Origin: Candidatus Bathyarchaeota archaeon | GTDB lineage: Archaea > Thermoproteota > Bathyarchaeia > Bathyarchaeales > DTEX01 | Assembly (NCBI GenBank): GCA_025059045.1 | Contig: JANXEA010000009.1 | Coordinates: 1-53,857 of the forward strand | Direction of reading: 5' to 3' | Length of the DNA stretch: 53,857 bases | Shown here: positions 1 to 53,857 of the stretch, piece after piece | Layout: every line of letters starts with the position of its first letter | Position numbering within the stretch: the stretch's first letter is position 1 | Made by a program: the position numbers and the translations under genes | The notes under the pieces: generated by a model | Seen by the model: only the letters and a program-made list of their open reading frames with translations | Databases searched by the model: none | Told to the model about the DNA's origin: nothing

Positions 1-1755
1 ACAGTCGAAAAGTCTGGCGGCGGCTACATCGCCATACTAGGCAACTCAGACAGAGGCGTCCTATATGGAACCTTCCACTTCCTTCGCCTAATAATGCTAA
101 GGCAAGAAATTAACAATCTAAACATAGTCGAGCGGCCGAGATGCCCATTGAGACTAATTAATCATTGGGACAATTTGGACGGCAGCATCGAGAGAGGCTA
201 TGCTGGCCGATCCATTTTTTACCACGATAACAGGGTAACCGGAAGAATCGGCAGGGTTAGGGACTACGCGAGACTTCTAGCCTCGATAGGAATAAACGGT
301 ATCGTATTAAACAATGTGAATGTGAGGGGCGCGGCTGTTAAACTGATCACTGCCGAATATCTGCCCCAACTGGAAAAACTAGCCTCGGTTTTCAGATGTT
401 ATGGCATAAGAACCTTTCTAAGCATAAATTTCGCAAGCCCACTGATTTTGGGAGAACTAAAAACCTTCGACCCATTTGACGAGGATGTGAGAAGATGGTG
501 GAAAAACAGGGTAATAGAGATATATAAGTGGATCCCAGACTTCGGAGGGTTCCTTGTCAAGGCTGACTCGGAGTTCACTCCAGGCCCATCCACCTACGGT
601 CGCAGCCAAGCCGACGGCGCAAACATGCTGGCTGAAGCGCTGGAGCCCTTTGGCGGGATAGTCATATGGAGATGTTTCGTCTACAAGCTTCAGGACTGGC
701 GTGACAGGACGGTTGACAGGGCGAAGGCGGCCTACGAGATCTTCGCACCTCTAGATGGGAAATTTAGAGAGAATGTTGTACTCCAGATCAAGTATGGACC
801 TATGGACTTCCAGGTTAGGGAGCCAGTGTCACCTCTATTCGGCAAGTTAATGGCGACAAACCAGATCCTTGAACTTCAAATAACCCAGGAGTATACTGGA
901 CAGCAGATACATCTATGCTATTTACCCACCATGTGGAAAGAGGTACTTGAGTTCGACACATACCTGAATGGCAAGGGCTCAACCGTCAAAAGAATAATTG
1001 ACGGTTCAATATTAGGCATGAGGAACTGCGGTATGGCAGGAGTATCGAACATAGGCGACGACCCAAACTGGACCGGCCATCACCTGGCTCAAGCTAACCT
1101 CTACGGGTTTGGTCGGCTTGCTTGGAACCCTGATCTATCTGCAGAAGAAATCGCGAGAGAATGGGTTAGACAGACATTTTCAAATAAGAAGACCGTTGTG
1201 GAAACGATAACCGAGATGCTACTCTCATCATGGAGAACATATGAGAACTACACAACGCCCATGGGGCTCGGCTGGATGGTTACACCCGGCACCCATTATG
1301 GCCCAAGCCCAGATGGATATGAATATTCTATATGGGGAACATATCATAGGGCAGATCACTTCGGCGTAGGCGTCGACCGAACAGTTAAGTCTGGAACAGG
1401 GTTTACAGGTCAGTATAACCCTCCAAACGCTGAAATTTTCGAGTCAATCTGCACCTGTCCTGAGGATCTTCTGCTATTCTTCCACCGCATACCATACACC
1501 TATCGATTGAAATCTGGAAAGACATTAATCCAGCACATATACGACACCCATTTTGAGGGTGTTGAGCAGGCGGAGAAACTTAGAGAGAAATGGCTCAGCC
1601 TTAAAGGGGAAATCGATGACCAAAGGTTCGAGGAGGTTCTTACACGTCTTGAAAGGCAGGTTAAAGATGCGGCGGAGTGGAGAGACGTTATAAACACATA
1701 TTTCTATCGAAAGTCCGCAATCCCAGATGAGAAAGGAAGAAGAATATACACTTAA
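1..1755 (+). CDS. GH67 alpha-glucuronidase, 5'-truncated by the window edge
   Basis: The enzyme removes (4-O-methyl)-glucuronic acid side chains from xylo-oligosaccharides. The reading frame is open from base 1, and the part before the first ATG at 94 still reads as family sequence ([13 protein letters not shown]), so the gene begins upstream of the window. Family landmarks seen are [15 protein letters not shown], whose Glu corresponds to the known GH67 general acid, then [20 protein letters not shown] with the Glu of the catalytic-base pair, and [20 protein letters not shown]. The visible 584 codons cover the catalytic core and the C-terminal helical domain. Whether a signal peptide exists cannot be seen. 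A GH29 gene follows after about 125 bp on the same strand. Family assignment is strong and exact substrate is inferred. Confidence 0.92.
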
Positions 1756-1881
1756 GAAGATCCTTATAGCACTAATCCCTCGAACGGATTCGTACAGCCT
1801 TCGATAGGACACGAGAACATTGAGACCGCGAATAGAAAAATAAATTAAACTTCAAATGATTTGCGAGGAGAGGTGATCTTC

Positions 1882-3303
1882 ATGGAAATATGCGGCATCC
1901 AAATACCTGAGGGCCCTTTTAAACCTGATTGGGAGTCACTCAAACAATATACCGTTCCAAAATGGTATCTCGATGCAAAATTCGGAATCTTCATTCATTG
2001 GGGAGTTTACTCCGTCCCCGCATTCCAGAATGAGTGGTATCCGAGAAACATGTACCTCATCGATCAGCCAGCTTTCAAGCATCACATAAAGACCTATGGA
2101 CCCCAGAAGGTCTTCGGATACAAAGACTTCATCAATCTTTTCAAGGCTGAACGTTGGGAGCCTAAGGAATGGGCCGAACTTTTCAGCCGGGCAGGCGCGA
2201 GGTATGTTGTTCCAGTTGCGGAACACCATGACGGCTTCGCAATGTATGACTCGAGCTATACGGAGTGGAACGCTGCAAGAATGGGTCCGATGAGAGATGT
2301 AATAGGGGAACTTGCGTCAGCAGTCAGGAATGAGGGACTTGTTTTCGGAGTCTCTTATCACAGGGCAGAGCATTGGTGGTTCTTTGAGGGCGGAATGCAG
2401 TTTGAGTCGGACGTTAAAGATCCAAGATACCATTCGCTCTATGGTCCCGCTCAACCCAAGTCGACGCAGCCGGACAAAGATTTTCTTGAGGACTGGCTTA
2501 GGAGAGCATGCGAGTTAGTTGACAAGTACAGACCGCAGATCTTCTGGTTTGACTGGTGGATTGAGCAGCCGGCATTTGAGCCTTACCTAAGAGCCTTCGC
2601 AGCATACTACTACAATAAGGCAGCCCAATGGAAACTTGGCGTCGTCATAAACTATAAGCATAACGCCTTCCCGGAGCAAGCTGCAATTCTCGATATCGAA
2701 AGGGGAAAACTGGATGACATAAGGGAGATGTTCTGGCAGACCGATACATCCATATGCCGAAGGTCATGGGGCTACATCAGGGACCATAACTACAAATCGG
2801 CCGATCAGATCATAGATGACCTCGTCGACGCGGTAAGCAAGAATGGCTCGATGCTTCTAAACATCGCCCCGAAGCCCGACGGCACAATCCCCGAGGAACA
2901 GCAGCGCATCCTACTTGAGATAGGTAAGTGGCTTGAGATAAATGGCGAGGCGATATATGGCACAAGGCCCTGGAGAGTTTATGGGGAAGGCCCGACCAAG
3001 ACAATTCCCGGAGAATTCAAAGAAAAAGAACAAATGCCATTCACAGGAAGGGACATACGCTTCACAAGAAAGGATGATGTCCTCTACGCAATTGCACTTG
3101 CTTGGCCTGGAGAAGAATTGATTGTCAAATCCTTAAGCACCGACCTCAGACTTCTAAGAGGAGAGATTGAAAGTGTTCATCTCTTAGGTTCAGACAAGCC
3201 TGTGGAATGGACAAGAGACTCATCTGGATTAAGGGTGAAATTACCAAAGAACAAACCATGCGAGTACGCCGTCACAGTGAAAATCATCCTGAAGGAAACC
3301 TAA
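1882..3303 (+). CDS. GH29 alpha-L-fucosidase family glycosidase
   Basis: This is a retaining exo-glycosidase of family GH29. The N-terminus carries the family pattern WYLDAKFGIFIHWGVYSVPA, followed by AEHHDGFAMYDSSYTEWNA. IFWFDWW probably holds the nucleophile Asp, and SKNGSMLLNIAPKPDGTIP closes the barrel. A C-terminal beta domain follows from about residue 370. I chose ATG 1882 because GAGGTGAT sits just upstream; an in-frame TTG at 1861 would add seven residues. There is no signal peptide, so it probably acts on imported or membrane-associated oligosaccharides. GH29 also contains enzymes with other specificities, so fucose as substrate is family-level inference. A second, shorter GH29 lies at 47.1 kb. 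Confidence 0.9.
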   Translation: MEICGIQIPEGPFKPDWESLKQYTVPKWYLDAKFGIFIHWGVYSVPAFQNEWYPRNMYLIDQPAFKHHIKTYGPQKVFGYKDFINLFKAERWEPKEWAELFSRAGARYVVPVAEHHDGFAMYDSSYTEWNAARMGPMRDVIGELASAVRNEGLVFGVSYHRAEHWWFFEGGMQFESDVKDPRYHSLYGPAQPKSTQPDKDFLEDWLRRACELVDKYRPQIFWFDWWIEQPAFEPYLRAFAAYYYNKAAQWKLGVVINYKHNAFPEQAAILDIERGKLDDIREMFWQTDTSICRRSWGYIRDHNYKSADQIIDDLVDAVSKNGSMLLNIAPKPDGTIPEEQQRILLEIGKWLEINGEAIYGTRPWRVYGEGPTKTIPGEFKEKEQMPFTGRDIRFTRKDDVLYAIALAWPGEELIVKSLSTDLRLLRGEIESVHLLGSDKPVEWTRDSSGLRVKLPKNKPCEYAVTVKIILKET

Positions 3304-3357
3304 TTTACAGACAATTCCCAGCGCCCATTTATTGATAATTGCATACTTTATGGTCGG

Positions 3358-4053
3358 CTATTCCTTTCTCCTTAACAATCTTACCGAGGTCTCAGAGCCG
3401 ATGTAGGCAACGTCGGCGATACCCAGAAAAAGGCCCGTCTCAACCACTCCAGGGATAGCCTTAAGCTTTGCCTCCAACTCACGTGGATTGCTAATTATGC
3501 CGAAATCGGCATCGATAATTAAGTTTCCATTATCGGTAACGAAAGGTCCAGCGGAGTCTTTATTTTCCCTTAAAACGGGTTTACCGCCTAAGCTCTTAAT
3601 TCTTGAGCAGACGAGGGGAGTGGCAAATGGCAAGACTTCCAACGGTATAGGACATCTTTCGCCCAGATTATCAGTCAATTTTGTCTCATCAGCAACAATC
3701 ACCACTTTTCTTGAGGATGCCGCCACAATTTTCTCCCTTGTTAAGGCGCCACCCACCCCTTTAATAAGGTTGAGTTTCAAGTCAATCTGGTCGGCCCCAT
3801 CAATATCAATGTCAACGGTCGGATGCTCATACAGAGTTGTTAAAGGGATTCCACATTCGACTGCAAGGAATAGTGAGCGATTTGATGTTGGAACGCCTAG
3901 TACACGAAGATTCTCCTCTCGTATTCTCCTCCCAATCTCCTTTATCGCATACGCAACTGTCGAGCCTGTTCCCAGACCAACTATGTAGCCGTCTTGAACG
4001 AGCTTAACCGCCTCTAGGGCCGCCCTCCTTTTCGCTTTCTCTCTCCAGCTCAT
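3358..4053 (-). CDS. rpiA: Ribose-5-phosphate isomerase A
   Basis: RpiA interconverts ribose-5-phosphate and ribulose-5-phosphate in the non-oxidative pentose phosphate pathway. Its 231 residues match the family length. Visible motifs are GLGTGSTVAYAIKEIG (phosphate loop), DIDIDGADQID (active-site Asp region) and KGVGGALTREKIVA (catalytic Lys/Glu region). It starts two bases after the upstream coiled-coil membrane protein ends and is the last gene of a pcm-membrane protein-rpiA set on the minus strand. It is the natural exit for pentoses released by the glycosidases in this window. Confidence 0.95.
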   Translation of the reverse strand: MSWREKAKRRAALEAVKLVQDGYIVGLGTGSTVAYAIKEIGRRIREENLRVLGVPTSNRSLFLAVECGIPLTTLYEHPTVDIDIDGADQIDLKLNLIKGVGGALTREKIVAASSRKVVIVADETKLTDNLGERCPIPLEVLPFATPLVCSRIKSLGGKPVLRENKDSAGPFVTDNGNLIIDADFGIISNPRELEAKLKAIPGVVETGLFLGIADVAYIGSETSVRLLRRKE

Positions 4054-4055
4054 CC

Positions 4056-4868
4056 CTATTCCTCAACTTCTGACTGGCTTAATCTTTTCATAACCTCCTC
4101 AATTTGAGAGACAATCTGTTCAATTCTCTTCTCAGCATCCGTCTTTTCAGTTTCTATGTGACCTTTCGGCTTCGCCACTCTCTTCTTCGCATCCGCAGAA
4201 GCCGGCAACGCCTCATCTCTCTTAGTCTCGATCTTCTCCTCTTTGGCTTCCTGAACTTTTTCTGTAGGCTCAGGACGCTCAGGCGGCGGGGCAAACCCGG
4301 AGATAGTCCTTAACTCTTCGATCCTTCTGCTTAGCTCCTCTAGACGATCGGAGAAGATCTTCACAAGTTCTTCCTGCATCCTTTCCAGCTCATTCAACGC
4401 AATAATATATTCTCCTCTAGCTATCTCACCCTTTATCCTCTCAAGATCCTCCTTATATCTGAGTGCCAGCCGGTCTCTTTCTTCTTCAGTAATCTTTCCC
4501 TCAGCCGCGGCTTCATATAGTCTCCTAATAGCATAACTTAGAATCTCCCGTTCCACCTCTAATATGCGAAGCTTATCCTTCGCCTCCCTGTACATATCAT
4601 CAGTTATTGTTCTCCTTACCGGGACTGATAAACCCGGAGCCTCAACCTTCTCTAACGGATAATCTTTATTGGGAACTGGTTTCTTCCTCTCACGTTCTAT
4701 CAGAAGAATCAACAACAACGCAATTACGACTGTAATCAACGAGAACGTGATGCCTTGCAGTAGATCAGAGCCCAAACGATCTCCCTCAGTCTCATCAATG
4801 GTTAAATGAGCCGCATAGAAGATATAACTTTCTGTTAACCCATCAGCCCCTATAGATCTTATGACCAT
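4056..4868 (-). CDS. Single-pass membrane protein with long cytoplasmic coiled coil, unknown function
   Basis: I do not recognise a family. About 38 N-terminal residues (FYAAHLTIDETEGDRLGSD region) precede a hydrophobic segment around residues 39-60 (FSLITVVIALLLILLI). This is followed by ERERKK, consistent with an outside-N, inside-C topology. The rest is highly charged and mostly helical: residues ~90-200 look like coiled coil (REAKDKLRILEVEREILSYA, EELSRRIEELRTIS). A Pro/Glu/Lys-rich linker then leads to a final short helix ending RLSQSEVEE. The start overlaps the last 26 bases of pcm in another frame, and rpiA begins 2 bp after its stop, so all three are probably co-transcribed. Archaeal proteins of this layout are common and mostly uncharacterised. 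Confidence 0.7.
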   Translation of the reverse strand: MVIRSIGADGLTESYIFYAAHLTIDETEGDRLGSDLLQGITFSLITVVIALLLILLIERERKKPVPNKDYPLEKVEAPGLSVPVRRTITDDMYREAKDKLRILEVEREILSYAIRRLYEAAAEGKITEEERDRLALRYKEDLERIKGEIARGEYIIALNELERMQEELVKIFSDRLEELSRRIEELRTISGFAPPPERPEPTEKVQEAKEEKIETKRDEALPASADAKKRVAKPKGHIETEKTDAEKRIEQIVSQIEEVMKRLSQSEVEE

Positions 4869-5553
4869 ATTTCCCTACAAGAGGAACGAAGGCTACGCCG
4901 CCGAGGTCCTCTTCATGCAATCTACTATTCATCTTCTTTATTCTCAGAAGAGTTTGATAAAATCCAACGCTTCCTACAGGAATGAGCAGGATGCCGCCTG
5001 ATTTTAACTGATCGCAGAGCGGCGGCGGAATTGAGGGAGCGGCAGCTGTGACATATATTCTATCAAATGGTGCTGCATCAGCGTATCCGCTTGATCCGTC
5101 TCCACATATAACCGTCACCCTATCCGCATAACCCGCCCGTTTAATATTCTCCTCAGCCATCCTAGCCAGGCTGGGAAGAATCTCAACGGTGTAAACGTGC
5201 CCCCATCTCTGCCTCGGCTCATCGCTCGGCGCGACGATCTCCGCCACCGTGGAGGCATGCCAGCCGCAGCCAGACCCTATTTCTAATACTTTATGTCCAA
5301 CCTGTAGCTCGAGGGCTTCATTCATTATTGATACCATGTCTCGCCGGGCTGACTTTATCTGTCAACCCTGTGGCGCCGAGACTGTCTGCCCCTCGCCTAT
5401 TGGAAGCGGAGAATCGACAGCCGCGTAATGCCAGTCCTTTCTAGGAAGGAAGAGACCTCTTGGAACGAGCCTCATCGCCCTTATCACCGGAGGCGATCTA
5501 AGTATCCCCTCAGCAATCAAATTGTCGACAAGACTCTTCCATCTTTTCTCCAT
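4843..5553 (-). CDS. pcm: Protein-L-isoaspartate O-methyltransferase, interrupted by a probable 30-nt intron
   Basis: Pcm methylates isoaspartyl residues of damaged proteins using S-adenosylmethionine. The N-terminal part (MEKRWKSLVDNLIAEGIL) through GEGQTVSAP is in the same frame as the C-terminal part beginning MVSIMNEALEL. In between an in-frame TGA (5364-5362) breaks the gene. Joining 5553-5370 to 5339-4843 restores SAPHMVSIMNEALEL, the conserved family stretch, and gives 226 residues, the normal archaeal length. The C-terminal part holds the SAM loop VLEIGSGCGWHASTVAEIV and FDRIYVTAAAPSIPPPL. ATG 5553 fits the family N-terminus; TTG 5577 and GTG 5571 are alternatives. Without splicing or read-through the product would stop before the SAM site. 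A TATA-like CTTTTATAATAA lies near 5622-5633. Confidence 0.85.
5340..5369 (-). other. Candidate bulge-helix-bulge mRNA intron inside pcm
   Basis: Read on the minus strand, the 30 nt fold as follows. An 8-bp intron helix (5368-5361 with 5353-5346, one G-U pair) closes a 7-nt loop (5360-5354). Below it a 4-bp helix pairs exon bases CGCC (5375-5372) with intron bases GGCG (5345-5342). Three-base bulges flank this helix on opposite strands: ACA (5371-5369) and AGA (5341-5339). Cleavage after the second base of each bulge, the rule for the archaeal splicing endonuclease, gives exactly 5370|5369 and 5340|5339. The ligated exons encode SAPHMV. The outer exon-exon helix is weak, with only the G5376-C5338 pair clear, so this is a relaxed motif. 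Confidence 0.75.
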
Positions 5554-5685
5554 TTCCTTCTCTTCAATCACGACCAAATTCTCCCACAGTCAAGACTCTA
5601 CTCTTATTACTCGACAAATTATTATAAAAGATAGCTCTCCCCTGAGGAAGCCAGAATGATGAATCCGAAAAGAAGTTTTGATGCT

Positions 5686-7509
5686 CTACTTGACTGTGAC
5701 AGACTTAGCAAGGTTTCTGGGTTTATCTGGGTTTAACCCCCTCTCAACAGCCATATAATAGGCGAAAAGCTGCAAGGGAACAATGAATGCTATCGGCGAG
5801 AGCGCCTCGGGAAGATGGCCTGCAACCTCAAAGTAATCGTCTGACAAATTCTTTATTTCCTCATCTCCCTCTTCAATAACAGAGATTATGTGTGCTCCTC
5901 TAGCCTTCATCTCCATAATGTTGCTTATGATCATCCTATGAGTCTCATCCTTAGGGCAGATGAAGACAACAGGGAACCCTGGCTCAATCAGACTTATGGG
6001 TCCATGTTTGCTCTCACCTGCAGGATACGCAATGGATGGAATATAAGCAATCTCCATCAGTTTTAGCCTCGCTTCAGCCGCGGTAGCCGAGCTTATGCCG
6101 CGCCCAAGAAAGAAGAAGACCTGCTTGTCCTTTAGCTTTCGGGCAAGGCTACGCGCCTTCTCATCATTCCTCTTAAGGGTCCTTTCAACAATATCCGGCA
6201 CCTCACTAATCTTTTTTTCGATCTCCTCGATCTGCCGATGCCCAACCTTACCGCGGAGCTTCGCAACTCTAAGCGCAAGCTGAGCAAGAACAGAAAGCTG
6301 AGAGGTAAATGTCTTTGTAGCTGCAACCCCTATCTCCGGCCCTGACTGCTGAAGTATGTAGACCCTGGATACACGGGTTAATGTCGAGCCGACTACGTTC
6401 GTCAATCCCAGGATTGTGGCGGCCCTATTCCTAGCATGCTCCACCGCTGCCAGCGTGTCAGCCGTCTCGCCCGATTGGCTTACTGCTAGAATTGTGCTGT
6501 TAATATTCACGGCCATGCCTTCCTGCTCAATGAATTCGGATGCGATAACAGGATGAGTTGCAAGGAAAGCTAGGTCTGAAAACATGTAGGACGCGGCTAA
6601 ACATGCGTGATACGATGTTCCCGCAGCCACTAGGAAGACTTCTGTCGCCCTTTCTAAGAAGGTTGCCATAAGGTCTAGGTACTTCTCTTGAAGCCTCAAC
6701 GTGTCTCTTAGACATCTGGGCTGCTCATATATCTCTTTAAGCATGAAATGCGGGAACCCCTGCTTCTCAGCCATTTCAGCAGTCCACTTAATAACCTCCG
6801 GATCCCTGTAGACCGGCTCCCAATCGGCTATCCTTCTAATCTCATACTTGCCAAGCTGAAGTATGGCCATCTCCCCATTCTCAAGGACCACAGCCCTGTT
6901 GGTTAAGGGGAGAAAGGCGGGGATGTCTGAAGCGCAATAGATGGCATCTTCGCCGACCCCTATGATCAAGGGGCTCTCATTCCTCGCACATATTATCCTG
7001 TCAGGCTCAAGGGTTGATATAACAGCTATGGCATATGAACCCTTAAGCCTCCTAACAGTCTCGCCGACAGCGTTGGTCAGAGACATGCCCTTCTTAATGT
7101 TTTCTTCGATCAGATGCGGGATTACCTCAGTGTCCGTCTTCGATTTGAACCTATGCCCAAGGTTCTCCAGTTCAGACTTTAACTCAACAAAGTTCTCGAT
7201 TATGCCGTTATGCACAACCGCGATCTTCTCTTCGCAGTCAAGATGCGGATGAGCGTTGACCTTATATGGTGCGCCGTGAGTCGCCCACCTTGTGTGACCA
7301 ACACCGATAGATCCTGGGAGGTCATCAAGGTTGAGGGCGGCGTGAACCTCATCAATCTTTCCCTGATCCTTCTTAACATACACCTTTCCATCGTAAATTG
7401 TGGCCTCGCCGACTGAGTCATAGCCCCTATACTCCAGCCTTTTCAAAGCAGCATGGATTATGGGCGCCACATTACCCTCCTTAGAGATCAAACCGAAGAT
7501 CCCGCACAT
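5686..7509 (-). CDS. glmS: Glutamine-fructose-6-phosphate aminotransferase (isomerizing)
   Basis: GlmS makes glucosamine-6-phosphate from fructose-6-phosphate and glutamine, the entry step to UDP-GlcNAc and archaeal glycans. The start MCGIFGLIS exposes Cys2, the glutaminase nucleophile. GHTRWATHGAP and HNGIIENF belong to the N-terminal amidotransferase domain (~1-240). Two SIS sugar-isomerase domains follow, with SQSGETADTLAAVEHA and the C-terminal LAKSVTVK typical of the family. At 607 residues it is full length. It is transcribed alone; the neighbours on either side are separated by about 110 and 200 bp. Confidence 0.97.
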   Translation of the reverse strand: MCGIFGLISKEGNVAPIIHAALKRLEYRGYDSVGEATIYDGKVYVKKDQGKIDEVHAALNLDDLPGSIGVGHTRWATHGAPYKVNAHPHLDCEEKIAVVHNGIIENFVELKSELENLGHRFKSKTDTEVIPHLIEENIKKGMSLTNAVGETVRRLKGSYAIAVISTLEPDRIICARNESPLIIGVGEDAIYCASDIPAFLPLTNRAVVLENGEMAILQLGKYEIRRIADWEPVYRDPEVIKWTAEMAEKQGFPHFMLKEIYEQPRCLRDTLRLQEKYLDLMATFLERATEVFLVAAGTSYHACLAASYMFSDLAFLATHPVIASEFIEQEGMAVNINSTILAVSQSGETADTLAAVEHARNRAATILGLTNVVGSTLTRVSRVYILQQSGPEIGVAATKTFTSQLSVLAQLALRVAKLRGKVGHRQIEEIEKKISEVPDIVERTLKRNDEKARSLARKLKDKQVFFFLGRGISSATAAEARLKLMEIAYIPSIAYPAGESKHGPISLIEPGFPVVFICPKDETHRMIISNIMEMKARGAHIISVIEEGDEEIKNLSDDYFEVAGHLPEALSPIAFIVPLQLFAYYMAVERGLNPDKPRNLAKSVTVK

Positions 7510-7705
7510 TCACATCAAACCTTTCAATTCAATTTTGCAACCAAATCCATTAAAGAAGACATATCTAATGTCACATCATTCCTATTTAACTATTTGTGAA
7601 GAGTTAAAATTCATGTCCCCGACCCTCAATTTTCTAGATTAAATGGGCTGACGTAGCAAACTGGATCCGGGTTACGCGGGCTAAAACGTATTCAATCAGG
7701 CAGCT

Positions 7706-8368
7706 TCAATCAGTTCTTATCTCAACGTTCTCCCCGATAATTCCTACATAGGCACCTCTCTTAGCAGCGGGAGATGTCTCATGCACGATCAGCCACTTAT
7801 TCTTTGCAAAAAGTAGTCTATTTTCACCTGTTTTTTCCGGGACCGTGTCTAATGGTGCGTTGGTCATAATTGGCAGTATGATGATCGCTATGAATCCGTA
7901 TGGGTGAACATTTATAGGCGCGAAATGAAGGGTCGTCGCGTAAAGCTCGACCGCCGATGTGGCAGGAACAAAAAATGCCACCGCTTTACTTGAATCATAG
8001 GTGTAGTCTCTGACATCTCTAAGTCTTCCAAGCAAGAGCAGCAGGTCAGTAGCCGCTACTATTACCTCGCTGCCCTTGTGATACTCCATGCCGTTCATCC
8101 TTTTGTTCCGTCCAATGCACCAACCGATCTGGATACGCATTTCGCCGAAGATCCGTCTCTCAATCTCTACCTTCAAAGGCATAGCTTCAAGTTGGGGTAT
8201 GCTTCTCTCGTATGTGACATCTAAGCCTGGCACGGCATGGTTCAAGGCATATTCAATCATAGGTGTGAAATCGAGATCCTTGATTACCCTTCCATACTCC
8301 TTGAACTCTTCTGAGCCTACATCAAAAATGCGTATTTTCGGATTCTTCTCTTTTAAGATCTCCAACAT
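7706..8368 (-). CDS. DUF4867-type cupin-like protein of sugar operons
   Basis: The protein resembles the DUF4867 family, small proteins found beside carbohydrate kinases and epimerases in many bacteria. Recognisable stretches are FDVGSEEFKEYGRVI near residue 15, WCIGRNKRMNGMEYHKGSEV around 83-102, ATDLLLLLGRLRDV, and FFVPATSAVELYATTLHFAP around 133-152. The HKGSE and ELYATTLHFAP segments look like cupin-type metal or sugar-binding strands. It is the last gene of a minus-strand run with two dehydrogenases, an FGGY kinase and a 92-residue protein, which argues for a role with the same sugar, perhaps as an isomerase or mutarotase. No reaction is established for the family as far as I know. Confidence 0.7.
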   Translation of the reverse strand: MLEILKEKNPKIRIFDVGSEEFKEYGRVIKDLDFTPMIEYALNHAVPGLDVTYERSIPQLEAMPLKVEIERRIFGEMRIQIGWCIGRNKRMNGMEYHKGSEVIVAATDLLLLLGRLRDVRDYTYDSSKAVAFFVPATSAVELYATTLHFAPINVHPYGFIAIIILPIMTNAPLDTVPEKTGENRLLFAKNKWLIVHETSPAAKRGAYVGIIGENVEIRTD

Positions 8369-8513
8369 GATGCATATACCTCCATGAACCCTCTACTATA
8401 GAGACAATCCTCATATCTCTTCCTATCAGGATACATAATTACCATGAAACATGCTCGAATCTGCGGAGGTATAAGAGATAACTGTACACTGATGGTGGTA
8501 ACTCTCGAATGCA

Positions 8514-8792
8514 TTAAGGCATGTGAGAACACTCTTTCTTCTTTTCAAGCCACTCAAGAATGAATCTCAAGTTTCTGACGGTTTTGGGGATAAAGCCAGA
8601 ATAATGCAGGCTCTCTTCGTAGCCATCCCTAACCTTCGTCAATAGGTCTTTGAGGCTGGAATCATCAATGTTTTTTAAGGCTTCTTTCAATTTTCTCAAC
8701 TGATCTATCCTAACCTCAATCTCAGGTGAATATTCCCTATACCTCCCTATTTCAGCGATACATTCCTCAATCTTCTCATCAATATCTGACAT
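8514..8792 (-). CDS. Small helical protein of the sugar operon, unknown function
   Basis: This 92-residue, charged, probably all-helical protein starts MSDIDEKIEECIAEIGRYRE and ends KKKECSHMP. I recognise no family. It begins 19 bp after the stop of the FGGY kinase and precedes the DUF4867 gene, so it belongs to the same transcription unit. Lys and Glu are abundant and there is no signal peptide or membrane segment. Reality as a gene rests on position, an ATG start and a composition typical of coding sequence. Confidence 0.6.
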   Translation of the reverse strand: MSDIDEKIEECIAEIGRYREYSPEIEVRIDQLRKLKEALKNIDDSSLKDLLTKVRDGYEESLHYSGFIPKTVRNLRFILEWLEKKKECSHMP

Positions 8793-8811
8793 ATTCTCCG
8801 CCTCAAATGGC

Positions 8812-10335
8812 TTATGAATCTGGACTTAAAGGCTCATACACCCTTTTAAATGCCTCTCTATAGTCCCGATAGATTCTTTCATAGGCTCCGTGTTTCTCGG
8901 GGTTAGGATCATAGATCCTCTTAATCCTAACAGTTTTCTCCGTGGCTTCCTTAACGTCCCTGTAGTGCTCCGTCCCTACACCCGCCAATATGGCCGCTCC
9001 TAGGGCAGCCGCATCCTCAACCTCCGGTATCCTAATCCTTATCCCAAGGATATCCGCCTTTATTTGGTTCCATAGTTCGCTTCTAGCCTCTCCGCCCACC
9101 ATGCTTACTTCATTCACTTTAATCTTTAGGTCCTTGAGAATTAGGAGCGCTTCAAGGTAATGGAAAGCGACTCCTTCCAGAATTGCACGTATGAAATGCG
9201 GCTTTTGATGGGATAGGCTAATATTGAGGTAGGCTCCCCTAGCAGCCTCATTGAATTTCGGAAAGAATAGACCAGTTAGATATGGATAGAAGTAGAGACC
9301 ATCAGATCCCAAAGCAACCTTTGATGCCTGCTCTGTTAGGAGATCGTAGGGATCTCTGCCCGTCATTCTAGCCTCCTCTTTCTCTTTCTGTCCGAAAGTG
9401 TCACGGAACCAGCGTAGAGATGCGCCGGTAGTGGCTACTATTATTTCGTACTCCCACTTGTCCGGGATTACATGGCTGCAGCAATTTACCCTTCCTTTAA
9501 AGTCTATTTTGGGGCTGTCGATTGGGACTTCTAAGACGGATCCTGTTCCGGTTCCTATGTTCACCTGACCCTCTTCAGTCACTCCTGCACCTAGGCATTC
9601 GCATGGACGATCGCCTCCTCCGTTCACTATCGGCAGACCGCCCCGCAGAGTTGTCTCGGCAGACGCTTCTTCCGAGACTTCGCCTACAATTTCTGTTGAT
9701 TCCTTTGCATCCGGAAGCTTATCGACTGGTATCCCGATGGTGGAGCAAATCTCCTCGGACCATTTTCTATTTTTAATGTCGAAAAGCATCGTTCTAGAAG
9801 CCATTGAATAGTCTGTAACGAATTCTCCGGATAGCTTATAGATAATATAATCCTTAGCACAGAGGAAGCATTTGGTGTCTTCAAAGATGCTTCTCACATT
9901 CTCTTTCAGCCATAGAATTTTTGAAGCAGAGAAAATAGGATCTATGATAACCCCAGTAATCGACAGCACTTTTTTCTCGCTAATCATCCCTCTAATGCGG
10001 TCTGCCTGTGGTCGGGTACGATTGTCAAGCCAAATTATACTATTATACAGCTCTTTCCCATTCTTACCTATCGGTACAACTGCTTCTCTCTGAGAAGCAA
10101 CTGAGAGGGCTATGATCTCCTCCGGTTTTAACTTCGCCCTATGAAGGCTCTCTCTAATCGTCTCGGCAGCTGCTTTCCACCAGTCAGATGGTTTCTGCTC
10201 AGCCCAGCCTGGCTGAGGATGCAATATTGGATACTCTCTCGTTGACTCTGAAATCTTACGCCCATCCAATGAAAACACAACCGTCTTACATGCGGAAGTC
10301 CCGAGATCAACGCCAACCAGGTATTGGCTCATCAT
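8812..10335 (-). CDS. xylB: FGGY-family carbohydrate kinase, probably xylulokinase
   Basis: The ATP-dependent kinase phosphorylates a ketopentose or polyol, most likely D-xylulose. The N-terminus LVGVDLGTSACKTVVFSLDG is the phosphate-1 loop of the actin-like fold, and WLDNRTRPQADRIR is characteristic of xylulokinases. GGGDRPCECLG carries the position of the catalytic Asp, followed by GTGTGSVLEVP. MVGGEARSELWNQIKADILG near residue 415 is the ADP-binding motif. Full length at about 507 residues. GGGAGGTTGAT-like spacing (GGGAGGT at 10346-10340) supports the ATG at 10335 or 10332. It lies 22 bp after the first dehydrogenase. FGGY specificity cannot be fixed from motifs, so ribulokinase or L-xylulose kinase activity remains possible. 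Confidence 0.85.
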   Translation of the reverse strand: MMSQYLVGVDLGTSACKTVVFSLDGRKISESTREYPILHPQPGWAEQKPSDWWKAAAETIRESLHRAKLKPEEIIALSVASQREAVVPIGKNGKELYNSIIWLDNRTRPQADRIRGMISEKKVLSITGVIIDPIFSASKILWLKENVRSIFEDTKCFLCAKDYIIYKLSGEFVTDYSMASRTMLFDIKNRKWSEEICSTIGIPVDKLPDAKESTEIVGEVSEEASAETTLRGGLPIVNGGGDRPCECLGAGVTEEGQVNIGTGTGSVLEVPIDSPKIDFKGRVNCCSHVIPDKWEYEIIVATTGASLRWFRDTFGQKEKEEARMTGRDPYDLLTEQASKVALGSDGLYFYPYLTGLFFPKFNEAARGAYLNISLSHQKPHFIRAILEGVAFHYLEALLILKDLKIKVNEVSMVGGEARSELWNQIKADILGIRIRIPEVEDAAALGAAILAGVGTEHYRDVKEATEKTVRIKRIYDPNPEKHGAYERIYRDYREAFKRVYEPLSPDS

Positions 10336-10356
10336 ATCAACCTCCCACATGGATAG

Positions 10357-11703
10357 TTAGCCGATAAGTTTGATTAAGGCTTCTCTCCTCTCCTCAACAC
10401 TCATGTGTAAAAGGGATCTAATCTCTCCCACCTTAGCGTTTGAGGGTGTAACTAGCGCCTTCAGGATGCTTCCCTTAAAGACCTGAACTTTTTCCGGCAG
10501 GCTTGGAAACTCTTCAAGCCTAAGCTCCGGGTTATTCAGGAAACTAAGAAAATCTTCTCCCCTGCTCGAAATTATCTCGTCAACAGATATGAAGTTTGGA
10601 GTGCCGAGAAGCATAAGAACCCTTTCAAGATAATCAAGCCCTAGTACATGGGTTACGTATTTTGTGGCGTCTATCTTACCATCAGCCATTAACTTCAGAA
10701 CTATGGGTATGTGATATGGAGACGCGCCGCTTGTTCCAGTAATGAATGGGCCATTATAATGGATTTTGTTCGTTGGGATCTCTACGGCTTCTTGGTCAAC
10801 ACCGCCGAAGAAGCTCACAACCCCGCCCTGCCTCACAATCTTTAAGGCTTGAACCTGAGCTTCAGAACTGCTTGCCGCCGTTATCACTACATCAGCTCCA
10901 CGCCCATCGGTGATCTGGTTTATTGAATCAATAAGGTCGCTCGTATCCTTATTGAGGACATAGTAGTCAGCCACTCCAAGTTTCTTAATCATGTTCAGTC
11001 TCCACTCAGAATGCTGAGCGATTATCACGATACTAGCGCCTGAGCTCTTCGCAAGCTCAGCATGCATGCACCCAAGCGGGCCTCCGCCAATAATAACAAC
11101 AACATCCCCCTCCCTTATCCCCTGTATCAAATCATAATTGCACTCTGACCTTTTCCATCTTCCTGGTCTAACAAGTTTCTTATGAGAGTGAAGGGCGCAT
11201 GCAAAGGGTTCTGAGATCGCCGCCATATAAAGCGGAACATTTTCTGGAACCGGAATCACAGGGTTAATCTTCTTCCTCAGCAGTTTCTCAGGGATTAGAG
11301 CGTACTCCTCAAACCCCCCATCATAATTGAAGCCGAAGTCCTCTCTAAAGTTACATGACTCAGGACGGCCTTCCCGGCAGTTTATGCACCTCTCGCAAGC
11401 TATCACCGGGGCGATTACAACTTTTTCCCCTTCTACAAGAACCCTTTTCTCCTTCTCCCCGTCAACATCAACATCAAATTCACGCACATTCCTCCCAACC
11501 TCAACTATCTCGCCGACTAGCTCATGACCGGGAACTATTGGATAGGATTTTATAAGTTTGTGACCGCGAAAGTATTTTTTAATGTCTGTCCCGCATATTG
11601 CGCATGCAGCAACCCTTATCAGGACATCTCCATCGCCTACACGTGGAACAGCCCTTTCCCCAACAATTAGCCTACCGGGTCTTTCTAGAACGGCGCACCT
11701 CAT
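10357..11703 (-). CDS. Zinc-dependent medium-chain dehydrogenase with C-terminal extension
   Basis: This is an NAD(P)-dependent polyol/alcohol dehydrogenase of the MDR superfamily. The catalytic zinc site is visible as ACAICGTDIKK and GHELVGEIVEVG. The structural zinc loop is CERCINCREGRPESC and the Rossmann motif is VVIIGGGPLGCMHAELAKSSG. The catalytic part ends near residue 365. About 80 further residues (SSRGEDFLSFLNNPE onward) have no place in a standard 345-residue MDR enzyme, and I do not recognise them. It sits between another MDR enzyme and a xylulokinase-like gene, so a pentitol or related sugar alcohol is the likely substrate (inference). Confidence 0.8.
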   Translation of the reverse strand: MRCAVLERPGRLIVGERAVPRVGDGDVLIRVAACAICGTDIKKYFRGHKLIKSYPIVPGHELVGEIVEVGRNVREFDVDVDGEKEKRVLVEGEKVVIAPVIACERCINCREGRPESCNFREDFGFNYDGGFEEYALIPEKLLRKKINPVIPVPENVPLYMAAISEPFACALHSHKKLVRPGRWKRSECNYDLIQGIREGDVVVIIGGGPLGCMHAELAKSSGASIVIIAQHSEWRLNMIKKLGVADYYVLNKDTSDLIDSINQITDGRGADVVITAASSSEAQVQALKIVRQGGVVSFFGGVDQEAVEIPTNKIHYNGPFITGTSGASPYHIPIVLKLMADGKIDATKYVTHVLGLDYLERVLMLLGTPNFISVDEIISSRGEDFLSFLNNPELRLEEFPSLPEKVQVFKGSILKALVTPSNAKVGEIRSLLHMSVEERREALIKLIG

Positions 11704-11740
11704 AGGTTAACCCCATTTTCATTTTAAGACTCTTTTATCT

Positions 11741-12910
11741 TCATATTCGCCAATCAATTAAAACTTTGCCGTGAGTCATCGGGTCTTCTGCCACCTTACA
11801 TGCTGCCAGTATTGATTCAGAGTCCTTCGCATAGAACATCTGAGGATAAATTATTCGTTCAAGAAGCCTCCTGAAATCTTCACGCTCCAACCATCGCAAA
11901 ACGTCGGGGTAATCGATAGCGGCGCTTCTAGTCGTGCCTTTTAGAGACAGCCCCTTCTCTAGCATAGTTCTAGTCCTGACGGGAACCTTGTCTTCGCTCA
12001 CACCTACAAGAACACATCTACCCCCAGGCGCAAGCAGGGAAAGCGCCTGATCAATAGTTACTTCAGCTGCCTTCCCACCCGCGCATTCAAAGGCCATATC
12101 AAATGTATCAGCGAATGCTTCGAGTGAAGTTGTCTTTGTATTCAGCGTAGTCGCAAAGTCCTTAAACTTTTCCAATTTGAAATCAAAAATGTCTGTTACG
12201 AGAAGGTCGCTTTTTGGTACGCCATAAATCTGTGAAATAACAGCTGCGGTTAGATATCCCATGAATCCTCCTCCCAGAACTGCGACGCGATCTCTCAGTT
12301 TTATACCTGAAACCTTCAATGCACGATTTATAACTGATAAGGGCTCAGCAAGTACACCGACCTTTTCAGGCATCTTCTCTGGCAAGCGCAGGATGCAGCT
12401 GGCAGGGTGTATAAGAAATGACCTAGACAACCCATGAGCATTGCTGGAAATGAACCTAACGTCTTCGCATAGATTTTCCCCAACACCCTCAGGTCGACAG
12501 GACCTACATGCATGATAGATGTCGGGATACTTTATCGGATTATGAATGTAGCAAGGAATATTCGGAATTACAATTACTAGATCTCCTGCTGAGAGGTTCT
12601 CAGCGCCATATCCTGTTTCCGTGACCCTGGCCACACCCTCATGAAAGACGCATAGGGGCAACCTCTTTTGTAGAATTTCAGGCGGCCTAGAACAGCTAAC
12701 ATATCGGAGGTCAGCGTGGCAGATGCCGGTTATTAAGGTCTCAAGGAGCAGGCATTTATCAGGAACATCTCTAATCTCCTGAGAGCGCTCCCTCAAAGTA
12801 TATGGTCCCACAACTTCAAATATTCGAGATTTCACAGGTTTTCGCAGAGTCTTCCTTCCAGACGCCAACTTTATAAGATCTATCTCATCAACCAAGACAA
12901 TGCACCTCAC
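11741..12910 (-). CDS. MDR dehydrogenase, TarJ-like (ribitol/ribulose-phosphate type)
   Basis: This is a divergent medium-chain dehydrogenase. ITGICHADLRYVSCSRPPEI and FHEGVARVTETG resemble the catalytic zinc region of TarJ-type ribulose-5-phosphate reductases and not classical sorbitol dehydrogenase. A reduced Cys cluster (CRSCRPEGVGENLC) stands in the structural-zinc position. The coenzyme fold shows VAVLGGGFMGYLTAAVISQ. It is the first gene of the minus-strand sugar operon and is followed after 37 bp by the second MDR gene. The start is rather long (about 35 residues before the usual domain start), so a downstream start is possible. Substrate is unknown; sugar alcohol or its phosphate is inferred from relatives and neighbours. 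Confidence 0.7.
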   Translation of the reverse strand: MRCIVLVDEIDLIKLASGRKTLRKPVKSRIFEVVGPYTLRERSQEIRDVPDKCLLLETLITGICHADLRYVSCSRPPEILQKRLPLCVFHEGVARVTETGYGAENLSAGDLVIVIPNIPCYIHNPIKYPDIYHACRSCRPEGVGENLCEDVRFISSNAHGLSRSFLIHPASCILRLPEKMPEKVGVLAEPLSVINRALKVSGIKLRDRVAVLGGGFMGYLTAAVISQIYGVPKSDLLVTDIFDFKLEKFKDFATTLNTKTTSLEAFADTFDMAFECAGGKAAEVTIDQALSLLAPGGRCVLVGVSEDKVPVRTRTMLEKGLSLKGTTRSAAIDYPDVLRWLEREDFRRLLERIIYPQMFYAKDSESILAACKVAEDPMTHGKVLIDWRI

Positions 12911-13007
12911 CTGTACAAAGAAGCGAGAATAAGATTTATCATTTATTAAGCCTCCAAAAATTCATCTTCCTATCAGAAGAGATTAAAGCCATACAATTCG
13001 CGTAACC

Positions 13008-13017
13008 CTTTTATTTC
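13008..13017 (+). promoter_or_regulatory. TATA-like box for the initiator tRNA
   Basis: CTTTTATTTC lies 28-37 bases before the first base of the tRNA, the usual archaeal spacing from TATA box to transcription start. This is placement and base composition only. Confidence 0.5.
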
Positions 13018-13044
13018 AGTCATTACATCTCTTCAACTTGATGT

Positions 13045-13123
13045 AGCGGGGTGGGGTAGCCAGGTTTAACCCGCTGGGCTCATAACCCAGAGATCGGTCG
13101 TTCAAATCGACCCCCCGCTACCA
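13045..13123 (+). tRNA. Initiator tRNA-Met (CAU), CCA encoded
   Basis: The acceptor stem AGCGGGG (13045-13051) pairs with CCCCGCT (13113-13119), followed by A and an encoded CCA (13121-13123). The anticodon arm is TGGGCTCATAACCCA with CAT in the loop. The three consecutive G-C pairs next to the loop mark an initiator tRNA. The T arm is GGTCG-TTCAAAT-CGACC. The A1-U72 pair is typical of archaeal initiators. No intron is present. Confidence 0.95.
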
Positions 13124-13258
13124 AAATGGTATAGATAGAACCGCTAGTTTCTTGGACCTCCGCTATTCTCAATCTAACAATAACACAATTTTTATTGATG
13201 TTTCAAAAAATGAAAGCTGTAGTATCCATTTCGAACCGTTAATCGCGAGAGATGAAGT

Positions 13259-15343
13259 TTGAGGGCGAGTGTGAAAGTTTGGGCTATATTGTGTATGGTT
13301 ATCCTTTTAGGCGGGATCATAATATACCTCGTTTATCTTCCGCAGACAAAGGTTGAAGGCCATATGTTTTATAGTGTAGGATTTGTTGAATACTCCTATA
13401 CTGCAGAGCTTCTCGCTTCGATTGACGTGAACGTTACGGATGTTGCAGCAGAGCCTATATCAGAGTATCTCTTCGGAAAGTTTCTTGAACACCATGGTAG
13501 TAGCAGCTTCGCAGGTTGCATCTATCATGGTATATGGGCGCAAATTCTCGATAACCCTGGATTCGAGAAGAGAGAATTTTTCGGATTGACCGGCATTAAC
13601 GAAACCGTAGCATATAGGTGGGAGCGTTTCGGCGATGGACAGGTAATATACGGTCTCAGTAGCGAATCTATAGGTCCAGGTACGTCACAACTTATAAGGG
13701 TCAATTCTCTTTTAACGCAAAAAGTTGGAATTCGGCAATCGATCTACATGCCTCTTCACAGAACCAAAGGCTACAATCTGAGCTTATGGTTGAGGGGTAA
13801 GGCTGACAGGTTACTTATTACCGTTGAGACAACGCAGCAAACCGTTTTGGCTGAAGCCCTTGTTGAGGACATAAGCGCAGAATGGACTAAGTACGAACTG
13901 AACTTGACAATATCAGATTCGGAACATTTTGGTGAGCTCCTGCTATTCTCTTTAACATTAGACAGCCCAGGCTACGTTAACATTGATAATTGTTTCCTGT
14001 TCCCAGATGACAACATCGATGGATTCGACCCAGATGTTATCAGGATGCTTAGGGAGTCAGGAATAAAGATGATCCGTTGGCCTGGAGGAAATTTCGCCTC
14101 ACAGTACCACTGGAAAGACGGCGTCGGCCCTATAGAGAAACGGTCAATACGATTGAATGAGGCATGGAACATTCCAGAATACAATCACGTAGGCACAGAC
14201 GAGTTCATAAGATTTTGTAAATTGGTTGGGGCAGAACCATTGATCTGCGTGAATGCCGGAGACGGTACACCAGAGGAGGCGGCGGATTGGGTTGAATATT
14301 GCAACGGTGATCTAAATACGACATATGGCAGGTTAAGAGCAGAGAATGGGCATCCGGAGCCTTATAATGTGAAGTATTGGGAGATAGGTAACGAGCTTTA
14401 TGGATCTTGGCAGAGAGGCTACTGTACTGCTGAGCAGTATGCAGAGAGGTACGAGAGGTTTCATAGGGCTATGTCCGCGAAGGACCCAAACATCAAATTC
14501 ATTGCGAATGGAGGATGGGATCGTGCAATGGTTTGGAGGGAATGGTATCCATGGGATACCGCGCTCATAAATAGAAACGGGGAGAAGGTACGCTCACTCT
14601 CAAGACACTATCTGATATGGGTTGGAAATACGGAGACCGACTATCTGAGGGCGGTCGCGTATACATTTTGGCTTAGGAATCATCTGGATGATATTCGGAC
14701 AGAATTGAAAAAGAGGCTTAGTGACCCAAAGATTGCGATAACAGAGATTCAGGGCGGAAGAGACTTAGATATCTCTGAGACCTTGTTGGAGGCCCTCTTC
14801 TACAGTGGTTTAATGAACTCCGCGATTAACATGCATGGATTCATTGAGATAGTCACTCACAGTTCCTTAATGTGGTTTGGAGGCGGCCTAAGAAAAGAAC
14901 GTGAGATCACATATCAAACGCCGGCCTCACTTGCTCAGCAGATCTATTCGATGCAGCCGGGCAGATGGCCAGTCAGGATCAAAGTGTTGACTCCAACATT
15001 CAATGTCTCCAGTGCACCTCCGGAGATACCTGCAGTAATGAACGTACCTTTTATCGACGCGGTTGGATTAATAAACGAAAATAGGAACTCACTCTCATTA
15101 ATAATAACGAACTTCCACCCAAGCCAGGATATAAGAACTTCTATTAGACTGCATAGTTTTACCGCCGAAAGATCGGTTAGCGTTAGAACTCTAAATGGCG
15201 CACACTACCTTTCCAAAAATAGCTGGAATAATAGAGAAGAAATTAAAATAAGAAGTGCAGAAGTAGAAATGCAGGGGAATAATTTTGATTATATTTTGCC
15301 CGCACACTCAATAACACTTTTCATCTTTCAAAAAGCTGCATAA
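13259..15343 (+). CDS. GH51 alpha-L-arabinofuranosidase, membrane-anchored
   Basis: The enzyme releases L-arabinofuranose from arabinoxylan or arabinan. A single N-terminal hydrophobic segment (WAILCMVILLGGIIIYLVYL, residues ~8-28) acts as signal anchor, placing the enzyme outside the cell. Residues ~60-270 form a carbohydrate-binding-like beta region. The catalytic barrel shows KMIRWPGGNFASQYHWKDGV, KYWEIGNELYGSW (acid/base Glu) and IAITEIQGGRD (nucleophile Glu), followed by a C-terminal beta domain. It runs 694 codons from TTG 13259; GTG 13271 is an alternative start with GAGG upstream. It follows the tRNA and faces away from the dehydrogenase/kinase operon. Because the GH51 is outside the cell, arabinose would be made externally and imported. 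Confidence 0.9.
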   Translation: MRASVKVWAILCMVILLGGIIIYLVYLPQTKVEGHMFYSVGFVEYSYTAELLASIDVNVTDVAAEPISEYLFGKFLEHHGSSSFAGCIYHGIWAQILDNPGFEKREFFGLTGINETVAYRWERFGDGQVIYGLSSESIGPGTSQLIRVNSLLTQKVGIRQSIYMPLHRTKGYNLSLWLRGKADRLLITVETTQQTVLAEALVEDISAEWTKYELNLTISDSEHFGELLLFSLTLDSPGYVNIDNCFLFPDDNIDGFDPDVIRMLRESGIKMIRWPGGNFASQYHWKDGVGPIEKRSIRLNEAWNIPEYNHVGTDEFIRFCKLVGAEPLICVNAGDGTPEEAADWVEYCNGDLNTTYGRLRAENGHPEPYNVKYWEIGNELYGSWQRGYCTAEQYAERYERFHRAMSAKDPNIKFIANGGWDRAMVWREWYPWDTALINRNGEKVRSLSRHYLIWVGNTETDYLRAVAYTFWLRNHLDDIRTELKKRLSDPKIAITEIQGGRDLDISETLLEALFYSGLMNSAINMHGFIEIVTHSSLMWFGGGLRKEREITYQTPASLAQQIYSMQPGRWPVRIKVLTPTFNVSSAPPEIPAVMNVPFIDAVGLINENRNSLSLIITNFHPSQDIRTSIRLHSFTAERSVSVRTLNGAHYLSKNSWNNREEIKIRSAEVEMQGNNFDYILPAHSITLFIFQKAA

Positions 15344-15440
15344 CAAAAGCGAATAATTAGAATGGCAAAGCTCAAAAATTTTAAGAGCTCTGACTAAACA
15401 TTATTGGATCTTCGATATGAATGAATAGGGGAGATGCAAT

Positions 15441-16199
15441 ATCCAGGAGATTAAGATAATTCCGATACTGGGGCTACCAATCATTCAGCCAGGCGACGAT
15501 CTTGGGGAACTAATCTGCAAGGCTGCTGAAAAGCAGAGCACGCCAATAGAAGATGGGGATATCATTGTCGTAACTCACGTGGTCGTCTCGAGAGCGGAAA
15601 ATAACATAATAAACCTAGATGAGATTGTGCCCTCAGATTTTGCTAAGAGGATTGCGGCCGAATATGGCAGAGATCCAGCGCATGTGGAGGTTGTTCTCCG
15701 TGAAGCTAAATCAATTATCCGCATGAGGGATGGACACATAATAGCCGAGACCAAACATGGCTTTATATGCGCTAATGCTGGTGTTGACAAATCAAACGTT
15801 CCCGGAGAAAGGAATGTTACGCCACTGCCAGAGGATCCTGACAGGTCAGCTAGGAATATCCGCAGAAGGATAAGAGAGATTACTGGAAAAGACGTGGCGG
15901 TCATAATATCCGACACTCATGGACGGGCTTTGAGACGAGGAGAAATAAATGTCGCGGTGGGGATATCGGGTATGAAACCTATAAGAGATAGAAGGGGAGA
16001 GTTTGATTTATTTGGTTACATGTTGAGAATTAAGCAGACCGCGGTTGCCGATGAGCTTGCCTCCGCTGCCGAGCTTGTTATAGGTCAAGCAAATGAGGGT
16101 ATACCGGCAGCGATAATTCGTGGATATAGATACGTGAGAAGCGAGGAATCTTCGGCAAGAGAGCTTGTTTGGCCAAGGGAAAAAGCCCTTTTCTATTAA
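15441..16199 (+). CDS. cofE: Coenzyme F420:L-glutamate ligase; in-frame start codon not found
   Basis: CofE adds glutamates to F420-0 to make coenzyme F420, the hydride carrier of archaeal C1 metabolism. Conserved stretches are IIPILGLPIIQPGDDLGEL, GDIIVVTHVVVSRAE, ICANAGVDKSNVPG and ISDTHGRALRRGEINVAVG. The first ATG in frame with the bulk of the protein would be GTG 15579, but family sequence continues 5' to at least 15444. In that frame there is no ATG, GTG or TTG between the TAG at 15426 and 15579. An ATG at 15434 directly after GGGGAG is one base out of frame. I place the 5' end at ATC 15441 only as the likely beginning of the conserved region. The gene converges with mobA. Confidence 0.85.
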   Translation: MQEIKIIPILGLPIIQPGDDLGELICKAAEKQSTPIEDGDIIVVTHVVVSRAENNIINLDEIVPSDFAKRIAAEYGRDPAHVEVVLREAKSIIRMRDGHIIAETKHGFICANAGVDKSNVPGERNVTPLPEDPDRSARNIRRRIREITGKDVAVIISDTHGRALRRGEINVAVGISGMKPIRDRRGEFDLFGYMLRIKQTAVADELASAAELVIGQANEGIPAAIIRGYRYVRSEESSARELVWPREKALFY

Positions 16200-16206
16200 C
16201 CGCAAA

Positions 16207-16833
16207 TTATCTACTCATCGAATTCTTCATGATGCTCTCAGCTCTCCTAAGATCCGCTTTCGTGTTAATGTTGAAAAATGTGAGTAGGCTTGGATCAATA
16301 CCTTTTATAACGAGCGTAGAGAGATACCTGACCCTGCGAAGTAATGAGACCATTGCCTGGAGTCTGACATCTCCCCTCCTTACAGCGTTCATGCCAGCCA
16401 CCAGCGCCGAATTCGTCTTATACACAGCCTGAAGTGGCTCAATATAGCCGTTCGGCCACCTCGGAATCACAGCATCCACGTTTGATGATATCTCGAACAT
16501 CAAGTCTATCACATCTTTCGATATGAATGGGGTATCGCAGGGGAGTAGGAGAGAGTACTCTCCGGCAGCATTCGAAAAACCTGTCAACGCTCCAGTTAGC
16601 GGACCTCCTGGGGCACCCATGTCCAGAAAGATTTCTATTCTCGAACCAAGAATCGGCGAGTAAAGACGCTTTTGATCCTCAGATCTAACTACAACAATTA
16701 TCTCTTCAGCCACGCCCTCTATTCTCTCTATTACTCTAAGGATTAGAGGTTTGCCAGAAAATTCTACGAGCCCCTTCTCTTGGCCGAACCGTTCAGAGGA
16801 GCCTCCAGCAAGGATTATTGCAGTCTTTCTCAA
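16207..16833 (-). CDS. mobA: Molybdenum cofactor guanylyltransferase (MobA)
   Basis: MobA attaches GMP to molybdopterin to form the guanine dinucleotide cofactor used by molybdenum or tungsten enzymes such as formylmethanofuran dehydrogenase, whose FwdB and FwdD are encoded 9 kb away. The N-terminus AIILAGGSSERFGQEKGLVE is the nucleotidyltransferase signature, PCDTPFISKDVIDLM the metal-binding Asp region and FNINTKADLRRAE the usual C-terminus. Length 208 is normal. It is last in an operon after the MptN-like ligase. A CofC-type guanylyltransferase is a less likely alternative, since the FNIN(T) ending favours MobA. Confidence 0.85.
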   Translation of the reverse strand: MRKTAIILAGGSSERFGQEKGLVEFSGKPLILRVIERIEGVAEEIIVVVRSEDQKRLYSPILGSRIEIFLDMGAPGGPLTGALTGFSNAAGEYSLLLPCDTPFISKDVIDLMFEISSNVDAVIPRWPNGYIEPLQAVYKTNSALVAGMNAVRRGDVRLQAMVSLLRRVRYLSTLVIKGIDPSLLTFFNINTKADLRRAESIMKNSMSR

Positions 16834-16861
16834 TAACTTATCCTTCTTATCCTTTAATTTT

Positions 16862-17749
16862 TCACGACACCTTTGTAAGGAGGTAATTAACTATCTGATC
16901 TGCAATATTAATGTTAGTTACTGACTGCAACCCTCTCCAGCCGGGTTGACTGTTAATTTCAATTACAAATGGCCCTTGTTCAGTTTCCAGAATATCTATG
17001 CCCGAAACCTCGCAGTTGACTATTTCCGCAGATTTCAACGCCAAGGACTTAATTTGGCTGGATGGTTCGCATGGAACCGGCTTAGCGCCCCGGCTTATAT
17101 TCGTTTTCCAGCAGTCCGAAACCCTACGCATAGAGGCCGCAATTTTATTTCCCACCACAAAAAGCCGATAGTCATAGTTGCCATGCGGAAGATACTCTTG
17201 AATATAAATAACTTGATGATGAAACTCCAGACTTCTAAAAATCCTCTCAGCAATATCAACGTCTGAGACTCTAGCCGAGCCTATTCCTCTAGAGCCGAAT
17301 ATCGGTTTAACCACAACGTCGCATCCAAGCTCTTTGAAGGCTGTTAACGCGCTTCCCGCATCCTCTGTTACCACTGTTCTTGGAACAGGAATACCAGCCT
17401 CCTCCAAAAGTGTCAGCGCATAATATTTGTCAACACACCTCTCAATAGCTGCAGGTGAGTTTAGAATGTACAGCCCAAGCCTAGAAAGCCTATGAAGAAC
17501 ATCCAGCCTAAATATTATTTCTTCTAATGACCCTCGACCGATAGGCCTGACAATAATCGCTTTCAAGTCCCTAAGTAGATCAATATCTCTCATTTTAACC
17601 TCAGGTTTAAGTTGAATACGAGCCTGAAGATCATGAAAACTGAAGCATAATGGCGTAATGCCTCGCTTCTTAAGCGAAGCTATAAGCTGGGTAGTGCACC
17701 AAGAATCCTCGTTGCGCGTAAGAACCCCTATCTTCAACCTGATCCCCAA
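16862..17749 (-). CDS. mptN: RimK-family ATP-grasp ligase, MptN-like
   Basis: This ATP-grasp enzyme joins glutamate to a cofactor. The family contains MptN (tetrahydromethanopterin to tetrahydrosarcinapterin), CofF and LysX. IIVRPIGRGSLEEIIFRLDV and INSPAAIERCVDKYYAL match the MptN/CofF branch. ATP-grasp motifs follow as VVKPIFGSRGIGSARV, IYIQEYLPHGNYDYRLFVVG and FVIEINSQPGWRGLQ. Length 295 is normal. CofE, MobA, Mch and Fwd genes in the window make a C1-cofactor role more likely than LysX, and lysine here is made by the diaminopimelate route. The exact acceptor cannot be decided from sequence alone. Confidence 0.7.
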   Translation of the reverse strand: MGIRLKIGVLTRNEDSWCTTQLIASLKKRGITPLCFSFHDLQARIQLKPEVKMRDIDLLRDLKAIIVRPIGRGSLEEIIFRLDVLHRLSRLGLYILNSPAAIERCVDKYYALTLLEEAGIPVPRTVVTEDAGSALTAFKELGCDVVVKPIFGSRGIGSARVSDVDIAERIFRSLEFHHQVIYIQEYLPHGNYDYRLFVVGNKIAASMRRVSDCWKTNISRGAKPVPCEPSSQIKSLALKSAEIVNCEVSGIDILETEQGPFVIEINSQPGWRGLQSVTNINIADQIVNYLLTKVS

Positions 17750-17765
17750 ATGAAGATTGCCATTT

Positions 17766-18239
17766 TCATCCCTCTTCTTTGAGCCACCTTGCCGCCCTAT
17801 TCATAATAGGATCCGAGGAAACATCTATCAAGGGAACCATTATCTTCTCTTTAGTCTCTATTATCGGCTGAAATTTTGGCATATGAGCGTAGCTAACAAG
17901 AGACCAGTAGACACGTCCCTCCTCGATTAATGCTTTTGCCGCAACATTAGTTGTCGGGGGGATTACAAAATAGAGGAATGCCACCCCCTCAGCCCAGTAT
18001 AGTCCAGATGCCTTCCCACCAGCGGCGATAGATACGAATCTAGCCAATTCTTCCGGCGAATCAAATCTATTCATCTGAAGAATAACAATCTCCCGGTAAG
18101 GTTCAAATTTTATTTGAACGTTTACATCTTCCTTGCTCATTAGATGGTTCACCGCATCTTGATCTTTTACATCAACGGCTCTTATGAATCTTGTTAGCGA
18201 TTCGCGGTTCATCCAAAACTCATCTGCTGAACGCCTCAA
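17766..18239 (-). CDS. Conserved-looking protein of unknown function in the methylthiotransferase operon
   Basis: I recognise no family in this 157-residue protein. It appears alpha/beta, with a hydrophobic central part (SGLYWAEGVAFLYFVIPPTT near residue 98) and a C-terminal helix MNRAARWLKEEG. There is no signal peptide or metal motif. It begins 5 bp after the methylthiotransferase stop and ends 16 bp before the MptN-like gene, so it is firmly inside an operon. An internal ATG (18212) would trim nine residues from the N-terminus. Confidence 0.65.
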   Translation of the reverse strand: MRRSADEFWMNRESLTRFIRAVDVKDQDAVNHLMSKEDVNVQIKFEPYREIVILQMNRFDSPEELARFVSIAAGGKASGLYWAEGVAFLYFVIPPTTNVAAKALIEEGRVYWSLVSYAHMPKFQPIIETKEKIMVPLIDVSSDPIMNRAARWLKEEG

Positions 18240-18244
18240 TTAGA

Positions 18245-19564
18245 TTAGTTGATAATCTCAGCCTCAAGGTAAGTAGGGCGGGCTTCTATAACTCTCACCC
18301 TTACAAATCTTCCAAGCAGGTTACCATCACATTTCACAACTATAGGCTTGTATGCATAGTTTCTACCAACCCATGATAAACCTTTGCCTTTTTCATCAAC
18401 TAGAATCTCCCCCTCCCAGCCTATCCACCGGAGATTATTTCTCAAGGATACCTCCTTGACGATGGCAACGAGACTTCGGCTCCTATAATTAACCTCAGCC
18501 CGATCTATCTGCTCCATTTCAGCCGCTGGCGTTTTTGGTCTTGGATAGAATTTCGAGATGTTCACTACATCAGGTTGAACCTCCAAAATAAGCTTAACTG
18601 TATTCTGGAATGCTTCTCTACTTTCTCCCGGGAAACCGCAGATAACATCTGTGGAGATTGTTATATCAGGAATTTCCTTTCTGAAAGACCAAACTATCTT
18701 TTTGAAGTCCTCAACCCTGTATTTTCTGTTCATCCTTCTTAATATCTCATCATCTCCGCTCTGGACTGGAATATGCAAAAATTTAAGAATCTTTTCATGC
18801 TTGAACGAGCTGATTAAATCATCCAGCATCCTCATGACGTTATCCGGATTCATCATCCCAACCCTGCAGAAAAACTTTCCATTAATCTGGCATATCTCAT
18901 CCAATAATGTGGGCATGTATGCTCCATTATCTAATCCATAGGCGCCCATGTCCTGGGAGGTTAACCAAATCTCTTTAACCCCTTCAGAAACAGCCTCCCT
19001 AACTCTTTCCACGATCGCCTCCTTTGGATATGAAAAAAGCTTACCTCTAGCAAACCTTACACAACAGAAAGCACAGGCCCCCGTACATCCTTCGGAGACA
19101 GAAATGATCTCGACGCATGGATTAATTCTTATCTTAGGCTGATAAATCTTAGTTGTAGGCTCATCTGAAAAGAAGATTCGATTTTTCTCACCACTTTCAG
19201 CCGATCTGACAACTTCAATTATCCTATCAACGCTCCAAGGATCCAGCATTGCTGAAAAATCTGGTGCAACTTTGACAAGTCCTTCATAGTCTATTTTAGG
19301 CAGACATCCCGAAATAACAATCGGTCTTCCCAATTTACTAAGAAGGGATAATCTCTGAAGAATTTTATCCTCAGTAGGCTTCTTAACTCCACACGTATTC
19401 ATTAGAATCAAGCTCGCAGAAGTAGGATCTTGCACAAGATGGTATCCTTCTCTGAAAAGGTGGTATAGCATAATTTCAAGATCAAACCTATTTGCTGCGC
19501 AGCCATAGCTTTCCACATAAACGCTTCTATCCTTCCAACAACATTTGCCAGTATAAGTCGGCAT
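18245..19564 (-). CDS. tRNA t6A methylthiotransferase, CDKAL1/MtaB-like radical SAM enzyme
   Basis: The enzyme converts t6A37 to ms2t6A37 in tRNAs that read ANN codons. Three parts are visible. An N-terminal UPF0004 domain (VYVESYGCAANRFDLEIMLY, LMNTCGVKKPTEDKIL) carries Cys ligands of the auxiliary cluster. The radical-SAM core is SVSEGCTGACAFCCVRFARG, with CxxxCxxC. The C-terminal TRAM domain is LVDEKGKGLSWVGRNYAYKPI. ATG 19564 (MPTYTGKCCWKD) fits the family; an upstream in-frame start at 19648 would add 28 residues without homology. It leads an operon of four genes and is divergent from the RHH-ftsZ pair. Confidence 0.9.
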   Translation of the reverse strand: MPTYTGKCCWKDRSVYVESYGCAANRFDLEIMLYHLFREGYHLVQDPTSASLILMNTCGVKKPTEDKILQRLSLLSKLGRPIVISGCLPKIDYEGLVKVAPDFSAMLDPWSVDRIIEVVRSAESGEKNRIFFSDEPTTKIYQPKIRINPCVEIISVSEGCTGACAFCCVRFARGKLFSYPKEAIVERVREAVSEGVKEIWLTSQDMGAYGLDNGAYMPTLLDEICQINGKFFCRVGMMNPDNVMRMLDDLISSFKHEKILKFLHIPVQSGDDEILRRMNRKYRVEDFKKIVWSFRKEIPDITISTDVICGFPGESREAFQNTVKLILEVQPDVVNISKFYPRPKTPAAEMEQIDRAEVNYRSRSLVAIVKEVSLRNNLRWIGWEGEILVDEKGKGLSWVGRNYAYKPIVVKCDGNLLGRFVRVRVIEARPTYLEAEIIN

Positions 19565-19725
19565 AATATCTTGATTCAACCGGTTCTGCAGACCCCTCAA
19601 ATTCCTCAAGATCTTAAAAGGGCACATTCTCTTAAATATAGCGCGCAACTCAAAGTTGCATAAATCTTGACAAAATACTATGTGAAATCAAAATATTTGC
19701 ATATAATCGTGATATGGTACCAAAA

Positions 19726-19763
19726 GAACGTTATAGAAAATTATATATATTAATGTAACGTTC
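19726..19763. promoter_or_regulatory. Inverted repeat around the TATA region of the RHH-ftsZ2 pair
   Basis: GAACGTTA (19726-19733) and TAACGTTC (19756-19763) are perfect inverted copies separated by 22 bases. The core AACGTT is itself palindromic. The spacer contains a TATA-like TTATATATATTAA (19741-19753). The site lies about 70 bases before the RHH gene and could be an operator for that protein. Binding is inference. Confidence 0.5.
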
Positions 19764-19833
19764 ATGATTAAAACATAATTAAATCATATTATGTACACAT
19801 TTATGAAAAGAATCTCGTGAGTATTCTCCGGTG

Positions 19834-20004
19834 ATGAACATGAAGTTAATAACAATATACCTTCCCGAGCCATACCTTGAGGCACTCGATGAGCTTGTGA
19901 CAAAACGATATTATCCACATAGAGCGGAAGCAATCAGAGTTGCGATACGGGACTTGATCGCCATGGAACTCTGGGGAAGAGAAAAAAATGCCAAAGATAG
20001 CTGA
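19834..20004 (+). CDS. Tiny ribbon-helix-helix regulator upstream of ftsZ (CdrS-like)
   Basis: This is a 56-residue protein, MNMKLITIYLPEPYLEALDE then RAEAIRVAIRDLIAMELWGR. The first strand (KLITIYLPE) and the two helices with R-A-E-A-I-R form a complete ribbon-helix-helix DNA-binding fold with almost nothing added. Its last 17 bases overlap the start of ftsZ at 19988. In haloarchaea the small RHH protein CdrS is encoded immediately upstream of ftsZ2 and controls cell-division genes; size, fold and position match here. Start ATG 19834; ATG 19840 would drop two residues. Orthology to CdrS is inferred from synteny and fold, not shown. Confidence 0.8.
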   Translation: MNMKLITIYLPEPYLEALDELVTKRYYPHRAEAIRVAIRDLIAMELWGREKNAKDS

Positions 20005-21088
20005 TAAAGTCTTTCAGCTAGCCTGGGATGATAGTATTCCGGAGGGTGTCAGAGAACCGGGACAATGCCGAATTATGGTCATCGGAGTAGGCGGAGCGGG
20101 CAATAACACCGTAAGTCGATTGATGGAATCCGGAGTAACATGCGCGGAGTGCGTTGCAATTAATACAGACATGCAGCATTTGAGGGCTATTCACGCCAAA
20201 CAGAAGATTCTTATCGGCGAGAAGCTGACGCGCGGCCTAGGCTCAGGAGGCGACCCTGAAATAGGAAGGGCTGCAATTGAAGAATCTGCAGAGCAAGTAT
20301 CGAAGATCCTTGAAGGCGTAGACATCGCCTTCATAACTGCAGGGATGGGTGGTGGAACAGGGACAGGTGCTTCACCAATAGTGGCTAAAATGGCTCGAGA
20401 AAAGGGGGCAATTGTTATTGGAGTTGTGACAATGCCCTTCAAGATTGAGCGGGGAAGAATCGCCTATGCCATTAAAGGTCTCAGCGAACTGAGAAAGGAA
20501 TGTGACACAGTTATAGTTATTGATAATAATAAGTTAATGCGCCTTGTACCACAACTTCCTATCAACGAAGCTTTCAAAGTAGGAGATAATGTATTAGCTA
20601 ATATGATTGCAGGTATAAGTGAAACCATAACCGCGCCCAGTCTAATAAATCTAGACTTTGCAGATTTCAGAACAATAATCAAGAAGGGCGGGGTAGCAGT
20701 CGCAGGGATCGGTCAATCCGATGCACCAAATAGGGCTGAAGAGGCTGTTCAAAAGGCTTTAAGGATGCCTCTCTTAGATGTGGATTTCACGGGTGCAAAG
20801 GGCGCACTCATACACGTGTCTGGAGACGAAGATATGACAATTGATGAAGCAAATAGGGTAGGCGAAATAGTCACACAAATGATGAGTGAGGATGCTCTGG
20901 TCATATGGGGAGCAAGAGTTAATCCCAACCTCGCCGGCACACTAAAAGTTACATTAGTGATGACTGGGGTTCAATCGAAATATTTACTTAGTGGTTATGG
21001 TTCCGCCGCGCGTGAAGTATACGACCTAAACTCTGAAGAAGATATGCCTCAAACCTTAAAGCCTAACATAAGCTTGTGTCACATCTAG
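19988..21088 (+). CDS. ftsZ2: Cell division GTPase FtsZ (FtsZ2-like)
   Basis: FtsZ polymerises at midcell with GTP. Tubulin-fold landmarks are VIGVGGAGNNTVSRLMESG, the signature loop AGMGGGTGTGASPIVAKMA, and the T7 synergy loop NLDFADFRTI with its catalytic Asp. The NTDMQHLRAI region and the ending VMTGVQSKYLL resemble haloarchaeal FtsZ2, agreeing with the RHH gene in front. Length 366 is usual. The C-terminal tail is short and lacks the basic amphipathic end seen in the second FtsZ at 51.6 kb. Translation is probably coupled to the RHH gene through the 17-base overlap. Confidence 0.93.
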   Translation: MPKIADKVFQLAWDDSIPEGVREPGQCRIMVIGVGGAGNNTVSRLMESGVTCAECVAINTDMQHLRAIHAKQKILIGEKLTRGLGSGGDPEIGRAAIEESAEQVSKILEGVDIAFITAGMGGGTGTGASPIVAKMAREKGAIVIGVVTMPFKIERGRIAYAIKGLSELRKECDTVIVIDNNKLMRLVPQLPINEAFKVGDNVLANMIAGISETITAPSLINLDFADFRTIIKKGGVAVAGIGQSDAPNRAEEAVQKALRMPLLDVDFTGAKGALIHVSGDEDMTIDEANRVGEIVTQMMSEDALVIWGARVNPNLAGTLKVTLVMTGVQSKYLLSGYGSAAREVYDLNSEEDMPQTLKPNISLCHI

Positions 21089-21094
21089 CAAACA

Positions 21095-21778
21095 TCAGCA
21101 GCCACTCTTTTTTATACGTTTTAACCTCTTTTTTATATTAAGAGTTAGAGGCGCCGCCCTCCCAAACGGTATTGCCAATTTATTCTTAATGGCATCCGTT
21201 ATCATGTCTGAATCAGCGCACTTAGCATCGACGCCTAGTAACGTATAGCTGAGCCCTATTGTTTCTGGAATGTGAGAGTCGCTTCCACCTGTCTGTGGAA
21301 GAGAATACTTACTAGCGAGCCTTCTATTGAGATAAGTAAGGAGAGAGAATGGGAATGCTTGTGAGTTTATAACCTCGATTGCGTCGATGCCAAAGGAAAT
21401 AAGGTTCTTTCTTAATCCCACACCATTCTTATATATTGCTGATGGGTGCGCAGCTATGGCTATGCCCCCAGCCTCATGAATCATTTTCACAGTTTCTGTT
21501 ATATCTTGGTGCGAGGGTATATTTGTCCTTAAATTTATGCCTAAAATATGCCCTTGAAGTGTAGACACCTCTATCCCAGGCAAGACTATGATGCCGTCGG
21601 TATCTTTCATTTCGACCAGTCTGATCGCTCCTTCTATTGTATCATGATCCGTAATTGCCACTCCATTTAGACCGTTTCTCTTTGCGAAGAGAAGAACGTC
21701 TTTGAGAGATGTTGCGCAATCATGTGAGTAGCACGTGTGGACATGAAGATCGATCTTAAGTAGCAAAATGGATACCAC
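21095..21778 (-). CDS. PHP-domain metal-dependent phosphoesterase
   Basis: This 227-residue protein has the PHP fold. The metal-binding motifs are LHVHTCYSHDC (I), VAITDHDTIEGA (II), LPGIEVSTLQGH, AAHPSAIYKNG (III) and TGGSDSHIPE (IV). Stand-alone PHP proteins of this kind include nucleoside 3',5'-bisphosphate phosphatases and other small-molecule phosphoesterases; the substrate is not deducible. It converges with ftsZ2 (6 bp between stops) and lies 20 bp after metG on the same strand. Confidence 0.85.
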   Translation of the reverse strand: MVSILLLKIDLHVHTCYSHDCATSLKDVLLFAKRNGLNGVAITDHDTIEGAIRLVEMKDTDGIIVLPGIEVSTLQGHILGINLRTNIPSHQDITETVKMIHEAGGIAIAAHPSAIYKNGVGLRKNLISFGIDAIEVINSQAFPFSLLTYLNRRLASKYSLPQTGGSDSHIPETIGLSYTLLGVDAKCADSDMITDAIKNKLAIPFGRAAPLTLNIKKRLKRIKKSGC

Positions 21779-21798
21779 TAAGTTTTGTCAACCCAGCG

Positions 21799-23801
21799 TC
21801 ATCTTACTCTGCTACCAGGCTTGACATCTTTTTCAGGCTTAAGTATCGCTACTTTTTCTCCATCTTCAGCAGCAAGAATCATAACTTCCGACTGAATTCC
21901 GAACACCTTCTTAGGTTCCAGGTTTGTTACAACGGCTATCTGCCGTCCAATAAGTTCTTCAGGACTATAATATCTCGCTATTCCTGCAACAGCTATCTTC
22001 GGCTCGCCTTCCCCAACATCAACCGTTATCTTGAGCAGGTTATCTGATTTCGGAACCTTCTCAACTCTCAATATCTTCCCAATTCGCATATCAATACTCA
22101 TAAACTGCTCAAAAGGCACTTTCTTTTCTAGAGATCTGATCTTTTCAAGCATTGAGTCTAGCTCCTTTTGAGACGCTTCAATCTTATGGAATAACGGTTC
22201 ACTCTCTTTAATCTTGTGACCCACTTGAAGAGGTTCGATCGCATCTTCCCACGACCCTTCTTTAGGAATGTTAAGAAGATAACGCAGCCTTTCAGCTGTT
22301 GAGGGAATAAATGGTTCTAGAAGAATAGACATGGCTTTAACAATTTGTGCTGAAACATATAGGACGTTGGCAGCAGTTTGGGGGTCCGTCTTCATAGCCT
22401 TCCAAGGCTGTTTCTCATTCAGATACTTATTGCCTTCCCTGCTTAGCTCAATTATCTCATGAAGAGCTGATTGAAGCTTAAATCCGTCAAGTGCTGCCCC
22501 AACATTACTCCAAGTCGCAGCGATTTTTCGAAGAATGGAGTTATCATGTTCATCCAGATTACGAGGCTGTGGAATAACACCGCCATAAAAAGAATTAATA
22601 AAAGTTAGGGTTCTATGAATGAAGTTTCCTAGAGTATCATTTAGGTCGCCATTAACCTTCTCAAGGAAAATTTCCCATGTAAAGTTTGAGTCTCTGGTTT
22701 CCGGTCGAATGGCTATAAGAGTATATCTCCAATAGTCAACTGGAAACAATTTGAGAGCCTCGTCGATCCATATTCCAATCCTCCTGCTCTTCGACGATTT
22801 TTGCCCTTCAAATATAAGCCACTCGTTTGTACTCACATTCCAGGGCAGATTATATCCCTCATGAGTAGCAAGCAAAAGCGCTGGAAATATAAGCGTATGA
22901 AACGGTATGTTATCTTTCCCTATAAAGAAGAGAGTTTTTGTCTCCCTGTTAAACCAGTATTCTCTCCATTTTTCCTCTTCCCCACGCTTCTTGTAGTACT
23001 CGATTGTCGCAGATATATATCCCAAGACAGCGTCGAACCAAACATAAATGGTTTTGTCCTCAGAACCCTTGAATGGCGCCGGTATTCCCCATTTATTGTC
23101 CCTTGTTACGGGTCTTGGCTTCAAACCCTCCCGTATAATGTTTAGACTGAAATTTCGCGCATTGTCCGGAAGCTGCCTGTTGTTCTCTATATAACTCATT
23201 AACTGCTGACTGAATTGTGGCATGTCAAAATACCAATGAATTACCTCTCTAACTTCAGGCTTTGCCCCGCAAATTGTGCATCTAGATTCAACTAGCTTTG
23301 TCGGTTCTAACAGTCTTCCACATTGCTCACACTGATCTCCACGAGCTCTTTCATATCCGCAATGTGGGCATTTTCCCTCAACAAACCTATCGGGTAAGAA
23401 TCTTTCACACTTCAAGCAATATGGAAGCTCGGTCTCTTTCTTAAAGATGTAACCATTCTTTTCAATCTTCAAAAACAATTCTTTAACAAATTCTTTGTGA
23501 ATCTCGCTCTCCGTTCTCGTGTAATTGTCGAATGATATTCTCCATTTCTCGAATAGGGAGACTACGAGATTGTGATTTCGATCCGTTAGCTCTCTAGGTG
23601 AAATGTTCTGCCTTAAAGCCTCCACCTCTATAGGTGTTCCATGCTCGTCAGATCCGCTGACGAATAGAACTTCGTCTCCTTTAAGCCTATGATAACGTGC
23701 GATGACGTCTGCAGAGAGAATTGGCAGCAGATTACCTAGGTGAGGAATGTGATTGATGTAAGGCCAAGCCGCGGTAACAAGTACTTTTCCGAGTTTGACA
23801 C
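21799..23801 (-). CDS. metG: Methionyl-tRNA synthetase; 5' end out of frame by one base
   Basis: MetRS charges tRNA-Met. Sequence homologous to the family runs from 23796 (KLGKVLVTAAWPYINHIPHL, the HIGH-type motif) to 21799. It includes zinc-knuckle pairs (CLKCERFLPDR, CPHCGYERARGDQCEQCG, CTICG), the KMSKS equivalent QKSSKSRR, the anticodon-binding helices, and a C-terminal OB-fold tRNA-binding domain from about residue 565 (MRIGKILRVEKVPKSDNLLK). In the coding frame there is no ATG, GTG or TTG between the TGA at 23814-23812 and GTG 23625. A GTG at 23801 next to GGAGGT would give a good start only if one more A were present in the AAAA run at 23788-23785. Likely a sequence error or real frameshift. 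Confidence 0.9.
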
Positions 23802-23838
23802 ACCTCCGGAATCAGATTAAATGTGCCTGCTCCAATAC

Positions 23839-24927
23839 TTAAGCGCAACGGAGACCGTGCACACTCTTATAGTAACAACCTAACTCATTCTCAAGATTTT
23901 TTGCGAAATCTCTTAAGATCTCTATTTCATCTCTTAGAGATGACTTTTCCCCACGAATCTGAACAGCCAATTCTAACATCTCTCTGACTTTATGCTCAAC
24001 TCTTCCTGAGTTTGGTAATGCGCCAAGAGGGTCTTCACAGCATTCATTCTTAAGATTGTCGCATCCCATAATTAAGCGAATTAGAACCGTAGCGGCATAC
24101 CTGATCTGTAACATTGCTGCCGCGAAGTCCCTGTTTTCAAGACAATCTCGAGCGTTGAGAATTTCATTGTTAGCCACATCAATGCATCTGAAAAGTTCAG
24201 GACATTTATTTCCTTTGGATTTGAGCAGCAACTCGTAATTTTCTTCCAGGACCTTATAAAAGGGATCCTCTACATCGCTCATACCCACATCCTCAATATT
24301 GTTAACTTCAGCAAATATCTCCCAGAAATCAGGTGAAATCTGTCTTAGTTTGGGGGCAAAAAACTTTGCTGGGAAAATTTGTGGAGAACCATTTTTTAGG
24401 AGGTACGCTCTCCCTAAATCCTCCGAAGCTTTCCTAGCGAGAAGCTCTGCGCGTTCCAGACACCCTTTACTCATAAAAGCTTGAGCATGATAAAGCCTTT
24501 TTTCAGCCTTTCTCAGAAAGAATAAAGTGTACAGGGAGGGGAAAGAAATGGCATCTACATGCTTTTTATAAGATTTCACTACCCCTTTCGGGTCATACAA
24601 AATTCTGCAACTTCTCACAACATCAAGGCAGAAGGCGCCTGAATATGGGTTATGGAAATCGGCGACAAACAGGCGGTTAAAGACGTTGACGGGCCAACGA
24701 TGAACATGTAATATTTTATCTTCCACCAATATTTTTTGAGATGTTATACTCGGAGATTCTTCAATGATAAGTAGATCGATGTCACTGTTAGAATTAATAT
24801 TGCCCCTCGCATAGCTGCCAAACAGGACGATTCCGATAGTTCTATTATTGCTCGATTCTTTCTGGACGAATTTATAGATTTGATCATAAATCTTTTTGAA
24901 TGGTCCATGCATACTAGCTGTGTTCAC
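23839..24927 (-). CDS. Nucleotidyltransferase-domain protein with C-terminal helical (HEPN-like) region
   Basis: Residues ~10-110 form a minimal nucleotidyltransferase with IVLFGSYARGNINSNSDIDLLI, the GS...D.D catalytic signature. The remainder (~130-362) is helical, with two repeats of the type AELLARKASEDLGRAYLL and FAAAMLQIRYAATVLIRLI that resemble HEPN domains; the match is only by pattern. Small MNT-HEPN pairs act as toxin-antitoxin modules, but here the parts are in one long chain and no partner gene is adjacent, so I do not call it a toxin system. The start is GTG 24927 or ATG 24912. It ends 37 bp before the metG region on the same strand. Confidence 0.65.
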   Translation of the reverse strand: MNTASMHGPFKKIYDQIYKFVQKESSNNRTIGIVLFGSYARGNINSNSDIDLLIIEESPSITSQKILVEDKILHVHRWPVNVFNRLFVADFHNPYSGAFCLDVVRSCRILYDPKGVVKSYKKHVDAISFPSLYTLFFLRKAEKRLYHAQAFMSKGCLERAELLARKASEDLGRAYLLKNGSPQIFPAKFFAPKLRQISPDFWEIFAEVNNIEDVGMSDVEDPFYKVLEENYELLLKSKGNKCPELFRCIDVANNEILNARDCLENRDFAAAMLQIRYAATVLIRLIMGCDNLKNECCEDPLGALPNSGRVEHKVREMLELAVQIRGEKSSLRDEIEILRDFAKNLENELGCYYKSVHGLRCA

Positions 24928-24978
24928 ATTTCCGAGGAAAAAATAAACTTTTGGGCAGATTTGCGATTTTTGATGTTC

Positions 24979-26415
24979 TCAGCGTTTTCCTTTCAACCTT
25001 CTAACCTCTTTCAGGATCATCCTGATAATTTGCTCGTCAGGCAAGCATCCTGGAGGAGGATTTACAATCCTTCTGAGTGGGAGGGGCACGTGATCCATTC
25101 TATAGGCTGTTCCTTCAGCCTCTATTCCGGCAATGGCAGACGGTATAACCACATCCGCCATGGCTGCCGTTGGGGAAAAACATGGATCGATCACAATGAG
25201 GGGGGTTTTGAGCAGATGGGAAACAGCCTCTTGTGGAAAACTTGAGACAGGGTCTGCTGCCACAATAAGGGCTGCGTCCGAGTCTCCTCTTCGCAGTACG
25301 TCTATGACTGAAGTTTCACCTGGGTTATATCGCGGGAAACCATGAGAAAAATCCACAGCGTAGGGGAAGCCGGTCTGCCAAGTGAAAACGGTGTTTGCGC
25401 CAGAGACATTGAAGTGACCTCTCATCGGCATGATCACAAATTTTGTTCTTTTATTAAGCTCCCTTGTCAACTTTATCGCCGCCTCTACATTCATAGACCT
25501 TCCTCTGCTCATAGTAAGGCCTAAGCCGAAAAATATGACCCCAAAGTTGCAACTAATCATCATATCAGCCACCTCTTCAAGAACCTCCAAGGGAATTCCA
25601 GAGACCTCTTCGACATCTAGATCTTCATCTCTAACTAAGGCACGTAAAGCCTGAAGAACCTCGTAGTCCCCACCAGGTCTTACCTGTAGAAAATAGTCAG
25701 CCATCTCTGCAGACATGGTTCTTCTAACATCTACCACCACCACTCTCCTCTCTACGGCTGATGGAGAGGGGAAATTTGACACTTTCTTCTCGGGCACTAA
25801 CTCTGATCTCGGCTTAAAGAATAGCTCGGATACTCTGGAAATCTTCTTTTTAAATGAACTGGATTGCAGTTTTAGATAAAAGCGTCTCCAGACGCTCCTT
25901 CTAAATCTGCCCTCTGAAAACGCAGTGTACCGCTCAATATGGCGTGGATGGGAACTCCAAGGATTACACGCCCAGTAAATTATCAGGTCGGCTCTATGGC
26001 GGATCTGTCCCAAAGTGCAGCTTGGAAGCCCAACTTCCTGCATTGCAAGAATTGATGGGCCATGACATACGGAAGTTGTGTTGTCAACTAACCCTCCTAT
26101 CTCTTCAGCTAACTCTAGACCTGCTTGTATCGCCTCGCAGCTAGTGCAACTCCAACCATAAAGAACTGGATATGAAGAACTGGCCAGTATTTCAGCGCTC
26201 CTTTTAATTGCTTTATCTATTGAAGTCTTTACGAGCTGGTCACCAACCCTTACCAGAGGAACAAAATTCCTGTTTCTCAAATGATTTTCAAATTTAGCGG
26301 CTCCCAAAGCACATGCATTTATGACACCGCATATCCGGTCATTTTCGACTTTAGCTTCTATATCATCGCATAGACATCCACATACAGGGCATACGACACT
26401 CCGAATAATATCCAA
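24979..26415 (-). CDS. fwdB: Formylmethanofuran dehydrogenase subunit B, catalytic, with an unusual insertion
   Basis: FwdB carries the molybdenum or tungsten pterin site that reduces CO2 to formate within the Fwd/Fmd complex, first step of the archaeal Wood-Ljungdahl methyl branch. The N-terminus holds a [4Fe-4S] motif, VVCPVCGCLCDD (Cys9, 12, 16), plus Cys35. SVCHGPS places the metal-ligand residue at Cys117, so this is the cysteine and not the selenocysteine form. WACNPWSSHPRHIERY and VVVVDVRRTMSAEMADYFL are family blocks. Between them residues ~170-222 are a Lys/Arg-rich segment some 40 residues longer than usual. The start is TTG 26415 with GGTGAGG upstream. It follows fwdD by 10 bp. Confidence 0.9.
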   Translation of the reverse strand: MDIIRSVVCPVCGCLCDDIEAKVENDRICGVINACALGAAKFENHLRNRNFVPLVRVGDQLVKTSIDKAIKRSAEILASSSYPVLYGWSCTSCEAIQAGLELAEEIGGLVDNTTSVCHGPSILAMQEVGLPSCTLGQIRHRADLIIYWACNPWSSHPRHIERYTAFSEGRFRRSVWRRFYLKLQSSSFKKKISRVSELFFKPRSELVPEKKVSNFPSPSAVERRVVVVDVRRTMSAEMADYFLQVRPGGDYEVLQALRALVRDEDLDVEEVSGIPLEVLEEVADMMISCNFGVIFFGLGLTMSRGRSMNVEAAIKLTRELNKRTKFVIMPMRGHFNVSGANTVFTWQTGFPYAVDFSHGFPRYNPGETSVIDVLRRGDSDAALIVAADPVSSFPQEAVSHLLKTPLIVIDPCFSPTAAMADVVIPSAIAGIEAEGTAYRMDHVPLPLRRIVNPPPGCLPDEQIIRMILKEVRRLKGKR

Positions 26416-26425
26416 ATTTTTTACC

Positions 26426-26827
26426 TCACCTAATACAAGACTCGCCTATATGAGAAAGTAGGTCTAGGAGACTGCGAACCTTTTCCCTGGTGGGCTCAAC
26501 CACGGCTTCCGCCCCCTTTAACATAGGCATCCCAGTAGCATCCGTGTCAGAGCCTAAGATGATGTTCGCCCATGGACTATAAGGAATGAAGACTGTTCCT
26601 TCCGGGCATGCTAATTGAGATCTCTTTACTCTTAATACAACCGACCCCCGATCTGTGGTGACCTTTACATTATCATCTTCATTTAGACCTAATTTCTCCA
26701 TATCCTTAGGATTCATCTCACAGAACGCTACGCTATATAAGTACTCGTTGGAAAATTTTCCGTGCTCCTTGGCGCAACCCTGTTCGATAGTCCTCCCAGT
26801 ATTTATTGTAATTTTTAGCCTATTCAT
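26426..26827 (-). CDS. fwdD: Formylmethanofuran dehydrogenase subunit D
   Basis: FwdD is the small subunit that completes binding of the bis-molybdopterin guanine dinucleotide in the Fwd complex. The protein has the dinucleotide-binding beta-barrel pattern. N-terminal INTGRTIEQGCAKEHGKFS matches the family start. VAFCEMNPKDMEKLGLNEDD, VKVTTDRGSVVLRV and TVFIPYSPWANIIL follow. I chose ATG 26827 (133 residues, usual for FwdD); the frame is open up to 26956, but those residues have no family counterpart. The other Fwd subunits (A, C and so on) are not in this window. Confidence 0.85.
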   Translation of the reverse strand: MNRLKITINTGRTIEQGCAKEHGKFSNEYLYSVAFCEMNPKDMEKLGLNEDDNVKVTTDRGSVVLRVKRSQLACPEGTVFIPYSPWANIILGSDTDATGMPMLKGAEAVVEPTREKVRSLLDLLSHIGESCIR

Positions 26828-26907
26828 CCGCGCTTCAACCACATAAAAAAATAATTTGCCAATATATGAATAACGTTCAGTTAAATTCTGCTCGTAGAGA
26901 GTCAACC

Positions 26908-27648
26908 CTACAGATTTGACCATTCTATGTTCTTCTTTGAGATCTCCTCCCAGCACCTATGACATATTGGAGTCTCGCGTCCATCATAGAATATGCTCAA
27001 CTCGATATCTGTGTTCTTACAGTATGGATTCCATGGGTTCATGCAGTGTATAACTGATTGTAAATGATCCATCCTCCTCGATGAGGTATTAGAGAATTGT
27101 CTCCTTGATTTTGGAACGGATTTCTTATTTTCTTCACATTTCATCTTATCGATCACCACACCGTTCTTACTGTCAGGCCCTTCTCTATACATCTCATCAG
27201 ACAGACTCTTCTGCAATTCAGCGCTTTCAACAGAGTTTATAGAGCCCTGAATTATATCATCATACTTTACCACTTTAGACCTGGCTAAAAGAAACGGATA
27301 CTGTGAACTTCTCATAATATTGAGACCTTCATCTAGTATTTGGCTGAGACGAGTGTATTCAGCATCTTCGATTTTGCCTAGAAACTTATCTAATTGGAGA
27401 TCAACAAGCAATGATTCAAGAACCTTTTCACATTCAGAAGATACCAATCTAATCTCACGATCCTCTTTCTCCAAAGCATCCCTCAGATCGGATAAAATTG
27501 ACTGCAACTCATTAATTCTTTTTTCAAGCAATTCGAAGGTACCATAAGAGATCTTCCCATCAATGAAAAGATTCTTTATGGTGATCTCCTGCCTCTCGAA
27601 TGAATTAATGATGGAATTAATGTTAGCTATCATGTCTGAGAAATCCAT
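26908..27648 (-). CDS. Coiled-coil protein with C-terminal zinc-finger-like motif, unknown function
   Basis: Residues 1-110 are long helices with heptad-like patterns (ELLEKRINELQSILSDLRDA, VLESLLVDLQLDKFLGKIED). A charged, low-complexity linker covers ~150-195. The end has paired Cys/His residues (VIHCMNPWNPYCKNTDIELS then TPICHRCWEEISKKN) that suggest one zinc site. I recognise no family. ATG 27648 is preferred over TTG 27657. It lies 80 bp before fwdD on the same strand, so it may be co-transcribed with fwdDB. An adaptor role is conceivable but unsupported. Confidence 0.65.
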   Translation of the reverse strand: MDFSDMIANINSIINSFERQEITIKNLFIDGKISYGTFELLEKRINELQSILSDLRDALEKEDREIRLVSSECEKVLESLLVDLQLDKFLGKIEDAEYTRLSQILDEGLNIMRSSQYPFLLARSKVVKYDDIIQGSINSVESAELQKSLSDEMYREGPDSKNGVVIDKMKCEENKKSVPKSRRQFSNTSSRRMDHLQSVIHCMNPWNPYCKNTDIELSIFYDGRETPICHRCWEEISKKNIEWSNL

Positions 27649-27841
27649 AGCAGCCAAACCATCTTTATGTTGGACAAATAAAGGTTAAACATCTTTTCAT
27701 CATAACCGTATATGCTGTTATATTAGATATTTCGAGAACAAATTCCCTTCTTCATGACATCGAAAATACAAAAAACGTAGCATCAAATATTCAATATATA
27801 ATGGAAGGTTGCAAACCCTGCCCAACAATCTCTTGTAATCA

Positions 27842-28876
27842 TCAGTCAAGCAGATTTACACCTACTCTTTCCGCAATCGCCTGAATCTCTTTCCACGTCC
27901 TCTCAGGCACGTATATCCCTTCTTTCGATCTTTTCTCCAGCATCCTGTATTCTAATTCACCGGGGATCAGTATCTCACTGTATCCCGGTCTAAGCTTAGA
28001 GGATTTTACGGCTTTTATTAAACCATCAACTCTTCTTTTAAATTCTTCTGGTTGCATGAAATTGCTGATATTTATTGCTTGAAAGAAGACTCCATTGCCA
28101 AATTTCTCATCCTCGTAGGCGCATCCAGCTCCCGAAAGGATGCCAGCGAGGATCTCTACAACAATCGCTAAACCAAATCCTTTATGCCCAGCAATATCGC
28201 CTCCCATTGGAAGAATCGCTCCGCCCCTATAAAGGTCTTCAGGATTAGTTGATAAATTTCCTTCACCATCTATAATATATCCCAGAGGCAACTTTTCCCC
28301 TTTATGTAAGGCAATTCTAATCTTTCCTTCAGCGCATGCGCTGGTTGACATATCGAGGATTAGGGGCATACCACTTCCGGTTGGAAAAGCATAGCTTAAC
28401 GGTGCGGTACTAAGCACCCTCTCTCTTCCACCATGAGGAGCCACCATCCGAGTCGAATTTACCATCGCAACGCCAATCATGTTATACTTTGAGGCCATCT
28501 CCGTGTAATCTGCCAGTCTCCCTATGTGATAAAGATTGAAGGCACAAACTGTGCTTATACCATTCTCTTTTGCCTTCTGGATGGCTATCTCCATAGATTT
28601 CTTTGCGACAACTTGCCCGAAACCCCAGTTTCCATTTATAAGCGCAGTTGATGGTGTTTCTCTCACAACCTCGATCTGCGCGCCTGGTTTCACCTTACCT
28701 TTCTGGATGGCATCTACATATTGGATTATGCGTATCACACCGTGCGAATCCTGTCCAACCATGTTTGCTCTAACTAGTAGATCAGCAATCAGCTTTGATT
28801 CATCCTCGGGGACACCTGCAGCCTCGAAAACCCTGATGCCTACATCGATTAAGTATTTTGCTGGGAAAATAGGCAA
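27842..28876 (-). CDS. Ldh2/malate-lactate dehydrogenase family NAD(P) oxidoreductase
   Basis: This belongs to the non-Rossmann malate/L-lactate/L-sulfolactate dehydrogenase family, which reduces 2-oxo acids. Seen are ANMVGQDSHGVIRI (catalytic His), ALINGNWGFGQVVAKKSMEI, LYHIGRLADYTEMA and GGDIAGHKGFGLAIVVEIL. About 344 residues is standard. GGAGG lies seven bases before TTG 28876, which gives MPIFPAKYLI; ATG 28894 would overlap this ribosome site and is less likely. The natural 2-oxo acid could be oxaloacetate, pyruvate or sulfopyruvate. Transcribed divergently from apgM. Confidence 0.85.
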   Translation of the reverse strand: MPIFPAKYLIDVGIRVFEAAGVPEDESKLIADLLVRANMVGQDSHGVIRIIQYVDAIQKGKVKPGAQIEVVRETPSTALINGNWGFGQVVAKKSMEIAIQKAKENGISTVCAFNLYHIGRLADYTEMASKYNMIGVAMVNSTRMVAPHGGRERVLSTAPLSYAFPTGSGMPLILDMSTSACAEGKIRIALHKGEKLPLGYIIDGEGNLSTNPEDLYRGGAILPMGGDIAGHKGFGLAIVVEILAGILSGAGCAYEDEKFGNGVFFQAINISNFMQPEEFKRRVDGLIKAVKSSKLRPGYSEILIPGELEYRMLEKRSKEGIYVPERTWKEIQAIAERVGVNLLD

Positions 28877-28999
28877 TTCAGATCCTCCTCTCATTGGGCA
28901 AATTCGTCATTTATCATATAAATCTTGTCTGTTATGATGAGACTGTAAAGCTTTATATCTCATAGTCGTTGCTATCTTTTCAGTATCAGAAATACTGGG

Positions 29000-30286
29000 A
29001 TGGTGAATTTGAAGCTAATCTATGTTGTGATAGATGGTTTAGGCGATCTTCCCCTCAAAGTATTGGACAACCAAACACCATTAGAGTACGCTGAAACTCC
29101 GAACCTAGACTTCTTAGCAAGCATCGGTAAAGTAGGCCTAATGTATAGTGTCAGAAAAGGAATTGCTCCCGAAAGCGATGTTGCCGTAATCTCAATTCTC
29201 GGATATGACCCATATAGGTATCATGTTGGAAGGGGACCATTGGAAGCTGTTGGGGCAGGTTTGAAAATGATGGATGGTGACCTTGCCTTAAGATGCAATT
29301 TTGCAACATTAGGCAATGATCGAAGGATAATCGATCGAAGGGTTGGAAGAAATCTGACGACGGAGGAGGCTTCTCATCTATCGGAAGCCGTAAATAAAAA
29401 TGTCAGTCTAACATCCCATTCTGCGGAGTTCGAGTTCAAAAATACATTAGGGCATAGAGGCGTCCTAGTTATTCGAAGCAAAACAATGCCTCTATCCGGG
29501 AACATAACTAATACAGATCCAGCATACCTAAAGGTTGGTGGGATAGGCATAGCTAAAAAGGACGTTGAACCCTTCCTAGAAGACTGTCGACCGCTTGATG
29601 AGAGCGAATCATCTAAGGTATCTGCACAGTTAGTTAATGAATTTACCTGGAAGAGCCATGAAGTCTTGGAGAATCATCCGGTAAATATGAGAAGATCCTC
29701 AAATGGGATGCTCAAGGCAAATGTGATATTATCAAGAGATGCGGGTGCTGAATTACCCAAGTTCTTTGATATTAATGCGCATTATAAAGTTAGATTCGCG
29801 TGTTTAGCGGATATGCCAGTGGAGAGGGGAATTGCGAAGCTTGCCGGCATGCATCTTATCGAAATACCCCCGCCTTCAGGCAATATCAAGGATGACTGCA
29901 TTTTACGGGCAGGTAAGCTTCTCTCCGCCATCTCGAATTATGACTGCTTCTACATTCATCTTAAAGGACCGGATGAGCCTGGACATGACGGCGACTATAA
30001 AAGGAAAATCCAAGTCATAGCGGATATAGATAGGTACTTTTTTGGAAGAGTACTTGAGAATGTGAGGTTGCAAGAGACTCTGTTCTGTGTGACAGCGGAC
30101 CATTCCACCCCATGCGAGCAAATGTCCCATACCGATGATCCTGTCCCCGTCCTCATTGCTGGCGGAAAGATTCATCCTGACAGTGCTAAAAAATTCTCTG
30201 AAAAGGAATGTAAAAACGGAAGTCTAGGGATTATTGAGTCAGGGAACTTGCTTATGCCTCTACTTATGAAACTACTTAAAGAATGA
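29000..30286 (+). CDS. apgM: 2,3-bisphosphoglycerate-independent phosphoglycerate mutase, archaeal type
   Basis: ApgM interconverts 3- and 2-phosphoglycerate in lower glycolysis or gluconeogenesis. This alkaline-phosphatase-superfamily enzyme shows [13 protein letters not shown] (metal Asp), [18 protein letters not shown] (catalytic Ser), [24 protein letters not shown] and [10 protein letters not shown], all metal-site blocks. Length 428 fits. The start may be ATG 29000 or TTG 29009, the latter placed after GGTGA and giving the typical [15 protein letters not shown]-like CTTTATATC lies at 28951. Confidence 0.93.
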
Positions 30287-30344
30287 GGACAACTTTTCAT
30301 TCTATGCGCAGCATGCTGCCGCATGATTATGTGTTCAAGAAGCT

Positions 30345-30353
30345 TTTATTAAG
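30345..30353 (+). promoter_or_regulatory. TATA-like box for SRP RNA
   Basis: TTTATTAAG lies 23-31 bases before the first paired base of the SRP RNA, within an AT-rich stretch, as expected for an archaeal TATA box. Confidence 0.5.
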
Positions 30354-30375
30354 CTTGAAAAATTAATTTTGTATT

Positions 30376-30710
30376 GGACGGCGGGTCTTAGACGGGGGGC
30401 TAGGGGTCCCCTGAGAGGCTAAGCGCCTCGACCGTAAACCCTCTATATGACGGGTCGAAAGCTGAAGTGAGGCGCAAAAGATCACACATGCTCCTCAGAA
30501 TCTCACGATGAGTATCTGTCCTCTGGGGCTTACGGTGTGGAGCAGTCCTCGTAGGAGGACTGTAACCACATTTACCAGGCGAACCTGGCCAGGCCCGGGA
30601 GGGAGCAACCTAAGCCTGGACGTCAAGCGCTCAGAGGGGTTCGGATACGAGCGTAGATTCTGAGTGGGCTGTGTGAAAACTATGCGTCGAGCTTCAGTGA
30701 CCCGCCGTCC
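30376..30710 (+). ncRNA. Signal recognition particle 7S RNA
   Basis: The ends pair perfectly: GGACGGCGGGTC (30376-30387) with GACCCGCCGTCC (30699-30710), forming helix 1/5. The centre has the conserved SRP54-binding helix 8, with GGCCAGGCCCGGGAGGGAGC and CCTAAGCCTGG, from about 30587 to 30630. The region is strongly GC-rich against AT-rich flanks. Its length, about 335 nt, is slightly longer than many archaeal SRP RNAs. It targets membrane and secreted proteins such as the GH51 enzyme. Apparent reading frames inside are artefacts of base composition. Confidence 0.95.
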
Positions 30711-30748
30711 ACGTCGATTCAACCATTGCCGAATCATTTAGAGGCACC

Positions 30749-31669
30749 TTATACCCTGCTTATCTCTCTTAAGATCTGACATGTTTGGCACAAGTCCGTT
30801 GACGAGGGTTCACCACAGTCTGAACAGATCTTAAATGGGATTTCTTTCAGCATTATTGAATCCCGAAGCTTCTCGTAGGAGCGATAGATTGTATACTTCA
30901 TACCTGGATGCTTTTCTTCCATATAATTAAGAATCCGGCGCACATCATTCCTCAACGCCTCACCAGCATATGGGCATGGTTCATCTTGGAATGTAATGTT
31001 TGTAACATATGCGTATAGAGCCGTTTCCTTTTCTAGAACCTCGCATAGGGGTTTGACCCTAGGTATAAAGCCGACCTTAAAGTTCTCGGTTTGCAATGTT
31101 CTCTTTATACGTAGAGGCTCGCCATGGATGATGTTTAGAAAGAAAGTTTGAATCTCATCATCGAGAGTATGGGCCGTGGCAATCTTCGTTGCGCCAGCAA
31201 GTTGACCGCCAATATTGATTGCCTTTCTACGTAGGATTCCGCAGTAAGCGCATGGAGTTAGCTTTTCGCCACGAACCTTCTCCACAATCTCATCTAGCGT
31301 GTATCCATATAACTCTTTAAAAGATACTATTATATGCGCAATTCCAAGTTCTGCACAATTCTTTTTAGCAATTTCAATCGCCTCATCCCTGTACCCGCTT
31401 ATTCCTTCGTCGACAGTAATTGCACAAATAGATGACTTAGGAAAATCTTGTTCTATCTTGAATAGTATGTGAAGAAGACTTAGGCTGTCCTTTCCCCCTG
31501 AAACCGCCACGGCAATTCTGTCATCAATCTCAAACAATTTATATTTTGCAATAGTTTTACGCACCTTTCTCTCTATTGAGGTCACAAAGCATTTAACACA
31601 TAACCTTTCGCCAGAATAAGTCCGAGAATAGAATGCCTCCCTCCGCTTGCATATTGTGCACATAACCAT
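30749..31669 (-). CDS. tRNA 2-thiolation enzyme of the TtuA/Ncs6 family
   Basis: This ATP-dependent tRNA sulfurtransferase modifies either U54 (TtuA) or wobble U34 (Ncs6). It starts with a zinc ribbon (CTICKRREAF...LCVKC), then the PP-loop AVAVSGGKDSLSLLH, central CAYCGILRRKAIN (catalytic/Fe-S Cys), ATAHTLDDEIQTF and a third conserved Cys in EPCPYAGEA. It ends with a second zinc ribbon (CSDCGEPSSTDLCQTCQI). Full length at 307 residues. Whether U54 or U34 is modified is not certain from motifs. Confidence 0.88.
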   Translation of the reverse strand: MVMCTICKRREAFYSRTYSGERLCVKCFVTSIERKVRKTIAKYKLFEIDDRIAVAVSGGKDSLSLLHILFKIEQDFPKSSICAITVDEGISGYRDEAIEIAKKNCAELGIAHIIVSFKELYGYTLDEIVEKVRGEKLTPCAYCGILRRKAINIGGQLAGATKIATAHTLDDEIQTFFLNIIHGEPLRIKRTLQTENFKVGFIPRVKPLCEVLEKETALYAYVTNITFQDEPCPYAGEALRNDVRRILNYMEEKHPGMKYTIYRSYEKLRDSIMLKEIPFKICSDCGEPSSTDLCQTCQILREISRV

Positions 31670-31850
31670 TTATATCATCTTTCCTGAAGTGATAGCTTTA
31701 CTTATCTATAAAGTCATCCTTGCCTGCAAACAATACAATTTTGCTGGAACGGTGAAATATGTTTTCCGTCATACATGCTTAGAGCAGCATTTCTCAACTG
31801 GCTTACAAAATGTTAAAATCGATATCTTGAGATTTCATTTTCAATATACT

Positions 31851-32582
31851 ATGTTAGTACTGGGCTGGTCAAAATTGGCCAAAAAACCAGTAGCCCGCGA
31901 CGAAAGAGTCGAAGTCATATATAGTAAAGAGCGTTGGGAGTTACTAAAAGCATTAAGGAAACAGGCTATTGAGATAATGGAGGCCCTGGAAAAGGCTCAC
32001 ATATTCTCCGTGGTCCATGGAAGTATCGCTAGAGGTGATGCCACGCCAAAAAGCGACATAGACATTTTTGTTCCGCAGACCGTTTCCTCCTTCCTCATAG
32101 AAACATCTCTCCTGAGAAACGGTTTTCAAATCTCAAAACGCATCCTCATACAGGCAACTCCAACTCACACTATTAAGGGATTCATAGAGATAGATGAGCA
32201 GAGGCATGTCTCATTTCCCATGTCGAAATTAAAGAGGCTTGGAAGAGAGTTTTACCGGTTTGGTGGCGAGGCGACGGTTGAAATGCTCAGGAATGGTGTC
32301 AGAACCCCAGGCGTCGATAAGAGGTTAATGCTAATTGAACCTACAGAGAGTGGTCACATAGAAAGCAGGGTTGTTGGAAGGGAGGAGTATGTCGCAAAAC
32401 TGCTCGGCATATCTGTGGACACTGTACTAAATAGAGTTAGAACGCTATTACGCCGTGATGAAATTGGTCGGACAGGACTTTTTATTGAGAGAGAATTGTC
32501 CCCCAACGAAACGTTTGAGTCGGTTCTAAAGAGACTTGCGGATGAGAATCCAGCGGTAAGGAGAAGACTTAGATGTTCATAG
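31851..32582 (+). CDS. Nucleotidyltransferase-fold protein with C-terminal helix-turn-helix-like region
   Basis: The catalytic pattern VVHGSIARGDATPKSDIDIFV (GS...D.D) marks a DNA-polymerase-beta-like nucleotidyltransferase. The C-terminal ~80 residues (VVGREEYVAKLLGISVDTVL) look like a helix-turn-helix. Proteins of this plan are widespread in archaea without a firm function to my knowledge. I chose ATG 31851; the frame is open back to 31647, but the extra 68 residues are unlike protein and run into the divergent thiolase start. It converges with mch. Confidence 0.7.
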   Translation: MLVLGWSKLAKKPVARDERVEVIYSKERWELLKALRKQAIEIMEALEKAHIFSVVHGSIARGDATPKSDIDIFVPQTVSSFLIETSLLRNGFQISKRILIQATPTHTIKGFIEIDEQRHVSFPMSKLKRLGREFYRFGGEATVEMLRNGVRTPGVDKRLMLIEPTESGHIESRVVGREEYVAKLLGISVDTVLNRVRTLLRRDEIGRTGLFIERELSPNETFESVLKRLADENPAVRRRLRCS

Positions 32583-32593
32583 GATGACGCCTT

Positions 32594-33499
32594 TCAAACA
32601 TCTCTCAGAATGTCATGAAGGTAAACTTTGATGGGTCCTATCTTTCCTCCATAATTTCCCGCGGATATTTTTACTACGCCTTTAACCTTCGCCGCTGCTT
32701 TAATCCCCTCAGCCATTGCTTTCTTAACGCAATCTAAATTTAATCCGTTCACTACAATCTCATAGACGCAATTAGCATCCTCAGTTACATTAGATCCTGA
32801 TAAGACATCTCTGAGGATTGGGCAGAAGAGGTGATTTGTTGATGCTGGAAGCTTATACTTGAGAGAGCCCACCTTTGAGCCAGATCTGCAAATGCCACCT
32901 GGGAAAGGCAGTATTACACCCTCAACTTCGCTTCGGATAGCCTTAACGGCTTCCTCGGCACCCAATAAAGCCGAATCCTGGGTTTCGGCGAGAATTATAA
33001 AATTGCCCCCTGCAATCGCTTTCTTCACTCCGAAACTTTCTTCTATAATGAACTCGCCTTCCATTACGGGTATCCGCCAAACTCGTCTTCCATAGATTTC
33101 GTCTCTTCTCTGAAATCCATCGCCAAAAAGCCTTAAGCTCCTTCCAACTTTTAATCTTCGAATGGCATTTGGAAGAAAATCAAAAATCGAAGTTGTGGGG
33201 CAAGTCATTATACATTGCCCTATCCGCTTAATCATCTGCTTTTTCAGCTCGCTCCTGATCCCATGATATATTTGTATAATGGCTCCAACCCTCTTGTCCG
33301 GTGTCATCTCTCTTCCAACTATTCTCTCCACACCTGCTTCTGCTGGACATCCAATTATGGATGATGCAAAGCCAGTTGCAGCGTTTGCTGCGGTTAAAGC
33401 CCATTTCTCATCTTTTGCTGTGATGAGTACCCTTGCAGCCCACATCTCGAAAAGCTCTGCGAATGTATCGTCTATCTCTACTCCGTTAAGCCTAAACAT
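32594..33499 (-). CDS. mch: Methenyl-tetrahydromethanopterin cyclohydrolase
   Basis: Mch hydrolyses methenyl-H4MPT to formyl-H4MPT (reversibly), in the C1 pathway fed by the Fwd complex encoded 6 kb away. Family stretches are TAANAATGFASSIIGCPAEA, ITCPTTS-type IMTCPTTSIFDFLPNA, GGNFIILAETQDSALLGAEE, FPGGICRSGSKVGS and CPILRDVL. Length ~301 is near the usual 310-320. The start ATG 33499 follows a TTG that could also initiate. Together with cofE, mptN and mobA it shows that H4MPT/F420 metabolism is encoded in this genome. Confidence 0.95.
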   Translation of the reverse strand: MFRLNGVEIDDTFAELFEMWAARVLITAKDEKWALTAANAATGFASSIIGCPAEAGVERIVGREMTPDKRVGAIIQIYHGIRSELKKQMIKRIGQCIMTCPTTSIFDFLPNAIRRLKVGRSLRLFGDGFQRRDEIYGRRVWRIPVMEGEFIIEESFGVKKAIAGGNFIILAETQDSALLGAEEAVKAIRSEVEGVILPFPGGICRSGSKVGSLKYKLPASTNHLFCPILRDVLSGSNVTEDANCVYEIVVNGLNLDCVKKAMAEGIKAAAKVKGVVKISAGNYGGKIGPIKVYLHDILRDV

Positions 33500-33611
33500 C
33501 AAGATCCATCCAGACCAGATAGACCTAACTAGAATCTCCTCTTATTATAATTTATTCAATCCACACCTCTTTGGCTTTGGGCATCATTTTAAAGCAACGC
33601 CACCAGAATCT

Positions 33612-34016
33612 TTATTCGTTATGATCCAAGATTTTATCAGCCCTTTTATTCTCTAATCTCTTATGAAGTACTTCTATTGTTTTTCGGCTAATGTATCCTT
33701 TATGTGGCCGGAAACCGCCAGTGAAGTTTTTCGGTATATGGAGAAGCTCATGTATTAGGGTCTTCTCCTTCTCGTCTTGACTGAGATTGTCAAATCTTTC
33801 AGATATTACCTCAATAACATATGCTGGTGGACAATTAAGCACCTCCTGCCAAAGTCTTCCTAACCCATGAATTCGTGCAATAGTTCTTGTTGAGTTTGAT
33901 CCAGTACTTCTAACGCAATGAACAAATTGGGGCACTATATGAAAAAAGCCCAAGCTCTCAATTATCTCATTCACGAGCATCTTTACATCTGGAGCATCGC
34001 GATATCTGATCGTCAA
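33612..34016 (-). CDS. Small putative zinc metallopeptidase (HExxH)
   Basis: This 134-residue protein has the zincin motif TLIHELLHIPKNFTGGFRPH. HELLH binds zinc and the later His (FRPHKGY) may be the third ligand. It belongs to a family of short archaeal predicted metallopeptidases with this HELLHIP motif. There is no signal peptide or membrane segment, so it is cytoplasmic. Upstream residues include VIEVISERFDNLSQDEKEKT. TTG 34016 is the only start that keeps the whole conserved part. Substrate unknown. Confidence 0.75.
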   Translation of the reverse strand: MTIRYRDAPDVKMLVNEIIESLGFFHIVPQFVHCVRSTGSNSTRTIARIHGLGRLWQEVLNCPPAYVIEVISERFDNLSQDEKEKTLIHELLHIPKNFTGGFRPHKGYISRKTIEVLHKRLENKRADKILDHNE

Positions 34017-34277
34017 TTTTCAGCATTCCCCAACTAATTTCAGGCATATCTCATTTTAAATCTTGTACACTAGTCTATGTTATATTAGTGAAAAATGTAA
34101 TTCCATTATCTTTATATTTGGCGGAAAAGAATTGAGTTATTCTCGCCTAGCGGGGTTACGTGGATGCGAGGCGGAGATAAAATTCACGCTGTACCTACTA
34201 CAAAGATCACATCCTAGAGCATTAAAGCTCTCAAAAGTTTTAAATGTCAAGTTAACAAGTTTTGAGAGGCGATAGAA

Positions 34278-37200
34278 TTGTTCAAGGATGTTTCGCCGAA
34301 GGTCAACTTTCCCGAGCTTGAACATAAGATCTTAAAGTTTTGGGCCGAAACAGACGCCTTCAAGAAGAGGGTAGCGCTCAACAGAGGGAAGAAGAAATGG
34401 TCATTTATGGATGGCCCTATAACAGCCAACAATCCCATGGGCGTCCACCATGCTTGGGGCCGAACCTATAAAGACCTTTTTCAGCGCTTTAAGGCTATGG
34501 AAGGGTATGACCTTAGATACCAAAATGGCTTTGACTGTCAAGGTTTATGGATCGAGGTTGAAGTTGAAAAAGAACTGGGGTTCCGTTCAAAACGTGACAT
34601 TGAATCCTACGGTATTGCGGAGTTCGTTAAGCGATGTAAGCAAAGGGCGCTACGTTATGCGGCGGTACAAGTTGAACAGTCAATCCGCTTAGGCTACTGG
34701 ATGGATTGGGATGACCCCAAAAAACTCCGTTACCTAGCGGATAGCTTAGAGAGGCCAGACCAAATAATCACCATTCAAGGTGTCGCTGGCCCAATAACAG
34801 ATACCTCTGAAAGATTAGTTGGAGAACTTGGTTCTCCTAAAATCGGCGGTTCCTATTTCACGTTTTCCGACGAAAATAATTATACAATATGGTCACTTTT
34901 GAAGAAATGTCATGAACGAGGTTGGATATATAAAGGAAGAGATGTGATGCCATGGTGCCCAAGATGCTCGACAGCGCTCTCACAACATGAAATCGTGACG
35001 GAGGGGTATCGTGAGATAACACATCCGGGATTAACAGTCAGATTTCCACTAAAGAATAGACCGCATGAATCACTCCTCATCTGGACAACCACTCCATGGA
35101 CCCTGACATCAAATGTTGCCGCTGCAGTTCACCCAGACCTCACCTACGTCAAAGTGAAACTTAATGATGAATACTTATATCTTGGAAAGTTTGCGATACA
35201 AAGGACTCTCGGCAACTTAAAATATAATGTCATATGCGAGCTCAAAGGCTGCGACATGGAAGGATGGACTTATGATGGACCATTTGATGAATTGCAGGCT
35301 CAGATAGAGACAGGGTCAATCAAAGCCCATAAGGTTATCATGTGGGAGGACGTAACTGAGGAAGAGGGCACAGGCATCGTACATATAGCTCCGGGATGCG
35401 GAAAAGAGGACCTCGAACTCGGAGAAAAAAATAACCTCCCCATAATCGCCCCGCTTGATGAGTTCGGAGTTTTCATGAATGGTTTCGGCCCGTACACGGG
35501 CGTCCATGCCTATGACTCAGCTAAACTCGTAATTGAGGATTTGAAGAGAAAGAACCTTCTATTCAAACTTGAGGACTATACTCATCGTTATCCAGTATGT
35601 TGGCGATGTGGAAGCGAGCTAGTTTTTCGCTTAGTCGATGAATGGTTCATCAGCATGGGTAAGAAGCTGAATAAGCCCATTGAAGAAGTCACTGAAGAAG
35701 AGAAAAGGGAGAACCTTCGATACCAAATTATAGACGTTGCTAAGCAGGTACGATGGATTCCAGAGTTTGGACTCCAGCAGGAGATAGACTGGCTTCTTAA
35801 CATGGAGGATTGGATGATATCCAAGAAAAGATATTGGGGTTTGGCGCTTCCAATCTGGGTATGCTCGAAATGCGGAAGCTTTGATGTTATAGGAAGCAAG
35901 GAGGAACTGAAAGTTCGTGCAATAGAAGGATGGGAGATATTCGACGGCCACACACCTCATAGGCCTTGGATAGACGCAGTGAAGATAAGATGCGAAAAAT
36001 GCGGGGGTGTTGCCACACGTATTCCGGATGTCGGAAACCCCTGGCTTGACGCTGGAATAGTTTCATTTTCAACACTTGGCTATCGAACTGATCGTGAATA
36101 TTGGAGACAATGGTTCCCCGCGGATCTTGTATGCGAATCTCTCCCCGGTCAATTCAGAAATTGGTTCTACTCAATGCTGGCCATGAGCACAATAATGGAA
36201 GGCAAGCCTCCTTTTAAGGTATGCTTTGGATACGGCTTAGTGCTAGGCGAAGATGGAAGAGAGATGCATAAGTCATGGGGAAATGCAATCGAATTTGACG
36301 ATGCTGCTGAGACAATGGGCGCCGACGTGATGAGGTGGATGTATTGCACAAAAAGGCCGGAAACAAACCTTCTATTTGGCTATCATAGAGCAGAGGAAGT
36401 TAAGAGGAATTTCCTTATTCCCTTATGGAATGTCTACAGCTTTTTCGTGACATACGCAAACCTAGATAAGTGGACACCTACCAACAGCGGTGCCTCAGAG
36501 TCCCCATTCATCCTAGATCGCTGGATCATCTCTAAACTGAATTTGCTCATAAAGAATGTGACTTATTATCTGGAGAATTATAACCCCTGCGACGCTGCCA
36601 TCTCAATTGAGAAGTTTGTGGAGGATCTCTCAACATGGTATATTAGGCGCTCAAGAAGGCGTTTCTGGAAAAGCGAAAAGGACGAAGATAAGAGCGCTGC
36701 ATATAGAACTCTTTATACATGCCTAGTAACACTAGCCAAACTTCTCGCCCCATTCATACCATTCATAAGTGAGGAAATTTACCAAAATCTGGTTCGAAGC
36801 GTAGATCTAAGTGCTCCCGAAAGTGTGCACCATAATGATTGGCCAATCAGCGACGAGAATGCCATTGACAAGGCTCTAATGGCGGACATGGATATAGTGA
36901 TGAAGATATGTAACCTAGGACGCTCCGCTCGCGCCAGGTCTGGAATCAAGCTCAGACAACCTCTATTAAGAGCTGTAGTTGTAGTGGATTGCAAAATTCT
37001 TGATAGAATTAGTAGAATGAAAGACTTGATAATGGATGAACTAAATGTGAAAGAGATTTCATTTTCATCTAAAGGCGAGGAACTTCTTGATTTTACAGCG
37101 AGAGTTTTACCTGAAAAATTAGGAAAAAAGTATGGAAGTTTACTGCCAAAGATTCAAGAGGAAGTATCCAAAATGGATGCAAAGGTCTTGAAGGGTATAC

Positions 37201-37625
37201 TGGAGGAGAGAGGAATAATAGAATTAGAAATCGGTGGAAAAGCTATTCAATTGGAAAGGGATGAAATCAAAATTGAGACGCACCATAAAGATGGATATTC
37301 GGTGTCCGAGGAAGATGGAATTATTGTTGGCGTATATATTAAGATAACCGACGATCTTAAAATGGAGGGGCTTGCCCGGGACATTATCCGACGAATACAA
37401 AATCAGAGAAAGGAAGCGAACTTTAACATCGCAGACAATATAGAAATTTATTATGAGTCTGGGCCTAAAATCACAGAAGTGTTCAATACCTTCGGGGACT
37501 ATATAAGTGCAGAGACCCTCAGCGTCAGAATAAATAAAGGTGAACCACCAAAAGAAGCACACGTTTCAACATATGATTTGGGCGGCGAACATCTTAAGAT
37601 AGGTCTAGTTAGGGTGAAGACTTAA
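34278..37625 (+). CDS. ileS: Isoleucyl-tRNA synthetase
   Basis: IleRS charges tRNA-Ile. Visible are the class I motif NNPMGVHHAWGRTYKDLF, the editing domain (TTPWTLTSNVAAAVHPDLTY), zinc-type Cys pairs (CSKCGS, CEKCGG), WFYSMLAMSTIM, and the KMSKS equivalent GREMHKSWGNAIEFDDA. These are followed by anticodon-binding helices and a C-terminal extension. At 1115 residues it is complete. Start TTG 34278 (reads MFKDVSPKVNFPELEHKIL) has GAGGCG nine bases ahead. The 260-base gap before it holds a TATA-like GTTTTAAATG near 34236 and a GC-rich hairpin discussed under findings. Confidence 0.96.
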   Translation: MFKDVSPKVNFPELEHKILKFWAETDAFKKRVALNRGKKKWSFMDGPITANNPMGVHHAWGRTYKDLFQRFKAMEGYDLRYQNGFDCQGLWIEVEVEKELGFRSKRDIESYGIAEFVKRCKQRALRYAAVQVEQSIRLGYWMDWDDPKKLRYLADSLERPDQIITIQGVAGPITDTSERLVGELGSPKIGGSYFTFSDENNYTIWSLLKKCHERGWIYKGRDVMPWCPRCSTALSQHEIVTEGYREITHPGLTVRFPLKNRPHESLLIWTTTPWTLTSNVAAAVHPDLTYVKVKLNDEYLYLGKFAIQRTLGNLKYNVICELKGCDMEGWTYDGPFDELQAQIETGSIKAHKVIMWEDVTEEEGTGIVHIAPGCGKEDLELGEKNNLPIIAPLDEFGVFMNGFGPYTGVHAYDSAKLVIEDLKRKNLLFKLEDYTHRYPVCWRCGSELVFRLVDEWFISMGKKLNKPIEEVTEEEKRENLRYQIIDVAKQVRWIPEFGLQQEIDWLLNMEDWMISKKRYWGLALPIWVCSKCGSFDVIGSKEELKVRAIEGWEIFDGHTPHRPWIDAVKIRCEKCGGVATRIPDVGNPWLDAGIVSFSTLGYRTDREYWRQWFPADLVCESLPGQFRNWFYSMLAMSTIMEGKPPFKVCFGYGLVLGEDGREMHKSWGNAIEFDDAAETMGADVMRWMYCTKRPETNLLFGYHRAEEVKRNFLIPLWNVYSFFVTYANLDKWTPTNSGASESPFILDRWIISKLNLLIKNVTYYLENYNPCDAAISIEKFVEDLSTWYIRRSRRRFWKSEKDEDKSAAYRTLYTCLVTLAKLLAPFIPFISEEIYQNLVRSVDLSAPESVHHNDWPISDENAIDKALMADMDIVMKICNLGRSARARSGIKLRQPLLRAVVVVDCKILDRISRMKDLIMDELNVKEISFSSKGEELLDFTARVLPEKLGKKYGSLLPKIQEEVSKMDAKVLKGILEERGIIELEIGGKAIQLERDEIKIETHHKDGYSVSEEDGIIVGVYIKITDDLKMEGLARDIIRRIQNQRKEANFNIADNIEIYYESGPKITEVFNTFGDYISAETLSVRINKGEPPKEAHVSTYDLGGEHLKIGLVRVKT

Positions 37626-37691
37626 TATGGCAAGACCGCTTGAATCCCTTTTTCTCATACAACCTATTTTTGCACAGTTCTTTATAGCACT

Positions 37692-38516
37692 TTAAATCTT
37701 TTCTCTCCTTCCATCAAAGCCACGCTTAAACTTTCCCAGCTCATCCCTGATTTCTTTCAGCATCTTTAGGTCGAAAACTGGTCCATCCCTGCAAACACGA
37801 TACTTTCCTATTACGCAACTGCCGCATATTCCAACTGCACAGCGCATTAAACGTTCAAGGCTTGCTTGAATTTGGATACCTTTTTCTTTTGCCAAAAGAA
37901 AAATCTTCTTGATCATTAATTCTTTTCCACAAACATATATAACGTCGTAGCGCTCTTTTGAGAGAGCTATCTCAGCCAGGTCTGCCGCAGTGCCTCTTAC
38001 GCCAAGGCTACCATCCTCTGTCGCAAGCACAACATCTAAGAGATTCGTTTTGGACATCTCCTCCAACTCTTTATTGAATATAATCTCGCTCTTCGTCTTT
38101 GCACCCTGGATAAATGCTGTCTTAACTCCTAATTTAACAAGTTTCTCTGCAAGGAACATGAGGGGCGCTGCTCCTATTCCCCCTCCTACAATAAGCGCTT
38201 TACTTCCAATATGTTCGAAGCCTTTTCCGAATGGTCCCCTAATGCCAATGCTGTCGCCTTTTTCCATGCTGCAAAGTATATTTGTCGCCTCGCCCACCTT
38301 CTTCACCGTGACTGAGGACAAACCATTCTTTTGAAGTGATATGCTTAGTGGGATTTCATCTATTCGGGGTATCCATACCATCACGAATTGTCCGGGCTGA
38401 GCGTTTAAACATAGATCATCCTCAAAGTACAATGTCCTAATCTTCGCAGATTCCTCTCTGACCTCTTTTATCGTCGCTATTCTTATGCGGTTAGGATTCA
38501 TGTGCCATTCCAACAA
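37692..38516 (-). CDS. pyrK: Dihydroorotate dehydrogenase electron-transfer subunit
   Basis: PyrK passes electrons from dihydroorotate dehydrogenase to NAD. It is a ferredoxin-reductase-like protein with a FAD-binding barrel (QPGQFVMVWIPRIDEIPLSI), an NAD-binding part (ALIVGGGIGAAPLMFLAEKL), and a C-terminal [2Fe-2S] cluster with CAVGICGSCVIGKYRVC. Length about 274 (or 269 from ATG 38501) fits the family. The start overlaps the end of pyrD by 26 bases, so the two are coupled. Confidence 0.93.
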   Translation of the reverse strand: MLEWHMNPNRIRIATIKEVREESAKIRTLYFEDDLCLNAQPGQFVMVWIPRIDEIPLSISLQKNGLSSVTVKKVGEATNILCSMEKGDSIGIRGPFGKGFEHIGSKALIVGGGIGAAPLMFLAEKLVKLGVKTAFIQGAKTKSEIIFNKELEEMSKTNLLDVVLATEDGSLGVRGTAADLAEIALSKERYDVIYVCGKELMIKKIFLLAKEKGIQIQASLERLMRCAVGICGSCVIGKYRVCRDGPVFDLKMLKEIRDELGKFKRGFDGRREKI

Positions 38517-39417
38517 TCTCTTCTACTTTCCTATAACCTTTGCTTTCAATGTAAGAGTTTATTCCCTGAGCGATAGATTGGAAGATTGTTAGATCTCCAT
38601 GCGCTATTGCCGAGCCTATCTCCACTGCCGAGGCGCCTGCAAGAATAAACTCGACCGCATCTCGCCATGACCGAATACCTCCGCAACCGATTATAGGTAT
38701 CCTCACGGCCTCATAAATCTCATAAACACATCTAACTGCAACTGGCTTTATTGCGACGCCTGAAAGCCCCCCGATCTTATTTGAAAGAATAGGTTTCATG
38801 GTATCAATGTCAATCGCCATCGCCTTAACCGTATTTATTGCGGTGATGGCGTCTGCCCCCGCATCCTCAGCGGCTTCAGCCAGCCTCGCAATATTAGACG
38901 TGTTCGGAGACAGTTTTGCGAATACAGGTTTTTCAACGGCGCCTTTCACATTCTTTACAACATCATAAATCATCTCTGGATCCTGCCCTATCTCAGAGCC
39001 AGAACCCTTAATATGAGGACATGAAAGGTTGAGCTCGATTGCATTCGCTCCGGAACTCTCAGCCATCGCTGCAACTTCCGCGTACTCAGTTGGAGAGAAA
39101 CCATACACGCTGACTATCAATGGGGCATCTGATCTATATTTTCTGATCTCTTCAGCAAATTCTCTTATGCCAGGATTAGGCAGTCCTAGAGCATTGAGGA
39201 ATCCGCATTCAACTTCGACAACTGTTGGGTTTGCATATCCCTCTCTAGGCTCTATACCAATAGACTTTGTCGTCACGGCTCCTGCGCCCGCAGAGGCTAC
39301 ACGCATAAGACTTTCCGCCGATATACCCAGTATTCCGGAAGCTAATATTGTCGGGTTTTTCAGGCTTAGACCTGCAAGACTTACTTGCATACTGTGTGAA
39401 TTATGCATGTTTATCAT
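38491..39417 (-). CDS. pyrD: Dihydroorotate dehydrogenase, catalytic subunit (type 1B)
   Basis: PyrD oxidises dihydroorotate to orotate in pyrimidine synthesis, using FMN. Recognised blocks are LKNPTILASGILGISAESL, VTTKSIGIEPREGYANPT, IELNLSCPHIKGSGSEIG (active-site Cys region), AITAINTVKAMAID, and IIGCGGIRSWRDAVEFILAGA for FMN phosphate. The adjacent PyrK identifies the NAD-linked 1B type. The start may be ATG 39417 or the internal ATG 39390 (MQVSLAGLSL), which better fits the family N-terminus. Confidence 0.95.
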   Translation of the reverse strand: MINMHNSHSMQVSLAGLSLKNPTILASGILGISAESLMRVASAGAGAVTTKSIGIEPREGYANPTVVEVECGFLNALGLPNPGIREFAEEIRKYRSDAPLIVSVYGFSPTEYAEVAAMAESSGANAIELNLSCPHIKGSGSEIGQDPEMIYDVVKNVKGAVEKPVFAKLSPNTSNIARLAEAAEDAGADAITAINTVKAMAIDIDTMKPILSNKIGGLSGVAIKPVAVRCVYEIYEAVRIPIIGCGGIRSWRDAVEFILAGASAVEIGSAIAHGDLTIFQSIAQGINSYIESKGYRKVEEIVGMAHES

Positions 39418-39550
39418 CAGAGAAGAACTGACATTTTGGTATATTAGCCTTTAATATTGTATAGTTGAAGTTATCTTCATCAGCCGTATTGAATGGAAAA
39501 GGTTATTCATAGGTTAACGTAATAGTTTGTTGACCTGTGGTGAGAGACTT

Positions 39551-40786
39551 TTGAAATCAGTAATCGTCGTGTCCGTCTTCGGCGTTTTAGGTTTCAATGA
39601 GGATGGGAACCTAATCGAGAAGGCGCTCTTTCCAAAAGATGCTTGTAAAGCAGCTGAAAAACTGATAAAAATCGAGTCCGGAAGGGTAATAGACGAACTA
39701 GTCGAGGTAGTTGGCCATCTGAAAACCAGAGGATTTACTCCAATAGTTCTTGAGCATCCTGCGGTGGCTCAAGCGCTCAAAGAGATAATGAATGCCGAAA
39801 TTTCAATAGAAAGCCCCTCAGAAATTGGAGAAAAAATTCGGGATGGACTTGAAAGTCTCGCTATCGAGCTCGGGTTTGCCAGAGACCCTCAAGAATTAAG
39901 GGAATGGATACATAGCGTTTCAACTGAAATTTCAAGAAGTAAAGTTCGATTGGCAGCAGAGAAAAGAGACCAAATAATTGTTCAAGCAATAGAGACAATA
40001 GACGAGTTGGATAGAACCATAAACCTCTTTTTGAGCCGCATACGCGAGTGGTATGGGCTGCATTTTCCCGAACTTAGCCGCATAGTGGAAAACCATGTTA
40101 CCTATTTGAAGATCATACAGGAAATAGGTAAAAGAGAGGGCATAAACATTGAAAGATTGGAGAAACTAGGAATCCAGAAAAGAAATGCCCAAGAGATCGT
40201 TAAGGCCTCAATGGAATCCATGGGCTCTGACCTCTTGGATGCAGATATCTTGCAGATCCGGTCTTTATCAGGCCAAATATTGCAACTTCTAGATGTTAGA
40301 TCCAACCTTGAGGACTATTTAGAGAGAATTATGAATGAAGCCGCTCCTAATCTCTCCACGTTAACAGGACCTACACTTGGTGCTAGACTTATCGCATTAG
40401 CAGGAGGATTAGAGAATCTGGCGAAAATGCCCGCAAGCACAATACAAGTTTTAGGGGCTGAGAAGGCCTTGTTCAGAGCCTTGACAAGTGGCACTCGACC
40501 GCCCAAACATGGCATAATATTCCAGCATAACCTAATTCATGGCGCAAGCCGATGGTTGAGAGGAAAGATTGCAAGGACCTTTGCTGGCAAGATCGCGATA
40601 GCTGCTAGAACTGATGCCTTCGGCGGAAATTACATTGGGGACAAATTAAAATTGGAACTTACTGAGAGAATCGAAGAGATAAAGAAGAAGTATCCGCAAC
40701 CGAGAGTAAAAGAAGGACGCATTAAAAGGAAAAGTGATAAGTCAAAGGGCAGAATAGGGAAGACTGCATCCAAAGTTAAGGGATAA
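39551..40786 (+). CDS. Nop5/Nop56/58 family box C/D RNP protein
   Basis: Nop5 is the scaffold of the box C/D ribonucleoprotein that methylates rRNA, bridging L7Ae and fibrillarin. The N-terminal domain (VIVVSVFGVLGFNEDGNLIE) binds fibrillarin. A long coiled coil follows (EVSTEIS to NLFLSRIREWYGLHFPELSR). The Nop domain shows LIALAGGLENLAKMPASTIQ and GAEKALFRAL with KHGIIFQHNLIHGA. The tail is Lys/Arg-rich. I prefer TTG 39551, six bases after GGTGAG. It overlaps in function with the fibrillarin gene 4 bp downstream, a pairing conserved in archaea. Confidence 0.95.
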   Translation: MKSVIVVSVFGVLGFNEDGNLIEKALFPKDACKAAEKLIKIESGRVIDELVEVVGHLKTRGFTPIVLEHPAVAQALKEIMNAEISIESPSEIGEKIRDGLESLAIELGFARDPQELREWIHSVSTEISRSKVRLAAEKRDQIIVQAIETIDELDRTINLFLSRIREWYGLHFPELSRIVENHVTYLKIIQEIGKREGINIERLEKLGIQKRNAQEIVKASMESMGSDLLDADILQIRSLSGQILQLLDVRSNLEDYLERIMNEAAPNLSTLTGPTLGARLIALAGGLENLAKMPASTIQVLGAEKALFRALTSGTRPPKHGIIFQHNLIHGASRWLRGKIARTFAGKIAIAARTDAFGGNYIGDKLKLELTERIEEIKKKYPQPRVKEGRIKRKSDKSKGRIGKTASKVKG

Positions 40787-40790
40787 AAAC

Positions 40791-41495
40791 ATGAGCATAG
40801 AGGTTGAGCCCCATCCAGAATTTGCCGGAATATATTTTACCAAATTAGATGATGGCGTAAAGAGGATTACAACAAAAAACTTCTCTCCAGGGAGAACTGT
40901 TTACGGAGAAAGACTTGTCACTTACAATGGCATTGAATACAGAATTTGGGACCCATTCAGGAGCAAACTTGCAGCAGCTATTCTTAAGGGAATTAGGAAG
41001 ATGCCTTTAGGTCCTGGCCAAAGAGTATTGTATCTCGGCGCAGCTTCCGGAACGACGGCAAGTCATGTTTCCGACATAGTTGGTAAAGATGGATGCGTCT
41101 ATTGCGTAGAGTTTTCACCCCGATCAATTCGCGATCTTATTGATAATGTTTGCAAATATAGATCAAATATGATACCAATTTTGGCGGATGCTAGATCACC
41201 CCGGAGCTACGCATCCATCGTTCTAGGAAAGATTGACGGCATATACTGTGATATTGCGCAACCGGAACAGGCGCGCATCCTACTTGACAATGTTAGACTC
41301 TTCCTAAAAAAAGGCGGTTGGGCGCTAATTGCGGTTAAGGCCAGAAGCATCGATGTAACAAAGGAACCTGTGGAGATATATGAACGTGAAGCTAAGATCC
41401 TTGAGGAAGGGGGGCTTCGTATACTTGAGATGATCAATCTGGAACCATATGATAAGGCCCACTCCATGATATCATCTTATTATCCGTTGAATTAA
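40791..41495 (+). CDS. flpA: Fibrillarin, rRNA 2'-O-methyltransferase
   Basis: Fibrillarin is the catalytic subunit of the box C/D RNP. Its SAM-binding motif is RVLYLGAASGTTASHVSDIV, followed by VYCVEFSPRSIRDLI, ILADARSPRSYASIV and IDGIYCDIAQPEQARIL, all diagnostic. Catalytic Lys lies in ALIAVKARSIDVTKEP. 234 residues is normal for archaea, which lack the eukaryotic GAR domain. ATG 40791 starts 4 bp after the nop5 stop, so the two are one operon. Confidence 0.96.
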   Translation: MSIEVEPHPEFAGIYFTKLDDGVKRITTKNFSPGRTVYGERLVTYNGIEYRIWDPFRSKLAAAILKGIRKMPLGPGQRVLYLGAASGTTASHVSDIVGKDGCVYCVEFSPRSIRDLIDNVCKYRSNMIPILADARSPRSYASIVLGKIDGIYCDIAQPEQARILLDNVRLFLKKGGWALIAVKARSIDVTKEPVEIYEREAKILEEGGLRILEMINLEPYDKAHSMISSYYPLN

Positions 41496-41537
41496 ATAAG
41501 CAAGAAACAATTTGTTCTATGTAAAAATAGATTCACA

Positions 41538-42827
41538 TTACTTTAACCAGGGCGCTATCTTTTGCCCTTCCAAAAGATCCTTAAAGGTCTCCTTCTCTCT
41601 TATTAGAGCGTATCTTCCGCTCTTTACCAGAACCTCTGGACATCTTGGTCTCGAATTATAGTTTGAGCTCATTACAAATCCATATGCGCCAGCGTTCAGT
41701 ATCGCAAGAATGTCGCCCTCTTCAACCTTTGGGAGCATTCTATCTCTAGCTAAGATATCCCCCGATTCGCATAAAGGTCCAGCAATATCATACTTCTCTT
41801 CTTCAGGGTCGTTAAGTTTGTTTGCAACAACTATTGGGTGGTAGGAGCCATACATGGCCGGCCTGATCAGAATGTTGAAACCTGCATCTACGCCGATAAA
41901 ATTTCTGAAGGGAGTCTTTTTGAGAGTGTTGACCATTGTTAGTAAGATCCCTGCATCGCAGACAATATATCGCCCTGGCTCTACGCAGAAGAATGGATCT
42001 CCGAGATCATACTCCTTGACTTTCTCCTTGAAAATCTGGAGAGTCTTCTCGGCAAATAGATCGACATTCAATGGGCTCTCCTCTGGTTTGTATGGCACCC
42101 CGAGGCCTCCGCCAATATCAATAAACTCAAAATCAATCCCCATCTCCCTTCTAACTTTGCCTGCAATGTCAAGAAGTTTCTTTTCAGCAAGGAGGAAAGG
42201 CTCAACCGTCAAAATTCCTGAGCCTATATGCATATGTATACCGAAAGTTTCAACCCCGGATTCTTTCGCAATTTTATAGGCTTCTAGAACATCTTCCTCC
42301 CATATTCCAAATTTTGAGTCTCTACCAGCCGTGATGACATGGGCGTGGTGTCCAGCTCCAATCTCAGGGTTCACCCTAACTGAAAGTGACCGCGGAACCC
42401 TTATCTTTAGAAGCCTCTTAAGTTGAGATGTAGAGTCTATATTGATGCATACATCCCAGTCTAGAAGATATTCCAGTTCATCATTCCTAACGCTCGTTCC
42501 TGTAAAAAGTATCCTTTCCGGCTGGAAACCAGCCTGTGTAGCAAGAAATACCTCCCCTATGCTGACCGCGTCCAAATATGCATCTTCGCTCTCCAAGATT
42601 TTCAGTACCGAGAGACTAGAGTTGGCCTTCGCCGAATAATAGACCCGAATCTTATCATGGCGAACAGAAAGAACAGAATAAATCTTTCGAAAATTATTTC
42701 TGATTCTTCGCTCAGTCAATACATATAGTGGGCTTCCGAATTCTTGAACAAGCGTCTCAGATGAAACCCCATCTATGTGGAGTATTCCATTCTTGTTCTC
42801 GAAAAATTCATGTGGAAACGTGACCAT
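41538..42827 (-). CDS. lysA: Diaminopimelate decarboxylase
   Basis: LysA converts meso-diaminopimelate to lysine with pyridoxal phosphate. VYYSAKANSSLSVLKIL holds the PLP Lys, HMHIGSGI and DIGGGLGVPYKPEE the barrel active site, and GPLCESGDILARDRMLP the C-terminal Cys that acts across the dimer. Full length at 429 residues. It is last in the dapA-dapB-lysC-asd-lysA operon, 42 bp after asd. Its presence shows that lysine is made by the diaminopimelate route here and not by the LysX/LysW route of many other archaea. Confidence 0.95.
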   Translation of the reverse strand: MVTFPHEFFENKNGILHIDGVSSETLVQEFGSPLYVLTERRIRNNFRKIYSVLSVRHDKIRVYYSAKANSSLSVLKILESEDAYLDAVSIGEVFLATQAGFQPERILFTGTSVRNDELEYLLDWDVCINIDSTSQLKRLLKIRVPRSLSVRVNPEIGAGHHAHVITAGRDSKFGIWEEDVLEAYKIAKESGVETFGIHMHIGSGILTVEPFLLAEKKLLDIAGKVRREMGIDFEFIDIGGGLGVPYKPEESPLNVDLFAEKTLQIFKEKVKEYDLGDPFFCVEPGRYIVCDAGILLTMVNTLKKTPFRNFIGVDAGFNILIRPAMYGSYHPIVVANKLNDPEEEKYDIAGPLCESGDILARDRMLPKVEEGDILAILNAGAYGFVMSSNYNSRPRCPEVLVKSGRYALIREKETFKDLLEGQKIAPWLK

Positions 42828-42869
42828 TATTATTCTATCCTACACGGTTTTGGTTTTGCTGTCTACGCT

Positions 42870-43928
42870 TTAGATTATACCCTTTGCAACCATTAGTTCC
42901 GCGCTTAGGATCCCAGCTCCAGCCGCTCCCCTAATAGTGTTATGTCCTAGGCAGAGGTATTTGAATGTCATTACCGGATCATTTCTAATGCGACCGACAA
43001 CAACGCTCATACCCCTACCTTCATCTCTATCCAACCTCGGCTGCGGTCTATCAACCTCATCTCTGACCACTATTGGCCTTCCAGGCGCTGTTGGGAGTTT
43101 TAGCTTTTGCGGTTCCCCGGTAAAGTTCCTAAACGCTTCTATTATCTCTTCCCTCGTCGGTTTTGATTCTAGCTCCACGAAAACTGTTTCGAGATGCCCA
43201 TCCTTCACGTTCACTCTGTTACAACTAGCGCTTATCGGTATATTCAGCCACTCCACTCGCTCGCCATTAAATTTTCCGAGGATCTTCTTGGTTTCAATCT
43301 CAATTTTTTCCTCCTCCTTCGATATGTATGGAATGATGTTATCGATTATATCTAGAGATGCGACTCCAGGATATCCAGCACCGCTCAAAGCCTGCATTGT
43401 CGAAACGACTACCTTCTTTAGACCGAAGGGCATAAGTGGCTTCAGAGTTATAGCAAGCTGAATTGTTGAGCAGTTAGGATCGGTGGAAATGAAGCCATTC
43501 CACCGCCTTCTCCGTCTTTGGATCGGGATGAGATCTAATTGGTCCGGGTTAACTTCTGGTATAAGTAGAGGAACATCCTCCTCCAATCTATGTGCTGCAG
43601 CCTTACTTAATACTGGATACTTCGCGGCGAACTCTTCTTCAACTGGTCCAGCAAGATCTCCTGGAAGAGCAGAAAAGATTAAGTCAACTTCGCCCGCCTC
43701 TTTCACCGCTTTTATACTCGTATTAACCACAGTCATATCAGCTATGGATTCAGGCATAGGAGTCTCCATTTTCCATGGGCAAGCGTCCCGGTATTTCTTT
43801 CCAGCGGAGCGCTCAGATGCCGCTAGGACTGAGATTTCAAACCAAGGGTGCCCCTGGAGAAGTTCGATAAATCTTTGGCCTACCGTGCCCGTAGCTCCCA
43901 ATATTGCAACTTTACGACGCAAGCGCAT
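42870..43928 (-). CDS. asd: Aspartate-semialdehyde dehydrogenase (archaeal/fungal type)
   Basis: Asd reduces aspartyl phosphate to the semialdehyde, shared by lysine, threonine and methionine synthesis. The N-terminus VAILGATGTVGQRFIELLQG binds NADP, STDPNCSTIQLAITLKPL holds the catalytic Cys, and STMQALSGAGYPGVASLDI is typical of the archaeal/fungal class. The ending LGHNTIRGAAGAGILSAELM is also diagnostic. Length 352. Its ATG overlaps the aspartate kinase stop by 17 bases. Confidence 0.96.
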   Translation of the reverse strand: MRLRRKVAILGATGTVGQRFIELLQGHPWFEISVLAASERSAGKKYRDACPWKMETPMPESIADMTVVNTSIKAVKEAGEVDLIFSALPGDLAGPVEEEFAAKYPVLSKAAAHRLEEDVPLLIPEVNPDQLDLIPIQRRRRRWNGFISTDPNCSTIQLAITLKPLMPFGLKKVVVSTMQALSGAGYPGVASLDIIDNIIPYISKEEEKIEIETKKILGKFNGERVEWLNIPISASCNRVNVKDGHLETVFVELESKPTREEIIEAFRNFTGEPQKLKLPTAPGRPIVVRDEVDRPQPRLDRDEGRGMSVVVGRIRNDPVMTFKYLCLGHNTIRGAAGAGILSAELMVAKGII

Positions 43929-45096
43929 CCCTCACCACTTCAGCCGCTTCTGAAATCCTCGATTCATCAATAAATACGTTTATGGTGGCCTTACTCGTTG
44001 TCATTTCAATGATGTTAATATCTTTGGCTGCTAGGCTAGCGGATATCTTAGCAATCCAGCCTGGCGAATCTATGAAGACCGGGCTTGTTAGTTCTAATAG
44101 TGCAACCTTTTCTCTACTACTCAATGCTTTACTTACCCCCAATTCATGAAGGCGATTTAACAATTCCTTCGAATCCTCGGATGAAGTGAATATTGTAATC
44201 GTTCCTCTGCCAGTGCTAATACCGTAAATCGATCGGTTACCTAGCGCTTGAAATATCCTTCCAATCCTTTCAGGGATTATATCGCAAACCAGGCTTACTG
44301 CCATAAGCCCTTTTTTCTCTTTAATCTCAGGGTTTTTTCCATCAAAGACGCCAAGTATCTCTGTCCCACCTTTTGCCAGCCCATTATGGAAGCTGACGAT
44401 TCTCAGCTTCTGTTCCGGTAGTTTATATTTTAGAGCGTCAGCCTTCAATACCTTCGCGCCTCCATGCGACAGTGCAAACATCTCGTATATGTCAAGTTTT
44501 TCCAGGGGTTTTGCCGTAGATACAACCTTTGGATCTGCGGACATAACCCCTTCGGTTTCCTTTACAAGGATTATTTCACCTGCTCGAAGACAATGCGCGA
44601 TAATCATGGCGGTTGTGTCACTACCTCCTCTACCAAGGGTTGTCACGTTTCCGTTTCTATCTTTCCCAAGAAAACCGCAAACGACTACAATCTTGTTTCC
44701 CAATAGCGGTTCAATATACCGTTTAACACGCTTGCATGTCTCATTGAGATCCGGCTCTGCATCCTTAAAGTTGGAGTCGGTTATAATGGGCCAACCTTCG
44801 CAATCGGGATCGAAGTATACGGTTTCTGCCCCCATTGACCTTAGTGCAGACGAAAAGATCCGTACACTTGTCCTTTCACCCATTGAGACAATGTCCGCGT
44901 AATCTTTATCATTGATCCCGCCTATCTGCGACATAATGTTGATAAGGTTATCCGTTGCGGTTCCCATCGCTGAGACGACTACCACAATTTCTTTATAGCC
45001 TGAGTTAAGCACCATCTCCGCTGCCCTTTTTACTTTCTCGCCTGTCGCTAGGTCTGCGCCTCCAAATTTTATCACAACACGTTGATCAAAGGTCAT
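43912..45096 (-). CDS. lysC: Aspartate kinase
   Basis: Aspartate kinase starts the aspartate-family pathway by phosphorylating aspartate. The kinase domain begins VVIKFGGADLATGEKVKRAA and contains TTLGRGGSDTTAMIIAHC and ETEGVMSADPKVVSTAKPLE. Two ACT domains follow from about residue 270 (GIMAVSLV-like, then ALLELTSPVFIDSPGWIAKI), the usual site of feedback by lysine or threonine. 394 residues. The start lies 36 bp after dapB. The K-F-G-G-A/D opening differs from the commoner KFGGTS, but the kinase core is otherwise normal. Confidence 0.94.
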   Translation of the reverse strand: MTFDQRVVIKFGGADLATGEKVKRAAEMVLNSGYKEIVVVVSAMGTATDNLINIMSQIGGINDKDYADIVSMGERTSVRIFSSALRSMGAETVYFDPDCEGWPIITDSNFKDAEPDLNETCKRVKRYIEPLLGNKIVVVCGFLGKDRNGNVTTLGRGGSDTTAMIIAHCLRAGEIILVKETEGVMSADPKVVSTAKPLEKLDIYEMFALSHGGAKVLKADALKYKLPEQKLRIVSFHNGLAKGGTEILGVFDGKNPEIKEKKGLMAVSLVCDIIPERIGRIFQALGNRSIYGISTGRGTITIFTSSEDSKELLNRLHELGVSKALSSREKVALLELTSPVFIDSPGWIAKISASLAAKDINIIEMTTSKATINVFIDESRISEAAEVVRDALAS

Positions 45097-45132
45097 TCTG
45101 CAATCCCCAAATTTTTCCGGATAATGGTAGTA

Positions 45133-45927
45133 TTAACAGAACCCAAGTATATCATCCATACTGTAGACTCCAGGTTTCGTCTGTTTACTAATCCACTCTA
45201 CTGCGTAAAGAGCCCCTTGAGCAAAAACCCTGCGGGAGAATGCGACATGTTCGACGCGGATCATCTCATGTGGTCCAGCAGCTATGACATCGTGAATGCC
45301 GGGGACGCCTCCAGCTCTCACTGACAGAATTTCAAGTTCTTCACGTTTCCTCGGCGCTATACCTTCCCTCCCATACACAACAGAACGATAGCCTCTAGCC
45401 GGCGTTATGGCATTTCCAAGGGCCTTAGCGGTTCCGCTTGGAGCATCCTTCTTCCCTATATGGTGCACTTCAGTTATACTAAAGTCGTAGTCGGCAGGGA
45501 GCATTGTCAATACCTTCATCATTCTTAGTACGACATTAACACCTATAGCGTAATTAGGTGAGAATACTGCTGGTACCTTTTTTGAGACTTCATCCTTCAG
45601 CTTCTGATACTGTTGTTCCGTAAATCCGGTTGTACCCATAACGATGCGTTTTCCAAGATTTGCTACGGCCGGAATATTCGACATCTCCGCATCAGGGGTG
45701 GTGAAGGAAACATAAACATCTGCCTCTTTAGTTGCTACATCGATTTTTGTGGGATCCACTATGATTGTGTCAAGTCCGCATATTCCAGCCTCACGCAAAG
45801 TCTTTCCAATCTTCGGGCTATTCGGCGCCTCCACCGCGCCTACAACAGCAAATCCTCTTGTTACAGCCTCCTCAATGACCGCTCTTCCCATTCTTCCATC
45901 TGCGCCAGCAACACAAATCTTAATCAT
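45133..45927 (-). CDS. dapB: 4-hydroxy-tetrahydrodipicolinate reductase
   Basis: DapB reduces the DapA product to tetrahydrodipicolinate with NAD(P)H. VAGADGRMGRAVIEEAVTRG is the nucleotide loop, and VMGTTGFTEQQYQKL and VFSPNYAIGVNVVLRMM are family blocks. EVHHIGKKDAPSGTAKALGN is the substrate-binding motif. Length 264. Its ATG sits inside the dapA stop (8-base overlap), indicating translational coupling. Confidence 0.96.
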   Translation of the reverse strand: MIKICVAGADGRMGRAVIEEAVTRGFAVVGAVEAPNSPKIGKTLREAGICGLDTIIVDPTKIDVATKEADVYVSFTTPDAEMSNIPAVANLGKRIVMGTTGFTEQQYQKLKDEVSKKVPAVFSPNYAIGVNVVLRMMKVLTMLPADYDFSITEVHHIGKKDAPSGTAKALGNAITPARGYRSVVYGREGIAPRKREELEILSVRAGGVPGIHDVIAAGPHEMIRVEHVAFSRRVFAQGALYAVEWISKQTKPGVYSMDDILGFC

Positions 45928-46960
45928 AGAAAAGACCTCTCCAGTACCTCTCTCTATATAGTCTTTTGCTTAAATCTACGTCAAAGAATTCTTCTATCGG
46001 AGCTAATATTTCAGGCGTCTTTTCATAAACCGTTCTCGCGGTATTAAGCACCACTTCGAATCCTTTTCTCGTCATTTTTCCCAGAGGCCGCCTACATGGC
46101 CCTGCAGGCATACCTAGAAGATTCATTAGAGTCTTGTAGGGCAGGGGGTTCCTAGCTCTGCATTGTACGGGCCCATATGGCGTCTCTTCTTCTGTCCTAA
46201 CCGTGACAATTGAGAATAGTGGCTTAAGTATTGAATTCTGTCTTTCAAACTCTGTCATATTACCTTCTAATGCCGTTCGGGTAAACTTTTGTACTGGACC
46301 AGGGGCCACATTGGAAGCGACTGAGATGACCCCGCTTGCCCGAATTGATTGATCCTTCATCATCTCGAATGTTTTGTCATCGTCCCCGGAGAGAATATCA
46401 AAATCTTCTCCACATAGCTTTCGTGTAAGTCTCATATTGTCAAGATTTCCAGTAGCCTCCTTCACCGCGTTTATATTGTCGAATTGTTTGTGAAGAATCG
46501 CTAAGTCCTGAGGAAGAAGTTGAGTCCCAGTTCTTCCGGGAATCACGTATGGAATGATTTGAACATCAGGGAACTCGGTTGCTATTGGTTCTATGTATTC
46601 CCTTCTTATCTCTAAGGAACTTGGACCATTATAATATGGGTCGACAAGAAGTATGCATTTCACGCCATATTCAGAAACTATCCTTGTCCCCTCAATTGAC
46701 TCCTGTGTATTATTGCTTCCTGTGCCACCGATAGCAAGACATTTTTCTCCGCAGAGATCATAGACCATTTCTATGACTTTTAAATGTTCTTTCCATGTTA
46801 ATGTGGGACTCTCGCCAGTCGTTCCTACGGCAAGTATCCCACTGACACCCTGCTCTATCTGGAATTCTACAAGTCTCTTCAGCCCATCATAATCAACTCT
46901 GCCATTCTTCGTCATAGGCGTTATTATCGCCGTATAACACCCTTTGAATCTGCTCTCCAA
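45920..46960 (-). CDS. dapA: 4-hydroxy-tetrahydrodipicolinate synthase family, enlarged
   Basis: DapA condenses pyruvate with aspartate semialdehyde, the first step committed to diaminopimelate. The aldolase signature is ILAVGTTGESPTLTWKEH; PYVIPGRTG carries the Tyr and INAVKEATGNLDN the Schiff-base Lys. I chose TTG 46960, seven bases after GAGGTG; another TTG at 46993 is possible. About 346 residues is some 50 more than typical DapA. The extra part is C-terminal (EKTPEILAPIEEFFDVDLSK onward). First gene of the operon, so the operator-like palindrome at 47021 would control the whole pathway. Because N-acetylneuraminate lyase/DapA relatives look alike, the call leans on the neighbours. Confidence 0.92.
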   Translation of the reverse strand: MESRFKGCYTAIITPMTKNGRVDYDGLKRLVEFQIEQGVSGILAVGTTGESPTLTWKEHLKVIEMVYDLCGEKCLAIGGTGSNNTQESIEGTRIVSEYGVKCILLVDPYYNGPSSLEIRREYIEPIATEFPDVQIIPYVIPGRTGTQLLPQDLAILHKQFDNINAVKEATGNLDNMRLTRKLCGEDFDILSGDDDKTFEMMKDQSIRASGVISVASNVAPGPVQKFTRTALEGNMTEFERQNSILKPLFSIVTVRTEEETPYGPVQCRARNPLPYKTLMNLLGMPAGPCRRPLGKMTRKGFEVVLNTARTVYEKTPEILAPIEEFFDVDLSKRLYRERYWRGLFYD

Positions 46961-47020
46961 CCATTTGCACCTCTTAGGTGAAAGGTTTGCCAATACATAT
47001 TTATTTTTTTCGTTCTTATT

Positions 47021-47035
47021 TTACGATAATCGTAA
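47021..47035. promoter_or_regulatory. 15-bp perfect palindrome upstream of the lysine operon
   Basis: TTACGATAATCGTAA is a perfect palindrome around one central base. It lies about 60 bases before the dapA start, just upstream of an AT-rich TATA-like stretch read on the minus strand (47004-47016). Position and symmetry suggest a regulator site; an Lrp/AsnC-type protein is a reasonable candidate. Confidence 0.5.
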
Positions 47036-47113
47036 CTTCCTAGACATTGATTAAATATACAATAATCCTTTTATCGATCTAAAACAAAAACAGATGTATT
47101 TCAAAACCCTAAA

Positions 47114-48316
47114 TTGCGGGGATACGGCTTGCGGACGGAGTGGTTTAATCAGGCACGTTTCGGGATGTTTATTCATTGGGGCCTTTACTCACTATTGGCT
47201 CGGGGTGAATGGGTTCGCTACCATGAGAGAATACCGTTTTCCGAGTATAGGCGACTAGCATCAAAGTTCAATCCAAGAAGATATCGACCAGAAGAGTGGG
47301 TCAACCTTGCACAAGAGGCAGGAATGAGATACATGGTTCTGACCGCGAGACATCACGATGGCTTTTCTTTGTTCGACAGCAAAGTCTCAGACTTCACCGC
47401 ACCGAAAACAGCAGCCAAACGCGACCTAGTGGCGGAATATGTCGAGGCATGCAGAAAAAACGGGATGAGAATAGGTTTCTATTATTCTCTCCTCGATTGG
47501 CGATTTAAAGCATACTTCGAAGGGCCTCAAAAAGATCCTGAGGGCTGGTCAAAATTTCTCGAATATGTTCATACACAAGTTAAAGAGCTCTGCACTAACT
47601 ATGGAAAGATTGACATATTATGGTATGATGGAGCCTGGCCATGGAGTGCTGAAGACTGGCGTTCAGCCGAGTTAAACGAGATGGTGAGGAGACTACAGCC
47701 AGATATCCTAATAAATGACCGATCGAAAATTCCTGGAGACTTTAGCACACCCGAGCAGAGGATATCTCCTCCGCCTGAACCAGACCGTATGTGGGAAACA
47801 TGCATGACGATGAATGATAACTGGGGATATTCGGCGGCGGATCGGAATTATAAAAGTGTGAGAAGGCTCATTATGAACCTTGTTCAGTGTGCCAAGGATG
47901 GAGGAAATTATCTTCTCAACGTCGGTCCAAAGGCCGATGGAACGATTCCTACAGAATCCATTACAAGATTAAAGAAGATTGGTAAATGGATGAGGGCAAA
48001 TGGCGAGTCAGTTTATGGAACAGAAAGATGCTGCCAATTCTCAAACACAGTCGGTTTAATGACGGCGAAGGGCAATATTGCCTATCTCCATGTTTTTCGT
48101 TGGCCAGGAAGTAAAATAACAATTTCCTGCGTGAAGAATAAAGTCTTATCAGCGAAACTACTAGCAAACGGAGAAAAAGTCAAGTTCGAGCAGATGGAAG
48201 ACCGAGTTACATTTAGGAACCTGCCCAAAAAAGCACCAGACCCATTGGATAGTGTGATATCTATTGAATTTGATGGCAAACCAGAAGCTCTACCCCACTT
48301 TCGTTACATTCCATGA
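47114..48316 (+). CDS. GH29 alpha-L-fucosidase family glycosidase, short form
   Basis: This is a second GH29 enzyme, clearly distinct from the one at 1.9 kb. N-terminal WFNQARFGMFIHWGLYSLLA, then VLTARHHDGFSLFDSKVSDF, GKIDILWYDGAWPW (nucleophile Asp) and GGNYLLNVGPKADGTIP are family hallmarks. The fold ends with a short beta domain near residue 310-400. At about 400 residues it is shorter than the first copy and has no signal peptide. Start codon is uncertain: TTG 47114 or TTG 47129 (MRTEWFNQARF). It is divergent from the lysine operon; the 120-base gap carries AT-rich promoter-like sequence. Confidence 0.88.
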   Translation: MRGYGLRTEWFNQARFGMFIHWGLYSLLARGEWVRYHERIPFSEYRRLASKFNPRRYRPEEWVNLAQEAGMRYMVLTARHHDGFSLFDSKVSDFTAPKTAAKRDLVAEYVEACRKNGMRIGFYYSLLDWRFKAYFEGPQKDPEGWSKFLEYVHTQVKELCTNYGKIDILWYDGAWPWSAEDWRSAELNEMVRRLQPDILINDRSKIPGDFSTPEQRISPPPEPDRMWETCMTMNDNWGYSAADRNYKSVRRLIMNLVQCAKDGGNYLLNVGPKADGTIPTESITRLKKIGKWMRANGESVYGTERCCQFSNTVGLMTAKGNIAYLHVFRWPGSKITISCVKNKVLSAKLLANGEKVKFEQMEDRVTFRNLPKKAPDPLDSVISIEFDGKPEALPHFRYIP

Positions 48317-48418
48317 AAATCTGCCAGACAAAGGATTCAAAAAATGCAAATTCATTAAAGATGAGAAAATAGAGTTCACGATATAAAAAATGATGAGCCA
48401 TAGTTGAACTTATTATCT

Positions 48419-49066
48419 CTATTGTTTAACAAGCACAATAACATTGGGCAGTTCTTTTTCTTTGTTAGGATAAGTAACTCGAATTACATCCTTAAATCCG
48501 AACTGAGGGTCATCTTTAGTGAGGTTAAATATAGCCTTATAACGCGAGGTTCCAGCTGTATCTTCGAAGATAAGAACAGTCCCATTTACGGTAACATTAT
48601 AGGTGCCTCCAGGAAATTCGGCAGTCAAATATGTACCATAAAAAGGAGTTGGACCATAATAAGCGCCAGCAACACGGGGGTGGGGGAGCGGCAGTTGGGG
48701 CGGATAATTCGGACCTAAGGTGCAATTTGGGGCCAACCGAAAGCTTTTAATCTCAACCCACCCTTGCTCAACATAAACTTCGCTGCCAACATGCTCTATT
48801 ATTAGGCAGAAGTAAGCTTCATACTCAGTCCATCTCTCTCCGCTCACCGGATCAATCGAATAATACTTTATAAGGTATGGAGAACGCCAGTAACCATCAA
48901 ATGGTCCTTCATTCAAACTCTCAGCCCTAAATAAGGTCAATTGCGTCGAAACTACATAGAACATAAATGCTAAGAAGAACAATAAGATAAAAAGAATACT
49001 CTTTCTATTAAATGAGAAACTTTCTTTTGGTTTATCTTTGGCATCTGAGACTTCACTGTCGAACAT
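48419..49066 (-). CDS. Membrane-anchored exported protein, unknown function
   Basis: A charged N-terminus (~22 residues) precedes one membrane helix, SILFILLFFLAFMFYVVSTQ, around residues 24-44. The remaining ~170 residues are beta-rich and outside the cell, with proline/tyrosine-rich stretches (YPPQLPLPHPRVAGAYYGPT) and several Asn-X-Ser/Thr glycosylation-type sites (NVTVNGT, NCT, NLT). I recognise no family. The composition suggests a surface protein. Convergent with the GH29 gene. Confidence 0.65.
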   Translation of the reverse strand: MFDSEVSDAKDKPKESFSFNRKSILFILLFFLAFMFYVVSTQLTLFRAESLNEGPFDGYWRSPYLIKYYSIDPVSGERWTEYEAYFCLIIEHVGSEVYVEQGWVEIKSFRLAPNCTLGPNYPPQLPLPHPRVAGAYYGPTPFYGTYLTAEFPGGTYNVTVNGTVLIFEDTAGTSRYKAIFNLTKDDPQFGFKDVIRVTYPNKEKELPNVIVLVKQ

Positions 49067-49168
49067 TTTTTTTCCCTATTCGCTTGAAAAACTATATTTT
49101 GATTCAAAGTTATAAGTTTCTCCTTTCGATTCACGAATCTTAATCTAATTTCATTTTGACCGGTACGA

Positions 49169-49195
49169 TTTTCGCAAAGATTTTTATTGCGAAAA
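49169..49195. promoter_or_regulatory. Inverted repeat overlapping the TATA box of the Lrp/AsnC gene
   Basis: TTTTCGCAA (49169-49177) and TTGCGAAAA (49187-49195) form perfect 9-base arms around a 9-base AT-rich spacer (AGATTTTTA) that looks like the TATA box. It ends 16 bases before the GTG start of the regulator, the classic arrangement for autoregulation in this family. Binding is inference. Confidence 0.6.
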
Positions 49196-49211
49196 ATGGT
49201 TATCATAACTT

Positions 49212-49604
49212 GTGGATTCTATTGATTATGAGATTTTAAAGATTCTCAAGAAGGATGCCAGAATAAAATATGTTACAATCGCAAAGATTGTTGGTCTTAG
49301 TGAAGGAGCTGTTAGGAGAAGAATAAAGAAAATGTTGCAGGAGAGAGTTATCAGAAGATTTACAATCGAGACCCCACTTGGGTTTGAGGGGATAGTACTA
49401 ATTAGGACAGAGCCTACTAGGACCAAGGATGTCGTGGCAAAATTAAGGAAAATTGCCGATAAGGTTTTTGAGGTTTCTGGAAGCCATGATATAGCGGTAT
49501 TCATACAGGCAGATACGATGGAAGATCTTAATAGAAAGATAGATGATATAAGGAGGATTCCCGCAGTCCTAAATACCAACACCCTTATAAAATTGAAGGA
49601 TTAG
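49212..49604 (+). CDS. Lrp/AsnC family transcription regulator
   Basis: This is a 130-residue DNA-binding regulator. Residues 1-50 are the winged helix-turn-helix (DYEILKILKKDARIKYVTIA, GLSEGAVRRRIKKML). Residues 60-130 form the RAM/ACT-like domain (VLIRTEPTRTKDVVAKLRKI, FEVSGSHDIAVFIQA) that binds amino acids and makes octamers. The start is GTG 49212. The perfect inverted repeat just upstream suggests autoregulation. It converges with the tyrA-chorismate mutase pair and lies 2 kb from the lysine operon, so control of amino-acid genes is plausible. Confidence 0.88.
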   Translation: MDSIDYEILKILKKDARIKYVTIAKIVGLSEGAVRRRIKKMLQERVIRRFTIETPLGFEGIVLIRTEPTRTKDVVAKLRKIADKVFEVSGSHDIAVFIQADTMEDLNRKIDDIRRIPAVLNTNTLIKLKD

Positions 49605-49608
49605 AAAC

Positions 49609-50469
49609 TCAAAGCGCATTTAGGGCTTTGTACATCCGCTCATATGCGCTTGAGAACTTTTCATCCTTTGCTAGATTCTCACGTATGTCAATGCATATTC
49701 TCTTAAAGCTGTCCAGATCTTTCTTATCAATTAAGTCCTTCATCATTCTAGCCCTATCAAAGAATTTCTCAAGAAACCTAATTGTATATGGGTTATCTGC
49801 CTGTAAATGGGCATAAAACGCTGGATCCTCGCTCATCACGCCCTCGCTTATCACCAGTTGAAGAGTGAATGTGGTTCCTCCAAGTCTTTTCAGGAGGTTT
49901 ATATCCTCCTCTATAATGGTAGATGCAAAAATGATGTTCACAAAGTGAGTTAGGGAGAGGGTTAACGCCATCACTTTGTCATGTTCCTCGGAATCAACAA
50001 TTATTAATTCCAAATCTGGAAAAAGATTCTTGGCCCTTACCAATTCACGCGATGATTCCTCTACGGGTATTAGCGCCGCTCTTCCACCTTTGAAGCTTTG
50101 GGCGCCAGGCCCGAATAATGGATGAAGAGATATCACGCAGACCCCCTTTCCCGCAATTCTTCGCAACTTCGGCATAATTCCAGATTTGACTGAAGATATC
50201 TCCACCAGTGTAGTTGAAGGTTTTATCCTTTGAGAAATTTCATCCAGCACGTAAGGCATAACATTAATCGGTGTCGAAAGAACTATAGTCTCAGCTGACT
50301 CAACAGCCGCTACGTTATTTTCAGCAAACATCGCCCCAATAGAATCAGCAAACAACTCGGCCTCGGCCTGTCTAATGTCGGATATGAGGACTTCAAATCC
50401 ACGGTCTATGAAGTACTTGCTGAGCAGTTTTCCCATTCTCCCAGCTCCGCCAATCACGGCTATTTTCAA
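49609..50469 (-). CDS. tyrA: Prephenate dehydrogenase
   Basis: TyrA oxidatively decarboxylates prephenate to 4-hydroxyphenylpyruvate on the way to tyrosine. The Rossmann opening is KIAVIGGAGRMGKLLSKYF, and VEISSVKSGIMPKLRRIA, CVISLHPLFGPGAQSFKGGR and LSLTHFVNIIFA mark the catalytic and helical dimer domain (~165-286). Its ATG overlaps the chorismate mutase stop by 4 bases, so the two enzymes of consecutive steps are made together, as separate chains and not as a fused T-protein. Confidence 0.92.
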   Translation of the reverse strand: MKIAVIGGAGRMGKLLSKYFIDRGFEVLISDIRQAEAELFADSIGAMFAENNVAAVESAETIVLSTPINVMPYVLDEISQRIKPSTTLVEISSVKSGIMPKLRRIAGKGVCVISLHPLFGPGAQSFKGGRAALIPVEESSRELVRAKNLFPDLELIIVDSEEHDKVMALTLSLTHFVNIIFASTIIEEDINLLKRLGGTTFTLQLVISEGVMSEDPAFYAHLQADNPYTIRFLEKFFDRARMMKDLIDKKDLDSFKRICIDIRENLAKDEKFSSAYERMYKALNAL

Positions 50470-50777
50470 CTCTGACCCCCCTTTCTCATTACCTCCTTTT
50501 GGACCTTTTTTGACTCAGCAATGAGTAGATTAAAAAGCCTCTCACAAAACTCTTCTTCTAAACAATATTCACGGCATCTTTTTAGAACTTCTTTTCTAAG
50601 ATCCTCTTCTATCCTCGAATCTTCTAGAGGAATCTTCTCCTTAGCTTTTATTTCGCCTATCTTTTTCGCAACCCTCAGTCTCTCTCCACACAACTTAAAG
50701 ATCTCGCAAGTAATCTCCTTCATTCTTCCCCTTAACTCATCCAATGTTCCTTCTTGACGCAAACCTGATTCTTCCAT
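50466..50777 (-). CDS. Chorismate mutase (AroQ type)
   Basis: This 103-residue all-helical enzyme converts chorismate to prephenate. The first helix (LRGRMKEITCEIFKLCGERL) and RVAKKIGEIKAKEKIPLEDS carry the Arg and Lys of the AroQ active site, and FCERLFNLLIAESKKVQKEV is the third helix. It begins at ATG 50777 and overlaps tyrA by 4 bases. An AT-rich TATA-like TTTTATAAATTTT precedes it on the minus strand near 50810-50822. Confidence 0.88.
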   Translation of the reverse strand: MEESGLRQEGTLDELRGRMKEITCEIFKLCGERLRVAKKIGEIKAKEKIPLEDSRIEEDLRKEVLKRCREYCLEEEFCERLFNLLIAESKKVQKEVMRKGGQS

Positions 50778-51099
50778 TAAACATTTACCTACAAATAATA
50801 GGTTCTCAAAATTTATAAAATTTAGAATTAAGGCAGCGTTTATTGCATATCTTTCAACGTAAATTATTTTAATAGCCCCTTAACAAGAGGATCTGATGCA
50901 TAAGTAAGATCAAATATGATATTGTAAGTCTTAATATCTTCACTCTTTATTGGTCAGAGGACTCTAAATAATTATCTAATAAAATAAGAGAAGACAAATA
51001 TTTTTATTATTTGATGGACCGTAACTGCCGGAAGGTAGTAATTTTTTTACATAAGTGCGAGACAGGATTTAACATACCTATTTCATTTTTATGCTTCTG
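50778..51099. other. AT-rich intergenic region without a supported gene
   Basis: About 320 bases between chorismate mutase and the RHH gene, both read on the minus strand. The right side is the chorismate mutase promoter area (near 50810). The rest is AT-rich with no open frame resembling protein, no tRNA and no repeated unit that I could find. Confidence 0.5.
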
Positions 51100-51297
51100 T
51101 CATTCCGAGCTTTCCTTTAATGCACCCTCATATTTCTCAAATAATAATTCAAGCGCCCTTCTGAATGCTTCAGCTCTACTCGAAAATATCCTTTTCACTT
51201 CAATAAGCTGCTCAAGTTTTCTTAGATACTCATTTGAGATGCCTAGCTTAACCACGATCTCCTCATAATCCTTTGTCTCGCTTTCTTTTTCTCCCAA
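51100..51297 (-). CDS. Small ribbon-helix-helix protein divergent from ftsZ1
   Basis: This is a 65-residue protein. EEIVVKLGISNEYLRKLEQL and SSRAEAFRRALELLFEKYEG fit a ribbon-helix-helix: strand, helix, turn and helix with the R-A-E-A-x-R pattern also present in the 56-residue RHH protein at 19.8 kb. It is read away from ftsZ1 across a 258-base gap containing nested palindromes. Start TTG 51297 has no clear ribosome site. It is probably a transcription regulator of itself and perhaps ftsZ1 (inference). Confidence 0.7.
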   Translation of the reverse strand: MGEKESETKDYEEIVVKLGISNEYLRKLEQLIEVKRIFSSRAEAFRRALELLFEKYEGALKESSE

Positions 51298-51377
51298 CGG
51301 TATTACCTCATCGGAGCTAATTCTACTAATTTATTTTTATCTTTTGTCTATATAAGGGTTGTTGAAAAGGAACCTTT

Positions 51378-51413
51378 CTAATAACTTTTTGGTTCACTAA
51401 AGTTATTAGTGAA
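51378..51413. promoter_or_regulatory. Two overlapping perfect palindromes between the RHH gene and ftsZ1
   Basis: The first has arms CTAATAACTTT (51378-51388) and AAAGTTATTAG (51399-51409), 11 bases each, spacer 10. The second has arms TTCACTAA (51393-51400) and TTAGTGAA (51406-51413), spacer 5. They share bases, so only one could form or be occupied at a time. The site is 80 bases upstream of the RHH start and about 140 upstream of ftsZ1. Operator role is inference. Confidence 0.55.
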
Positions 51414-51497
51414 TAAATCAATTTAATATACCTTTTAGCACTATCTTTTAATATAGAGTTCACCTTACGATAAACCAGGTGTTTACCTTTAGAAAAC

Positions 51498-51507
51498 CTT
51501 AAATACA
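51498..51507 (+). promoter_or_regulatory. TATA-like box for ftsZ1
   Basis: CTTAAATACA lies 48-57 bases before ATG 51555 in the gap upstream of ftsZ1. With the usual TATA-to-start spacing the transcript would have a leader of about 25-30 bases. Confidence 0.4.
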
Positions 51508-51554
51508 CATGATGTCACAGTATATGGCGATATAACAAAAATTGGGAAAAGGGT

Positions 51555-52688
51555 ATGCATATGGAGAAAAGTGTTGAAGAGATTGTAAAAAGAGCCGTTT
51601 CAGAAAAGACTATTGAGGATATTGCCAGAGAAGCTATTCCAGCAATTTCTGTGCTGGGCGTTGGTGGGGCAGGTTGCAACATTGTTTCATGGATGAAGGA
51701 GAAGGAAGTCGCTGGGGCTAAGATCTATGCATTGAATAGCGATGCAAAGCACTTAAGCATAACAAAGGCTGACAAAAGAGTTCTTCTGGGCTACAATGTT
51801 ACAGGCGGGCTTGGATGCGGAGGGTTCCCTGAGATGGGTTCGAAGGCAGCTGAGGAAAGCGCTGAGGAGATTGAGAGGCTCATCGCAGGGTCAGGCTTAG
51901 TATTCATTACAGCTGGTCTTGGAGGAGGAACAGGAACAGGCGCTTCACCAGTTGTAGCCAAGATTGCTAAGGACATGGGTGCACTGACGCTGGCTGTTGT
52001 CACAATTCCATTCCAAGTAGAACGTGCAAGACTTATTAAAGCAAAGGAAGGTCTCTCAAGGCTCGTAGAGGCTTGTGACGCAGTGATTGTGATAGACAAC
52101 AATAGACTGAGAAAGGTCGCTGGTAACCTTCCATTATCTGAGGCCTTTGGAGTTGCTAACGAGCTTATAGCGACGTTCATAAAGAATATCTCCGAAACAA
52201 TCGCGATTCCAAGCTTAGTTAACTTGGACTTTGCGGATCTCAAAGCGATCATGACTGGAAGCGGAGTCTGCGCAATGGGGGTTGGAGAGGGAATGGGAGA
52301 CACAAAGGTTGAAGACTCAATCGAGAAGGCGCTTAATACACAGCTACTCGACATCGGTGACATAAAGAAATGTGAAGGAGCATTGGTACACATCGAGGGC
52401 GGCGACGATATGACATTAGAAGATGTTACGAGAGCAGGAGAGATTGTTGTGAACAGAATCTCGCCAACTGCAAGGGTTTCTTGGGGCGCACGTGTGAACA
52501 GCAAGATGCAGGGATCAATGAGAGCAACAGTGGTTCTGGCAGGTGTCGAAAGTCCGTTCCTAGTCGAGGGACTTGCCCCCTTCGGTGGACTTAAGCCGGC
52601 AGGAGAAAAACTGGAAGTAGAAGTGGCTAAGCAGCCTCCAGCGGAAGCGGAAAAGAAGAAAGGCCTATTTGGAAGAATGTTTGGTTAG
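51555..52688 (+). CDS. ftsZ1: Cell division GTPase FtsZ (second copy, FtsZ1-like)
   Basis: This second tubulin-fold FtsZ is clearly diverged from the 19988 gene. SVLGVGGAGCNIVSWMKEKE, the signature loop GLGGGTGTGASPVVAKIAKD and the T7 loop NLDFADLKAIM are intact, so it should bind and hydrolyse GTP. An extra N-terminal helix (EEIVKRAVSEKTIEDIAREA) precedes the GTPase. The tail has a PPAEAEKKKGLFGRMFG end, a linker plus basic-amphipathic peptide that could contact the membrane or a partner such as SepF; no sepF gene is in the window. ATG 51555 has AAAAGGGT upstream; ATG 51561 is also possible. Confidence 0.93.
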   Translation: MHMEKSVEEIVKRAVSEKTIEDIAREAIPAISVLGVGGAGCNIVSWMKEKEVAGAKIYALNSDAKHLSITKADKRVLLGYNVTGGLGCGGFPEMGSKAAEESAEEIERLIAGSGLVFITAGLGGGTGTGASPVVAKIAKDMGALTLAVVTIPFQVERARLIKAKEGLSRLVEACDAVIVIDNNRLRKVAGNLPLSEAFGVANELIATFIKNISETIAIPSLVNLDFADLKAIMTGSGVCAMGVGEGMGDTKVEDSIEKALNTQLLDIGDIKKCEGALVHIEGGDDMTLEDVTRAGEIVVNRISPTARVSWGARVNSKMQGSMRATVVLAGVESPFLVEGLAPFGGLKPAGEKLEVEVAKQPPAEAEKKKGLFGRMFG

Positions 52689-52695
52689 ATTTGGA

Positions 52696-52716
52696 GCTGC
52701 GGCTTTTAGCCGCAGC
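52696..52716 (+). terminator. GC-rich hairpin plus T-run after ftsZ1
   Basis: GCTGCGGCT (52696-52704) pairs perfectly with AGCCGCAGC (52708-52716) around a TTT loop. ATTTTT follows at 52721-52725. It lies 8 bases after the ftsZ1 stop and ahead of GAGGTG, the ribosome site of the next gene. It could terminate or attenuate transcription or protect the ftsZ1 3' end. Confidence 0.6.
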
Positions 52717-52737
52717 CCAGATTTTTGAGGTGAAAAA

Positions 52738-52995
52738 ATGACAGATATAATAATCTCCGCGATTTTGGTGTTCGCCGTTATAGCTCTCGTAATCTTGATA
52801 GTAGCGACTTTCAAGGCTTTCAGGTCACCGACGATATTTTATGCTTCTGGAGAGAAGTCAGATGAATTAATCTCTAGGCTTAGCTGCCCAAGGTGTCGAT
52901 CTAGAAGTTTGAAGGCAAGCGGCCCCTACACAATTGAATGTGAAAGTTGCGGCTTCACCTTTAGCGTTGGAGTAGTGAAGGCTAGAGAAGCCTAA
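52738..52995 (+). CDS. Small membrane protein with zinc ribbon
   Basis: In this 85-residue protein, residues 1-28 are one membrane helix (DIIISAILVFAVIALVILIV). A short linker follows, then a zinc ribbon, SCPRCRSRSLKASGPYTIEC plus ESCGF, with four Cys in CxxC...CxxC spacing, facing the cytoplasm. I recognise no named family. ATG 52738 has GAGGTG seven bases upstream. It follows ftsZ1 after 49 bp, with a hairpin between them. A link to division is suggested only by position. Confidence 0.7.
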   Translation: MTDIIISAILVFAVIALVILIVATFKAFRSPTIFYASGEKSDELISRLSCPRCRSRSLKASGPYTIECESCGFTFSVGVVKAREA

Positions 52996-53318
52996 TTATT
53001 TCCCTCTATATTTTACAAAAAATTTTTTATTAAACTAATCACTATTAGAGAGTGTAATATTGGATGTTCTTGTTTAAGATGTAGGAATTTTTATAGTTAA
53101 TTTTAAATCGGTCTTTCTAGCTCTTTTATTGACATTTGAATCAAAGTTGGCGCATATGCATACGAAGCGATGTCCAAAATGTCTATTACCTGGTTACGGG
53201 GATCTGCACTACCGTTTATACTATTGAGATTAGTGCCAAAACTCCATACTGATCGATGCGAACTAGGTTTTTCTTCAAATCTTCCCCCAATAAAGTCGGA
53301 TTTGTCGGTGTGAGTTGC
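52996..53318. other. Intergenic region without a supported gene
   Basis: About 320 bases, AT-rich in the first half (TTTTTATAGTTAATTTTAAATC near 53090, promoter-like). A 23-codon frame (53156-53227) contains CPKC followed by a stop. It is too short to support as a gene and may be chance or a remnant. I see no RNA gene or repeat. Confidence 0.45.
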
Positions 53319-53857
53319 ATGCTAGGAATATACAAGACCATCAGTGTTTTCAAGCAATCGTTGGCAGCTTACCTTTTCAACATATTTGGTCTTCTAGCCG
53401 GGATAATGGTTGCATACAATTTTTGGATATTGACAATGGTTCCTTGGGGGATGATTATTTACCCACAGATTCTTAGCGCCCGAGGTGTTATCGGCGGCAT
53501 ACTATCTGGACGCTTAGGCACGGCTCTTCATCTGGGAACAATTTATCCTAGATTGAGAAAAAACACTAAAAGCTTCTATTTTCTCCTCAAGGCCATGACC
53601 GTCTTAACAGTAGAAGCAAGTATAGCGATGAGCCTCTTATCTATAGTGTTCGCAGAAATTTTGAGCGGCGCAGGTATTTATGATGTTTTTCCAATTCTGG
53701 GCGTAGTTTTGGCTACCATGACCCTTGCCCTAGCAATCGTTTCACCACTAACTGTTTCTGTTTCATTTCTTTCTTTCAGGTATGGTCTAGATCCTGATGT
53801 AGTTCTCTATCCCATCGAGTCTACTGTAGCTGATTGCCTAATCACCTTGTGTTATCT
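53319..53857 (+). CDS. MgtE/SLC41-type divalent cation transporter, 3'-truncated by the window edge
   Basis: The frame stays open to the last base, so the gene continues beyond the window. It is highly hydrophobic: AAYLFNIFGLLAGIMVAYNF, then VPWGMIIYPQILSARGVIGG and ILSGRLGTALHLGTIYPRLR, the latter pair being the conserved MgtE membrane-domain pattern (P-x-L-x-x-x-x-G-x-x-G). Further helices follow (VLTVEASIAMSLLSIVFAEI, GVVLATMTLALAIVSPLTVS). It appears to lack the bacterial N-terminal CBS part, as in archaeal forms. Likely Mg2+ or another divalent ion. ATG 53319, or GTG 53310 in frame. Confidence 0.8.
   Translation, partial: MLGIYKTISVFKQSLAAYLFNIFGLLAGIMVAYNFWILTMVPWGMIIYPQILSARGVIGGILSGRLGTALHLGTIYPRLRKNTKSFYFLLKAMTVLTVEASIAMSLLSIVFAEILSGAGIYDVFPILGVVLATMTLALAIVSPLTVSVSFLSFRYGLDPDVVLYPIESTVADCLITLCY

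Follow-up and report, generated by a model that had tools for sequence, protein, structure and literature searches.

The DNA analyzed here, referred to as the window, is a whole contig (C9; 53,857 nucleotides) from the genome of a Candidatus Bathyarchaeota archaeon, which is 1.42 Mb in size and 98% complete. The relatives with which it was compared are also Candidatus Bathyarchaeota. Open reading frames and base composition revealed a small gene of the ribbon-helix-helix (RHH) type on the minus strand, here called RHH1, and an ftsZ gene on the plus strand. The two are transcribed divergently and share a gap of 257 bp with a G+C content of 30%. A preliminary description of this DNA had placed a divergent RHH gene beside the second ftsZ of the window and given its product 65 residues, and both statements agree with the reading frames listed in Table 1. 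The start codon of ftsZ may be at either 51555 or 51561.

Table 1. Positions of the features discussed in the text, numbered from the first nucleotide of the window.
Feature	Position	Strand	Evidence
RHH2, cdrS-like RHH gene overlapping ftsZ2	19831..20004	+	Pfam RHH_1, 32.6 bits
ftsZ2	19988..21088	+	Pfam, tree
Conserved repeat array upstream of RHH2-ftsZ2	19757..19805	.	15-locus alignment
RHH1, 65-aa RHH-type protein, TTG start	51100..51297	-	ORF, orthologues, selection, Pfam RHH_1
RHH1 core promoter, TATA box CTTATATAG (minus-strand reading)	51348..51364	-	Block kept in 11/11 aligned gaps
Perfect palindrome 1, 11-base arms CTAATAACTTT / AAAGTTATTAG, 10-base loop	51378..51409	.	Exact
Perfect palindrome 2, 8-base arms, 5-base loop	51393..51413	.	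Overlaps palindrome 1
ftsZ core promoter and upstream box TACCTTTAGAAAACCTTAAATA	51484..51505	+	Conserved in the 11 gaps
ftsZ, assigned to a third archaeal lineage	51555..52688	+	Pfam Tubulin, 148.5 bits; FtsZ_C, 80.9 bits; tree
85-aa protein, predicted N-terminal transmembrane stretch and C-terminal zinc ribbon	52738..52995	+	

The gene had been labeled ftsZ1. In our tree, its product grouped in one clade with other FtsZs of Bathyarchaeia and with extra FtsZs of Methanoperedens, and canonical FtsZ1 was split from this clade with a support of 100/99. Joining the window FtsZ to canonical FtsZ1 was rejected by the AU test (p = 5e-5), which was set up after a first tree had been seen. Since the gene falls outside the FtsZ1 clade, the "1" of its label should be dropped; on phylogenetic grounds we assign it to a third archaeal FtsZ lineage, which branches on the FtsZ2 side. 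It resembles canonical archaeal ftsZ1 in being an archaeal FtsZ paralogue with GTPase and C-terminal domains. However, canonical ftsZ1 has secE and translation genes nearby (PMC8178401, PMC9871819), whereas neither secE nor translation genes adjoin the window gene, which lies between RHH1 and the gene for a zinc-ribbon protein predicted to span the membrane. At two reference FtsZ1 loci (L164 and L167), a SecE-like gene scored 17.8 and 17.5 bits, below the cut-off of 22.7. Earlier work reported divergent FtsZs from this region of archaeal phylogeny, as well as RHH_1 genes beside ftsZ2 (PMC9871819).

Two observations concern relatives of this FtsZ in other groups. Methanoperedens genomes contain 8 to 9 FtsZ-domain matches each (L045, 4956-6203; L173-L182 in G163 and G164), many of which belong to the lineage of the window ftsZ; at its C-terminus, the L045 protein has a hydrophobic segment resembling a transmembrane stretch. 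In other Bathyarchaeia families (L018, L019, L021, L025, L026, L027, and L029), a related ftsZ is divergent to a gene whose conserved product is about 140 aa long (FVGNDLHLVIKD...), differs from RHH1, and has no significant Pfam match.

The TTG start of RHH1 is backed by an orthologue that carries ATG at the same position. Its orthologues (n = 11) are 72 to 79% identical and have 34 invariant columns. Nonsynonymous change was low (pN, 0.09 to 0.22) and synonymous change near saturation (pS, 0.79 to 1.04), as is seen under purifying selection. The window protein scored 17.9 against Pfam RHH_1, for which the cut-off is 20.5; three orthologues scored above it (L034, 21.6; L035, 21.1; L157, 25.8) and another (L037) scored 15.1. 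When the RHH1 and RHH2 families were compared by hhalign, they matched over 37 columns with a probability of 94% (E = 1.2e-7). The conserved segment RIFSSRAEAFRRAL matches the turn and second helix of RHH proteins, and the RAEAxR pattern, which had been noted as common to both RHH proteins of the window, is present as RAEAFR in RHH1 and RAEAIR in RHH2. Judged by its sequence, RHH1 is a real gene of the RHH type.

The structural evidence was less uniform. An AlphaFold monomer of RHH1 consisted of one long confident helix (pLDDT 90, pTM 0.50), while the control, RHH2, gave two helices and an extended N-terminus, the layout expected of an RHH protein. The RHH1 profile found only chance matches in the PDB, plus one weak match to CopG (E = 0.22). 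Because the sequence profiles favor the RHH fold and the single predicted helix is unlike the control, we consider the fold of RHH1 likely, short of proven. The single helix would also suit a small helical protein that acts directly on FtsZ, as a filament partner or anchor adaptor, instead of binding DNA. Strict co-inheritance with FtsZ would fit such a partner too, as would the missing SepF: a search of the window genome for SepF (PF04472) gave no match at E 0.001, and archaeal control genomes matched. Nevertheless, single-chain AlphaFold models are unreliable for intertwined dimers, and the Pfam scores of the three orthologues, the hhalign comparison, and the fit of RIFSSRAEAFRRAL all argue for an RHH protein. 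We consider a direct partner of FtsZ unlikely.

We compared the distribution of RHH1 with that of its ftsZ. An RHH1 profile search of 163 genomes of the order returned 12 strong matches (111 to 133 bits), with the next best at 28.8 bits, and extending the search to the class (257 genomes) yielded no further strong match. The 12 matches come from 11 genomes, exactly those with this ftsZ lineage, and a genus of the same family (g2) has neither gene. Eleven of the 12 are divergent neighbors of ftsZ; the other, in G078, is at a contig end. This answers in the affirmative the question of whether the adjacency is kept in relatives, and in nearly all relatives carrying both ftsZ genes, each has an RHH gene beside it, as had been described for the window. 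Similarities between FtsZ proteins and between RHH1 proteins were also paired (Mantel r = 0.41, p = 0.0026). Moreover, G069 holds two ftsZ copies, each beside an RHH1 of its own type: in both genes, copy b pairs with G043 (FtsZ, 91%; RHH1, 97%) and copy a with G084 and G039 (FtsZ, 88 and 84%; RHH1, 87 and 89%). Thus, RHH1 and this ftsZ are inherited together as a single divergently transcribed module, even through duplication. Two ftsZ copies lack an adjoining RHH1 (L040 in G043 and L162 in G039), and both genomes hold an intact module elsewhere; L040 still has its promoter boxes. A copy in G072 (L036) starts at a contig end, where RHH1 may have been cut at its start codon. In G002, which belongs to another family (L157/L123), RHH1 and this ftsZ are 79 to 81% identical, and its ftsZ2 is only 69% identical; these values hint at either transfer or mixed binning.

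The genes past RHH1 vary between lineages and include aro genes (chorismate mutase), a TIM-barrel gene, and a radical SAM gene. The pair is therefore not kept by general synteny, and it is the pair itself that is retained. The same variation bears on whether RHH1 is a ParD-like, antitoxin-type RHH protein that lies beside ftsZ by chance. Small archaeal RHH proteins are often annotated as ParD, and the top structural matches of the RHH2 model were ParD antitoxins. Yet no toxin-like partner is conserved among those changing neighbors, and a toxin-antitoxin pair would not be expected to stay so strictly linked to a single ftsZ lineage, which leaves this explanation highly improbable. Near-constant pairing with an extra ftsZ in one group of Bathyarchaeia instead suggests that RHH1 is a dedicated switch.

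The gap contains the two perfect palindromes of the preliminary description. The arms of palindrome 1 lie at 51378-51388 and 51399-51409, and those of palindrome 2 at 51393-51400 and 51406-51413; because bases 51399-51400 and 51406-51409 are common to both, the two cannot form together, as had been claimed. A perfect arm of at least 11 bases with a loop of at most 10 occurred in 0.33% of dinucleotide shuffles of the gap, and the whole window has two such repeats against about 0.05 expected, so the palindromes are more than chance. The palindromes lie upstream of the TATA box of RHH1, some 21 bp away, and the arms contain AACTTT, a string also found in the conserved promoter boxes. These properties would suit a main operator in which mutually exclusive bound states act as a switch. 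However, the palindromes are missing from all 10 other RHH1-ftsZ gaps retrieved, even though the RHH1 proteins are so similar, and the G002 gap, at only about 150 bp, has little room for them. The palindromes are private to this one genome, and their absence from relatives is an outcome that the preliminary description had itself named as refuting. We rejected them as conserved operators and regard their role as the main operator as quite unlikely; the arms may be a lineage-specific extra binding site.

What the relatives conserve instead are two core promoters with AACYTT-like boxes. On the RHH1 side, the TATA block in relatives reads RATAAYTYTTATATAYC on the minus strand, and on the ftsZ side it reads AACYTTNRGAAAGCTTTATAT. 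In the window, the TATA boxes are near 51348 and 51498, the core promoters are about 140 bp apart, and an AACYTT-like box precedes or overlaps each of them. When the genome was scanned with the family pattern of the ftsZ promoter, the best match was the promoter itself; no other targets stood out genome-wide, with 11 matches against 12 for a reversed control pattern. AACYTT, a motif picked after the gaps had been inspected, occurs 18 times in the gaps against 5.4 expected, a count reached in 0 of 500 shuffles. Most of the excess stems from two positions close to the promoters, which the gaps have in common by descent, and part of it may be ordinary BRE/TATA sequence. By our reading of the counts, no clear excess is left without the promoter-proximal sites, and we therefore keep AACYTT as a candidate only.

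The other ftsZ of the window offers a comparison. RHH2 lies upstream of ftsZ2 on the same strand, also in the relatives fetched. The TATA box there is closely followed by a repeat array, in which CATRTTTAAAACATATTT is joined by additional copies spaced about 11 bp apart; the repeat reads CATRTTTAAAACATATTTATATCATATTATATACATATTTA in relatives, and the array is kept in 15 loci from several Bathyarchaeia families. The array is likely the auto-operator of the cdrS-like RHH2, and it probably illustrates how a conserved RHH operator is built in these genomes. A search for RHH2 repeat targets elsewhere gave 5 weak matches, with a strict pattern that misses the window's own degenerate copy. No array of this kind is present in the RHH1-ftsZ gaps; the RHH2 repeat is missing from them, except that G072 has two single half-sites, and it was rejected as a shared operator.

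These data also bear on whether RHH1 could be a recent copy of CdrS/RHH2, with both proteins controlling both ftsZ genes through one operator. Both adjoin ftsZ genes and carry RAEAxR, and CdrS of Haloferax volcanii binds upstream of ftsZ1 (PMC8406309). But the RHH1 profile gives RHH2 16.5 bits, below several other RHH proteins, which reach up to 28.8 bits, and the absence of the repeat from the gaps also counts against a common operator. We consider this explanation very unlikely. Taking the CopG strand of established RHH structures as a guide, we infer that RHH1 and RHH2 differ at the positions likely to touch bases, which would fit separate operators. Since RHH1 failed the tests of both same-strand layout and closest relation, we did not file it as CdrS.

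Downstream of the window ftsZ, the gene for the 85-aa protein, whose transmembrane stretch was read from sequence, is kept in most relatives, and its product is a possible membrane partner. A G+C-rich perfect hairpin (GCTGCGGCTTTTAGCCGCAGC, 52696-52716) lies just past the ftsZ stop and before the zinc-ribbon gene; it is possibly a terminator or a processing site. The C-terminus of the window FtsZ has a conserved KKGxFG[RK]xFG-like tail that could itself bind the membrane. The known archaeal FtsZ anchor is SepF (PMC8178401).

Together, these comparisons lead us to favor, with reasonable though not full confidence, the view that RHH1 is a transcription factor dedicated to the adjoining divergent ftsZ and that it probably also regulates its own gene. 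RHH1 dimers would bind AACYTT-like half-sites just upstream of or over both TATA boxes, and the level of RHH1 would set transcription of both RHH1 and ftsZ. Repression by blocking TBP/TFB seems slightly likelier than activation from upstream. Next to the conserved cdrS-like operon of RHH2 and ftsZ2, the cell would thus have the RHH1-ftsZ module as another RHH-ftsZ unit, and the operators of the two would differ. More generally, and only tentatively, each archaeal ftsZ paralogue might have an RHH regulator to itself, the two moving and duplicating together as a self-contained, orthogonal module with its own operator, giving these Bathyarchaeia two separately wired FtsZ units, apparently without SepF. 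To our knowledge, haloarchaeal CdrS is the main known case of transcriptional control in archaeal division, and we know of no cultured genetic model in this lineage; the RHH1-ftsZ gap provides a defined, testable control region. Here, another RHH family with only distant similarity is co-inherited with a different FtsZ lineage in a divergent arrangement, which suggests that control of ftsZ by RHH proteins originated or was rewired on more than one occasion.

The module resembles divergently transcribed autoregulator-target pairs, whose two genes have one control region in common between them; it differs from such pairs in that its target is a tubulin-family division gene and the regulation is a proposal. 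Its closest parallel is the cdrS-ftsZ2 operon of Halobacterium and Haloferax, in which the RHH protein CdrS regulates ftsZ2 and also binds upstream of ftsZ1 (PMC7439475, PMC8406309). A parD gene frequently adjoins ftsZ2 (PMC8178401). The RHH2-ftsZ2 pair of the window matches this already published arrangement. The RHH1-ftsZ module is like the operon in having a small RHH gene beside an ftsZ whose product lies on the FtsZ2 side of the tree, and a role in ftsZ transcription is plausible for RHH1 as well. Unlike cdrS, RHH1 is divergent and not co-transcribed with ftsZ, has a different promoter box, represents a separate family only distantly similar to the CdrS-like RHH2, and belongs to a module restricted to 11 of 257 Bathyarchaeia genomes. 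In our best reading, RHH1 and its ftsZ would be a variant of the theme known from cdrS-ftsZ2, set apart by its operator and by the divergent orientation of its genes.
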